From Salminus brasiliensis (lineage: Eukaryota; Chordata; Actinopteri; Characiformes; Bryconidae), in the NCBI RefSeq assembly GCF_030463535.1, contig NC_132888.1:33589269-33653268 (forward strand): a stretch of DNA of 64,000 nt. The letters are read 5' to 3'. How positions within the stretch are numbered: the first letter of the stretch is position 1; each line of letters starts with the position of its first letter. Under the pieces are notes generated by a model. That model ran no database searches. It saw nothing but the letters and a program-made list of their open reading frames with translations, and was not told the origin of the DNA. The translations under genes and the position numbers were made by a program. Below are positions 1-64,000 of this stretch, in pieces.

Positions 1-282
1 TTGATTTGATTTTGATTCCTAGTGTTGAAAAACAGTTTACACCATTAGGAGCTGCTTAAATATAGATGGCTTTTACTCACATTAGTAACATTTACTGTAT
101 GTTATGGATATTTATTAACCAAGGTATTTACTAACGTTTCAGCAAAATATGGCGTTTATTTTTATTACTAAGACATGAACAGGTTCGACACTGTTAAGAC
201 GCTTCATATATATTCTACGATTACAGACTGTAGTTCATATGTATACTTTATTATCCTCCTTTTACCTGTTCTTCAATTATCA
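1..282. other. AT-rich, nothing recognised
   Basis: No coding exon, RNA or repeat could be recognised. Confidence 0.4.
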
Positions 283-405
283 GGACCCTCACAGGACCAC
301 CAAAGAGCAGCTATTTTTTTGGTGGTGGATCATTCTCAGCACTGCAGTGATGGTGGTGGTGGTGTTCACGGCAGCTGGTGGGTGGCAGCCCTCAGACAAA
401 GCTTA
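283..405 (+). repeat. Fragment of an abundant fish repeat
   Basis: Contains gtggatcattctcagcact followed by gcagtgatggtggtggtggt, a signature recalled from a high-copy repeat of ostariophysan fish. Family class is not established. Confidence 0.35.
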
Positions 406-454
406 ACCTAAATATGCAAAAGAAGGGGCAGTACCAAAAGGGTGGTAATACAGA

Positions 455-575
455 TCAGGCACACTATTTGAACAAAAGTATTGGGACACCAACACATTAC
501 ACCTACAGGAGCTTTCTAACTTCCCATTCTAAATCCATAGGCATTAATATGGAGTTGGTCCCCCAATATTCCCAA
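455..575 (-). mobile_element. Tc1-like element, terminal fragment
   Basis: Has aaaagtattgggacaccaac, then a stretch ending in aatatggagttggtccccc, which are the terminus and 3' coding edge of a common fish Tc1-like family. Only about 120 bp remain. Other parts of what looks like the same family lie at 33610-34010 and 47590-47695. Confidence 0.6.
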
Positions 576-1429
576 AATGCTACAAAATGTACAGAGTACA
601 GAGAAGTGGCATATTTGTGCTGTATGGGATCCGTGTGGATTCTGTAAAATTTTAATTCTTTGCAAGGCTGGACATTTTATTGTGGTTAACCCCTGTGAAT
701 TATACTCAATCATACATTATTTACTGACATTAGCTAACAGCTCCTTTATTCTGCTCTTCTTCTTTTTTTAAATAGATCAATCTGAGACACCTTAGTCAAT
801 AAAGGTCACAGATTAGGTATTAGTTTATTGTTAGGAAATACAGGAACATTTAACCGCATAGCAAAAGACGAAATGGCTGAGAAAAAGGCAACAGAGGAAA
901 CAGAGCTATAAATTCCATAATCAACAAGATTATATCTAGAAAATTAGAGACCTTTAATGTTATGAAAAAAATGGTAAATTATTAGTTTTGCCAATAGATT
1001 AAAAGAGGGTCTGTGTGGAATTGAAGTTGAAGAACAGTCTGGATATGTCTGTAGAAATATTAGTCATAATACAAGGTTAATATTAGATGTGGTCCATGGA
1101 TCTTTTCAGAAGTGAGACTTCTTTAGTTTTTTTATTTCTACAAAACTTTTGATACCATTGAGCATGAGTTTATGTTTAGAGTTCTGCAGACAGGTTTGAA
1201 GTTTCAAAGGCAGTCATATGTGTTCAGGAATTCTCTGCTGTTTCTGGATTGAGAATGAATTGGAAAATTGTGATCTCACCAACATATATTAAGCAGATTA
1301 GTAAGATTAGTAAAAAATTATGTAAAAATAATGCAAAAAGTAAGATTAGTAAAAAAAAAAAAAATGTAAAAATAATGCAAAAAACATTTTACAGGTTGGA
1401 CGAGACTTTTAATATGAAACGTGTTTGGT
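576..1429. other. AT-rich, no gene seen
   Basis: Contains a duplicated A-rich motif (taagattagtaaaaaa) near 1300-1365. No ORF looks real. Confidence 0.4.
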
Positions 1430-2260
1430 TATCGCCTGGAGTTGCTGCTTCCGGGTTCACGGGGGTGGTGTTGCTCTTTAGCTGAGTAACTATCATCAGA
1501 TTTTTGTTGTTATATTCAGTCATTTTAACGTATCTAATTTTTGGCTTTGGATCCGGCTTCGAATAAGGTAGTTATGTTTAGTGAACTGTTGGTGCTGTTG
1601 GTGGCTAGCTGGTGTTGGAAAGTTAGCTAGCTAGAATACTTGTTTTAGCTAGCTAGATACGTTCTGATTTTGGTTTATTTATTGGCGTATGTAGCTAGCT
1701 AGCTAACACTGTTAAATATTATTGTGTTTATCGCTCAATCAAAAGCAAATATTTTGCAGGAATAATTCGTCTTTTGTACCTTTCCTAAACGTACCAATAA
1801 CTAACGAGCAATTTCCCCTACGGTCAGTCGAATTAGCAGGGGTTACCACAGAGCAGTTGTTTCTGCGGTGGTTGTGGTTTACATGTCAATGGAAGGTAGT
1901 GCTTGTGCTAGTTGTAAAATGAAAACACCCCAGCATTTTGTGGGTCAAGTTCTGGGTAACCGAGTCAATTGAGGCATCTGCCTTAAAAATAGCGCGTCGT
2001 GATTGTCACAAGACGGAAGACCAGCCGGATGCTCCTGAGACTGATGGCTATGTAGCTAGCTACGTACTGCAGTCCTGAGGGAACAAGAATGACAGGGTTA
2101 GTTCAAAAATCGTTAAAATCGTGCATTACGTTTAAAGTATTGCTAATGCAGAATGGTTCTGTTTTACTTTGTCCAGACACCAGTTATTGCTATTTTGCTG
2201 AGTTGTATGTTAGCTAGCTACATTATAGCTGTAGTCTCTTCTCGTAAACTCGAGTTTACC
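1430..2260 (+). promoter_or_regulatory. Candidate mff promoter and 5' leader region
   Basis: This stretch is less AT-rich than its surroundings, contains CpG, and carries clusters of the palindrome GCTAGC (about 1604-1704, 2048-2062, 2211-2222). It lies about 1 kb upstream of the first coding exon, which begins directly at a splice acceptor and therefore needs an upstream non-coding exon. No TATA box or transcript start can be assigned. This is inference from position and composition. Confidence 0.3.
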
Positions 2261-3082
2261 AGCTGTAAACCCATTCAGATGCTCCGTGAGGCTTGATGTA
2301 CTTAAGCAGCTGTGTTAAATTAGGAACCAGTTAGTGTATGGGAACTGTATGGAAAAAGCATTAAGACTTTAAGGCAGTAAAAATACAGTGCTGCAAAACC
2401 AAAGTGATATTTTGAGGGGAAAAGTAAATAAACACACGTGTGTTGTTGCCATAAAACATTGACGTTTTCCATACAGGGTTGTAACAATTGCAACAGCATG
2501 AGATTTTTACGGTATGATGATAACATCATGAACATAACATAACAATTCTACAGTCAATGGTATTTCACAATTATTCCTCTTGTTGTCGTTGTTGTTGTTG
2601 TTGTTCTTCTTCTATTATCATTACATGTTGACCCATAATGGAATACAAAACAGTAGGATTTTTGAATCTTTAAGGATCTTGAAACTGTTTATTTATGAAA
2701 GCATATGTAAAATGTCTCCCTTTAAAAAATAAATAAGAAAGTTGCATGTGAGTTGGAGCTCTATTAAACAATGTTGTTTCCAGTTAATGATTATTTTCAT
2801 AGTACTAAATTGGTGGGATTCTCTGATTGGTTGCATTTATTTTTATCAATTTCAATATGATATGCTACCCAGCCAATTTCATACCATGGGAAACCTAACA
2901 ACTGTGTACAGCTGCAACCTTACTACTTTATTTTTAAGTAATATACTTAAATGTCCCCAGTATAAATCTGACGAAATAGAAAAGAGTTGTCAGAGATTTG
3001 TGAAAATATAACTGAATAGCTAAAGTAATCTCTGTTTGCATACTGCTTTTAGTGTAATATCTGTCTATTTCTGTCTGTTTAG
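2261..3082 (+). other. Presumed first intron of mff
   Basis: AT-rich, with a GTT/TTC microsatellite at 2580-2615. It ends in a good polypyrimidine tract and AG just before the mff ATG. No other feature is seen. Confidence 0.4.
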
Positions 3083-3296
3083 ATGAACAAAGCGGCTTTC
3101 CCATCTCCTGCAGCTGAGATGGCGGAGATGAACCGGATTCACTATGAGCTTGAGTATACAGAGGGCATCAGCCAACGAATGCGCATCCCAGAAATGCTGA
3201 AGGTGGCTACATTTGCAGGCGAAAACCAAGACACCACCACAACACAAGAAGTGCTACACACTGTAATGCAGGTTCCAGACCGGATTGTTGTTGCAG
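3083..3296 (+). CDS. mff: mff coding exon 1
   Basis: The exon starts at the ATG immediately after a pyrimidine-rich acceptor (tgtttag) and ends at GCAG|GTCAGG in phase 1. It encodes residues 1-71: an AAFPSP segment, the [11 protein letters not shown] Drp1-binding block and the [12 protein letters not shown] end. Confidence 0.93.
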
Positions 3297-4935
3297 GTCA
3301 GGAAAATGGTTATAACAGTCACATTTATGAGTGCATGGACAGTCACTATAATTTACTTGATTAATCAACTTAGGGTTCTCTTTCACAGTAAAGTCATAAG
3401 GTAAAATTTAATCTTTTTAATGCAGTGAAATAAGAGAAACTACATTGTCTTCAGTACTTTGGGTACTGTACTGCAATCTCTCAGAATTGTCACATGTATT
3501 ATGGACATGTCAAGTTTAACTATAAAGACCTTGTGGCAATGGGAAGGTTAAACCCCCTCAGAAACTTTGAGATGAACCAAGATCGTGTTTTCTCAATGAA
3601 TTTCCTTCAGCAGCGATGGCAGGCTGACACTCCTAACAAAAAGAAGAATGTGTTGAGGCAACATATAACTATCCACCACTTAGTTATAAGTGTGTCTGTG
3701 GTTTAAGGTGCTATTTTTTTCTTTACATCCACCCAAACGTCCATACACCTGCTCTTTTTGTGGAGGGAAAACTGTTCTGAAGCTCTGGTGAAGCAGATTC
3801 TTTGAGTGCTTGTGAGGCTGACATATAAGACATTAGCCTAAGAGCTAACCTAAGTGCATCACAAGAACTTGATGTGTACGCTTGACCGAGCTGTTTCTTT
3901 TCCGTATGGAAGTTTTGGTGTTTGTTTCTCCTCCACAAAATGGCAAGTGCTGACGTATGGAGGTTTAGGTGGATGTTTAAAATTTAGCACCTTCAACCAT
4001 AGATGCAGCTCCTCTTCTTTGTACGGCAATGGATATAAATGATATGGTGCCCCATATTGTGTTGTGTTCATGACATTGTTTACGTGAAATTCTCCTTTTT
4101 TTTTTATAATTATTGTGACACCCTCTAACTGAGCATATTATACTACTGATTGTATGTTTATTACCGTTGGGGTTGCCATCTATATCAACGGATCCACTGT
4201 CACATCGGAAGATCTAACACAAAGTAAACAAAGATACCCCACACGTTGTTGTCAAGGAAAATAAGGTGATGCAGTGTGGTAGGTCCTGTGTGTGTAACAG
4301 GCTAACTAGTTTAATCTAGCATATATGTAGCGGAAACATTGCATGACACAAAATCTAATAGAATAACTAATTACCAAACTTTTTACTAAACCCATAGGTT
4401 TTCAGTCTTGACTGAAAGATTGAGACTGTGTGAGTCTTAAACAATGATTGAAAGAATATTTCAAAGCTGACGAGCTTTGTATGAAAAAAAAACTCTTGGG
4501 GGCAGCTTTCATAATTCTAGGAATGCCATCATGTTTTCTAAGTCTGCTCTAAAGAGGTGTGGTGGCTCATAATAGAGGTTGCTCAAGTACACTGGGGCAA
4601 GGCCATTTAGAACTTTATATGTTAACTTTCTTTGCAAAAATATGTATCTTTCAAATTCTCTGGCCCTGCTCTGGAGTAAATGAGGCTTGTTTGGGCTCTT
4701 AGCTGAACAGGGTTACCCGATATATATGATTGTGCATTATTTGTGGGCAGTGGAAACAGATTTTATGATTGCAGATAACAACATCCCATGATAGAATTTA
4801 TAAGTCAAGTCAAGTGGGTTTTATGGTCATTTCAACTACATACAGAGTACACAGTGAAACGAAACAACGTTCCTCCAGGACCATGGTGCAACATAGACAG
4901 TGCATACAAAACACAAGTGCAACACAGTACAAGTG

Positions 4936-4966
<31 letters not shown>

Positions 4967-5119
4967 CACAACACAGTATAAATAATTGAGTCCAGTGAGG
5001 TAGTAAAGTTATTAGTGCAAATGCTTGTGCAAAAACAATGCTTCCCATTTTATCTGGGGTAAATGGAGAGGGAGAGGGAGAGGGAGAGGGAGAGAGGGAG
5101 AGGGAGAGGGAGAGAGGGA

Positions 5120-5164
<45 letters not shown>

Positions 5165-6535
5165 AGAGCGAGAGAGAGAGATGCATGTTCCTGATGGCAG
5201 GAGGGAGAACAGTCTGTGTGAAGGGTGGGTGGAGTCATGCACAATGCTGGTTGCGTTGCGGATGCAGCGGGCAGTGTAAATGTCCATGACGGAGGGGAGA
5301 GAGACTCCGATGATCCTCTCAGCTGTCCTCACAATGCGTTGGAGGGTCTTGCGGTCAGAGGCTGTGCAGGTCCCAAACCAGGCAGTGATGCAGCTGCTTA
5401 GGATGCTCTCTATGGTCCCTCTATAGAAGAGGGTGAGGATGGGTGGAGGGAGACTGGCCTTTCTCAGCTAGGAGAAAGGGATTTCTCCTAGGGATTTAGG
5501 GGGCAATTGCTTTTTTTTATGTCGTTGATATGGGCTTTGAATAAATGAGTATCTGCAACAATTTGGATGACTATTTAAAAACTGCATTGTGTGTTTACTT
5601 GTGTTGTCTTTATCTTTAAATTATAATTAGTAGGCTAATCTGAAACATTTAAATACCAGACAAATATGCAAAAATAGAAGAAACGTGGAAGGGGGCAAAT
5701 ACTTTTGCACTTTTAGAAGCCTTTACAAACACGAAGCAAGACAAACTCAATAATGAACTGCTGAACAGCAACACTTTCCAGGCTACAGTTTACTCCACCG
5801 TTGAAAGTACACTCCACTTTAGGTCTTTTAGGTCGAAGCCTTTTCTTTCTTTCTGTTGTTAGCAGTGCATACTTGTGAAGCTAGCTCCAAATCTAATGTG
5901 TGTATGTGTGAGTCTGTGTAATGGACTTATGAACATATAAAGGAAAATAATTACATTCATACATTCATGCATATATTAATATTTAATATTATTTAAGTAG
6001 CAAGTTGTTTAAAGTTAAATTAATCCTCTCTACTTCTCTATCAGTTTTGTTTTCCAGCATGCCAGTTTTTACATTTCTTTTTAATCAATCTAATGTTTTA
6101 ATCAGACTAAATGCTGGAATCACTAAAAACAAAACAAAAATATTACACTTGCTGAAAATGTTAAGATTATTTTCTGTAATTATTATCTGTTAACAGTAAC
6201 AGAAATTTTCACAGGGGCCCAGTCTTTTCATGCAACTGTATGTGTTAAAACTAGGCTTCTATAATAAATAAATGTATTTTTTCTTTTTGTGTAGGTAATG
6301 AAGAGGATACCCAGTTTTCCAGACCCAGAGATTTGGACCTCATTCAGTCCACTCCGCTGGAGACTTTGTCTCTTCAGACCCCTCCTCGCGTCCTCACCCT
6401 AAGTGAACGGCCCCTTGACTTTCTAGAAGTTGAAAAATCCAGTGTCCAGGCAAATAAAGAGGTAAAGTAGGTCCCACTGATTTTGGGGTGGAGTGTTTCT
6501 GGAGATCATTTTATGTAATGAAGGATAAGGGTTCC

Positions 6536-6571
<36 letters not shown>

Positions 6572-7993
6572 CAGCAGCAGCAGCAGCAGTCTTCTATTAC
6601 TTAAATGCTAAGAAATCCCACCAGTCTAGTCATGTCCAATTATATCTGCTAGCTAGGTCCCCCATTACACATGATGCTACCAAGCTGGAAAGGTGCATAA
6701 AAACTTTACTTAACTCATTTCCGTTTTACTTCCTGTAAACGATGGCGCTTTATCAAGGTGGTCCGGTTTGGGGAGAACAGTTTAGAGGACCTGTGAGGGT
6801 TCAGCATACTTGCTTGCACAAATTACTTAATTTTTTAGGATTTTATCCCCACCCCAAAAGATGTATTTCCATGTATCTGATTGTATCCAGACATGGAAAA
6901 TGTATTTTGTTTACACTTCTGTAATGTAGTCAAGATGCATGCCTGACCACCCGCAAATGTTAAAATGATCCTGTAGTCTGAACTGTAGTCTGGTTCGATG
7001 TGTCCTGCTTTTCATGTGGCCAAGTGAAATCTAATTCTGCAGAGCTCACCAAACGCTCATGTTAATGCCAGGTGTAAAAGCCATTTAAAACGTTACCACC
7101 AGAATGAAGTCTGACTATTAAGTAGCTGCAAAGGTAGACATTCCATGATGACCTCTAGGTTTAGAAACATGAGACATAATCATTTACTACAGGATCATTT
7201 TAACATTTGCAGGTGGTCAGGCATGCATCTTGACTACATTACAGAAGTGTAAACAAAATAAATGGCCACCCAGCCCGACCTGCAGGAAGATTGCCCGCTG
7301 AGGTCCCCTCTACCTGCATCTAACCAGCTGCCACCTACCAGTCCGGCCAGCGGGTCCCCCCCAACCCGCCACCACCCATGGCTCTCCCGCCTGCCGCTGC
7401 TGCCTGTTTGGTGGCCGTGCTGAAACCTAGATGGACTTGTGCCTGTCTGACACTATTAATATCACCACTATCAAATTTCTGTTGTATCTGCTTTGGTAAT
7501 TTTTATCATTAATGTTTAAAATAGTCTGGCCAGAGGAGGATGGGTCCCCCTTGTGAGTCTTGGTTCCTCCCAAGGTTTCTTCCTCCAGCTCTGAGGGAGT
7601 TTTTCCTTGCCACTGTCGCCGTTGGCTTGCTCACGGGGGTCTTTGACCCTTCATGTTATTCCTTCTTTCTTCTCTGTCTCTGTCCTTTATTAAGTACTAA
7701 TTATGTAAAGCTGCTTTGTGACGACAACAGTTGTAAAAAGCGCTATGCAAATAAATTTGACTTGACTTGACTTGACATAATCTGCCTTTAGTAAGATGAT
7801 AAACCAGTTAGTGGCTTAAGTGAAAAAGGGTAAATGTAGGTTCTGTTAACAGACAAATGTTAAAAATGGAAAATATACTGTATGAGCCAAGAAAAATTAA
7901 ACTACAACTGCTATCTTTGACCCAGTTCTAGTTTCGTACTGGTAGAAAGTTTAAAAAAAAAAGTTTTTTTGTTTGAAAGTTGACACCAAAACG

Positions 7994-8047
<54 letters not shown>

Positions 8048-9851
8048 ATCTCTATCTCTCTCTCTTTCATTCACATACATGCATAGGTACACTCCCACAG
8101 CAGGTCACGAAGGGAACGCTCTGTCAGTGAAAACATGGCTGTCCGTCACAGTTACCAGCTTACCAGAAATGATTCTTTGTGAGTAGAACCTATGTGATAC
8201 TTTTTTATTTTTTGTGATTTATGTATTGTTTTATTTGTTTGTTTGTTTTCGTTTGGTCCTTTTTTTTGGTTAATTTGTTGTCAGATTTTTTTTTATTCTA
8301 AAATAAAAGGACCGCTCCAAATTTCCCACCACCCCATAAAACGCACATTGTAGGTTAATCGTCAAACCTAAATGAAAATGGATGTGTGTGGTATTCTGTA
8401 ATGGACAGGCGCTCAGTGGGTATTTCAGCCTTGTGTCAAATGATTCTGGGTAGGCTATGGGCCCCCGCAACTGTAAAGATGATGGATGAATGGCGATGTA
8501 AAAATTGCTTGTTGAAATCAACTGTAGAAAAGAATAGGATGGATGATTTGCTTAACTAAAGTTCGCAGCCAGTGTAATTTTGGGGGCACATATTTTTTTG
8601 AAGAGCAGTCTGTCCATGGTGTTGTATAAATTGGTTGATTAAAGATGGGAATCAATAACAGGTCCCTTAAGTGTTGCATTATCCCAGTTCATTATACCAA
8701 TCATGTTCATCATTAGAGCATGTACAGTGTTGCATTAGAAGCATTACACACGGGCACTAACAATGCTGGCATCTAAAGATCTTCATGTATGACAACAAAG
8801 TCTCTAAGTAAACACACTGTTTCGAGAGAGTGTCCCATGTAGTTCAGTTGGTAGAACATCAGACTTTTAATCTGAGGGTCCGGATTTTTGCAGCGGCAGG
8901 GGTGGCTCAGCTGCCGTTAATGGGGGTTTGATACCTAGGCTCGGCCAGCTGCCACTGTTGGGCCCCTCAGCAAGGCCCTTAACACTATGCTCTGACTACC
9001 CACTGTGCATTATGTGTGTATTTACTGCACAGATAGGAGGGCAGATTCCATCTGTGTCCAACACAAATGATAAGTTAGTCCAGGCTTAGTCCAGGCTTCT
9101 AGTGTACTTAACATACTGTCCAGCTAGAACCAGGAAAAAAAAAACTTTTTTTAATGCTTAAAAAAAGATTTAGTATGACCATAACCATATATTCATTTTA
9201 GCTTATTTTATAATGTGACCATATTTCTGAAGTAGACTAGTAGACTTATTACCTTTTTATTTGGATTTTCCCTGCACTTCTCTGTATACCACAATGTTTT
9301 TAGAGACTGTTTTAATACCATGAAAATCACACATAGTTGCAACCATAATCATGGCGCAGAGGTACATCTATGCAGAAGGATAAATCAGCTTTTGGTGAAG
9401 ACATATGGTGTAGTTGTGAATGGTGCTGGGTTCCTTTTTGTCTGTACATTTATAATGTTTTAGGATTTGTAGTGTTGACATCATGGTTCATTTGTGGCTC
9501 AACTAGGAAATGCCTCTGTGTCTGTCTAAGCTTTGAAATAGATTCTTACTTTCTTACACTAAAGGGAGAAACAGGGACGACTGAGGGGTTTAGATGTTCA
9601 TTTCAAGGCGATCGCAGTTGAGTTTCATCTCTCGTCCGAAGACAGTATCTGGACACCGTTTTTATAGCCCATTGCATCTAAAGCGGGTGTATTATTTTGT
9701 TGTTTATTCAAATGGTCAGCTCTCCTAACCAATTATTGCCTACTGACTTTTAATCTATGGATTTACAAGCCTGATGAGAACAAATACTGTTTCATCTTTT
9801 TCCATTTCCAGAGGTTAAACTTATACACATATACACTTCAACACTTTCATA

Positions 9852-9925
<74 letters not shown>

Positions 9926-12900
9926 ATATTAACAACTGTCACTGTCAGTGAGGGGCTTCTATGGAAATGCTTCATCTGTCCATCTACAGCAAACATGCAT
10001 TTCTTCTTTAGCAATCAAAAAAATAATTGCGGTGCTGCTGTAGGGCACTTGTGACTCACCAGAAAAAACTGTCTCTGTGTTTAATCCATGTCTGTAAAGT
10101 GGTGAATGTTAGTTTTCTACATCAACTTTTTCTCCAATATATGGTAATGCAGTGTGCAATGTTTTATTCAAAGTGAATTTCTTGGCCGTAAAACACAAAT
10201 TAATAGAAAAGGAAAAAAATGCAGTTTTTAGTAAAAAAAAAAACAAAACTTTTTTTTAATGCTTAAAAAAAGATTTAGTATGACCATATATTCATGTCAT
10301 TTTTTTTTTTCTTCCTTTTTATTGTTTCTATTGTGGTCTTTGTGCGCTCCTCTTGTCTTCTCAGCAAACCTTCTCTGAGAGGGATTTCTGCTTTCTATAA
10401 TCTCCAGCATGAAAACAGGTAACTCTTTTTACTTCCTTTTTTTTTTTTAAGGTGTGAAAATGTCACCCAGTCACATTCAGTAGCCTGAAGATTCTCTTCT
10501 AAGGGGCGCTGATGGGACTTGTATAGCTTTTGGTGCTTTGCATCAGTTACCCTGTATGTCCTTGTTTATTTCCTATACTGTTTCTCCTTCTTACACTCAC
10601 CTCTTACACCTTCTTACACTCAGTTATTTTGAAACACATTTTCCTAATATTTGGTACCTTAAAGGAATAGGACAAATGCATGTGGTGGGTAAATTGATTA
10701 TGCTAAATTGCCCCAGGTGTAAGTGAACACGTGTGGTGCCGGAAGTTGTCCAGGGAGGTCTTTCTGCCTTGTATCCCAGTATTCTGGGAAGGCATCCAGT
10801 GGTTTGTGTGTGTGTTCTCAAAAGTTATGCCATATCCACATATTTAATTGAACACAAGCACAGTGTGTTACATTAGCTGCCTCCCATCCACAAAAGCTTT
10901 TTTAATTTCCAACCAATTAAGCTATCTAGCAAGACACTTAGGCCTCATCAACATGTATTTTATTTGTGTGATTTTTATTTTTGTTTGGTTAATTTTTATT
11001 TTTTTTTCCATTTCCCTGTTGCTGTTTCCACTTAAGCATGCATCAGAACTTGGGTTAAAAATATGGCTGGCAGCTGGGTTGTGTGTTTGCAAAGTGGTTT
11101 GGGCATTATCATGCACACTGGCCGTTTGTCGGGGGGTGGTATCCGGAAGTGAGACTCACACTCACCCCCAGATGCTCGGAAAAGGCTCCCTAGACCTTAG
11201 AACTGAATTTACCACACCGGTGGGACACTATGTCCTCCGTGATGCTGAAATTGCGAAGGACATGGTCAACCAGGGCTTGGGCGGTTTGCATTGCTGTAGG
11301 TAGGAACGGGAATAGGAGAAAACGCACGCCCCTAGAAAACCTATCCACAATCGTCATTATCAACGTCTGCCCTCAGGACTGATCGGCAGATTGGTGACGA
11401 AGTCGACAGCGGGTGCTCGTGCACAGGCAAGGGCATGAGCTTTTCGGAAGGGAGTGCTTTGGGGGTCTTACACTAGGCACACACACTACATGAGGCCACC
11501 ATGGCGTAAATATCCGCACGCATGCTCTCCCACTAGTACTTTAGGGATAGGAGGTGATGCGTGCGGATCTCCCCTGGGTGGCCAGACGATGGGGAGGAGT
11601 GTGCCTAGGCAATAAGACGTTTTCGGAGGGGCTTAGGGACATAAGTACGGTTTGGAGGACATGACGCTGGTACAGGGGTCTGGGTTAGGGCTTGGTCGAT
11701 CTCAGCGTCCACGTCCCAGCTAATAGCATGGACTGACATGGTTGAGGGCAGAATGGGCTCTAGTGAGGTGTCTCCACCCATCCCCTCCTGATAGACGTGA
11801 GACAGAGCGTCCACCTTAGTATTTCTTAGTAATGTCGTTAAGGGCCCTATAATCTATAAGGGGCACAGTCCCTCTCCCTTCTTTTGGATAAAGAAGAAAC
11901 TGGAGGCCACCAAGGACTTTGAATGCGTGATCTAACCTTGAGCAAAGGGTTCAGTGATATAGTCCTCCATCACTTGTTCTTCCTCATTGGTGAGGGGGTA
12001 AACCCGTGAATTAGGCAGTGGGGGGATAATCTAGTGGCTTGGGTTTTTCTAAACACGTCCTGGAAATCCTGGTACTCTGGGGGCAATGACGCCAGGGACT
12101 TAGGTTCAGGACTTTCTACAGATGTGGAGGCTATCCTACTGGGGGCAGGACCTGGGCAGTGAGATAAACAATATGAGGACCAAGACACTAACTCCCACAA
12201 GATTATATTTATGTGTATGTATGTGTAACTCACATTGCACTTAATTAAATCTTAGTATCAATACCAACAGTTACAAATGACCACAGTATAATAAACACAG
12301 TGTAGTAATATAGAAATATACTAATTTACACTGTGCTATAAAATTTACTTTGTGTTCTGTCATCTTGTAAAAGTGCTTGTGTGTATTAAGGTTGCCAAAA
12401 TCCTTGCACATATAATGTGCTGCAGTTGTTGTTGGTAGTGGTGGCGACAGGTCTGTGCATGTCCATGTGTGCATTAGGTGTCCATAAAGATGATTATTGC
12501 TTTGGACTAATAGAGGTATTATTACATGTGCAATCATGAAATGTCCCTGATGAGAAGGTGCCTTTGCGACTCTTTTGTGAATCTGTCAATTTTAAAAGTT
12601 ATCATTCTGGCAGTTATAATGAAAGGACTATATAACACATTCAAAATGATTATGCAAATTATATTTTTCTCAGAGTTTTCTAAAAGATTGATGCAAATGA
12701 CAGACAGTACGATTTAAATAAACTGAGTATTAATTTAATTTTATTTATTAAAAAAAAATTACTCTGCAGAGTTTTAAAACATTTTATAGGACTGAAAAGG
12801 CCATATGTAAAATTTGCAACATTAAGAGGTCACATTTACTAAAAAATCAAAAGCTATTTAAATCAAAAACATGTCAAGTTAACATAGGACCCCTTCTTTA

Positions 12901-15900
12901 AAATCACCTTCAGAATTCTTGCATCCCATGATTTCGTCCCACAACTTGACTCTGCCTCCTCCTTGCTGACGTTGCAGCCTTGTTGGGATATAGTGACCAT
13001 CTACCAACCGTCTACTAATCTATCCTTCTGGACCATCCAGGGTTGCACGGCAATCATCAGTAAACAAGACTTCATGTATGTCTGGGCCCACTGCAACAGT
13101 TTCTGCTTGTGGCACTGGTCAGGGGTGGCCGAATAATAGGTTTAAGCACAACTGCAAGCCTCTGGAAGATCCTATACCTTGAGGTTTGCGGGACTCCAGA
13201 GGCATCAGCAGCTTCAAATACCCATTTGCTGCTTTGTAATGGCATTTAAGAAGCTGCTCTCTATCCAATGAATTTGTCTGGCAAAAAACATTCTCGATAT
13301 GCTTTTATCTGCACAAACCTGCCTGTGCTCTGTGAATCAGCCACAAATCATTTCACAGTATGATGATCATGCTTACATTTTCGTGAAATATCTAATGTTT
13401 TCATATCTTGTTCAAGGCATTGCACTATTTGATGCTTTTCGGCAGCAGTGAACACATTTTTCTGTGGCCTGCTTAATAATGTGGAACGTTCTTCTTAAGT
13501 AGTTTTCCTTTAATTGGACTCACCTGGCAAACAAATTATAACAGGTTGTCTGAGTTTGCTTCAAGTGATCCACCCTGAGACACAATACGATCAGTGAGTT
13601 TAATTGAAAAGCAAAAAATTAAGTTTATTATTTGGAACATGTGCATCTGTATGTCTCCTTTTTTATGGGTACACATTATAACACAAGCCTAGAATTCAAA
13701 ACCCAGTATTAGGTTTGTGCCATGTTTTTATTGGGTTGGGTTTTTTTTTATATTTTTTAAACTGGCCTCTCGGTGTAAGTTTTTATAGTGATATGAATTA
13801 ATAAGAACAGTAAAAGGGGCTTTGTCGCCAACCCATCTAGCCATAATAGTCTTCCTGGCAACAGAATAAACTTAAAGTTAGTTCATTATGCTTGTGTAAT
13901 TACATGGTGATAGCTCCTAAAATACGCATAATGGGATGGGGATCTACTGACACCTCCATATATCTTTAGATTTTTCTGCATATCTTCTACCAAATGACTT
14001 CTGGTTGAATTTAGTTAAACATATTCTGTAGATATACATAAGTAGTGCCAGTAAATCTGCTTTACATTTGTGGGCATCATTTTATGCAAAATGTCATTTA
14101 ATGGTGTATTTAAAAAAAATAATTTATTGGTATATGATGAAAGATTAATAATATAGATTATGTATAATGAATATGAATATACAATGGATTATTAACTTTC
14201 ATTTGTTTTCTTTTTATATGAACAAAAATCTTGTAATGGTCTGGTAAAAGTCTGGTAATCAGCTAAAAGTGTTGACTACAACACTTCATATAACTAATAT
14301 AATCATAGAAGTGATGGTAACAAATGTTGCATAAATGGGAGCCCTGTAAGAAATCAAGAATTATGTATTAAGTATTAAATTGGCTAGTTATTGATTTTGT
14401 TAATTTATTACTGGCTGCTGGTACAATTATATATGTCTAGAATAAATGGGGCTGGTTGTATCAATTTAGACCAGAAATAAAGCTTACCTTGATTTGCAGT
14501 TCAGAATTAAATTCAGTCTCTATTCAAAAGACAGTTTGATCGCTCCAGTGACCCAATCTCGTTGTATACACTCACACATGGAATGCCACTTTATAATGAA
14601 TAAAACATTTATTAAAGAAACATGGAATGAAGACTATTTCAGGTTTACAGCATTGGATATAGGCACCAGTAGTTTGTACATAGGGTTGACCACCTTACTT
14701 TGCCGCAGGATCTAGAGCTTTGAAGAGGGCCCTGTAGGTCGGCTTTAGGCGGGAGGTCCAGTGGAGACTAGGCTTCAAGGTGTCCGGACACCCATGATGA
14801 TGGTTAGTATTGGTAATAATAGCCAGTAATAGTAGTCAGTAATGGAGGGTGGGCAGCTGGTCCTGGACATGGGTAGCAAGAGAGGTCGACTTCCATCGGT
14901 GTCAGGCCAGACAGGTAGGCAGTCATTAACTAGGGAAAAAAGTAAAGAAATGTCAACCTACGGACAGTCAACCTACCTTTTATTGAAGTACATTGAGGGT
15001 GACCCTCACTGTAGTCAAACCTATGCAGAAAGCATGGATTAAAAATAGAAATAAGAAATAAAAGGTTAAGAACATTTCAAATAGTTTAGATTAAGTTAAA
15101 TTTAAGAAAGATAAACTTAAGAATTAACTTGCACAAATCATGGAAATAAAGATAAATAGACAGTGGCAAAAAGTTAGTTAAGACTGAGTTTTAGAAGTCT
15201 GCTTGTGGGACAAAGCTTTTGCAGAATCGTGCAATTACAGCATGGATGCTCCTGTAACTTCTGCCAGATGGCAGCAGTGAAAAAAGTCCACAGCACACTG
15301 CCCTGGGGGGCACCAGTACTCAGTACGGTGGTACTGGAGATGCCGATCCTGACTGATTGTGGTCTGTCAGGACCCAGTTACAGAACGAGGTGTTCAGGCC
15401 CAACAGGCTTAGTTTTCTAATGAGGTGCTGGTGTTGAATGCCGAACTGAAGTCTATGAACAGCATTTTGATGTAGGGTTTTTTTTATTGTCCAGGTGGAG
15501 TGTGGTGGTGATAGTGTCGTCTGTTGAACAGTTGGGACAACACACAAACTAGCTGTTCAGAACATGCTTTGAGCACTCTGCAAGGAATGCTGTCTGGTCC
15601 ATGAGTTTTTCTTGCATCAGCGGAGAACAAGCACAGTACCTGTTCATCTGGAAGAGATGTGGACTTCTTTGCTGTTGTGTAGTTCGGTGCTTCAAACCGA
15701 GCATAGCGCATCTGGAAGGGAGGCATCGTTATCACAAGCAGGTGATGGTGTTTTGTAGTTGGTGACAGCCTGGATGCCCAGCCACATGCGCTGCATGTCT
15801 GCTGTGTCTTGAAAATGATCATGAATTTTCTTTGCGTAGGTATGCTTTGCCTCTCAGCAACATGTGCACCTCTGCAGTCATCCATGGTTTCTGGTTGGGG

Positions 15901-18900
15901 TGTGTTGTGATTACCTTGGAGACAGTAATTGTCAATGCATGTGCTGATGTAGCCAGTCACAGACTCCGTATACTCCTCCAGAAGTTGCTGCTATTCTAAA
16001 CATCTCCCAATTAGTGTGCTCAAAACAGTCCTGAAGAGCTGAGACAGCACCTGGGAACCGGGTCTTCAGCCTGCTTGTGTACGTTTTGGCACGACGAATG
16101 ACCGGTCGGTATGCAAGGATTGGCGCTGCAGAGACGATCACATCTCTGCGGGGCTCGGCTCAGACAGCTTAGGGGATGTTTGTGTACACCAGTGTTGGGG
16201 TAATTACAGACAAAACAAAGTAATCCATTACTTATTACGTATTAAAACTTGTAATGGGATTACTTCACTCATTACTTGCTGGAATATGTAATCTAATACC
16301 TCATTACTTTTAAGTTACATCCTGAAATATATCTGGAAAGTAAGAATCCACTAATCTTTCAATTGTTTATTTAGGAACAGATTGTATCAGTAGTACCAAC
16401 ACTTAACATGTATAAAATGGATTTGACTTTACTTGATTTTACTTATTTTCTCTGAACAAGTACGTGTATTTTAGAAATAGAAAAATGAAGTCCAATGAAG
16501 CCTTCTTTAGTGGTACAACAAAACAAAACCAACATTTCAGCAGTTCATGACACTCAAGTATAAGAACTGAATTCACAAAAATAAAATCTTTATAAATTAA
16601 ACAAAGTTCTCAGGTCTTCAAGAGACTAATTGTAAACTGGCTGAATATTTCTGAATACCACAGATTTTCTTCCACTCATTGAAATAGTGGTTATATCTCA
16701 GTAACAAAAGTCTCTCAAATTGCTTGGAGGAAAGCTTGTTTCTTCTTGGAGTCAGCACAAGACTGCCTCGACTGAAAAGCCTTTCCACAGGTGCGCTTGA
16801 TGGTATTGCAGTGTTGTATTTCAAGGAGATTTTCTTTACTCTGGGGAAGTGGTTTAGAACTTCACTCTCTGCAGTGTAAGAAGTATCTTCCTTGGGGGAA
16901 AATGGGGGGGAAAAAGTCGTCCTGAGTGGAAAAACATGGAAGGTGTTGCTCTGCAGGCCTCATAATGGGCTCATGAGAGGAGCCGAGCACCGAGGCTATA
17001 GATGAGTGGCTTGTTTTTATCCAAAGAGCTGAAGACTTCGCAGTGACACTTCTGTAGACTACTCTGGACTCACTGTTGGTTCTTAACCACATAATCATTT
17101 CTCCATCATTACTTGAGATCCAGTTAAGTGTATGTGAAGCACATTTCATGTGAGGAGGCGAGAGTAAACTGCCCTTCTGAATTAGAGGAGAGAGCCTGGC
17201 CAATATCTGTAAAGCTTCATCCCTGGGCTCTTCATTAAAATCTGAAACTGTATCTGGAGCAAATTCATGCATTCTAAAGGCTTTAATAAAATTAGATCTG
17301 TTGTCTGTTACAGTAGCAGTGACTGTTAAATTTCACTGGCAGTGACATCATATGTATGCCTCCCCTTAATTCTTTTACACGCCAGGGCAGCCTTTTCACG
17401 GCCAAAACTAGTGGGGTTTATCCAGTGTGCCATCATCCCAAGGAAGCTTTTATTGTGGCATGTCCATATATCTGCAATGGTAGAGACCTATTCTAAGCCC
17501 TCATATGTTTTTTTTTTAAGCTTTTTAAGTTATCATAACGTTTCCAAAAAGCTTGCAAATGTTTTTTGGTCTGATGGGTCACTTTTGCCTACGACTGTTA
17601 TGTTCAGTATGTGTCTAAAAGACGGTGACTAAGACAGTGGTAGCATTTCCTTGACTATATATCTTGCAACAAGTCTTTTAATTTCACCATCTGTTACCTT
17701 CCTTCCTGGTGCTGGATAAAAATCCAGTTCAGTTTGTTTGACCTTTATATCAAAAGACCTTCTTCCCAATTAGATTTTACCACGCACCCTGATTAAGTGC
17801 TTCGACAAATTGCCTATGTGAGCTAATCCTTTCCAAAAAGAGCTGTTAGAGGCTCTACGATAAGATTTTGATTTACATAAAGCTGGAAACTGATTTCTAA
17901 GAATTTAGAAATTCACCAGTCTACAGTGAGGCAAACAACAACAAATACACAATTTGGGACTGTGCCGACTCTGCAAAGAAGTGGCCGTCCAGTCAAAATG
18001 ACCCCAAGAGCACAACAGTGATTCATACAAAAAAAACAAAGACAGACAAAGATTTGAAGGCATCATCGGTACAAGCCAACATCTGTCTACAGTGCGTAAA
18101 ACTTTGAACTAGCAGGGTGTCTATGGCAGGACACTACAAAGGAAACTGCTTCTTACTAAAAAGAATATTGCTGCATGTCTGAAGTTTGAGAATGAGCACA
18201 CTGATCTTCACAATGGTACTGGCAAAATGTTTTGTGGACAGATGAAAGATTGAACTATTTGGAAAAACACACGTGGTGGCGTATGTTGGAGGGAACATCA
18301 TGATTTGGGCCTGCGTTGCTGCATCATGGCCAGCTTACAGTCATTGAGGGGAAGATGAATTCCCAAGTGTATCAAACAATCCTACAGGATAATGACAGTG
18401 TCTGTACATCAGCTGAAACTGTAGAAGTTGGGTGATGCAAATGACCGAAAACAGAGGAGCAAGTCCATGACAGAATGGCTTATGAAAAACAAAATCTGTC
18501 TTTTGGAGTGGCCTTGTCAGACTATGGATCGACTTGAAGAGAGCCATACACATGAGACATGCAAGGAACATGACCGAGCTAAAGCAGTTCTGCCAGAAAG
18601 AATGGGCAAAAAATCCTCCTAAACGACTTGGAGGTTTGATGCACTGCTACAGGAAGTGCCTGGTTGAGGTTATTGCTGCCAATGAGGGGTCAAACAGCTA
18701 TTAATTCCAAGGGTTCACTTACTTTTTCCACTACTACTTTGAATGTTGAATGAGTGTGTGTAATAATGTCCTGCAAGACCATAGCTTTTTAGTTTGTTGT
18801 TATTTTGGGCACATTATATTTGTCAATACACTTGACTTGGATGAGGATCAGATCATATTTTATGACAAATTAATGCATTAATTCACATACTTTTTCTTGC

Positions 18901-21900
18901 CACTGTATATTGATAAAATACATATTTAGCCATAGTAATTAAGACATATCAAAGTCAACTAAAAGCTTGTCTGTAAATGAGACCAAAACTGCTTGAGGTC
19001 TTTTTAGCATTGTGCTGAAATAGTGCTTTAAACTCTCGGACTGTCGTTTGCAGCTATGCATATTATGGTTGTTTTTGTGGTGTTTCTGAGATGGAGATTG
19101 TTAAAAGGTGCTGTTAGTTTTATATTTATCAATTTACAGCAAAAATGTGGCTGGGACAGGTTGGTGCAATGCTGTATATAACGTATAATGTATAGAAAGA
19201 AAAATGTTGAGCTAGTTACTTTGGTAGTAAATATTTTTTGGTAAATTCTGATTACATTTTCTAGATTTAACTAGAGTTAACTTAAATCCTGTACTGTCAT
19301 GTTTGAGCTCCAGCACATTTAAATATAAAAAACTTGTTATTTGAGTTTTTCTAAATAGTGCAGTGGTTACTTTCTGCTGCTGTATAGCTCCATTTAAGCA
19401 GCTACCAACTGCTTAAATCGCTAAGACGTAATACTTATACATTTCACTTATACAACATTGGAAATAATAGCAGTGAAATAAATCAATATGTTTTTAGTGA
19501 AAGGATCATGGGTATATTACAGCTGTAAACTTTAACTAAATTAATGTAACTATCTATATGTACAGTGCCATCCATATTTGAGACTCCATATTTGATGTCC
19601 ATATCAGATGTGATTGGAGTACACATTCCACACTTTAATTAATTTAATGGTATTTGCATTTCACATTGTTGAAATTTTAACATTATAGAGGGGAACTGTA
19701 CAATATAGACTATGAAACATATTAAAGTTCATTTGAATGCAATTGAGTTATTTGGGTGAGCCTTGCCCTCAAGGAAAAAGAAAATGCATGTTACTTTTCC
19801 TAGGTATGCACTTTCCACACTGGACACAAGTATGGAGGGTGGATCAGAAGACATGGCTGTTGGTGATGCTACAGCTTTAAGGAGACAGGTAACATTCTCC
19901 TGACACTGGCTTGACCACACCAAGTCATGTCAAAATTAGAAATTGTAAATAATCAACTTACTGTTCGAGTATGCTTGTTTAAATTATGTCCTCCTTGCTT
20001 TATTAAAACCACCTTTACAGTCAGTCTGAAAAATCTGCACACCCCTTTCACATTCTCCATGTTTTATTATGTTACAGACTTCTTCTACAATAGATTGAGT
20101 TCATTTGTTTTGCCTCAAATCTACACACAATCGCCTATAATTATGAAGTGAAAAGGTGTAATTTTCTTTTAATGACAAACATAGGATAAGGCGGGATATG
20201 TGACCCCTTTATAACCTAATACTTAGCTGTTGCTGTGGCAGCAATTACAGCTTCAAGAAATCTTGGGAAAGAAGCTATGGGGGTGGAACACTTGTTTCTG
20301 GACATTCTTGCCCATTCATCTTGGCATATAAGTATGAATCCAAATGAATTTCTGTGGAAGGAGCTGAAAATAGCTTTGTACCGACACTCCCCTTCCAACC
20401 TGATGAAGCTTGCTGATGATACTTATATGCCAAGATGAATGGGCAGATGAAATGTCCAGAAACAAGTGTTCCACCCTCATAGCTTCTTTCCCAAGATTTC
20501 TTGGGCTCTGGCTGATCCACTCAAGGACATTCACAGAATTTTTCTGAAGCCAGTGCTTTTTTCTCTTGGCTGTGTGCCTCAGGTCATTGTCATAACCTTT
20601 GTCCCAGTCTGAGGTCTAGAGCACCCTGGAGCACGTTTTCCTTAAGGATCTCTGTGTATTTGTTTGCATTCATCTTTCCCTCTAGCTGTGCCAGTCGCCC
20701 AGGTCCCGCTGCTGAAAAACATCCCTACATCATGATGCTGCCACTGCCATGCTTCACTGAAGAGATGGCATTAGGCAGGTGATGAGCAGTGCCTGGTGTC
20801 CTCCAGACATGAAGCTGGTATTCAGTACAAAAGTTACATTTTAGTTTAATCAGACCAGAGATTCTTATTTCATGGTTTTAGAGTCCTCTATGTGCCTCTT
20901 GGTCCAGGTGGGCTGTCATGTGCCTTTCACCATGGAGTGGCTTTTGTCTGGCCATTCTACTATAAAAGTATGATTTGTGTAGAGCTGGTGTAGGTTGATC
21001 TTCTGAAAGGTTTTGCCATCTCAATTCACAATCCTGTTTCTGAGGTCTACAGAGAATTCCATGGCTTAGAGTTTACTTTGACATTCACTGTCAACTGTGG
21101 GACCTTTATATAGGCAGGTCTTGGCAATCCTCAGTCATGTCTTGTCAATTGAATTTACCACAGGTGGACTCCAATTAAGTTGTACAGATATTTCAAGCAG
21201 TAATAATGGAAACAAAAGGTACCTCCACTCACTTTTGTTTGTCATATCAAAGGGTGTGGACACTTGTGTACATATACATTTCTTTTTTTAATTGGCACAA
21301 ATGTCTAAACTATTTCATGTAGAATGTTGTGACACAAAATTAACTTTATTGTATCTATTGTAGAATAAGTCTGTAATGTAATAAACGTAGAGAAGGTGAA
21401 AATGGTTTGCAGACTTACAGGCTTAACTATATATACTTTCACACATACAACAAATAATGCAAAGTATATCAGTTGAATCTGAGATGCCCATAAACTGAAT
21501 AATTGGCAAAATAAGAATGTATTAAGATATACTTTGCATTATTCGTTGTATGTGTGAAAGTATATACAGTTAATCAATAAATCTTGAGTGATGTAATTTG
21601 GTGAATTGCTATGCTGAACAGTTTTTGGCAAATAGTAAAGCCAAAATAAATCTTGAGTGATGTAATTTGGTGGATTGCTATGCTAAACAGTTTTTGGCAA
21701 ATAGTAAAGCTGGCTGTTATTTAATACCAATGATTTCTCATTGACCTTGTCATTCTGTCAGAAGTGCTTTTTAAATTTTGATTTGGCTGTGCAGATCATC
21801 AAGCTGAATCGACGGCTGCAGTTGCTGGAGGAAGAGAACAAAGAGAGGGCCAAGCGTGAAATGATTATGTATTCTGTTACAGTCGCATTCTGGCTTATCA

Positions 21901-21926
21901 ACAGCTGGGTGTGGCTTCGTCGCTAA
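3083..21926 (+). CDS. mff: Mitochondrial fission factor, six coding exons
   Basis: MFF is a tail-anchored outer-membrane protein of mitochondria and peroxisomes that recruits the dynamin GTPase Drp1 for fission. Coding exons are 3083-3296, 6295-6461, 8087-8178, 10365-10418, 19804-19888 and 21795-21926. All have AG/GT borders, the phases agree, and the 744 nt give 247 residues. Visible features are the N-terminal Drp1-binding segment ([14 protein letters not shown], about residues 25-38), the second conserved segment ([16 protein letters not shown], about 103-118), two basic-serine sites like the human AMPK targets (RRERS, Ser139; RNDS, Ser157), a coiled coil (about 205-226) and a C-terminal anchor ending in WLRR. 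The ATG follows the splice acceptor directly, so a non-coding 5' exon is expected upstream. Human MFF reaches 342 residues; exons matching its alternatively spliced middle were not found. Identity is from recalled family sequence and is strong. Confidence 0.95.
3494..3706 (+). other. Unclassified 70-codon ORF in mff intron 1
   Basis: Reads [19 protein letters not shown] onward with a balanced residue mix, unlike the low-complexity ORFs around it. It is not recognised, has no splice-site support as an mff exon and could be a transposon scrap or chance. Confidence 0.2.
3709..4002. mobile_element. MITE with about 60-bp inverted repeats
   Basis: The left end (ggtgct then about 55 bp containing catccacccaaacg and tttttgtggaggg) is the imperfect inverse of the right end (ctcctccacaaaatgg to aatttagcacc). 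The 170-bp centre has no coding. This is a short non-autonomous DNA transposon of unknown superfamily. Confidence 0.6.
4003..4794. other. mff intron 1, possible LINE 3'-tail fragment near 4470-4700
   Basis: 4500-4690 resembles fish LINE 3' sequence in antisense (around ggggcaaggccatttagaac). The rest is AT-rich without recognisable content. Confidence 0.3.
4795..5470 (-). mobile_element. LINE 3' end, truncated, antisense to mff
   Basis: On the - strand, 5470 to 5212 encodes the C-terminal LINE segment with [37 protein letters not shown] and [22 protein letters not shown]-rich tract (5066-5181) and an AGAC tandem (4936-4962) interrupt the 3' UTR. 5'-truncated and dead. The same class of LINE recurs at 15190-16175 and 56159-56640. 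Confidence 0.75.
5066..5181. repeat. GAGAGG/GA microsatellite
   Basis: Nearly pure purine (GAGAGGGAGAGG then GA). It produces several spurious Arg-Glu or Ser-Leu ORFs. Confidence 0.95.
5480..5730. mobile_element. Terminal fragment of a Tc1-like element
   Basis: Includes ctgaaacatttaaa and ggggcaaatacttttgcac, the usual ends of a fish Tc1-like family. No coding is left. The following 5731-6294 is AT-rich with nothing recognised. Confidence 0.45.
6295..6461 (+). CDS. mff: mff coding exon 2
   Basis: The acceptor is tgtgtag|GTAATG and the donor is AAAGAG|GTAAAG. The exon encodes residues 72-127, including [11 protein letters not shown] and [17 protein letters not shown], which are highly conserved in MFF. 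Confidence 0.94.
6538..6590. repeat. GTA/GCA trinucleotide microsatellite
   Basis: About eleven GTA units followed by about seven GCA units, inside mff intron 2. The intron from 6591 to 7254 shows no other feature. Confidence 0.95.
7255..7790 (+). mobile_element. L2-type LINE 3' UTR
   Basis: Carries the marker blocks ggccagaggaggatgggtcc, gagtcttggttcctcccaag and tgtaaagctgctttgtgacg, and ends in a TTGACTTGAC satellite-like tail. Homologous copies are at 45690-46320 (-), 54740-55250 (+) and 62350-63365 (+). Confidence 0.8.
7997..8066. repeat. TC microsatellite at the mff exon 3 acceptor
   Basis: A long (TC)n tract ending about 20 nt before the exon 3 acceptor, where the polypyrimidine tract would lie. 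Confidence 0.95.
8087..8178 (+). CDS. mff: mff coding exon 3
   Basis: The acceptor is gcatag|GTACAC and the donor is TTCTTT|GTGAGT. Only this acceptor keeps the frame; two nearer AGs (cccacag, cagcag) shift it. The exon carries RRERSVSEN and LTRNDS, equivalent to the two human AMPK phosphosites. A long TC microsatellite sits just upstream (7997-8066) in place of a clean polypyrimidine tract. Confidence 0.88.
8370..8500 (+). mobile_element. SINE 3' half, decayed
   Basis: Contains tgtaatggacaggcgctcag, gattctgggtaggctatgg and cccccgcaactgtaaag, the conserved 3' region of a widespread fish SINE. The tRNA-like head is missing. 8501-8830 has nothing recognised. Confidence 0.6.
8832..8886 (+). pseudogene. 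Truncated tRNA-Lys(UUU)-like sequence
   Basis: Has a D-arm (agttcagttggtagaac), anticodon arm (cagacttttaatctg, anticodon TTT) and gagggtcc. The T-arm and 3' acceptor stem are replaced by SINE-like sequence from about 8888, so it is not functional. It may be a tRNA-Lys-derived SINE head. Confidence 0.6.
8888..9110 (+). mobile_element. tRNA-derived SINE, diverged copy
   Basis: Shares ggggtggctcag, cagctgccactgttgggccc and cagcaaggcccttaacact with the better copy at 59411-59700. The B-box is decayed (gtttgatacc). Confidence 0.65.
9857..9925. repeat. AT then AC microsatellite
   Basis: A run of about 44 bp of AT followed by about 24 bp of AC in mff intron 3. The flanking 9200-9850 and 9930-10230 show no other recognisable feature. 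Confidence 0.95.
10365..10418 (+). CDS. mff: mff coding exon 4
   Basis: A 54-nt exon (cttctcag|CAAACC to AACAG|GTAACT) that joins in frame and encodes [18 protein letters not shown]. It corresponds to the stretch before VRYGISNIDTT in human MFF, but is poorly conserved. The call rests on splice sites, phase and position. Confidence 0.75.
10690..10815 (+). mobile_element. SINE fragment
   Basis: Contains taaattgccccaggtgtaag, cagggaggtctttctgcctt and attctgggaaggcatcc, a diverged copy of the SINE 3' region also seen at 8370-8500 and 44530-44760. Confidence 0.5.
11030..12170 (-). mobile_element. Ty3/Gypsy retrotransposon relic with an internal deletion
   Basis: The - strand reads, in order, a segment upstream of reverse transcriptase ([20 protein letters not shown], about 12130-12030), the start of RT ([11 protein letters not shown], then IDYRALND-like, about 11910-11830), the RNase H end ([12 protein letters not shown], about 11820), then integrase-region pieces ([20 protein letters not shown]-like; [13 protein letters not shown] near 11240). 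Most of RT and RNase H is deleted and frameshifts are frequent. No LTRs were found. Confidence 0.65.
12171..12889. other. AT-rich intron sequence
   Basis: No coding, RNA or recognisable repeat. Confidence 0.4.
12890..13500 (-). mobile_element. Tc1-like transposase relic
   Basis: On the - strand about 13475-12900 reads [20 protein letters not shown], then a helix-turn-helix region, and near 13070 a [13 protein letters not shown]-like block containing the first catalytic Asp, followed by [19 protein letters not shown]. Several stops. The C-terminal catalytic half is missing. Confidence 0.6.
13501..14700. other. AT-rich intron sequence
   Basis: Nothing could be identified beyond AT-richness. 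Confidence 0.4.
14701..15040 (-). repeat. Possible L2 3'-UTR fragment
   Basis: Weak resemblance (ggtgggcagctggtcctgga) to the antisense L2 tail at 46150-46280. Tentative. Confidence 0.3.
15190..16175 (-). mobile_element. LINE reverse-transcriptase region, decayed
   Basis: The - strand encodes [63 protein letters not shown] and [19 protein letters not shown]: the linker and start of RT in a fish CR1/Rex-like LINE. Then about 15540-15300 has RT fragments. Internal deletions and frameshifts make it dead. Confidence 0.72.
16185..17780 (-). mobile_element. hAT-superfamily transposon, decayed
   Basis: The terminus near 16190 (ttggggtaattac, repeated attac/gtaat words) resembles hAT ends. The - strand encodes the C-terminal dimerisation motif [20 protein letters not shown] then [19 protein letters not shown] (16800-16680), and, 5' of it, [16 protein letters not shown] (17150-17090) and further pieces to about 17700. 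Frameshifted throughout. The other end was not found. Confidence 0.7.
17860..18909 (+). mobile_element. Tc1-like transposon relic
   Basis: Successive frames give [22 protein letters not shown]-like and [18 protein letters not shown]. The right end ttcacatactttttcttgccactgta is a typical Tc1-like fish terminus abutting TA. Many frame breaks. Confidence 0.7.
18910..19803. other. mff intron 4, 3' part
   Basis: AT-rich. A possible MITE end (gtgccatccatatttgagac) lies at 19566. No other feature. Confidence 0.35.
19804..19888 (+). CDS. mff: mff coding exon 5
   Basis: tttcctag|GTATGC to AGACAG|GTAACA. It encodes [16 protein letters not shown] and DATALRRQ, matching YGISNIDTTIEG and DAASLRRQ of human MFF. 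Confidence 0.93.
20018..21422 (-). mobile_element. Tc1-like element, non-coding relic with internal inverted duplication
   Basis: The left end (cagtcagtctgaaaaatctg, then cacacccctttcaca) is inverse to the right end (gagaaggtgaaaatggtttg then cagacttacag). The interior reads as antisense Tc1 coding edge (tcatgatgctgccactgcca; aatcagaccagagattct). 20256-20335 recurs inverted at 20419-20501. Confidence 0.6.
21423..21573. repeat. Long hairpin, 48-nt arms
   Basis: 21423-21470 and 21526-21573 are reverse complements with two mismatches by eye, around a 55-nt loop. Located 222 nt before the last mff exon. It could be a palindromic MITE or simply a structured intron. Confidence 0.8.
21576..21710 (+). 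repeat. 69-bp tandem duplication
   Basis: Unit 21576-21644 repeats at 21645-21710 with two or three differences. It lies directly after the hairpin and before the acceptor of mff exon 6. Confidence 0.85.
21795..21926 (+). CDS. mff: mff last coding exon: coiled coil and membrane anchor
   Basis: The acceptor is gtgcag|ATCATC. The exon encodes the coiled coil ([20 protein letters not shown]) and the hydrophobic tail ([17 protein letters not shown]) before TAA. Both are nearly identical to the human C-terminus. The tail inserts the protein into the outer mitochondrial and peroxisomal membranes. Confidence 0.97.
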   Translation: MIKLNRRLQLLEEENKERAKREMIMYSVTVAFWLINSWVWLRR

Positions 21927-22948
21927 GACAGCGCAAGCTTTACCCTGGGGAAGGACTTTAAAGCAAAACTCTTGCCTTTTACATTTTTGTGAAATGTTTG
22001 CCACATTTATTCTCTGTACTTCTCTAAAAGCTTTTTAACCTCCCTGTGTGTACAGGAAGGTATTTGTTTGTCTTTTTTGTTGTTTTGTTTTTTTTTACTT
22101 TATTTAACATTTTTTGTAAATTATTTATTTTTACAATTAATTCTGTCCTATTTTCATTTTGATTTTTTAAAAGGAAGAATTCTCAAAGCACAACTGCACC
22201 AAGCATGACCAAGATACAGTTGCACTCAAAATTGTTTAATCCCATTACAAATGAAGCATTTAACCCCCTTTGCAATAAACTAAAGAACTTAAATAATGAA
22301 TTTAATTGTACATTTTAAATATATAATAACAATAAATGTAGTACTTAGTAGAGCACCTTTTTTCTGTTATGACCTGCTGCAAATGTAATGCTTAGCCAGA
22401 TGCCCGCTTCTAGCAGTGGAGTAATGATTTATTTGAGATCCAGCCAGAAACACTTCCACAAAAGTGTTTTTATTTTTTTCCTAAACTGTTTTCAGTGACA
22501 AAAAAATGTTTTCAGATTAATGGGAGGACAAAACGGTGTGGACAGGTTCCTGAGGAATCAGCCCATTCATAATGGGCAGTGGCCCCCAGCTCACTTAAAA
22601 ACCTCCGTCCATTTTTCCATATATATTTTCAATATTTGTCTATACAGGGTCAAAAAGTTTGCATGAGCATGCTAGCCTTGTCGGGGGGTGATAGTACCTC
22701 ATAAAGAAAGACATCAGAACTAATAGTAAATAATAATAAAACAGTATTTATTTATTAACAGTATTTACATTTATTCATATGTCAGTCTGAAATCGGAAAT
22801 GCTGTCTGCGTGTAGACGTAGTTTTATGACTTATGTAGTTCACTATATAGGGGTAAGGAGGTATTTGAGATTCAGCCTGAAACATGTTTTCAGATATCTG
22901 TGACTTGAGTGTTTTTAAAAAAGCTCTATGGCCAGTGATTTCTTGTGG

Positions 22949-23002
<54 letters not shown>

Positions 23003-23270
23003 GACTAAAGTCTTGTCACATAAGGACATAGTAACTTAAAATGGTATATAATTTTATTTACAATATATGGTTCTTTTTAATGTCAAGGGCTTTCACATTA
23101 ATAACTGGGTGCAAAGTGAACATGTCAAAAAGTGTCCTGATGTCCACAGCTTGGTAAAGCCTAAAAAAAACTATTGCAAGGACTGTAGCCTTGTTGTTGT
23201 GTCTTTAAACTATTCAACCAATCACAGATAAGAGCTTCACCTTGGACAAATAATGTAATTAACACATTCC
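21927..23270 (+). other. mff 3' UTR and downstream sequence
   Basis: Follows the mff stop. An AATAAA at 22275 is a candidate poly(A) signal about 350 nt after the stop. A TA/GT microsatellite is at 22949-22998. The rest is AT-rich with no gene. Confidence 0.4.
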
Positions 23271-23279
23271 CAGGTGTAT

Positions 23280-23960
23280 TAAAAAGAACCTCGGCACACC
23301 AGACCAATGTGAAGTGCAACCTGACCTCTGACAACTAGATTTAACCACAAACCAAAGTGCTGAGCAATTCTACTGCTGAGGTGACAGATATCTTTAATGT
23401 ATTCAAACATTAAGTGTGTAGGATAAGAAAAAGTTAGACCCCTTAAGACAACTGTTCGAGAGGACCATTTGTTGCTTCGACAGTCCAGGGCCAGCCCTTT
23501 TTTAACTGCAGCGGAGCTACATGAGAACTGGTAATCAGAAAACGCTGTATCTACAAAAACAGTTTGTCGAATTCTTTCACACAGTGGTCTCCATGGCCGA
23601 ATTAGTGCTCAGAAACCAGGCCCACAGCTTACAGAAAGTATAGACAATGGAAAAGTGGCAAAAGGTTGATTTTTCTCATGAATCATCCATTGAACTGCAC
23701 CCCAATCGCCGCAAAAGATTCACCCAAGATTCACCCAGAAATCCCTTGACTAGCTTAGTGGAGGAAAAATGTTTGGTGTTACATCCAGTATTGGGGTGTC
23801 TGAGAGCTCTGCAGAGTGGATGGCAACATCAATAGCCTCAAGACATTCTTGTTGCCCATTACATTACAAACAACATCAAAGTTCCTAAAAGCAAAGAAGA
23901 TCAAGGTGCTCCAGGATTGGCCAGCCAAGTCACCAGACATGACCATTATTGCACATGTAA
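23280..23960 (+). mobile_element. Tc1-like transposase relic
   Basis: Shows KVDFSHESSIELHPNRRKRF (first catalytic region, 23655-23720) and QGAPGLASQVTRHDHYC / VLQDWPAKSPDMT (third catalytic region, about 23905). Frameshifts and stops. Confidence 0.7.
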
Positions 23961-24055
23961 GCCATTTCTGATTTCAATTGATCAACAAGTCAAGTTATTG
24001 TTTGTTCTTCCTACAACTTGGATAAGCGACAAGACTTTTGTCAGAGACTGTATAT

Positions 24056-24745
24056 ACACAGTTTACAACAGAAGTGAGTACACCCCTGTGCAATATCACT
24101 TAAATGTCATATAATTCAAATTTAAATGAATCACCTCTCAATAATTGCAATAATCTTAAGTGGCTAGTGGAGTATTTTATCTTTTGAACTATCAAAAACA
24201 AAAACTTTAGAAAGACTGTTAAAAAATACAGACCTCAGTTAATCAGGGCCAATGACCATGTGCTACTTGCACAATATATATCTAAAAAAACAGATGGGCA
24301 AGTGCTTCAGACTTGGCACAGGGGTTAGCATTGAAAATATAAGTTTATGTGACTGGTTGGCAGAAGAGGAATTTTCCAGCGTGATAACAGTCCTGCCAAT
24401 TTTTTTCAGTCAGAACCATGACCTGTCCAAGTATGTTTCCTGACTAGAATCCAGTAGAACACCTTTGGGGCATTTGTAAAAGAAATGCAGAGGAACACAA
24501 CTCCTCCAGCAAAGAGATGATTCAAACAATGACTCCTTTGTTGCATTATTTCTACATAGTTACAAATGAAACTGGTACTTTAGAATTTTACCTGAGAGCA
24601 AATACCATACGGTTCAACATGGCAATGCAAAATGGTAATAGTAATTACTGAATGGTGACACAAAGGTTTGACTTTTTTTACATTTGATAAGTGATGAGTG
24701 ATATTACACAGGGATGTACTCCCTTCTGTTGTATATTGTGTGTAT
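24056..24745 (+). mobile_element. Deleted Tc1-like element with terminal repeats
   Basis: The left end acaacagaagtgagtacacc is inverse to the right end acagggatgtactcccttct followed by gttgta. The interior keeps the C-terminal piece NPVEHLWGICKRNAEEHN (about 24448-24500). About 690 bp, so non-autonomous. Confidence 0.7.
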
Positions 24746-24758
24746 ATATACACACACA

Positions 24759-26235
24759 CAGGGTGGGCCATTTATATGGATACACCTAAATAAAATGGGA
24801 ATGGGTGGTGACCATGGTGGCCATTTTGAAGTCGGCCATTTTGGATCCAACTTTAGTTTTTTCAATGGGAAGAGGGTCATGTGACATATCAAACTTATTG
24901 AGAATTTCACAAGAAAAACAATGTTTTTTTTAACACCTGAGGAGCGGATAGAAATTGTGTTGATGTCTGGTGAACGCAGTACCCGGGTTGCATTGCAGCA
25001 GATTTCAATGCAAGACACCCTACGAGACCACCCATCTCCCATGCTACAGTTAGCAAACTGCTTGCCAAGTTTCATGAAACTTGTTCAGTATTGGATTTGC
25101 CAAAATGTGGACGCATGAAAACTGTCACTAATGAAGAAACATCAGCGGCTGTCCTAGCTTCATTCAGCAAGAGCCCACAGTGTAGCACTCACCGCATGTC
25201 ACTGGAGAGAGGCATCAGTCGAACATCCCTTGGGCGGATATTAGCTACTCACAAATGGCACCCTTACAAACTCCAGCTGCTGCAGCATCTCAACGAGGAT
25301 GACCCAGATCGGCGCACTGAATTTGCAGAATGGGCAAAACAAAAATTGGAAAAGGACCCTCAGTTTACACAGAACATTTTGTTCAGTGATGAGGCAAACT
25401 TTTATGTGAATGGTGAAGTTAACAAACAAAACCACCGCTATTGGTCTGACACTAACCCACATTGGATAGATCCCTCCAAGACTGTTGGAACACAAAAATT
25501 TATGGTATATGGGGTACAAAGATAGTGGGGCTATTCTTCATCAATGGAAACCTCAAGGCCACTGGATATTTGAAATTGCTACACGATGATGTGTTTCCCT
25601 CTTTATGCACTGATGCTGGCACGTTCCTGAGTTTTTCCAGCAAGATGGTGCACCACCACATTATGGGTGTCAGGTCCGAGCATTCCTAGATGAACAGTTT
25701 CCTGGAAAGTGGATTGGTCATCGAGGGCCAGTTGAATGGCCCCCAAGGTCTCCTGATCTGACCCCCTTAGACTTTTATCTTTGGGGTCATCTGAAGGCAA
25801 TTGTCTATGCTGTGAAAATACGAGATGTGCAGCACCTGAAACTACAGATACTGGAAGCCTGTGCTAGCATTTCTTCTGCGGTGTGTGAAGAGTGGGAGAA
25901 GACAATCCAACACAATGGGCAGCATTTTGAACACATTTTATAAGTGGTCAGAAACTTGTAAATAACTCATGAAAGAATAAAGTTAAACGTTAAAACCAAG
26001 CACACCATTGTTTTTCTTGGGAAATTCTCAATAAGTTTGATGTGTCACATGACCCTCTTCCCATTGAAAAACTAAAGTTGGATCCAAAATGGCCGACTTC
26101 AAAATGGCCGCCATGGTCACTACCCATCTTGAAAAGTTTTCCCCCTCCCATTGACTAATGTGTCACAAACAGGAAGCTAATATCACCAACCATTCCCATT
26201 TTATTTAGGTGTATCCATATAAATGGCCCACCCTG
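24759..26235 (+). mobile_element. DD41D (rosa-type) Tc1/mariner element, frameshifted
   Basis: Terminal repeats start cagggtgggccatttatatg and extend about 165 bp inward; the right copy has about 68 extra bp (near 26125-26195). The transposase runs from about 24921 to 25942 across three frames. It has TPEERIEIVLMSGERSTR at the N-terminus, LFSDEANFYVNGEVN (first Asp), FQQDGAPPHYG (second Asp) and SPDLTPLDFYLWG (third residue Asp, not Glu). There are 41 residues between the second and third Asp, which is the DD41D pattern. At least three frameshifts make it inactive. It lies inside a TA/CA microsatellite, so the TA duplication is clear only on the right. Confidence 0.8.
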
Positions 26236-26239
26236 TACA

Positions 26240-26639
26240 CACACACACGGGGCACAAATTATTCAGTCCCCATTGCAATTTAGGTACAAAAAAGTCTGTA
26301 TTAGTATGGGAAAAACAACAAATAAACAGAAAACTGTAAGTAACCTATGTTTTTTTTCTCTCTTTAAAGACAGTTCTTTGAGTGGAATTTATTTCCATCT
26401 AGTTTTTCCCCATATGGTCCCCTGTAGTGAGCAGTAAAGTGTATTTATTAGCATGTTCAGTGAGTCTCCACACACACACACCCTTAAACATCCTTGCACG
26501 ATCCACAATAATTTCACGACTTGAAATAAGATATCTGGAAAGTAAACAATACAAAATAAAGATAAAAACAAGCAAATAAGTTACACTCTCAACACACAAC
26601 AGTGAGAGGGGAGGAGATGAAGAGAAGGGGGGGGGGGCA
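26240..26639. other. No gene seen
   Basis: AT-rich. A G10 run lies near 26629. A MITE-like start (ggggcacaaattattcagtc) is at 26249. Confidence 0.35.
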
Positions 26640-27141
26640 ATGGTAGCATTTTATTTTATGGTAAATCCCTAGTATTTAATAGGTAAATAGTCATACATAT
26701 GTACAACAAGCAATCTTTATTCAGTTAATAATTATCATGTGGTACTTGCTTGTAATTTCTTACAAGCTTAGCAGGTACATAGTAACTGTGAAAAATACCT
26801 GGTATGTACAGCAATACTCAGCACAATACAATCATTTTTTAGTACTGATCGTGTAGTAAGTACTAGTGATTTTTTGTTTATAGTTTGCACATGAGCAGTT
26901 ACAAATAAAAACTACCAATTACCAAACTATGTACCTCAGTACATACTCAGCAATAAGTATGCAATTGTTAGTAATAGTTTTGTGGTACATACTTCACAAG
27001 TATGTAGTAATCTTTGTAACTAAAAGGTCCATACAGCAGTATATATTAGAATTGACCAAGAAAGTATGTTTTATTTAGTATATTTATGAAATTCTCACCA
27101 GATGCTGGTAAAATCCCATTTAATCCACCCATCCAAATATA

Positions 27142-28682
<1,541 letters not shown>

Positions 28683-28734
28683 TAGATGTCCATAAACTAA
28701 GTTGTGTATTAATGAGAAATGACAGCAAAAAAAA

Positions 28735-28975
28735 GTAATAAACACACTTACTAAAATTTATTTAATAATTTGTACAAATGCCTTTGTTGTTGATCACAGC
28801 TTCAACATGCGTCCTGTATGGAGAAACTAGTTGCATGCATTGCTTAGGTGTGATTGGGCCCATTCTTCCACACAAACACTCTTTAAATCCGGAAGGTTCT
28901 GTGGGCTTCTTTCATGAACTCTTCATGAGCTTTAGTTTCTTCCAAAGATTTTCAATTGGATTCAGGGGCAATAAT
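28735..28975 (-). mobile_element. Tc1-like 3' coding fragment
   Basis: Antisense ccaaagattttcaattggat, plus ttaggtgtgattgggcccat and cattcttcca, match the 3' coding part of a fish Tc1-like transposase (NPIENLW region). Confidence 0.6.
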
Positions 28976-29685
28976 AAAACACAGAACGGAATTTAGCACT
29001 ACTTGATCTAAAATAAACCCACCGCTGGTACCAGCGAGCTTGTGATTATGACATTAGAAAAGTCTTTAACCAGCAACTCTGAGAGGCCATAAAGGAACTG
29101 TGCCACATCAGACATAAGCATAGCTCTTTAAACAACCAAACCTGGACTTTCCGATCACGCTGCAATGATATTAAAAAGAGAATACTTCCTGGGGTGAAAC
29201 TGCACCTAAAGATATGTTATAAATATTTGATATACACTTTAGTTGTTAAATGTGTGTATTTGTAGTAAAACGAAACCACCATCATTACTTACGTTCTGAA
29301 GCCGTTTCAGGCATACTGATTCACAACACTTTATAAGTGTATAATTGTGTATATAGTGTATATTTGTTTATACATATAAACAAAAAGTCACCAGTACTTA
29401 CAACATTATAAATTTTGTACATACCTGGTAGTTTTAGCTAAGTCTTTACAAGCAATTATTAAGTAAAACTATTTTACCTATGTCAACTATTAACTTCTGA
29501 GTAAGTACTGTTGTACACACCTCATAGTTTTTAGATACGTTACTTTTCCACTTGCTGTATGTATGTGTTATTTGTAAGTGCTACATAGTTACTATTATCT
29601 ATTGACATTGACGAAATATGTACTCACGGACTACCTATTAAATACTAGGGATTTACCGCACCGTAGCAATGCTCCTAAATTACTT

Positions 29686-29840
29686 GCCAGTAAGCCTTGG
29701 GTGCCCATTACCCTGTTGTCAGTTCACTGGTTGTCCTTCAGTTAAGTAATTTTGGTAGGTACTGATCACTGCATGCCGGAAATACCCCACAAGACCAGCC
29801 TGAGCTTTTAGAGAGCTTCTGTACCAGATGTCTTATCATA
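29686..29840 (-). mobile_element. Tc1-like fragment
   Basis: agccttgggtgcccattacc, ggttgtccttcagttaagta and caagaccagcctgagctttt match the antisense of the N-terminal coding region of a fish Tc1-like family whose end reads ctgatcagccataacatta. The same family is at 30220 and 32301. 29841-30219 is AT-rich with nothing recognised. Confidence 0.6.
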
Positions 29841-30219
29841 GATTTTTAAATAATGTACATGGGTGTGCTTGCAAGCATAAGGCTATGTAAACCAACACAA
29901 CTTTTTTTGGTTAACAACAAATGTTTCTCTTCAGTCACTTGCATTTCGCTGGTCAGAATTTAATTTCTCAAAACTATATCACTACACAGCCTTCACATCA
30001 TGTAGTCATTTGTGCATATCATAAAATCCATTTTTAATTTGTTTTATAATATAATATAAATAGTAAATGCTTTGGCATAATCATGTAAATTATTTTGTAC
30101 ATTTGTCTGCTGTGTCCTACTTAATCAATCATTCTTGTCTTGTCGTTAAAATGTATAATACTCTACTCTGCTGAATAAGTAGGTCCCCCTTGTGGTGCCA
30201 CAACAGATCTGACCATTTT

Positions 30220-30525
30220 AAGGCATGGACTGGCGTATCTGGCACCAATATGTTAGCAGCAGATCATTTAAGTCTTGTAAGTTGTGAGGTAGGGCATTCA
30301 TTGCGTCAAGTGAGCTTTGGGTGCCCATGACACTGTCACCGGTTCACCAGTGTACTGCATATAGAAGTGATGTTTTGGAGATGTTCTGACCCAGTCTAGC
30401 CATCATAATTTAGTTCTTGTCAAAGTGTCTTATTCTTACGCTTGCCCATCACCTTCACCTTCAAGTAGATGTTTTCACTTCACCTCTCAGTGGTGCTAAA
30501 GCTGTGGCTGATCAGTGTAGACAAC
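30220..30525 (-). mobile_element. Tc1-like fragment with right terminus
   Basis: Contains ggcaccaatatgttagcagc, ttgggtgcccatgacactgt, ttacgcttgcccatcacctt and the end gtggctgatcagtgta. Antisense orientation; most of the coding region is deleted. Confidence 0.65.
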
Positions 30526-30869
30526 ACTGTGAACAAGGTTCACAATGACATGGTCTGTCAACAAATTACAGTAAAAAACAGTAAATGGGTGTGAAATCTG
30601 TCCATTATCTTGTAATCAGTCTCCCACATACAGTAATGTGTCCTGTTGAAACTGATGTATGCCACACAGAAAAAGTGTCATTAAAACCGGCACAACTCAG
30701 AAATTTATAATAGTCGTCTAAACAAATAGATACAGTAACTTGGCGTGGTGTGTTTTCCCCCTTTTTCTGTCAATATTGAAGTCCTAAACCATCAGTAAAA
30801 GCAATATATTTGTTGCTCAGGGTAGATCCTGATGTATCGACAAAATGACTAAGCATTTTAACTGTCTTG

Positions 30870-31065
30870 TCCATAAACAGGGACACAAGGACTTCATATG
30901 TGCCTTCAACGCATCTAGTCAAGTCCAGAACACTTCTAAAGAAGGTAGGTGGATCATTATCAAGGTCCACAATTAGGAGAGGCCTTGAAGAACTTCAAGA
31001 ACGTACAACCTACAAGAAATACAAAGGGTTTACTTCGAAATGTAAACCACTAGTTTTCCAGCCGC
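30870..31065 (+). mobile_element. Tc1-like transposase N-terminal fragment
   Basis: Reads STHLVKSRTLLKKVGGSLS, RSTIRRGLEEL and YKGFTSKCKPLV, the second DNA-binding helix region of a Tc1-like transposase. 31066-31320 has no further recognisable coding. Confidence 0.6.
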
Positions 31066-31319
31066 TGCCTGGATCTGAAAGAATGTGCTTAGGACAGGTG
31101 AAACAAAAATAATCATTAGCATGCTGAAGGAATAAATGGGTAAATGATCCCACATCAACTGTAACTTTGTAATCACTATTACAAATCTCTAATGTCCTCA
31201 ATAATGTTTGGGACAAAGGCATGTGTTTGTTGTTTTGTTTATTTATTTATTTTTTTTTAAATCAACAGTTTTCCCTGTGCTAATATTTGCACATTTTTTT
31301 CTACAGTGCAAGGTATTGC

Positions 31320-31640
31320 ATGAGCCTGCTGACCAAAAGAGGTGACACCGAAAGCGGTGTGAGAGGAGGTGGAAGCAGCGCAAGCAAGCCAGACTATGGC
31401 CCAGCCTCACAGGCTTTACTCCAGCTGTTAATGTCATTAATGTCAGTACTCAGTTCTTAACTGCAGGAAACATGAAGCAGTTTGGTGCTTTTCTCTTAGC
31501 ACGTCCGCTAAACTTGGGAAACCACCAAACCCCATGTTTACATCACAAAGACCAGCGGCTGTTCCTCCAAAACCCCAAAGGAGGACAGAGAAACAAGGCA
31601 GGGCTAAAAGGCTGTATTGCTCTTTAAATTTAAAACAATG
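31320..31640 (+). mobile_element. Possible LINE ORF2 start fragment
   Basis: One frame reads RCHRKRCERRWKQRKQARLW, similar to the Arg-rich leader of fish LINE ORFs (RKRGKRAGxRARL). Short and uncertain. 31641-32300 is AT-rich with G and A runs and no gene. Confidence 0.35.
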
Positions 31641-32300
31641 ATCTGTTGCTTTTGCTGCCAGGACAGACTAATGACGTATTACAACTTACAGTATGAATAT
31701 TGAGAACAAAACATGGTCAGCTTGATGTGTTTTTTTTGTTTTGTTTTTTTTACTGTTCCACACAGATACTTTATTTAGACTTTGTCTATATAGCTTTCAT
31801 TTAATTTCATATTGCAGTATGTTTACTTTACAAAACATAGGTTACTAAATACATGCAACAATAAAAAGATCTAGTACAGAATTTGCTAAATTATTTTCAA
31901 GACATGCTTCAGACTGTAGGTTATACTTTGTTCACAATTACAGTTAAATAATAGGCCTGCCGTACAGATGTTTAAAAAGATGAAATTCCTAATTATGCTG
32001 GGGGGGTTTTTTGTATTAAATAAAACCCCATTTCATTTAACCCTCTTTTTTTTGGGGGGGGGGTTTGCATGTAGGAAAAGATCACACACACCACAAGAGT
32101 CATATCTGAATATAATACATCTGAAAATACCCTAACAGCCAAGAACCTCAGATAGTCTACCAAGAGATGTATACTGCTTCGATTAATTCAAAGTTCAGAA
32201 AGGGCTTCAAAATAGGAACACGCCATCAATGTGAACAGATAATAACAAATGGACTAGATCTAAAAACTATTAGCAATATAAACTTGGAAATGAATCTTAC

Positions 32301-32757
32301 ATACACTGATCAGCCATAACATTAGTACCAGGTAGACAGATGATTAGTACCACTGACAGAGGTTGGGTATATCTCTAAGCCACTTTGACAAATTGTCAAC
32401 TGTGTTTATGTTTATAAAAAAAAAAACACACACGCAAGACCTGCATGATGTTTTGGAGATGCTCTGGTAGTTGTCATTACCTACCAAAAGTGTTCCAAAA
32501 AAGGACAACTGATGACCTGGCGACAGAGTCAGGGGCGTCCAAAGCTCATTGACATGCTCTATGGAGGCCCCACCTCAAAACAGGACTCGTTTCTGCTTTG
32601 GTAAAGAATCTGCTATTGTTTTGGTGCCAGATACCCAAAGACCTCTTCAGAGCCTTGTGGGTGTGCATGCCTCTAATGATCAGCTCTGTTGTGGCGGCAT
32701 AAGGGGACCTACTTGATATTAAGCAGGTGGTGCCAATGTTATTGGCTGATCAGTGTT
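32301..32757 (+). mobile_element. Deleted Tc1-like element with inverted ends
   Basis: The left end acactgatcagccataaca and the right end gttattggctgatcagtgtt are inverse. Interior fragments (gttttggagatgctctggta; gacctggcgacagagtcagg) are pieces of the same family as 29686 and 30220. 457 bp, non-autonomous. Confidence 0.75.
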
Positions 32758-32948
32758 CATGTTTCACTCCTCATTTAGGATGCAAAATGGCTTCTCTGAG
32801 GTCCTTTTTACTATCAAACAAAGCTTTTTTCAGAATGAGGCACAAACTAGGGGTGCTAGGAAAATTGAAAATAAACTGGTATCTATATATATAAAAAAAA
32901 AAATAAAATAAAAAAAAAAGTCAGGCAGAAAATGAAGATATCAGAATG

Positions 32949-33123
32949 TTATCTGGTGACTGCCCGGGAGGCTGCTGGTTGATGCTCCTCCTGAGGCGTG
33001 GAGAAGTCAAAGGGTTTGCGGTTTTCTGCACAGCCAAAAAGTTTTCTTAGAGCCACACGTGCTGCTTCGTCCTCTGCAGCCAGTACAGTCTCACCAGGGC
33101 CCTGTGCAATCAGCTTTTGATCA
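32949..33123 (-). CDS. mrpl44: mrpl44 last coding exon
   Basis: tctaag|TGATCA to the TAA at 32951-32949. It encodes [20 protein letters not shown] and [15 protein letters not shown], then a short variable tail. Very close to human MRPL44. Confidence 0.95.
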
Positions 33124-36100
33124 CTTAGACAGAAACAGACAGACAAAAATATGTAAGGAACACAATGGAACTGTGGAATACTGGATACTTACAAACATAA
33201 CACTGCATATGAGTTTCTTTAAACTTTTTTTAAAACGTGGCTTAAATAAATGCAGATTGTGTCAAAAATGTGGAGGAACAAATTGCTACAAATGCTAATA
33301 AGGGTAAACAAACAAAAGGTAATAAATAGTAAATGATTTGCATTTGCAAAGTTGTCAGGTGCATCATGATGCATTAGCTGATGCCAACTGTATGTTTAAA
33401 ATGTGCAAATGTTTTATTCCATTCAGGTAAGAGTTTTTAACTTTAAGCAACATCCCTGAATAGCTGACCTGTCATACCTCAATTGGTAGAAGAAAGTCTA
33501 TACCTGGAGATGTCTCTAATTTTGCTGCAATTGCCAAATTGTAAGGCTATCAAGTCCATGCTGAAATCTGGCTACAGATAATGACCCAGAAAGTACATAC
33601 TGTGTCTAAATGTTTATGCACACACATAGCTTGTCTAGTCCCTGTAGAGAAGTACTGCCAAAAGGACAGGACTCCCTGGAGCAGATAAACATACCTGCAC
33701 CACGCCTAATGCCAAGCATGGACTAAATGGGTATAGAGCTGTAAAGCAGTAAAACTGTTCTTTGGAATGATTGTGCTCCATCCAATGCTTTTAAGTAGGG
33801 GGAATTGGGGGGCGGTGATCATCCAACATCCTGACCCAATGCTTTTGCAGGTGAACGCAATCAAAACCTCACAGCAATGCACCACAATCTAGCTGAAAGC
33901 CTTCCCTGGACTGTAGAAATAGTTACTCCAATAAAAACATGATAAACTCTTAATACATTTGATTTCAGACAAACCAATGAATGAGCAGGTGTTAGCAGAC
34001 TATTTATTAATGTGATGACAATTGAGGACTTTGAATGCTAAATATGATAACGTTTTATAGAAAGTTTGTGTGATTGCACATTATATTGTTTGGATAATTA
34101 TTAAAAGTTCAGGTTCTTCTTGGGGTTTATACATTTGGGTATATTTGCACACGATGTTCAAAAAATCTAGGATCTGATTTAGGATCAAAGTGAATCACAT
34201 ACATATGCATACGTATGTAGCTGAAACAAAGCAATTTGATGTAATGCAGACTGGTGGCCTAAATTTTCACAAATAGAACATTATCTCTTTTACAGAAAAG
34301 ACCTTCCACAAACAGAAGAAAGGATTTAAGTTTGAGAGCACCATTAATGCCTCTAAAAAAAATGAGGTAAATAAGCCACACCTATGCTGACAGTCTTCAG
34401 AATGAATGTCCAAGACAATTTAAGACTGACTAACTCTGTCCCTCTGTCAATTTAAAAACGTTCTACAGAAGTTTCTCTCTGTATTGGTTTTTACTACACT
34501 GTGAATATTTGCTTAATACCGGTATTGAGGGAAAGAAATGCAAGCTAACAGAGACTCCTACCAATTACAATTTCAGCTTAGACAGAGATATATGCCTTCT
34601 ATACGCAGACATATAGCCCATTAACTAGAATATAACTAAAACTGAAATCTGCCATTAATAGAGTTTACAGCCAACAACAATTCAGGGGTGAAGCTAATAT
34701 AATAAACAAGAAAACTCCACTTAGACATAATACTCCATTTAGACATAATTACAGATCCAGATGGACGATTCATCAATTAATATATGTTAATACTAACAAC
34801 ATTTTACCACTGCATCGCATTCAACTCCCAAGTAATTCATGGATATTTTAAAAGCAATTGTAGATCCATCCTTAGATCAGTCCACTCCACACTCACACTG
34901 CACACATTGGAACCCCACAGAAACAATAAATCAGTTAATGGACGACTTTGGATGTTTTAGTCTCCAACCATCAATAAGATGCCAAAGAACTCACATGCAA
35001 TTCTTCAGTACAGTTTATAGTCACGCATCAACCAATATCTACTTAGTAATTCATCCGTATTAAACATCTCACATACACAATTCACTCAAATAGTGTTTGT
35101 GCCATTTCTCAATCATACAGAATGGAAAATAAGAAAAGACACTAAGAACAGATGGTGTTTTATTAAACCTCTACTTAACAACCCAGAATTTACTACCTAC
35201 AAGGATATCTTTTTGAACAACCATCCAAAACTATCCACACTTCTATATGGAATAATCTGGACTTTTTAATTTATTTAAAACACATCCATACACCATCTCT
35301 ACAACATAAATGGATAGCCCAATCAAACATCAATTACTCTACCATTTGGTTAACAGGAGGAGGAAGACTCCCAATACCATTTTTTTTACTAATAACAATA
35401 AATGCCAATAACATCATCCACAGATTGCACTACATTACACCCAAGATGTTCAAGATGAGATTCATAAGATCAACAATCTGTACACACTGCACTCTAAACA
35501 CTGATAACTATATTCATATTTTGTGGCACTGCACACCACTCAACCAGCTTTGGCAAGATGTTCACCCTCCAGTTGCATACCCCAAGTAGTCCCATCCATC
35601 CACATTACTATCTCTCTGCTTTCTATAGTGCATCACCAAAAAACATCCTTATAAACACATATAGACTTTTTAATGGACAAAACTATCAATCCCTCAAAAC
35701 ATCCTCCAATTAAAATTCTACAATAAAAAGTACTATATTCATTAAGCACAAGATTAACCACAAAACCAAACCACAACACTACTGCATACATTCATTCAAC
35801 ATACAAGCACGCACACAAAATTCCAAGGAACAATTGTATGTGAGCAAGACAAAGCGACTTTATCCCCAATAAATGCGTGCCCCATCAACAAACATTTTGA
35901 ATGACCATCATTGCCCTGGTAATTTACCTCCGAATTCAAAAAAGTCCATTAGTGGCATACCTGTAAAGTCCAACAAGATAAAGCGGAAGGACCGTGCTGG
36001 TGCCAGATGACAGGATGAGTCGTGGTTCTGGGGGGCATATTCCTCTACAAGTCAGCTCTTCTACCAGCAACCCCATAGGGTTCACTACCTTCCAAATATG

Positions 36101-39081
36101 AAACAGATCCTTCCCAATCAGCTGGGTTACTAGGAAGTCCTGCAAAAAATATCCAAATATGATTACTTAACTAAGCCTATATGCACAGTATATTCATATT
36201 TACAGTGGCACTTACCAAACAGTACATATACATCCACATCACTGTGGATTCATTTGGGCCCACTGATTTACCTCACCATTGAGTTTCCTTAAAGAAATCT
36301 AAACATAACTTTGTATTTCATTATTTTTCAATTTTAAAATAAGGCAAGTGTTGAGGTAGTATAGCAAAATTGCAGTTTTCAAGCTACATCTACAGGCTAC
36401 AGGACTGGGTTTGTCACCATTTTTCTAATATCAGCACAATACGGTGTTGGGTTGGTGTCAAATCATAGTTAAATAAATTATTCTACTTATTGCTGCGAAA
36501 TCTCACATTGTATCACATCGCAAAGGTGTCCTATTCAATTCAGATCCAGTGATGGGGAAGTTCACTAAAAAAAAAAAAACAAGGAACTTGTATGACCAAA
36601 ATTGTGTATCGTGGTCAAGATTTTGGCAGTTTCACAGTATTTATTTGTTTATACATTTATTTTTGCCATGACAATTTTAGGTTTTGGCCCATCATGTTTT
36701 TAAGAGAACACAGAATTTATTCAATGAAGGCTTTAAATACTAAAGAGTTTGTGCTTGGCACCACAAAATGACACACAAAGGAATCTATGTGCATGAAACT
36801 ATTGCAGAATAGTCCTGGGCAAAAATCCATATTATAGTAACATTTAGAATGATTTAACAGGCTTTCATTTGGTTACTGTAAAACTAGGTGGAACCACAGT
36901 TGCTGCCACACGTGTTTCCACAGATTGGACTGGTGATAAAATACATATTAAAAAGGCACCTTTTACAATTCCTCCATATACTGCTAAAATTATCTGTACC
37001 TTGATAGTAGTGCTTTTTTACCCGACACATTATATCTTCACCAGTTTCTTTCAATGTTTGGAACATCTCACAGAATGTCTCTCTTCACAATATAAACTAC
37101 AAAGCTGTTGACCTTCAAATATGGACACAAAGAGCACCTTTGTCAAAAAAGTAAGTATCTGCAATTTACACATATAGAGACAGAGGGTTGATGGAAATTT
37201 TTTTTATCTGACAGTTAAAGTTGGAATGTTTAAATATCCTACATAAACCACTATTTTTAAACAGTTGGATCTTGAGTTTTTGAGTCCTAGATCAGATAAT
37301 GTTTTGGATCACTACAGATGTGTTCACTGTATAACTATTTTCATATAAAGAGATTTGCCTTTTGTGCTGTTTGCTAGTCCTGCTGTGTTCTGATGCTCTG
37401 TACTTGGAGTGAGGTACTCTCAGTGTGTATCAGGTTAGAGAAGTCTTCACTCTGCTTCCCCATAAGACTCAATAGTTTACTGTATGGACACAGTAAACAT
37501 CTACTACAGCATAGCTTCTCTTGACTTTAACCTTCAAATTTCTTTTTGTGATAGTCCTTTGTAGTGTATTGCAATTGAAGCTGATCCTTACCCTGACAAA
37601 AGTTCCTGCCCTCTCAGGCCCACTGCTCTGCTCCAGAGCACCAATCACAGCAAAGAATGTTTGTTGAAGGATGTCATCTGGAACAGGAAACTCAGCAGTC
37701 ATAGCCAGTTCCTCCACTGCTAGGTTCCGTGCCACATGACACATGACCTCAGCCCCTGTCAGGTGAACCACAATGGCTGTCACACCTGCCTCAGGAAGGC
37801 TGGAGAAGTTGCTCTTGCACCAGTCCTTGAGGAAACCCTGGGGGTAATATCATTCAGATACACACATTACATTAATCATGATTTAACACACACAAATTAA
37901 TCATCTTAATAAGAGAAACTTTACTTTCATTACACCAGTGCACCAATCATAAATCTTGTTTTTCATTCGCTGCCACGCGATTCCCGTCTAGCTCCACAGC
38001 TCTACAGTCTAGCTATCCAATAACAATTGCGCACATCAGCAATGACTTGAATGAATGGGTCTATAGGGCTGCACGATATTGTGCAGCCCTATATGTTTTG
38101 TATTTTGTATGTAGCAACATGTATGTATTTGCTACATACAAGAAAAACAAAAAAAACTAGAAATATAAATGAGATTTAGAAAATCAGAAACATGCCCACA
38201 TTGCGATAATACTGAAATAATATATTGTGCAGCCCTAGTCTAAGATTTCTCTCAATGATAGATATGGGCTATCCTGATAGACTGATCATCAGCATTAGAA
38301 CACAAATTAGTAAAACCGGAACATGTGAAGCAACATGTTATTAACGCATACATTTCAAGGCACACATTATTTGGACTCACCAGTGTAAACTGCTGGCCAC
38401 GCTCTCTCAGCTGAGTATTGTCTCTGACACTAAGGACTGCAACTTTAGTGTTCAGACCCAGTGCCCGGCGCTTCTCCTCCTCACTGTGTAGATAACAAGG
38501 GTTCACAAAGGCTGTCTTCAGCAGCTCCAGTGAGAAATGCTCCTTCAGTCGTGCACTAAAAGCTTCCACCTCAGCATGGTAATCCCAGTTAGGCAGCTGA
38601 GAGCTGGGAAGAGGTAGAATATTTATTAACATTTTGCATGGGAATTACACTTCACAACTACTATACTGAAGTTATTTATTTGCAGCTTCTGATTCCTTTG
38701 GCTTATTATTTGCAGAGTCTTATTAGTGATCTAAAGTAGAGTACTTCAATAATAAAATTGTGTGAAAAAAAAGTGAAAGTGAAACAATATAAACAAACAA
38801 TACTCAGTAAAGGAAAGGAGCGCAAAAGGAGCACACTTAGGCATAAATTATCAACATCCTCATAACCATATTTTCATCACCATGTTTGTCTTTGCACTTT
38901 ACTTCCCCCTTCCATCCCAATGTCAATATGAACCTCTTGCCTACTTACAAGCAGTATGTCTACACCTACACACCCTCACAAAACATTAATAAAACCCACA
39001 ACATTTAATCACCTAATATATCCCAGAATGAGCATAAAATTAGTTTAATTTATTCCAATAAACATGCAACGTGTCATTCTC

Positions 39082-39112
<31 letters not shown>

Positions 39113-40811
39113 AAACAATACACCACCTCAACCAACTAAAAGCAGATATATGCCTTCTACAAGAAACACATCTAACGGAATCTGACCACCACAAATCAGC
39201 TGATTATAGTCATGTTTTTACAGCTAATTACAATTTAGGCAAAGAGAAGTAACTATTTTCATTCAGAAATGTCTATTTATTTGTAATACCACAATCAAAG
39301 AGCCCAAAGGACAATTTGTCATAATTATTACTATTAACAATACTATTTTTACTATTGTAATATTTTTACTATTCACAGAAAACTCTGTGGTATTTTTAAT
39401 ACAGTTCTAGACCCATCTTTGGACAGATCAGCCTACACTCATTATACATAATTGGAATTGCATAGAAACAATACAACAGTACATACATGGCTTTGGTCTT
39501 GGCGATGGTTGGCGACTAATACACCCAAATACCATAGCATTTACATTTTACTCTGTAATAAACAACTCATTCACACATCTACTATCGACTACTTTTTAAA
39601 ATCAGAAATTCTATGGAATCAAACAATTCACATAAAGAAATCCACAGTGAGCGATCACACCCCCCACTTAATTACTTGGAAAGGAAATCAATGGCATACA
39701 CTGACATTCAGATGGCTCTTTAACACATCCCTACTCAATTCAATACTGTACAATAATTTGCTACATACAAGAAAAAAAAAAAAAACTAGAACTCAATTCA
39801 ATCAACTGGACAAAACTTACCACTACTACCTCACAAATCAACTAAAGTACATATTAAAATGGATAAAACCCAGCAGATCATGGATTGATGTCCATTATGC
39901 AACAACATTCAAATCTCAGACCTACCAATTCTTAGCCAATCACTCAAAAACAACAATTTACTACAGTGGCATCAACTTGACAGCTTGTTGGAAATTGAAT
40001 GAATTAATAAATAGCACATTCTCACCAACAATCCTCACTCCCACCTGGAACAATCCAGAATTAGGTAATTAATAAAAGATAATTAAACTTCCTATCTTGG
40101 AAGGACAATGGCATCACATTGGTCAGAAATGGACCGGTTACTCAAAATAGCTGCCCCATCATACAGCTCTGCAGAGATGTCAATTTGTTTTTGCGTTTAG
40201 TAAAAACATGATAGGTCAAACCATGTTGTGCACTGTGTAAACAAAATTATTATCTACATGCGTATTAAGCAGGCTGAGACGTTGTGTGTGTCGGTCTATG
40301 TAGCAATTAATATATTCTGACTAAACCTTAAACGTAAGAAATTCCATGTATGTTTCCTTCAGCCTTTTCTGTCACAAAAAAGTTGCTTAAGCATTAAACA
40401 AAAAGCAGACACTTTAATGACTAGCTAGCTATCTACATGCGTTTAGAAAAAAACGTCTGAGAAAAGAAAGGGAAGGGAAAAAGCAAACGATCATTTTTCA
40501 TAATTCTGTAGCTAGCATTTTAGGTACTACAGATTTCAGAACCTCGAGAACATCTTTCTATCCAAATGGCCTTGGGTTCATCCTTCAGCTCATTAGCAGT
40601 GACTAGCTAACTAGGTGCTAGCGCTAGCACTCTTTCTGAGTTGGACTTACCGTGGCTTCGGTGCTGGTTCTCCGTCAATTCTCTGTTTCCTCTCCGTGAT
40701 AAGCGTGCATGTCTTCGCCCACCTCTTCTTGTCCCTAGTCTGACTCAGGAAGAAATGTCGATAACCGAACATTAACGCAATCCGGTTCGTACGCGTCCAG
40801 CACGCCGCCAT
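32949..40811 (-). CDS. mrpl44: Mitochondrial ribosomal protein mL44, five coding exons
   Basis: mL44 is a structural protein of the mitochondrial large ribosomal subunit, with an RNase III-like fold followed by a double-stranded-RNA-binding fold. Exons in gene order are 40811-40651, 38603-38381, 37837-37592, 36139-35961 and 33123-32949. Phases agree and the 984 nt give 327 residues, against 332 in human. Residues 1-54 form a basic, Arg-rich mitochondrial presequence region. Residues about 57-210 ([47 protein letters not shown]) are the RNase III-like part, and about 211-305 ([24 protein letters not shown]-like, [15 protein letters not shown]) the RNA-binding part. A more upstream in-frame ATG at 40868 is less likely, because the 40811 ATG starts MAACW and sits in a good Kozak context (GAACATGG). 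Confidence 0.95.
33124..33609. other. mrpl44 intron 4, no feature
   Basis: AT-rich with no recognisable content. Confidence 0.4.
33610..34010 (+). mobile_element. Tc1-like non-coding relic
   Basis: ttgtctagtccctgtagaga, gactccctggagcagataaa, caccacgcctaatgccaagc and aatctagctgaaagccttcc match a fish Tc1-like family; gagcaggtgttagcagacta near 33986 is its decayed terminus. Confidence 0.6.
34560..35720 (+). mobile_element. L1-like LINE relic in mrpl44 intron 4
   Basis: 34840-35060 reads [20 protein letters not shown] and [16 protein letters not shown], the apurinic-endonuclease end of fish L1-like ORF2. Around 35420-35570 are scraps of the C-terminal zinc-binding region ([13 protein letters not shown]-like). 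The reverse transcriptase is absent. Antisense to mrpl44. Confidence 0.65.
35961..36139 (-). CDS. mrpl44: mrpl44 coding exon 4
   Basis: ttgcag|GACTTC to TACAG|GTATGC. It encodes [20 protein letters not shown], then PMGLLVEEL, and ends LPLYLVGLY, the start of the dsRNA-binding fold. Confidence 0.95.
36140..37591. other. mrpl44 intron 3, no feature
   Basis: AT-rich with short homopolymers. Nothing recognised. Confidence 0.4.
37592..37837 (-). CDS. mrpl44: mrpl44 coding exon 3
   Basis: A phase-0 exon of 82 codons (ccccag|GGTTTC to GTCAGG|GTAAGG). It encodes the core [16 protein letters not shown] and [19 protein letters not shown], close to human MRPL44. Confidence 0.95.
38070..38237. mobile_element. 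Hairpin-rich MITE with tagggctgcac ends
   Basis: Ends tagggctgcacgatat and atattgtgcagcccta are inverse, and gtcta flanks both sides. The left end is itself a hairpin (38070-38093: 12-nt arms around gatatt). A second hairpin (tgtatgtagca / tgctacataca) lies at about 38107-38141. Resembles hAT-type MITEs of fish. Confidence 0.7.
38381..38603 (-). CDS. mrpl44: mrpl44 coding exon 2
   Basis: The acceptor cttcccag|CTCTCAG is required by the frame; the AG six bases further in breaks it. Encodes [14 protein letters not shown] through [17 protein letters not shown] to [15 protein letters not shown]. Matches the start of the RNase III-like domain. Confidence 0.93.
39084..39109. repeat. Poly(A) run
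   Basis: 26 A residues, directly before the L1-like sequence. Confidence 0.95.
39110..40065 (+). mobile_element. L1-like LINE relic in mrpl44 intron 1
   Basis: Opens with [19 protein letters not shown] (endonuclease start, 39135-39195), has a [14 protein letters not shown]-like block near 39410, then a 206-codon ORF at 39452-40072 that includes [14 protein letters not shown] and C-terminal [10 protein letters not shown]. No reverse-transcriptase motif is present. Same family and gap as at 34560-35720. Confidence 0.65.
40066..40620. other. mrpl44 intron 1, 5' part
   Basis: No coding. GCTAGC-rich from about 40420 to 40630, like the region upstream of mff. Confidence 0.35.
40651..40811 (-). 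CDS. mrpl44: mrpl44 coding exon 1 (presequence)
   Basis: Starts with ATGGCGGCG and ends CCACG|GTAAGT in phase 2. It is rich in Arg and Lys with few acids, as expected of a mitochondrial targeting sequence. Sequence conservation is low here, so the call rests on position, start context and splice phase. Confidence 0.82.
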
Positions 40812-40905
40812 GTTCGCCTTGTGATTTGGGGGTGGGGGGGTGGGGGAGTTGTTAGTATGGAAAAACAATTACTACAGCGACCCCAACGTTGGGAGGACCC
40901 GAATG
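40812..40905 (-). promoter_or_regulatory. Presumed mrpl44 5' UTR and proximal promoter
   Basis: Immediately upstream of the mrpl44 ATG, with a C-run on the gene strand (forward gggtggggg). It is squeezed between the start codon and the AT microsatellite at 40920-40986. No core element can be assigned. Confidence 0.3.
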
Positions 40906-40917
40906 CTCAGAGGACTC

Positions 40918-40919
<2 letters not shown>

Positions 40920-40986
<67 letters not shown>
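40920..40986. repeat. AT microsatellite
   Basis: About 33 pure AT units, about 110 bp upstream of the mrpl44 start codon. Source of spurious Ile-Tyr ORFs. Confidence 0.97.
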
Positions 40987-40988
<2 letters not shown>

Positions 40989-41109
40989 ACCACGTGGGAA
41001 TCGTACAGTAAATATGTACGTAAATATTCGACAAATTAACGCTATTAACTTTAAGTATCGTGTGCTAAGGTGTGCGTTACATTTTATACGTTTTAACGCG
41101 TTAGCTACG

Positions 41110-41850
41110 TCTAGGGTTGCCACCCGTTCCGTAAAATACGGAATCGTCCTTTGTTTGGCAACTAAATGTTGCGTCCCGTATTGGTTCAGTACGGGAGGCA
41201 ACATATAGTTCGTATTTCTATAAATGTCCAATACACCTGTCTGTCAAACACACATCAACACATCTAACTGATAATAATTATCAAAAAGCCCCCGGGCTCC
41301 GCTCCTCTGTGTGTAACTCTTAATGGATCAACAGTTATATAAATATAAATATGTTTGTTAAGGAAAAATATTTATTCTTAAATATGTATACATTTCCTAG
41401 ATTACAAATGTTTCTAGAGCTTTCTGTGTATTTTGTGTCAACATTTTTATATTTTTGAGGAATACAGTGTTCAGTGATCATAACATAATTTCTATTATTA
41501 GTGTGGTTTAACTGTTTGAATTACCTGACTTCCTTTCAATTCATAGAACAGGCAGCAGACAAATACTGTTCAATTTATTTAACAATTTGTCATCCCACTC
41601 CTCCCCGCTAGGTTGCCGCAGCTGAGGTGACAAAGTGTACCACACAGTCAGACACAACCTCAGCTACAACAGTGCTGACTGTGCACATAAACAAAATCAA
41701 AAGACTGAATCAAAAGGGTGTTTTCACTTGCTGTTTAGTACATTCATTTCAGAATGTGTTTTTGTTTTTACATTGCAGAAATTTACCTTCTCTACTGCAA
41801 CAGTATCCTTTTATATCCGTTGATTCTTATAACGTTTCAAAGAAGTTGTA
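41110..41850 (+). mobile_element. Probable hAT-like transposon fragment
   Basis: Begins gggttgccacccgttccgta then aaatacgg, a recalled fish transposon end, and 41615-41680 reads AAEVTKVYHTVRHNLSYNSA then DC, similar to a hAT transposase block. Short and broken. Confidence 0.45.
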
Positions 41851-42694
41851 TTGAAGCTGGAGAGTGAAGATACCACCTGTGTTGAGTTATATCCCATTAT
41901 GTATAACTTCAAGCAAAAGCTCACAGAGACAAGATGACCATTTCTATAGCTACCTAACTGAATTATATTTTAATTTATTTATAATTTTACTTCACTTTAT
42001 AAGAGAATTCAGGTCCACGTCTGAGTTTTTGGATTTTGTTGCTGTTAAACATTTGTGAGCAATGACGTTAAGCTTAAACAACACACAGAACCAACACACC
42101 ACATAAGGAAAACATTCAGTACAACTTCAAGTACAGCTTTAAAGCACCGAGCCTGTACCCAGACCCTGTCAAATAATGATGAAAGGAAAATGAAACAGAT
42201 TTCTCTTGAGAACAGCTACGATCATTAATTACTGCGTTAATGTCATTCTCAACTTCGAAAACCTCTGTCAAACTAGCCCCACATTGTTTGTGAAGAAGTG
42301 TGTATACTAAGCATTGCGGTAAGAGCGTGTGTAGAAACTGATTACAAGACAAAAGCTACAAGTTGCTAATGACAGTAATGCGAGTATATGCAATATATTC
42401 ATGAAATATAGCAATTAGTTAAAAATAAATGGATGATTGTATAAGTAAATACATGAATAACTGGACAAACAGACAAACAAACAAATACATACAAAAAATA
42501 AAAAATAAAATTGCAATTGCATCCTAATATATCCTTTATATATAATATAAAGGTGAAACAATGAGTCTTTGAAATTAAAATGTTTGTTCATTTCTGACCC
42601 TATGATTTTTGAATAATTTTTTTTGGATATTTGATATATATATTTATCATAACATTATCACCTCAGTTTATATTAAATGGGGTGTAATTTCAAA
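41851..42694. other. Intergenic, no gene seen
   Basis: AT-rich; no recognisable repeat. Confidence 0.4.
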
Positions 42695-42815
42695 ATAAAG
42701 GGCCTTTAAATGATCACATTTTAATCAAAACTAGACTTATTAAAATTAATTCTCCTATTTGTACAGACCAATTCCACTTCATAATGATAGTACACCACAT
42801 GAATGTGTCACTTAG
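42695..42815 (+). repeat. Left copy of an inverted repeat pair
   Basis: Shares aagggcctttaaatgatcac and cttcataatgatagtacacc with the inverted copy at 44860-45075. Unclassified. Confidence 0.7.
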
Positions 42816-43139
42816 TTAATGTCAAGAATGTCAAGTTTCTTAGGACACCTTCAATATGACGGCTATTGAACATCCTATGAAGTTAGCGTTTCCAAGATGC
42901 TACAGCCCTTCTCCCAGTACTCTATTATTATGCCCATTTGGAAATAAGCAAAATTGTATCCTTTTTTCATGACGATCATTTTGCATTGTGCTAAAATTGA
43001 CGTGTCCTTGCTTATTTATACATGCAGCACAGAACATTTTAAATACCTAATGATGATTACTCAACTCAGTGTCTCACTGAATTAATATTAATACATTCAG
43101 ATAATTTGAAGATGAATTTAGAGTCAGGTGTTTTCAATC

Positions 43140-43900
43140 AATGACTATCATGTGTAAGTGTTTTATTCAAAGAACAGAGATCTATCAAAGTCTGATTTTC
43201 ATAACACATTTTTGAAGTAGCATGGCACATGGCACAAACAAATGTGATTTCTGAGGCCGCAGAAGAAGAGTTGTTGATGCTCATTAGGTTGAAAAAGGTT
43301 ACAAAACCATTTTTAAAGAGTTTTTCCAAAGTCACAAATATTGTGTACAAATGGAGGAAATTTAAGATCATTATTACCCTCCCTAGGAGTGGTCAGCCAA
43401 CAAAGATCATGCCAAGAGCAAAGTGTGTAATAGGCTGTAAGGTCACAAAAGAAACCTAATGTAACTTCTGAGCAAATAAAGTGTTTTGCTACAAGCCTAT
43501 TGGAACAATGTTTAATAGACAAATGTGACCAAATTTTGTTGGTTTAAATTTGAAGTGTTGTTTTTGGAGAAAGGAAAAAACTGCATTTCTGCATAAAAAC
43601 CTATAAACAAGGTGATTGTAGTATTATGGGTTTGCTGCATCTGGTCCAGGACAGCTTGCCAATGTTGTTGGAACTATGAATGTTGAATAATACCAATAAC
43701 AAATTCTAAAGAAAAATGTCAGGACATATGTGCATGAATCTCAAGAAAACATGGGTCATGCAGCAAGAAAACAACCCTAAGCACACAAGTTGTTCTACCA
43801 GAGAATGATTAAAGAAGAAGTTTTGGAATGGCAAAGTCCTTGTGGAAGGACCTGAAATAATCAGTTAAAGCAAGGAAACCCACCAACATAACAGGTTTAT
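43140..43900 (+). mobile_element. Tc1-like transposon relic
   Basis: 43229-43459 encodes KPFLKSFSKVTNIVYKWRKF and LPRSGQPTKIMPRAK, a Tc1 helix-turn-helix and GRPR-like hook. Later, NPKHTSCSTREWLKKKFW (near 43770-43830) covers the second catalytic region. Frames broken. Confidence 0.7.
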
Positions 43901-44039
43901 AGTTTAAAATCTCTCCAAGCCAATGTAACTGTTTCTGGCTTCGGATTATGAGTCCTGAGTTGTCCTTTAACTTGAATTGTCTACAGAGCCCACTAGATTT
44001 ACAGAAATAAAATTATACATTCAGTAGTTTGCTCTGTTA

Positions 44040-44330
44040 TCCCTGCTGTACGCCTCAGCGCTGTGCCTTTGGGATGGGGCAGACCAAATTATGGTATCAG
44101 ACATGGTCTGGGCACAATTTATTCACCTCTTTAATATTACCATTGGTTACTTCAGACTGTCTCATGAGAATATGATTAGGCCCTACATGAATGACTTTCC
44201 TCAAATATGTACTACAGGCAAACAACTTAAGGTTGCTGCTAATGTCTGGTGTGTTGGCTCTTGGTAAACCGTTAATTTTACCAAGGTAGAGAGGAGCATG
44301 ATCAAAAGGAAATTTAAAAACCATTACTAA
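44040..44330 (-). mobile_element. L2-type LINE ORF1 fragment
   Basis: The - strand reads PRANTPDISSNLKLFA, VIHVGPNHILMRQSEVTNGN and IKEVNKL, homologous to the ORF1 esterase at 52804-53229 (APDIRGNLKRLA, VIHVGANDIHLRQLEIT). Confidence 0.75.
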
Positions 44331-44529
44331 AAACTTTAAAAATGTATTCTAAACCTAACATAACCTGTGCAGTGAAGCGCATGCAGGTGTAATATAATCC
44401 CTCTTTCTTTTTTTAAGTCAGAACCCTAGCAGCAGCATTCTAGACACATTGCAAGTGTTTAAAACTGAGGTCATTATTAAACATATGTATGCCTTGACAT
44501 CTATCTCCTTATTTGCTTCTTCCTGTTTA

Positions 44530-44760
44530 GAGGCAGAAATATCCCCTGGACAGGGCACCAGTCCATTGCAGGGTACCACACACACACTCACAGCTAGGGG
44601 CGACTTAACCTAGACAATTAATCCAATGCATGCTTTTTTCGGAGGTGGAGGAAAACAGAGAACCAAGAGGGAAACTGTGCACAGACAGTGACCGGGGCAA
44701 GGATTGACCCAAACCCACACACTACCTGCAGCACCACCATGCCAAAGACTATCACCAAAA
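44530..44760 (-). mobile_element. SINE, decayed, antisense
   Basis: acagggcaccagtccattgc, acacactcacagctaggggc and ggaggtggaggaaaacagag are the reverse complement of a common fish SINE body. The tRNA-like head is decayed. Confidence 0.6.
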
Positions 44761-44859
44761 CTAAATATAGAGTGAAAAAATAGAAATGAGACCATTTAAA
44801 AATGCATTTAATTTGACAAATCATAATGTATTAATATTAAGATGTATTAATATAAGTGA

Positions 44860-45075
44860 CATACAGGTGGTGTACTATCATTATGAAGTGAAATTGTTCT
44901 GTGCAAATTGGGGACTCCTATGAATAACAATCTAAACACAGTGCGATTTTTAAATGAAATGTGATCATTTGACAAATGAGAACCAACTGACAATTCTAAC
45001 AGGGGAATTTCTTTGAAAAACAAACTAAAAATAGAGTGGCTAACTGAAATCATTTAAAGGCCCTTTCTGTTTGAA
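44860..45075 (-). repeat. Right copy of an inverted repeat pair
   Basis: Inverse of 42695-42815 (ggtgtactatcattatgaag; atcatttaaaggccctttc). The two copies enclose about 2.0 kb that contains Tc1, L2 and SINE relics. Confidence 0.7.
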
Positions 45076-45689
45076 ATGACAAATCAGAATAGTTTTCTGC
45101 ACTGTTCTTAGCTTTTTAGAGTCTAAAAACGAGCTGTATCAAATGATCTAACTGCATCTGTAAATAAGGAAATGTGTTAAAGTAACACTTTATTTAAACA
45201 GCAAACGTTTTATTTCGAATCACTATTAAATTCCAACATCAGTAGCAAAGTTCATGATGTAATAAGCGCCACCTGGCGGTTTTGAAAAACAGTAAACAGT
45301 ACTCTATGGCGACTCTATTGCCCGCCCCACTGTAGATACCAGTAGTAAGTCACGCGACTGGGTGGGCATATCTGGCACAGAACTGATTGATTTCTTTTCA
45401 CCAATGACTATTGGAGATGTGGAGATTTAGTTTTCTCCAATAACCTTTAGTGTCCCGTAGGGTTTAGTTTTAGGGCGAAACAAAAAACGAAAAGAATACT
45501 CCAAAATACTTCTCACATGCTAAACGAGTTAAAAAAAATGGAAAAAAACAATTAAAGGAAAATCCTTTTTGACCAAATAATGATCCTCCTTCTGCCTCCT
45601 CCTTCTGATAATGTTGCACAAAGATAATTAATAGTTATTTTTTGTGCAAAAGTCAGATTCAAACTTACTCGCTTCTGAGAGGCAGGCAT
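45076..45689. other. Intergenic, no gene seen
   Basis: Nothing recognised; contains a gcgccacctggcggt motif at 45267 common in fish repeats. Confidence 0.35.
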
Positions 45690-46320
45690 TGAAAACAAAT
45701 CAGATCAAATTTATTTGTATTGCGCTTTTTACAACTGTCGTTGTCACAAAGTAGCTTTACACAATCAGTAATTAGTAAAAAGACTAGAAATCAACAACAT
45801 AAAAAGACATGAAAAACCTAAGACCCCCCAGTGAGGAAGCCAAAGGCGACAATGGCAAAGAAAAACTCCCTGAGAGCTGGAGAAAGAACCAAAACTCACG
45901 GGGGACCCATCCTCATCTGGTCAGAACTATTTATTATTAAGTTATTGAAAATAAGTCACCAAACCACCTAAACTGTTGTGCTGCTCAAATGTGCAGCATA
46001 TTCTTAATCATAATATAATAGTTATGGTGTAGTATAACTTCATATAGTCATGGCAGTGATGGTAACAGTAATGAGAGTACTGATAGTTAATAGTGGTAAT
46101 ATTAATAGAGGCAGATAGTTCATTTAGGTTTTAACATTGTCTTTAGGCAGGTAGCAGTGGTAAGAGGGAGCTGGTCTGGCATGGGTGGTGGAGGAGCCTG
46201 GTGGTTGGACTGGTGGGTGGCAGCTGGTCTGACGCAGGTTGAGGGGACCCCAGCAGTCAGTCTTCCAGTAGGTCGGGCTGGATGATCCACCAGGACGTCC
46301 AATAGTTTCAGGAAATCAGT
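45690..46320 (-). mobile_element. L2-type LINE 3' UTR, antisense
   Basis: Reverse complement of the L2 tail: aaatttatttgtattgcgct, ctccctgagagctggagaaa, gggggacccatcctcatctg, then cagctggtctggcatgggtg. Confidence 0.8.
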
Positions 46321-47100
46321 CCCTCACAAAGCCCCTCTTAGTTTGTTGACCATCAACATCAAGGAATTGGCAGTTCAGTTACCTTCTTTTCTAAGAGCTT
46401 CTACTGATTTTTTAAATGAAACTCAAGAAATTGTGTCACATTGGCAAAAAGTATCTATTATGTACACTGGATGCGTTGAGTCTGTATACACCCCCTCAGG
46501 TATTTTTGCAGCCCCCAACAGAATCTATGACTTTTATTCAAGAGATATTGAGAAACATTGTCATATACTGAGAAGAATGAATTGTTTGAGCTTTTCAAGA
46601 TCCCCGGTTTCTGTTGATTCTAATTTGAAAGACCATATGATTCAATAACACCTGGGGGTGGTTATTCACCCATTTGGTCTATATAGCGGTGTTGGCAGGT
46701 ATGGAATCTCATTCTCACCACTTAAAAGAAAAAAAATCCACCACCTAATCTGCATACATTTTAGGGATTTAGGGATTCTCTGGTGAGAATGTGTAGTTGC
46801 ATCAAGCATGTAGAAGAGTACTTTTAAAATGTGCATTGTGGTCTCCTTTCAGAGCATATGAATCTAAACACTGCAAGTTTACATTCGGTCAGTTTCTTTT
46901 GGAGGGTGAATAAGCACATGAAGACTACGTTTGCCATTCTGATATCGCCATGTTTGCAGTAGCTCTCACAGTAGCCGTTCTGTTTATATCAGGGCCATTA
47001 GGAGTGCTGTGTTGTTGTTTTTTTTAATCAATATATAAGGCTTTTGCAAGAATGATTGCACAATACAGGTATTATTACAGTATTGTTTTTATATTACAGT
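46321..47100 (+). other. Unclassified stretch with a 101-codon ORF
   Basis: 46343-46648 is open (VQLPSFLRASTDFLNETQEI, IYDFYSRDIEKHCHILRRMN). The residue mix is protein-like, but no family is recognised and no promoter or splice sites support a gene. Possibly a transposon remnant. Confidence 0.25.
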
Positions 47101-47109
47101 ATAAGTTAA

Positions 47110-47217
47110 TTGCTATCTCATTATTTTGCGATACTAAGTCATTATTTGAGATACTCAGTCATTATTTTGAGATACAAAGGCATTATTGTGAGATGCTAAG
47201 TCATTATTTTAAGATAC
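47110..47217 (+). repeat. Tandem repeat, about 22-24 bp, diverged
   Basis: Four or five units of agtcattattttgagatact. Confidence 0.85.
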
Positions 47218-47317
47218 TTTGTGCTTTTGGTATGAAACAGGTTTTTCAGCAGCTAAGTGAACCATTTGCTTACAACACATAGTGTGGGCCATTTAATTAA
47301 TCTTATCAATGAGCAGA

Positions 47318-47480
47318 GGTGTCCAACAAAGTACAAATACTTTTTTTGGTTATCTATACTTTACTGGAGTAATTATTTTTCACCCAGTTATCTGTACTTT
47401 CTACTCCTTACATTTTAAAAATGACCTGGTTACTCCTATTTCATTTTCTTTTAATTCCGGCTTGTCATTATTAAAAAAAA
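47318..47480 (+). mobile_element. MITE fragment, possibly hAT-type
   Basis: agaggtgtccaacaaagtac, tatctatactttactggagt and tttctactccttacatttta resemble the end of a very common fish MITE. Confidence 0.45.
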
Positions 47481-47589
47481 AACATCCAGATAAATTGCGC
47501 CATCCGATGAGAAGTATAAACATATACCATTCTGACATTGCCTACTGGTTTGTAAGCAATCCATCGCATCTGCACATATCACGTCACGG

Positions 47590-47695
47590 TAGAGACTCCA
47601 ACAGAAGCAGGTTAAACTCTTTTAATACCCTTGATTTCAGAAGAAGCAATAAATGAGCAGGTATCCAAATAATTTTGACCAGATAGTGTACCTTC
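47590..47695 (+). mobile_element. Tc1-like terminus
   Basis: aatgagcaggtatccaaata then attttgaccagatagtgta matches the right end of the fish Tc1-like family seen at 455-575. Confidence 0.55.
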
Positions 47696-47972
47696 AATAC
47701 CTTTCACATTCATATGTATGTCTCCATTATGAATCTATTCTCAATGGGCACTTTGTTAGGTTTTCTTACCATATGGGTGTACTTTGCAGTCCTATAATTT
47801 CACAGACTGTAGTCCATCTGTTTTTTTGTATTTTTTGTTAGCCCCCCACTTACCTTGCTTGATTATTCATTCATTAATTGTTAGGACCACCACAAAGTAG
47901 GTCAAAGTGTCAAAGACAGTAGCTCATCCTTTGCTGCAGTTTGTGTTGGTCATCCTCTATTCTTTGATCAAT

Positions 47973-48014
47973 GGTCAAAGGCTGCTGGTCAAAGGCTGCT
48001 GGTCAAAGGCTGCT
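47973..48014 (+). repeat. 14-bp tandem repeat, three exact copies
   Basis: ggtcaaaggctgct repeated three times. Confidence 0.95.
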
Positions 48015-49621
48015 GCTCACAGGGCGCTGTTGGCTGGATATTTCTGGATATTATAGTCTGGACTTATACAACTACAGACTGCTTCTATATGGGAAGTGGA
48101 GCTGATAAAACAAACAGTGAATGTATATTATTTACAGTACTGTGCAAAAGCCTTCCTTTTTTATTCATATTTATTATTTGGATTTTGTCAGTTAGTGTGT
48201 TTTTGCCAATGTAACTGTGCAATACATGTAAACACAAAGTAAAATAAGTTAAATGTGTTGGTTAGAGCAACACAGCTACTAAACTTGGCTGCACCACTTA
48301 TCTTAAATTTAATGTAGGATTTATTAGAAAAGCTAGGTTTTTGAATGGAAACTATAAATACTGCAAGTCCTCAATGACAGCATTAGAAATAACTTACACT
48401 TCAAATCACAATCAAATCAGTGTATTTTTTGGATAAATAATAAATAAATTTATTATTAAATAAATCAATAAATAAAAATGAATCACTATCTATACTATAA
48501 ATGTTCTATCTGTATATATATAGCATGTGGAAAAATAGAACACCACAATCAGTGCCTTTATTGTCTATTAAGTTTTGTATTAAGACATGTATGGTGACTT
48601 GCAATAGCAACATGAATTGCAAGGCACAGTATTACATGTGTGGTGCATTCAGGTGCCCATCTCCCAAAATCACAGCCCAAGACTTGTCTATAATGTACAT
48701 ATGAATTTCTGCTCACAGAATGTATGACCTAAGTCAGTTGGACAATTGTAAAATGACACAAAACAATCACAATCAAAACACAAATTTTGCTCCTTCTTCT
48801 GAGAAACAAGAAAGCTCTCTGAATCACTCTTTGGTTTTATTTATATAAATTGCCATTTATCATGAATATTTTTTTCATGTGTATTCAATAAACCATGCAT
48901 AATGAAATGTGTTATTTGTATGTTTCAATGTGAATATCTGCTGGCAGGAAATGTTAAGATACTGTACCTGTATTGTACTTTGGAAGCAAAACTGAACAAT
49001 CGTCATAATAGCCGTATGCTGGTCGAGGTGATTCATCGAAAACTGAGTGCATTCACTCTACAAAGTGCACCACCAACGTTACATTCTTTAATTGCCAGTG
49101 CTTGGACCCCACTGACACACTGTGCTGAAACCTCTGCATCATTGCAATGTGGGTCCTATGGTCTAAACTAACTTTTTGGGGAAATCAATTCATTACAGCC
49201 ATAGTGTTAATAACAGTAACACAACGGTCACTGTTGGTTTTGTATGCTTTCAACCAACAACTTTTTAGCTGTTGGTCAATGAAGGATGCCACTTCTGTGA
49301 CTCTTTATTTTTTCTCAGCCAAATCAGTTTTTTTTGTTGCTTCCTATCTCCTGAGGAATGATTAGTTGCAATTTTTTATTTTTATTTTTTCATTTTAAGT
49401 GAATGGGCTTCCACAGGCTGGTGTCCTATAAGAACACTGAGGAGGGCTTAGCGCTAAAACATGTTTTATGTGAGTCAAGTGCTGTCCGGTTCTTGTCCGG
49501 CCACTGTCTCTGTATATATGCTGCCTTTGGGATGGATTATTAATAGTTAATAGTTCATGTAAGCTTAACCTGTGTGTTGGTTTCTTCCTTGTCATGTAGA
49601 GGTATGAAATGTCCCTACATA
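48015..49621. other. Intergenic, no gene seen
   Basis: AT-rich. ORFs such as 48902-49171 lack any family signature. Confidence 0.4.
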
Positions 49622-51175
49622 CAGTGGGGAGAACAAGTATTTGATACACTGCTGATTTCTCAGGTTTTCCCACTTGCAAAGCATGTAGAAGACTGTAATT
49701 TTTATCATAGGTACTCTTCAACTGTGAGTGATGGAATCTAAAACAAAAATCCAGAAAAATACATTGTATGATTTTTAAATAATTAATTTCCATTTAATTG
49801 TGGGAAATAAGTATTTGATACACCAGAAAAAGAAACTTAATATTTGGTACAGAAACCTTTGTTTGCAATTACAGAGATGAGACGTTTCCTGTAGTTCTTG
49901 ACAAGGTTTGCACACACTGCAGCAGGGATTTTGGCCCACTCCTCCATACAGATCTCCTCCAGAGCCTTCAGGTTTCGTGGCTGTCGCTGGGCCACACGGA
50001 CTTTAAGCTCCCTCCAAAGATTTTCTATTGGATTCAGGTCTGGAGACTGGCTAAGCCACTCCAGGACCTTAAGATGTTTCCTACGGAGCCACTCTTTAGT
50101 TGCCCTGGCTGTGTGTTTTGGGTCGTTATCATGCTGGAAGACCCAGCCACGACCTATCTTCAGTGCTCTTACTGAGGGAAGGAGGTTGTTGGCCAAAATC
50201 TCACGATACATGGCCCCATCCATCCTTCCCACAATACGGTGCAGTCGTCCTGTCCCCTTTGCAGAAAAGCATCCCCAAAGAATGATGTTTCCACCGCCAT
50301 GCTTCACGGTTGGGATGGTGTTCTTGGGGTTGTACTCATCATTCTTCTTCCTCCAAACATGACGAGTGGAGTTTAAACCAAAAAGTTCTATTTTTGTCTC
50401 ATCAGACCACATGACCTTCTCCCATTCCTCCTCTGGATCATTCAGATGGTCATTTGCAAACTTCAGACGGGCTTTGACATGCGTTGGCTTGAGGAAGGGC
50501 ACCTTGCGTGCACTGCAGGATTTTAATCCTTGACGGCGTAGAGTGTTACTGATTGTTTTCTTTGAGACTGTGGTCCCAGCTCTATTCAGGTCATTGACCA
50601 GGTCCTGCCGTGTAATTCTGGGCTCATTCCTCACCTTCCTCAAGATCATTGATGCTCCACGAGGTGAGATCTTGCATGGCGCCCCAGACCGAGGGAGATT
50701 ATCCATTATTTTGCATTTCTTCCATTTTCTAATAATTGCACCAACAGTTGTTGCCTTCTCACCAAGCTGCTTGCCTATTGTCCTGTAGCCCATCCCAGCC
50801 TTGTGCAGGTCTCCAATTTTATCCCTGATGTCCTTACAAAGCTCTCTGGTCTTGGGCATTGTGGAGATGCTGGAGTCTGACTGATTGAGTGTGTGGACAG
50901 GTGTCTTTTATACAGGTAACGAGTTCAAACAGGTGCAGTTAATACAGGTAATGAGTGGAGAACAGGAGGGCTTCTTAAAGAAGAAGTAACATGTCTGTGA
51001 GAGCCAAAATTCTTACTGGTTGATAGATGATCAAATACTTATTTCCCACAATAAAATGGAAATTAATTATTTAAAAATCATACAATGTACCTTTTGTTTT
51101 ACAGTCTTCTACATGCTTTGCAAGTGGGAAAACCTGAAAAATCAGCAGTGTATCAAATACTTGTTCTCCCCACTG
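49622..51175 (-). mobile_element. Complete Tc1 transposon with IR/DR ends
   Basis: 1554 bp with TA on both sides (49620-49621 and 51176-51177). The outer ends begin cagtggggagaacaagtatt on both strands and match over about 75 bp with one or two differences. Inner direct-repeat copies (gtgggaaataagtatttgat) are at 49800-49822 and, inverted, at 51029-51050, giving roughly 200-bp IR/DR ends like Sleeping Beauty. The transposase is intact. Confidence 0.96.
49837..50859 (-). CDS. Tc1 transposase, full length, uninterrupted
   Basis: Cut-and-paste DDE transposase, 340 residues, the normal Tc1 length. Residues about 1-110 are two helix-turn-helix (paired-like) domains, [20 protein letters not shown] and [14 protein letters not shown], with the linker [16 protein letters not shown] (GRPR-hook position). 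Catalytic blocks: [10 protein letters not shown] (Asp), [18 protein letters not shown] (Asp) and [15 protein letters not shown] (Glu); the second Asp to Glu spacing fits DD34E. It ends GFCTKY, as usual. No stop, frameshift or missing catalytic residue is seen. Kozak context is ccacaATGcc. It should act on its own terminal repeats in the nucleus; activity is not shown. Confidence 0.95.
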
Positions 51176-51177
51176 TA

Positions 51178-52324
51178 CATTTTGTGGTGAAACTATACTC
51201 TAATATGTTCATAAAGCTAAACTATAGAGTTATATCGAGTGAATGAGTATATGGAAAATATGTTTGCCATTTAGCTTAGCATAGGGGCATGTTCTAATCG
51301 GAGAATCCCACTCTTAGTACTTTTATATGTTCTGTAATCCAGGGTTTTTACTAAAAAGTCTAAAGCGTTTAATACAACACAAGTTTAGGAGTTTTAAAGA
51401 AGTGTATTTCAGATATTTTGAGCTAGCAGTAGCAAGTTTCCAAGAGAATCAATCACAGCCATCATACATCCATCTATGGCCATTTTGTTTGCGGCCCAGG
51501 TTCTTCTTTAAAGACCCATTTAGAGGCGTGATATCTTGAGTTTTGAGGATGTCAGCATATTTTTGAAGAGCTGCTGACGAGGCAGAAGTGGATGGATTGG
51601 AACTGGATAAGGAGTGTGACACCTGCCTTTTTAATTGGATACAAGCAGAACTGAATCAAGGACATTGGAATGTGATGACTAAGTAAAGTTAAGTGACTAA
51701 GTATAATTTGAAATATACTGAGTATCAGTTAGAAAATATATACAACAGTAAAAACTCTTAGAGTACTATTAATAATAAAATATTATCAATTAATTGGGGC
51801 TAAAGCTTGTCTGGTTTAAGATGATTTTATTCTTATTAACTTGTCTGTGTAAGAATGATAGTTTTAAACTGACAAAGGTCCTGTATGCTGTTCCGCACAA
51901 TGAGTCCCTTTTTATAAGCAATCTCTGTTGTGTGTTGAAATGAATTGTACTCAACGAGCATAAGAAATGATTCGGTAGTTATAGCAGAGTTTAAGGTAAG
52001 AATTGTTGTGAAGTGCTGCATGAAACTCACATTAGGATTAGAAATAATAAAGGGAAATTAATGACTTTTAGAAAAAGGACTTGTTACACATGCCCTGTTT
52101 TAGCAGGATTCTGTCTCCAGTGATCCACATTCCTCCCAGCCTGAAACTAAGTCACTGACAGATTTAACTCACACTTACCCACAGACTCAGTTGAAGTATA
52201 TTGCTACCTTGTACAACTCCTTTAAATATCTCTTTCATACATTTTATACATTTTCATACATTAACTTGTGATCTATTTTATCGATAATCATATTCATACT
52301 ATCTATACATACACTTGCACCAAT
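51178..52324. other. Intergenic, no gene seen
   Basis: AT-rich; no recognisable repeat or coding. Confidence 0.4.
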
Positions 52325-52610
52325 GACAGGCATGTTCCACTGTGGGTATGGTGTTCTTAGGGTCATGAGATGTGTTGGTTTTACGCTAGACATTTTCCTT
52401 GGTGGCCAAAAAGTTAAATAGTGGCCTCATCTGATCAGAGCACCTTCCTCCATACAATTGGGCTTTTTTCCTGGCTAACCTTCCATAAAACCCAGCTACG
52501 TGGAGTGTACGGCTTATTGTGGTCATATGGACAGATACTCCAGGCTCTGCTTGGGAACACTGCAGCTCCTTTAGGTAGTCTAGACCCTTTGGAGACCCTC
52601 CACCACTAGT
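52325..52610 (-). mobile_element. Tc1-like antisense fragment
   Basis: catgttccactgtgggtatg, tctgatcagagcaccttcct and ttctggctaaccttccataa-like words mark antisense Tc1 coding (DETK region). Confidence 0.55.
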
Positions 52611-52803
52611 GATGAGTAGTAGATCGTATTTGTACTTAATGTGAGCTACTCTTTGGTGGGAAAAGTGGACCAGTTAGAGGTGTGCATCATGGGTTTATTA
52701 AAGGATAGAGAGCAAGAGCCACCGATAGCAGCCCCGGATGCCATAGGGACAGCTAGTACCCCAACCACTCCAGCATTAGAGCCCATAGACTCTTGTTCAA
52801 CAT

Positions 52804-53229
52804 GTGAAAATAGCTAGTCCTTTAGGGGCTCCAGCAGTAACCGCTTGCTGTTTACCGGGAGTCAGAGCACCGGACATTAGGGGCAACCTTAAACGGCTAG
52901 CAAACAGGAGATATTCGAGTATAGTCATTCATGTAGGGGCCAATGATATTCATCTGCGGCAGTTAGAAATAACTAAGGATAACATTAAAGAGGTGGTTGA
53001 ACTGGCCCAGACGATGTCCGATGCCGTAATTTGCTCTGGCCCCATCCCAATGAGGCACGACACTGAGTCTTACAGCCGACTCACATTGCTAAATCGCTGG
53101 ATGTCCAAGTGGTGTTCGGAAAATCAGTTGGGCTTCATAGATAATTGGTTAAAGTTCGAGGGCAAGCCTGTTTTTTTAGGTAAGGATGGTGTCCACCCCA
53201 CGCGGGAGGGTGCTGCCCTACTTTCGTGA
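52804..53229 (+). pseudogene. L2 LINE ORF1, SGNH-hydrolase (esterase) domain
   Basis: Carries the SGNH block III VIHVGANDIHLRQLE and block V DGVHPTREGAALLS (the Asp-x-x-His pair). The nucleophile block I is not seen at the N-terminus, so the domain looks 5'-truncated. Esterase-type ORF1 proteins are known from CR1/L2 LINEs; their role is probably in RNP or lipid interaction. A second copy is at 44040-44330. Confidence 0.75.
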
Positions 53230-53339
53230 AGCATAGCGCATAGTCTGCTAGTTAGTTGTAAGTAGGCTGTTCACAATCTAGAGCCGGGACCAGGCCGCAA
53301 ACAGACAGGCTAAACCGACTGTCTGCAAGCTGCTTTGAG

Positions 53340-54735
53340 GTGTCACCCAAGTTTCACTGTATTGAGACTGTGTCTGTGCCCCGAATTAAACCCAAGCATA
53401 GAACATCTAAATCAGCTCGTTTTAATAATTTAATAAGTGTTAAATTCTCGCATTCAAACAACAACAGCACCACATCAGACCTAAAGCTCGGTCTACTTAA
53501 TATTAGACCATTAACCTCAAAAGCAGTCATTGTAAATAAAATGAAATGTGATCAGAAACTAGATGTTTTCTGCCTCACTGAAACCTGGATTAGACCAGAT
53601 CAATATTTAGCACTTAATGAAGCCACCCCTTTAGTTTATAAATATGTACATAGCCCTAGATTATCAGGCAGAGGAGGTGGAATATGTATAATCTACCAGA
53701 ATACACTGGATATTATATAACACTGTATCACCTTCACTTTTTTTTTTAATTCTCTACATTAATATATCAAACCCAGCCACAAATAAAAATGCATTCACAC
53801 CAATTAATATGTATAGGCCTCCAGGGCCCTACTCTGAATTTGTAAAAGAATTTAGTGATTTTGCTGCAGACTTGGCAGTGTGCAGCGACAAAGGTATAAT
53901 AGTAGGAGACTTTAGTATTCATTTAAAAAAAAACAGACGATCCATTAACAAAGGTGTTTGCATCATTCTTGAATTCTGTCGGCATCATACAAACCGTAAC
54001 TAGACTCACACATTACTGTAATCATACCTTAGATTTAATCCTGATCCTGGGTGTTAGCATTGATCATGTAAATATTCTGCCTTAAAACTCAGTAATATCA
54101 GACCATTATCTAATCTCCTTTGAGCTACATCTTAGGCAAAATGTTAATTTGTCCCTTCACCACTGTCTAAAGCGTGCAATAAACCCAATGGCCACTGTAC
54201 AGTTTACTGAAAACACTCATTAAAGCTCACTCAGCGTATTTGGCCTCACTGAACAATCCCAGAGTACTCCTTAGAGAGATTTTACTAAAAGCCAGGCAGA
54301 TACTCTACCAGTAACGTTTTAATGGACTATTGTAATAATAAAATAGAAAATATGTGACAAAAAAAATCAAACCCTCTTTATTAAATCAAACATGGCCATT
54401 ACCTGGTGTAGCTGCTTTAGAACATAACTTCCTTCTACCCACTTCCTCAGCCAGAACTAAAAATTATTCAGCAAATTGTACAACCTGTACACTTGACCAA
54501 ATTCCCTCTAAAATACTAAAAGAAATACTCCCAATTATAATCAGACCTATTTTAACAACTGTAAACTCATCTCTTAGCTTAGGGCATGTACCCAAAACCC
54601 TTAAATTAGCCTTCATAAAACCTTTAATCAAGAAACCAAATCTTGTGTATTGTCTAATTACAGACCCATCTCCAACTTAACATTTATACCAAAGATATTA
54701 GAAAAAGCTGTGGCCCACCAACTCTGCTTATACCT
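53340..54735 (+). pseudogene. L2 LINE ORF2 remnants (endonuclease and RT start)
   Basis: Shows KLGLLNIRPLTSKAVIVN, KLDVFCLTETWIRPDQYL and GRGGGICIIYQ (endonuclease), MYRPPGPYSEFVKEFSDFAA and IIVGDFSIHLKK (endonuclease core), then LDQIPSKILKEILPIIIRPI and PLIKKPNL (RT entry). Frameshifts near 53720, 54000 and 54660; RT palm motifs are missing. Confidence 0.8.
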
Positions 54736-55259
54736 GGCCTCACTCCTGAGTACTTGAGGTTGTAGGTCCATGGATTTGCAGACACAGGGAATTGTAGTAT
54801 ACAGAGATGCTGGAGCTGTCGTCTCGCTGCTTGCACGCGATCACTCAGGTTTGTGGACGGTGGAGCAGATGGATGCTAGCATTTCAGGGTGCTCCCGTGT
54901 CTGTGTTACCTTCTGGCTCTCTCCTTTTAATGAGGCTGTTATAGTCAGACCTGCCAGAGTCGTCAGACACACTCTGATACTGCTCAACATTCTCTGCTCT
55001 CAATAAATCCATCCAGAACTAACTGTCCTTTACCTTCTTCTGAGTAAATGGTCACCCAGCCCAACCTGCTGGAAGACTGCCCACTGAGGTCCCCTCTACC
55101 TGCATCAGACCAACTGCCACCTACCAGTAAAATCAGCAGACTTACCCTTGGCCTCTGTGCTGCCTCTCTGATTAAAGCCCTCCTTGCCCCGGTCTGATGG
55201 TTTTGGTGGGCAGCCCTGTCAGCAGGTTTGTTGTGGTACCATGTTCTTTTTACATGATT

Positions 55260-55662
55260 ATGATAAACACAACCCTGACTTGTACATCTCTACAACTTTG
55301 TCTTTGACTTGCTTGGCTATCTCCTTGGTCTTCATGGCGTTTGGTTAGTGGTACCTAATGGTGTTGCAGAAAAAGTGTGTATATACTGACAGATCATTTG
55401 ACACTTAGATTGCACACAGGTGGACTTCATTTCATTAAGCATGTGACTTCAGAGAGTCATTTACCTTTGAGGGGCTTCACAGCAAAGGGAGCAAATACAC
55501 ATGCATGTGCCAACTTTCAGTTTTTTATTTCCACAAATATTGTATATATTACATATTTTTAATTTCACCAACTCAGACTATAAATTTAAATACATGTTTG
55601 TAATGTAAGAAATATGTAAAAAGCCAAGGGGATGAATATTTTTGCAAGGCACTGTAAACCCC
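55260..55662 (-). mobile_element. Tc1-like element end, decayed
   Basis: ccttggtcttcatggcgttt (antisense start of a MPKTKE-type transposase), gcacacaggtggacttcatt and the end gatgaatatttttgcaaggc then actgta are typical of a fish Tc1-like family in antisense. Confidence 0.6.
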
Positions 55663-56158
55663 ACATTTCAGACACCCGTCTCAACTTGTCATCTGTATAA
55701 AAGACACCTGTCCACCATGGGCAAGACCAAAGAGCTGTCTAAGGATTTCAGGGACAAGATTGTAGACCAGCACAAGGCTGGAATGAGCAACAAAACCATA
55801 AGCAAGAAGCCATTGGTAACACACCGCGCCGAAATGGATTCAAATCCTGCAGTGCCCACAAGGTCCCCCTGCTCAAAAAGGCACATGTGCAGGCCTGAAT
55901 GATTCAGATACTGCTTGAGAGAAGGTGCTGTGGTCAGATAAGACCAAAATTGAGCTCTTTGAAATCAAGTTTACTCGCTGTATTTTGAAGAACAGAAACA
56001 CTGACTATGACCCCAAGACACCATCCTCACCATCAATCATGGAGGTGGAAACATTATGCTTTGGGGGTGTTATTCAGCACAGGTCTCAAGAAGAAGCACA
56101 CCAAGCGACAGCCTCGAAACCTTAATGATTTAGAGATGATCTGCAAAGAGGAGTGGAG
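55663..56158 (+). mobile_element. Tc1 transposase relic with internal deletions
   Basis: Starts [20 protein letters not shown] (55717), then [37 protein letters not shown] and the C-terminal [15 protein letters not shown]. Large parts are deleted. It breaks off at 56158, where LINE sequence begins. Confidence 0.75.
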
Positions 56159-56640
56159 AAGAGAAGGAAAACAACCTTTCTCTTAACATCAGCAAGACCA
56201 AGGAGCTAATAGTGAACTTCAGGAAACAGGAAAGTGCACACCCCTATATCCATCAATGGGACCACTGTGGAGAGGGTCAACAGCTTCAAGTTCCTTGGTG
56301 TTCACATTACTGAGGAACACAACAGACCACATGGGTGGCGAAGAAAGCACAACAGCACCTCTTCTATCTCAGACGGCTAAGGAGGTTTGGTATGAACCGC
56401 CGCATACTCAGGACGTTCTACACATGCACTTTGGAGAAAATTCTGTATCACCACCTGGTACAGGAACTGCACTGCTCATGAGCGGAAAGCTCTGCAGAGG
56501 ATGTTCTCACAGCTGCCCAATGGCAGAAGGTACAGAAGCTTGTAGACCAGAACCAGTCGCTTTAGAGACAGCTTAAATCCTCAAGCAATTAGGCTGCTGA
56601 ATGAACAACAGCTTGTGGACTATAGTCCTTATCTGTACAA
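56159..56640 (+). mobile_element. LINE C-terminal fragment
   Basis: Reads NNLSLNISKTKELIVNFRKQ, KKAQQHLFYLRRLRRFGMNR and RILRTFYTCTLEKILYH, the post-RT part of a fish CR1/Rex-like LINE. Same class as 4795-5470. Confidence 0.75.
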
Positions 56641-56987
56641 CCACACCTCCTCCCCATACACACACTCTGCACCCTGCACTCACTGACATTAGCACCTGAA
56701 TTCACACCCATCCAGTGCCTTTTGTAAATAATGTAAACATTGGGATTATTTCAAAGCTGTACATTTAAACTGCTTTAAACCAGTGCAATATTCTAGAGTG
56801 TATGTATAATGTGTGTATATGTATTTTATTTATTTTCTTTTAGCCTTCCCCTGCTTTCAGGGGATTCAGATCAATTTCAGAGTACTAGACAGTCGCTTAG
56901 AGGAGCCTATGGCTGCAGAATGTTCAGACAAGGTTTGAGGATTCATAAAGCTTTTGAAATGAGCATCACATGGCCTTATCAAATAAT

Positions 56988-57521
56988 AGGCCTCATTCAT
57001 GAAACGCAAGCAGATAAAGGCTCCTGCACCAGATTTTTAATTTTTTATTATTTTTTATTTGCCCTGTGCTGTGCACGCCCTGTGCATAATTCAAAATAAA
57101 CCAATTTAACGGATCTCTGGCAAAGCAGCTACAAGAGTACAGGCATTTGTATGATCTCTATAAGAGACCATAGTTTTTTTTTTGCATAAAAAATTAAATG
57201 TATACATTTAAATGCACTGAACACTCTGAATAGTTGTTTCTTTTGAAGGTGGTAATATGATTATAAGTCAACTTGTTGACTAATCACACCAAAAAAAGCC
57301 TTCAACATATTATAGTGGTCACTTGTAATGCACGGCCATGGTTTATGGTAATTGTACAGTAATTGTAAAGAAAAAACAGGTGATCAATGAATTTGTATTT
57401 ATTAACATACACGTTCTATTAATAAACATGCCGTTTAAAGTTTGTGAAGATTCATTTTACTCACAATTTGCCTGCAGTTTGCTCATGCTATTTATGAAGA
57501 TTTCATGAATGAGGCCCACTG
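56988..57521. mobile_element. MITE with ggcctcattcatgaa ends
   Basis: The left aggcctcattcatgaaacg is inverse to the right ttcatgaatgaggcccact. The interior is AT-rich and non-coding, about 530 bp. Confidence 0.65.
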
Positions 57522-57523
57522 AC

Positions 57524-57532
<9 letters not shown>

Positions 57533-57591
<59 letters not shown>
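57533..57591. repeat. AT microsatellite
   Basis: About 29 AT units next to the MITE end. Confidence 0.97.
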
Positions 57592-57597
<6 letters not shown>

Positions 57598-57857
57598 AAA
57601 GCCATAGACCTTACAAGCCAATTAAGTCTGAGACCTTGGTAAAAGTTATAATCTCTTGGGGAGCCCAAATGTTTACATTGTGTGCGTTTCCTTCCCACCT
57701 CCTTTCAGAAATTGTACAAATGTAAAAAAAATAATCTTGCTTTAAGTCTTTTCATTCATCTATTACTCACTTAAAGCAATGCTATGTAGCATTTTTACAT
57801 GAAAACAGCAGCTTTAAGATCACTGTGATGCTGACCTATGTAATGGAGAAAATTGTG

Positions 57858-57858
<1 letters not shown>

Positions 57859-57904
<46 letters not shown>
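57859..57904. repeat. CA microsatellite
   Basis: About 22 CA units downstream of agfg1. Confidence 0.97.
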
Positions 57905-57908
<4 letters not shown>

Positions 57909-58331
57909 AATATTTCCATTAAAAAGCTAGCACCTGATGTTTTCTTAATGAACATGTATATTTAAAATGAAATGGAAAATGTATGCATGTATGTATGTAT
58001 GTACTGATGTGCAATTCTGTTTCTGCTTATATTCTAAAAATATGTACAAAACTGCAGCATTAAAAAGCCGTAGATATTTTTGCAGTAACTTGGTTGTCTG
58101 CTGTACTTTTTCCAAGCCAGAATCCAGAGGAAAGCCAGAGGAAAGAAAATTAAAACCCTCCCTATCAGCACTCCAAAACTGTTTTCTTTTCAACATGGAT
58201 ATATTGCTATGTCACACCAAGGTAGAACTCATTAGAAAAAAAGAAACAAACATGTTTAAAGCTATTTAAAGTTATCTGAAACAAAAGAGTACAAGCATGT
58301 CCTCCAGGTGGTCTGTTGGAAGAAGGACATG

Positions 58332-58388
58332 CTATAAAAAAGGGTTTGTGGAGTTTTCCACAGGATGCTCTCCCACGGGTGCCCCTAC
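58332..58388 (-). CDS. agfg1: agfg1 terminal coding exon
   Basis: ctcacag|GTAGGG, then GAPVGEHPVENSTNPFL and TAG. This matches the human end GAPTGQFPTGSSSTNPFL, so the stop is well supported. Confidence 0.93.
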   Translation of the reverse strand, partial: VGAPVGEHPVENSTNPFL

Positions 58389-61300
58389 CTGTGAGAGGGA
58401 GAGGAAAGAGAGAATGAGAATAAGAGCCTATGCAGAATGCAGGAGCAAGTATATGTAATATATAATCTTAAGTATGCCATTACAACATACAGGTGCAACT
58501 GAATGTTGGAACTCACCAAAAATGGATTATTGGTGACGCCATGTTCCATGTTCTGTCCAAAATGTGATGCCATGTTCTGTCCAAAAGGAGTTACTACTGC
58601 CTTACCCTGACTAAATCCAGTTAAACCTAAACATGGTGGAGAAGGAGGAATAAAAATCTCAAAAATGGTAATTTTACTAGAAGGGAAAAAAGTCTTAACT
58701 TTAATGGAAATTAATATAATAATGCTTAATATATATGGACCTCACCATTTGGCTTCTGGGGGTAGGTCTGCCGCTGTGGGAAGTCCTGACCAGGGAAGGC
58801 TTGGTGGAAGCTTCCACTGAAGCTTGATGGGATATTGTAGGGTGCATTTCCAAACCCAGCTGGCATGCTCATCGAACCTGGACCAAATGACGCTGTAACA
58901 TAACAGAAAACAAGTTATTTGCATACACAAGATAATTCACCATATTTGTGGTAGGTCTCTCTCCATCTATATTATACTAAAATGGGCATAACTAAAAAAA
59001 AAAAAAATAGGAAACAGAATTCATTTTCCTCAATAATACCAAGGCATCCAGGTCCAAAGAATTCCTAAAACACTACAGCCAACATATGCCATAAAAAAAA
59101 AAAAAAAAAAAAAAAAGATTTAGAATTTAGAAATTTTCCAATTTAGAATCATTTCACCAGAACCCAGAGGAATACTTCAGGTGTTTGGCAAACTTGAGAC
59201 AAGCACTTATATTGTTCCTAATTAAGAATTGGAACTGTGCTATTCTGCCATGAATCCCATTTGGGACATTTAACAATCCTGGGAATATGGACTATGGTTC
59301 CTTTCCACATCCAAATATTACATAATTGATACATTGCACACTAAGTCGATAAAAGGACCACATACATTTGTCATTTTCCTGCCAGACTAAATACAACAGC
59401 AACCCACTTAAGTGGGCAGTGGCGGCTCAGCGGTTAGAGCACCGGGCTATCGATGACAGGGTTGTGGGTTCGATTCCCAGGCTTGGCAAGCTGCCACTGT
59501 TGGGCCCTTGAGCAAGGCCCTTTACCCTCTCTGCTCCCCGGGCGCTGGAGTTGGCTGCCCACCGCTCTGGGTGTGTGTACTCACTGCCCCTAGTGCACTA
59601 GTGTGTGTGTGTGTTCACTACCACAGATGGGTTAAATGCGGAGTACACATTTCGCTGTACAGTGTACATTGTACAGTGACAAATACCTGCACCTTTACCT
59701 TTACCTAAAATGTGAAAAATCTGCACAAATTCATACAAGGGGCAATCATTTTTATGGCACTACTACTTGCCTACTACTACGACATAATCTCTGGAAAACC
59801 ACAGATCATACATTACAATTCAGATTTCTTAAATAGAAACAGTCCCAATCTCACTCTGCCCACATGTATGTAATAACTTATTTGGTACCGTTATTGTTAT
59901 TGCTACTACTGTCCATACCTGCTCCTGCCACTGCTCTCCCATTGGTCTCGAAAGGATTTGTGGGTGCGGTGGCCTGTGGCACAGTGGCAGTGACAAAGGG
60001 ATTTGTAGATGGGCCTAAAAGACAACACAATGACTTTCCATTTAATAATAGATAGTATCCATGACACAGTATATCAAATCATTTGATAAAATTGGCTGAT
60101 ATAATCTTCTTTAACCATGTTTCACCAAAGAAACAGCAAACTAGACAATTCCACAAATTAAACTTTTTCTGATAGAAATAATAATGTGTATGTGCATAAT
60201 GCCTGTAATAATCCCAAACCCCAAAAGACAGCAGTTTAGAATTACTTTAATAAAGAGGGAGGGAGAGGGAGAGAGAGAAAAAAAGAAAGAGAAACAATAC
60301 AAAAACAAAACAGATCACTCCTACAGAAACAAACCCGAGTCTGTCAGTACCTGTATATATATATAAAAAAATTTAAAAAAAAAAAAACCCTGCCCAATCC
60401 CAGCCCAAATCATAAGGTTGTGCGTCCCTGTCAGGTAGCAGATTAATTTACCTGTGAAGCCCTGAGGCAGTGACCCCTGCTGTGGCTGTGCAGTAGATAT
60501 TCCAGCAGAAGTTCCAAATACAGTCCTACAACCAAACATTGACATGTAATGCACACCCCTCAGAAAATATTTATGATTCCTTTTATCCTGCGTGGCAGTG
60601 TTGTATCCACCTTATTTGGAGAGTGATTTTTCTGTGCTGCTGCTTGAAGTGTATAGAGGTGCTGAAGTAACAGGTGTGTTTGTGTGCATACATGTGTGCG
60701 TGGAAAATACTGTTACCCTGTAACAGTAGTGGCAACGTTGAAACCCGTGGTGTTTGAGGAAGAGGCACTGAAGACATTGTCCAGGGCAGAAAGTGCAGCA
60801 TAGCGATCACCTCCCAACATTGCTGTCTCTGAAGGGGCTGAAGCCACACCTGCAGACTGAGAAGCTAATCGTGCACCACTCGAGCCTGAAACAGATACAG
60901 AAGTATGAGCCCACAAAACATCAGTCACAATAATTTAATGCAACATAATTGTAGGAAAGAAAAACAATGAGCACTCTTACAGTTTTGAATGCAATGCAAA
61001 AAGGTGACAATCTTTTTTTCTAGCAAGATATGATATATGCACTCCTGCATCAGATACATGCAATTTGTTAAAGCGTCCAGTTTGTGTGGTAATTAACTGT
61101 AAATATATGTGTATTGCTGTATGTTGCAGTAAGTACCTTTACTATACGTAAAATGACACGGATTAAGATTCAATATTTTGTGATATACTTTGATACTGGC
61201 AATATATTGCATTGCATCAAATTTGAGCAGAAGTCATAGAGGCATGACACTTGGTCAGTAGATAGTAGGTAGTGTTTCTATTAAGGTACTTTCTAACAAC

Positions 61301-61984
61301 CAGTTTTTAAACAAATTGTCAAAGGGTCAAGTGGAAACAAAACTGAACAAGACTCCTGATCAATATTCATAACATATGAAAACCTTTGACAAATTCTAAC
61401 TTCCTGTATTGCAAGTTTCATCATAAGATAAGGGGCCTAATTATGGCATGTGTAGTTTTTAAATACAAAAAAACACTGCAAATACAATGTCATCAATTGT
61501 ACCCAATCAGTCTCATGTTGGTGCTATTACGAATTGTCATATTTTGGCCCATTTGTCTCTCTCACTATGCCAGACAAAATGTGCACAAAAAAATAATAAT
61601 ATGCCACATAGGGGTTATATTTTGTAACTTTTATTCTTCTAAATTTTGAAATTAAAAATGAATAAAAAATATTTTTTTCCAATCCAAAACAATGTACATT
61701 TCCTTACTTCATAGTGTTTTTATACTGTACTGTTTCATACCGCAGAAAAATACATCAGTGAAAACATGAGTGAGTACCTTGATCAGATTTGGTAGAGCTG
61801 AAGACACTGTCCAGATCAGCAAGGGCAGCATACCTGTCTGCCGGTACAGTGGTGGCCTCAGCATTAGACCCACCCCCTGCGCATTTAGTCTTGGAGCAGC
61901 CGTATGAGCCAAAATTAAAACTAGATGACTTGGGGAAGTTATCAAAGTTTGCAAAGTTGGCACTGGCCAAACCTGATGGACCAC
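58332..61984 (-). CDS. agfg1: ArfGAP with FG repeats 1, 3' half (seven coding exons)
   Basis: AGFG1 (HRB/Rip) has an N-terminal ArfGAP zinc finger and a long FG/NPF-rich tail that binds EH-domain proteins and clathrin adaptors in endocytosis; it was first described as a nucleoporin-like Rev cofactor. Only the tail is here. Exons in gene order are 61984-61778, 60885-60717, 60525-60452, 60014-59919, 58892-58746, 58626-58517 and 58388-58332. Phases agree across all seven, giving 285 residues and the stop. Visible features are ANFANFDNFPKSSSF, two DRYAAL..LD.VFS repeats, NPF motifs (STNPFV, TNPFE, NNPFL) and the terminal STNPFL, as in human AGFG1. The paralogue AGFG2 is possible, but the proximity to mff argues for AGFG1. 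The first exon begins mid-codon, so upstream exons, including the ArfGAP domain, lie past 64000. Confidence 0.92.
58517..58626 (-). CDS. agfg1: agfg1 exon with an 8-residue internal duplication
   Basis: The acceptor is catgtttag|GTTTAA; the AG 16 nt further in leaves the wrong phase and a stop. It encodes AVVTPFGQNMASHFGQNM and NNPFL, then GTGAGT. Human has a single FGQ here. The 17-nt direct repeat at 58546-58562 and 58570-58586, spaced 24 nt apart, adds eight residues in frame. Confidence 0.88.
58746..58892 (-). CDS. agfg1: agfg1 FG-rich exon
   Basis: gttacag|CGTCAT to CCAAATG|GTGAGG. It encodes FGPGSMSMPAGFGNAPY and IPSSFSGSFHQAFPGQ, matching MSMPTGFGTPAPYSLPTSF of human. Confidence 0.93.
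59411..59700 (+). mobile_element. tRNA-derived SINE
   Basis: The head holds a pol III A-box (tggctcagcgg, 59428-59438) and B-box (ggttcgattcc, 59466-59476), followed by a SINE body (cactgttgggcccttgagca; ctgctccccgggcgctggag) and a TTTACC tail. The best-preserved SINE in the window. It lies in an agfg1 intron, antisense to the gene. Confidence 0.85.
59919..60014 (-). CDS. agfg1: agfg1 NPF exon
   Basis: cttttag|GCCCAT to GGAGCAG|GTATGG. It encodes PSTNPFVTATVPQ and APTNPFETNGRA. Both NPF motifs are EH-domain ligands and match the human order. Confidence 0.92.
60452..60525 (-). CDS. agfg1: agfg1 short exon
   Basis: gttgtag|GACTGT to TCACAG|GTAAAT, 74 nt. It encodes TVFGTSAGISTAQPQQG, in the position of VFGTVPVVASAQTQP in human. 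Confidence 0.87.
60717..60885 (-). CDS. agfg1: agfg1 exon with second RYAAL repeat
   Basis: gtttcag|GCTCGA to TACAGG|GTAACA. It encodes a Ser/Ala-rich linker and DRYAALSALDNVFSA, matching the second KYAALAELDSVFSS of human AGFG1. Confidence 0.92.
61778..61984 (-). CDS. agfg1: agfg1 internal exon (first seen in window)
   Basis: cctatag|GTGGTC to GATCAAG|GTACTC. It encodes SANFANFDNFPKSSSFNFG and the first DRYAALADLDSVFSS repeat. Confidence 0.93.
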
Positions 61985-62349
61985 CTATAGGAGAGAGAGA
62001 TAAATGTTAGTGAAGACCAAACGAAAGAGGTTGTATCTGTATCTGTATCATGATACAGATATCTGTATCTGTATCATGTATCTGTGAACTGTGAACATCC
62101 ATATGTGAACATTAAATTAAAGCACATTAAATTAAAGGAAGACATGTGAAGTCAGCAAGTTAACATGACAAACTGCAGATTTAGACCAATTATAGAGAAC
62201 TTGTGAACAACCAACTGGTATATTGAATTATTCAGCCTTAAGGTTTTTAAACATATAAATATGGCACTACTGCTTATGTTGTAACTAATTACTCATTAGT
62301 AATTACCCATACCCAACTATTACCTATTATGAACAATCATTCACAATCA

Positions 62350-63365
62350 TAATGAACAATTACTTAAATCACAGGGTGCTGGCTTCTTTCTCATTCCCAA
62401 AATTCAGAAAGCCTCAGCAGGGGAAGGAGCCTTTTCTAATAAGACTAAGACCCCCCAACTCTGGAATAACCTTCCAGATAATGTTCGGTACTCAGACAAT
62501 CTCAATCTTCAAATCTAGGCTGAAAATTAATCTGTGTAGTTTAGCTTTTGATAATTAATGTTTCCCTTAGATAAAGGTTGCAGATCCAAGGATTCATGGA
62601 CACAGGGAATTGTAGTATACTGAGATGCTGGAGCTGTCGTCTCGCTGCTACCACTCGATCAGTCAGGTTTGTTGACAGTGGAGCAGATGGATGGCAGTGT
62701 CTCAGGGTGCTGCCCACAGCTCTGCTACCCTCTGGATGTCTCCTTTTAATTAGGCAGTTATAGTCAGACCTGCCAGAGTAGTAAGCCTCACCCAGATACT
62801 GCTCAACATTCTCTGCTCTCTATAAACCCATTCAGAATCTGTAGCTTTACCTTCTAAATGGTTGCTCGCTCATCCAGCCTGACCTATAAGAAGACTGACC
62901 GCTGGGGTCCCCTCCATCATCAGCTGATCACCCACCAGTCCGACCACCAGGCAACCCCACCACCCATGCAAGACCAGCTGCAAACCCTCCTGCTACCTTG
63001 GAGTCTCTGCTGTGATTACATTAAGTTATACTACACCATGACTATAACAGACATATTACAATTATGCTGCACACCTGAGCAGTACAACAGTCTTGATGGT
63101 TCGGTGACGTAATCATTTATAAATGGTTCTGACCAGAGGAGGATGGGTCACCCTTGTGAGTCTTGGTTCCTCCCAAGGTTTCTTTCTCCAGCTCTGAGGG
63201 CGTTTTTTGCCTTGCCACTGTTGTCTTTGGCTTGCTCACTGTGCATCTTAGGTTATCATGTCTTTTTATGTTGTTGATTTCTTGTCTTTTTACTGATTCT
63301 GTAAAGCTGATTTGTGACACCAGTTGTAAAAATGGCTATTCAAAAACATTTGATTTGATTTAATT
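62350..63365 (+). mobile_element. L2-type LINE 3' end
   Basis: The C-terminal ORF2 tail (SGITFQIMFGTQTISIFKSR, then LKINLCSLAFDN; 62450-62558) is followed by the full L2 3' UTR and a tgatttgatttaatt tail. 5'-truncated. Inserted upstream of the first agfg1 exon seen here, antisense to the gene. Confidence 0.8.
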
Positions 63366-64000
63366 AAGCAAGAGAAACAAGAGCATGGCTTTGAAGGTTG
63401 TTTATGCTGTTACAAGACTCAAAGATCAGGGTATTTTCTGTTGGCGACTGCTGTGAGACTATGGGGCCCTGAGTGACAGAGAAGTGTCTTTGCTGTTTTG
63501 CAAGCAGTCCTTGAACTATGACTATGAACTATGAGACAACAAGATGATACTCAGAACATCTGTTCTACATGGCACAATACCAAATATAGGCCTTTCACCT
63601 TTTCAGAGACTTTAAAGACATTTACAGCTTTTTTAATGTGAAAAAAACTTTAACTTGTGTTCATCTTTAAGCTTTTTGAACTGCCAAATTGAACGCCCCC
63701 TTGCGGTCAGAGATAAATATGTTAAATCAGTCAAAAACACTGCTGATCTCAATATCAATATAATAAACAAGATGTCATGTATTTTGATCTACATCTATTT
63801 TATATAAACATATAAGGTTTTGACAAAGTCTGCGTTAATTGAAGAATTGCCCAAAGCTGAACTCACACCTCACTTTTCATTTTTGTTTTTATCTCTGGGT
63901 GATGAATGTGTTGACCTATTGATATAGTTTTACTATCTCTTTTTTTACTTATGTTTTTTTTCTCTGCAATGCTGAAACAAAAGTTCAAGTTCACGGTTTT
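63366..64000. other. No feature recognised
   Basis: Presumed agfg1 intron; no earlier agfg1 exon could be found. Confidence 0.4.

Follow-up and report, generated by a model that had tools for sequence, protein, structure and literature searches.

Does an open reading frame between well-matched ends make a Tc1 transposon an intact one? The question is raised by an element in the window, that is, the whole stretch of 64,000 nucleotides of Salminus brasiliensis DNA analysed here, which an earlier note had described from its letters as an apparently intact, recently inserted Tc1 copy. Comparison of the element with its sibling copies led us to a reading to which we give a probability of about 85%: the copy is a young Tc1 insertion that is damaged, most likely lacks a fully working transposase and is a passenger.

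Structure of the element

The element lies between TA dinucleotides, its coordinates are exact, and the following features were located (window positions; consensus refers to the family consensus).

49622-51175, Tc1 element
49620..49621, TA target-site duplication, left
49622..49819, + strand, left inverted repeat, 198 nt
49622..49651, + strand, left outer direct repeat, identical to the consensus
49799..49823, + strand, left inner direct repeat, identical to the consensus
49837..50859, - strand, transposase ORF, 340 aa, D153/D244/E279
51026..51050, - strand, right inner direct repeat, no difference from its consensus counterpart
51030..51175, - strand, right inverted repeat, 146 nt, not 198
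51089..51102, private compound deletion scar
51146..51175, - strand, right outer direct repeat, identical to the consensus
51176..51177, TA target-site duplication, right

Both TAs, the inverted arms and the four direct repeats were thus located, as expected from the TA-flanked IR/DR ends first noticed, and a TA on either flank is the target site of Tc1/mariner elements. The outer inverted arms span 79 nt (TA counted in) with 1 mismatch, in agreement with the few differences reported between the outer ends, while the inner arms span 65 nt and are 95% complementary. The window contains the 27-bp tip two times, against 0 expected and a maximum of 0 over 100 shuffles. The family consensus has the organization of the IR/DR subgroup, with inverted repeats of approximately 200 bp, each carrying an outer and an inner direct repeat that start at positions 1 and 178.

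The transposase ORF of the window copy is uninterrupted, and D153, D244 and E279 are all there with 34 residues separating the second D and the E (DD34E), so the open 340-residue frame with its three DDE residues stood up to analysis. Pfam searches identified HTH_SB, HTH_Tnp_Tc3_2 and DDE_3, all above the curated cut-offs, i.e. a paired-like HTH together with a DDE domain, and the nearest solved structure is that of Sleeping Beauty.

Comparison with Sleeping Beauty, a salmonid Tc1 element (SB10/SB100X), indicated that both have a DD34E transposase with an HTH_SB domain, residues 1-49, 63-120 and 114-340 aligning gap-free, and that in both a pair of direct repeats sits in each of the long inverted repeats. 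The transposase of Sleeping Beauty is clearly diverged from that of the window copy, and the end sequences of Sleeping Beauty and the window family differ. The window family is native and young, whereas Sleeping Beauty was reconstructed out of dead copies (PMC4683633, PMC7913693). Three further fish elements were likened to the family by their descriptions only. Salmon DTSsa1 (EF685954) agrees with it in length, ITR length, end bases and ORF length, being described as about 1600 bp long with 200-bp ITR, CAGT ends, a TA site and, in one copy, a 340-residue ORF (PMC2198921). Zebrafish ZB, given as 1597 bp with 341 aa, 201-bp TIRs and 20 full-length copies of >99% identity (PMC7913693), and Passport of plaice, counted among the active elements (PMC4683633), are fish Tc1 elements like the window family. 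The 'Group 1' Tc1 elements of salmon, catfish, pike, lampreys and others are described as close relatives (PMC3516227); by length and architecture the window family is a candidate member of the DTSsa1/'Group 1' assemblage. The window element is ordinary Tc1 biology.

Other features of the window

The other Tc1 relics of the window had been taken to be dead, and this holds for the main ones located: most of the tblastn hits contain stops or are fragmentary.

27494-28483, Tc1/mariner relic, best match, 56% identical to the transposase, internal stops
28765-28965, Tc1/mariner-related relic
55717-56156, Tc1/mariner-related relic
20502-20811, Tc1/mariner-related relic
17962-18689, Tc1/mariner-related relic
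43298-43899, Tc1/mariner-related relic
52332-52541, Tc1/mariner-related relic
25632-25886, Tc1/mariner-related relic

Most of these eight carry stops, frame changes or truncation. The window also contains a tRNA-like sequence at 8833-8904 (Rfam tRNA, 40.3 bits), where ARAGORN calls a tRNA-Lys at 8833-8926, and an open stretch at 53262-53720 whose translation, judged by eye, is like a non-LTR retrotransposon endonuclease.

The family in the genome

Two sets of copies were taken from the genome (1066 Mb searched). The first, obtained with the element as query, consists of the best 40 of 4583 first-look candidates, window copy included, all 40 taken with their flanks and biased to young, consensus-like copies. 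These are mostly 1606 bp long, the 39 others each differ from their consensus by 0 to 6 events, and the inverted repeats of the consensus match at 198 of 198 positions. The ORF is 340 aa in 35 of the 40, 354 aa in four owing to an altered stop codon and 294 aa in one. TA is present on both flanks in 35 of the 40; it is missing on one or both sides of L012, L020 and L027, while L030 and L032 were not scored as TA/TA since the script did not locate their right end.

The second set was selected by exact tips. The 51-bp tip occurs 563 times genome-wide (279 forward, 284 reverse), the reversed control giving 0, and 44 pairs were found among the first 100 tip places, on contig C1 and part of C2; the 12 unpaired places were dropped, one being unpaired merely because it fell at the end of the 100. 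This tip-selected set, which shares 5 copies with the first (39 new), still favours young copies and, TA being part of the search pattern, provides no independent test of the TA flanks. In total 79 copies were examined, window copy included. Hundreds of near-identical, little-diverged family members are therefore present (about 280, should the tips be paired), which is what the proposed search for other copies and their divergence was to reveal, and the prospect that all copies might be old and diverged is clearly contradicted.

Searches of viral contigs (by exact tip and for closely related proteins) and of prokaryote genome contigs found no transposase relatives, and a full-text search with the 28-base tip matched no paper in the library covered.

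Four copies on contig C14 (L015, L016, L017 and L036; 21.7-24.2 Mb) have an identical left flank and all carry 1:C>T and Y340H. Since flank and changes are shared, these copies were probably multiplied by duplication along with their surroundings, not by transposition.

Several copies of both sets have various private indels in the right-hand spacer (consensus 1409-1606), to which ranking bias may contribute. An excess of right-repeat indels among the 40 best-scoring copies was not used, these having been ranked by similarity to a query without that stretch. Per-copy counts in the tip-selected set gave 7 indels in the right repeat, 4 in the left repeat, 16 in the ORF and 3 in the 5' leader. 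We also asked whether the transposase copies evolve under purifying selection, and the counts do not support it: the 40 best-scoring copies have 29 nonsynonymous, 7 synonymous and 1 stop among their distinct ORF changes, where the opportunity ratio is 3.29 nonsynonymous to synonymous if every change is taken as equally likely, and the non-CpG singletons of the tip-selected set comprise 74 nonsynonymous and 28 synonymous.

Age of the insertion

Alignment of the window copy with the family consensus revealed 6 substitutions, about 0.3-0.4%, of which 5 are private among the 79 copies. Two of the six are in the left inverted repeat and four alter the transposase.

49659, T>C, element position 38, left inverted repeat
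49796, T>A, element position 175, left inverted repeat
50813, V16G, private
50705, T52M, shared with other copies
50155, M235I, private
50054, P269L, private

The 44 tip-selected copies carry a mean of 5.16 substitutions (0.32%), and 17 of them have at least 6, so the window copy is not unusual among them; it is the most altered of the 40 best-scoring copies. At the zebrafish rate of 4.13e-9 per site per year (PMC7913693), which serves only as a guide, 0.32% from the consensus corresponds to roughly 0.8 million years, an estimate that depends on exact-tip copies, biased to young ones, and on a borrowed rate. The recent insertion proposed before is upheld by this divergence from the consensus rather than by the similarity of the two ends alone. 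End similarity was set aside as a clock, the ends of the family being identical in the consensus and part of the comparison being concealed by the deletion. Nor was the FastTree sister of the window copy, L074 (support 0.91), interpreted, as it has none of the five private substitutions.

Changes in the transposase

The domain scores of the window copy were compared with those of L011, a reference copy with zero differences from the family consensus. HTH_SB, in which V16G sits, scored 73.9 bits in the window copy vs 82.1 in L011, and DDE_3, in which P269L sits, 44.3 vs 53.7 bits; T52M or M235I may contribute to each of these drops. V16 and P269 are both also found in the aligned Sleeping Beauty transposase. 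Among other Tc1 matches from the window and the fetched loci, counted with relics and hence with broken copies, V occupies position 16 in all three, and position 269 is P in four of eight, the others having I (1), L (1) or a gap (2). T52M, which falls at a CpG and is common to 5 of the 79 copies, and M235I, at a position where I occurs in one relic, look harmless.

In the colinear alignment P269 adjoins S270, the residue to which N245 of Sleeping Beauty is described as bonding, thereby positioning the Q271 loop at the target DNA; N245S is reported as nearly inactive, and Q271S and Q271E as lowered (P = 0.21 and < 1e-4, respectively) (PMC4820933). V16 comes directly after I15, named among the residues packing around H19 in the PAI subdomain, whose stability is reported to influence binding and transposition (PMC11754664). 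In the sources consulted for an assay of either change, namely the main text of PMC4820933, PMC11754664 for V16 and PMC7827188 for P269, none was found, and our case for an inactive transposase therefore rests on the conservation and location of the residues. A loss-of-function change at a conserved residue, named by the earlier note as evidence against an intact copy, is thus predicted for this copy from V16G and P269L, which depart from the consensus.

Deletion in the right inverted repeat

The right inverted repeat has undergone a compound deletion between its outer and inner direct repeats, in which 11 nt were replaced by CC and 43 nt are then gone after TTTTGTTTTA, with TTA microhomology, giving a net change of -52 bp. 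As a result the outer and inner direct repeats are 122 nt apart on the right vs 174 nt on the left, the full-length right-hand repeat likewise having 174. The deletion junction has a single match in the genome, the window copy itself, with up to 1 mismatch permitted. No shared spacer indel was found among the 44 tip-selected copies, which therefore give no sign of spacer-deleted copies multiplying. That the deletion and the substitutions are assembly or sequencing errors is a very improbable explanation: the data come from a single assembly, but so complex a deletion, with its short microhomology, speaks against error, as does the scatter of the substitutions, which resembles that in other copies.

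All four direct repeats of the window copy match their consensus counterparts, and transposition of Sleeping Beauty is said to require all four (PMC7827188). With its four binding repeats preserved, the window copy may at best be movable in trans by other copies. The shorter right-hand spacing may affect transposition.

What had been called apparently intact is so only at first sight: the open ORF, the triad and the ends are there, whereas V16G, P269L and a right repeat 52 bp short depart from the family. An intact, autonomous copy should show neither a change at a conserved residue nor ends shorter than those of its family, and the window copy shows both. It would still be autonomous if V16G and P269L were tolerated and the shortened right inverted repeat were transposition-competent. 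The uninterrupted ORF, the retained catalytic triad, the consensus direct repeats and a substitution load no higher than in many tip-selected copies agree with this, yet we consider it unlikely, given HTH_SB and DDE_3 scores below those of the consensus-identical copy, a deletion unique in the genome and five substitutions unique among 79 copies. Since these private changes are found in no other copy, there is no sign of progeny. The structure, the divergence from the family, the private lesions and the uniqueness of the deletion in this assembly are observed directly, whereas the loss of activity of a damaged copy, which we prefer, is inferred from conservation and location.

Disabled copies and recurrent variants

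Judged by length, the ORF reaches 340 aa or more in 21 of the 44 tip-selected copies and is shorter in 23. L056, among the 21, has lost 288 bp and its start is shifted, which makes 20 the fairer count, and L062, also among them, carries D244A at a catalytic residue. Of the shorter ORFs, that of L073 (339 aa, one residue missing) may not be broken, and the other 22 measure 135 to 332 aa.

The stop E158* was identified in 7 of the 44, each with different flanks, and a genome-wide search for its 33-mer gave 18 places (a raw count without wild-type denominator). N245I is carried by 6 of the 79 copies and occurs at 24 places (likewise a raw count without such a denominator), while N245T was found in 3, E154G in 5 and *341E, loss of the stop codon, in 9 of the 79. 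Because E158* and similar variants recur at dispersed sites, copies whose transposase is disabled, or probably so, were mobilised in trans, as is expected for Tc1/mariner elements. Seven of the 18 E158* places are on C1 or C2, and three of them, on C2 at 36.9-37.4 Mb, may reflect local hopping. At C13:25363712-25364011 a single copy has E158* and N245I together; the variants are thus not strictly separate lineages, and recombination, conversion or repeated mutation took part.

This copy, at 25.36 Mb, and the many near-identical copies available as donors would also suit gene conversion, by which the window copy could be an older relic homogenised rather than recently inserted. We regard this as highly improbable, as recent transposition agrees with TA-flanked copies that differ in their flanks and whose changes are mostly private, and the private deletion of the window copy was left unconverted. 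Recent insertion is retained below.

We asked whether disabled-transposase lineages amplify preferentially, beyond passive carriage, using 75 copies (the window copy and the three sharing the flank of L015 were left out). Seven non-CpG protein-altering variants were present in at least 3 of the 75 and no synonymous variant reached that frequency; A200V is nested in the E158* group and so is not independent. Three of the seven (N245I, N245T and E154G) adjoin a catalytic residue and a fourth is the stop E158*. Nonsynonymous or stop singletons at or adjoining a catalytic residue numbered 2 of 103, vs 3 of 7 for the recurrent variants (Fisher p = 0.0015), in a post hoc test of small numbers in which 36 of the 75 copies come from the list selected by similarity to the window copy. 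When only the 44 tip-selected copies are considered, one of five recurrent variants (N245I; the others being *341E, A200V, E158* and K63E) adjoins a catalytic residue, and because of this count we slightly lowered an estimate that was low already. The singleton ratios look neutral, which also counts against preferential amplification. We thus hold it to be quite unlikely, and passive trans-mobilisation is the default reading.

Discussion

The history that we propose for the window copy begins with a cut-and-paste Tc1 element (DD34E, IR/DR type) that would have inserted at a TA site during the expansion of the family, probably about 1 million years ago or less by the borrowed zebrafish rate. 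The compound deletion, V16G, M235I and P269L would have been acquired after the insertion or shortly before it. The transposase is most likely no longer fully functional, and the element would now be a passenger, which other copies could at most mobilise in trans through its four binding repeats.

The description of the element is thereby corrected: an open ORF and matching ends are insufficient for calling a Tc1 copy intact, and the damage in such a copy is revealed by comparing its siblings. The family is a clear example of recent Tc1 expansion, in which stops and near-active-site changes shared at dispersed TA sites make the trans-mobilisation of dead copies directly countable. If disabled lineages did amplify preferentially, then selection among elements would, in the course of a burst, favour loss of self-encoded transposase activity.
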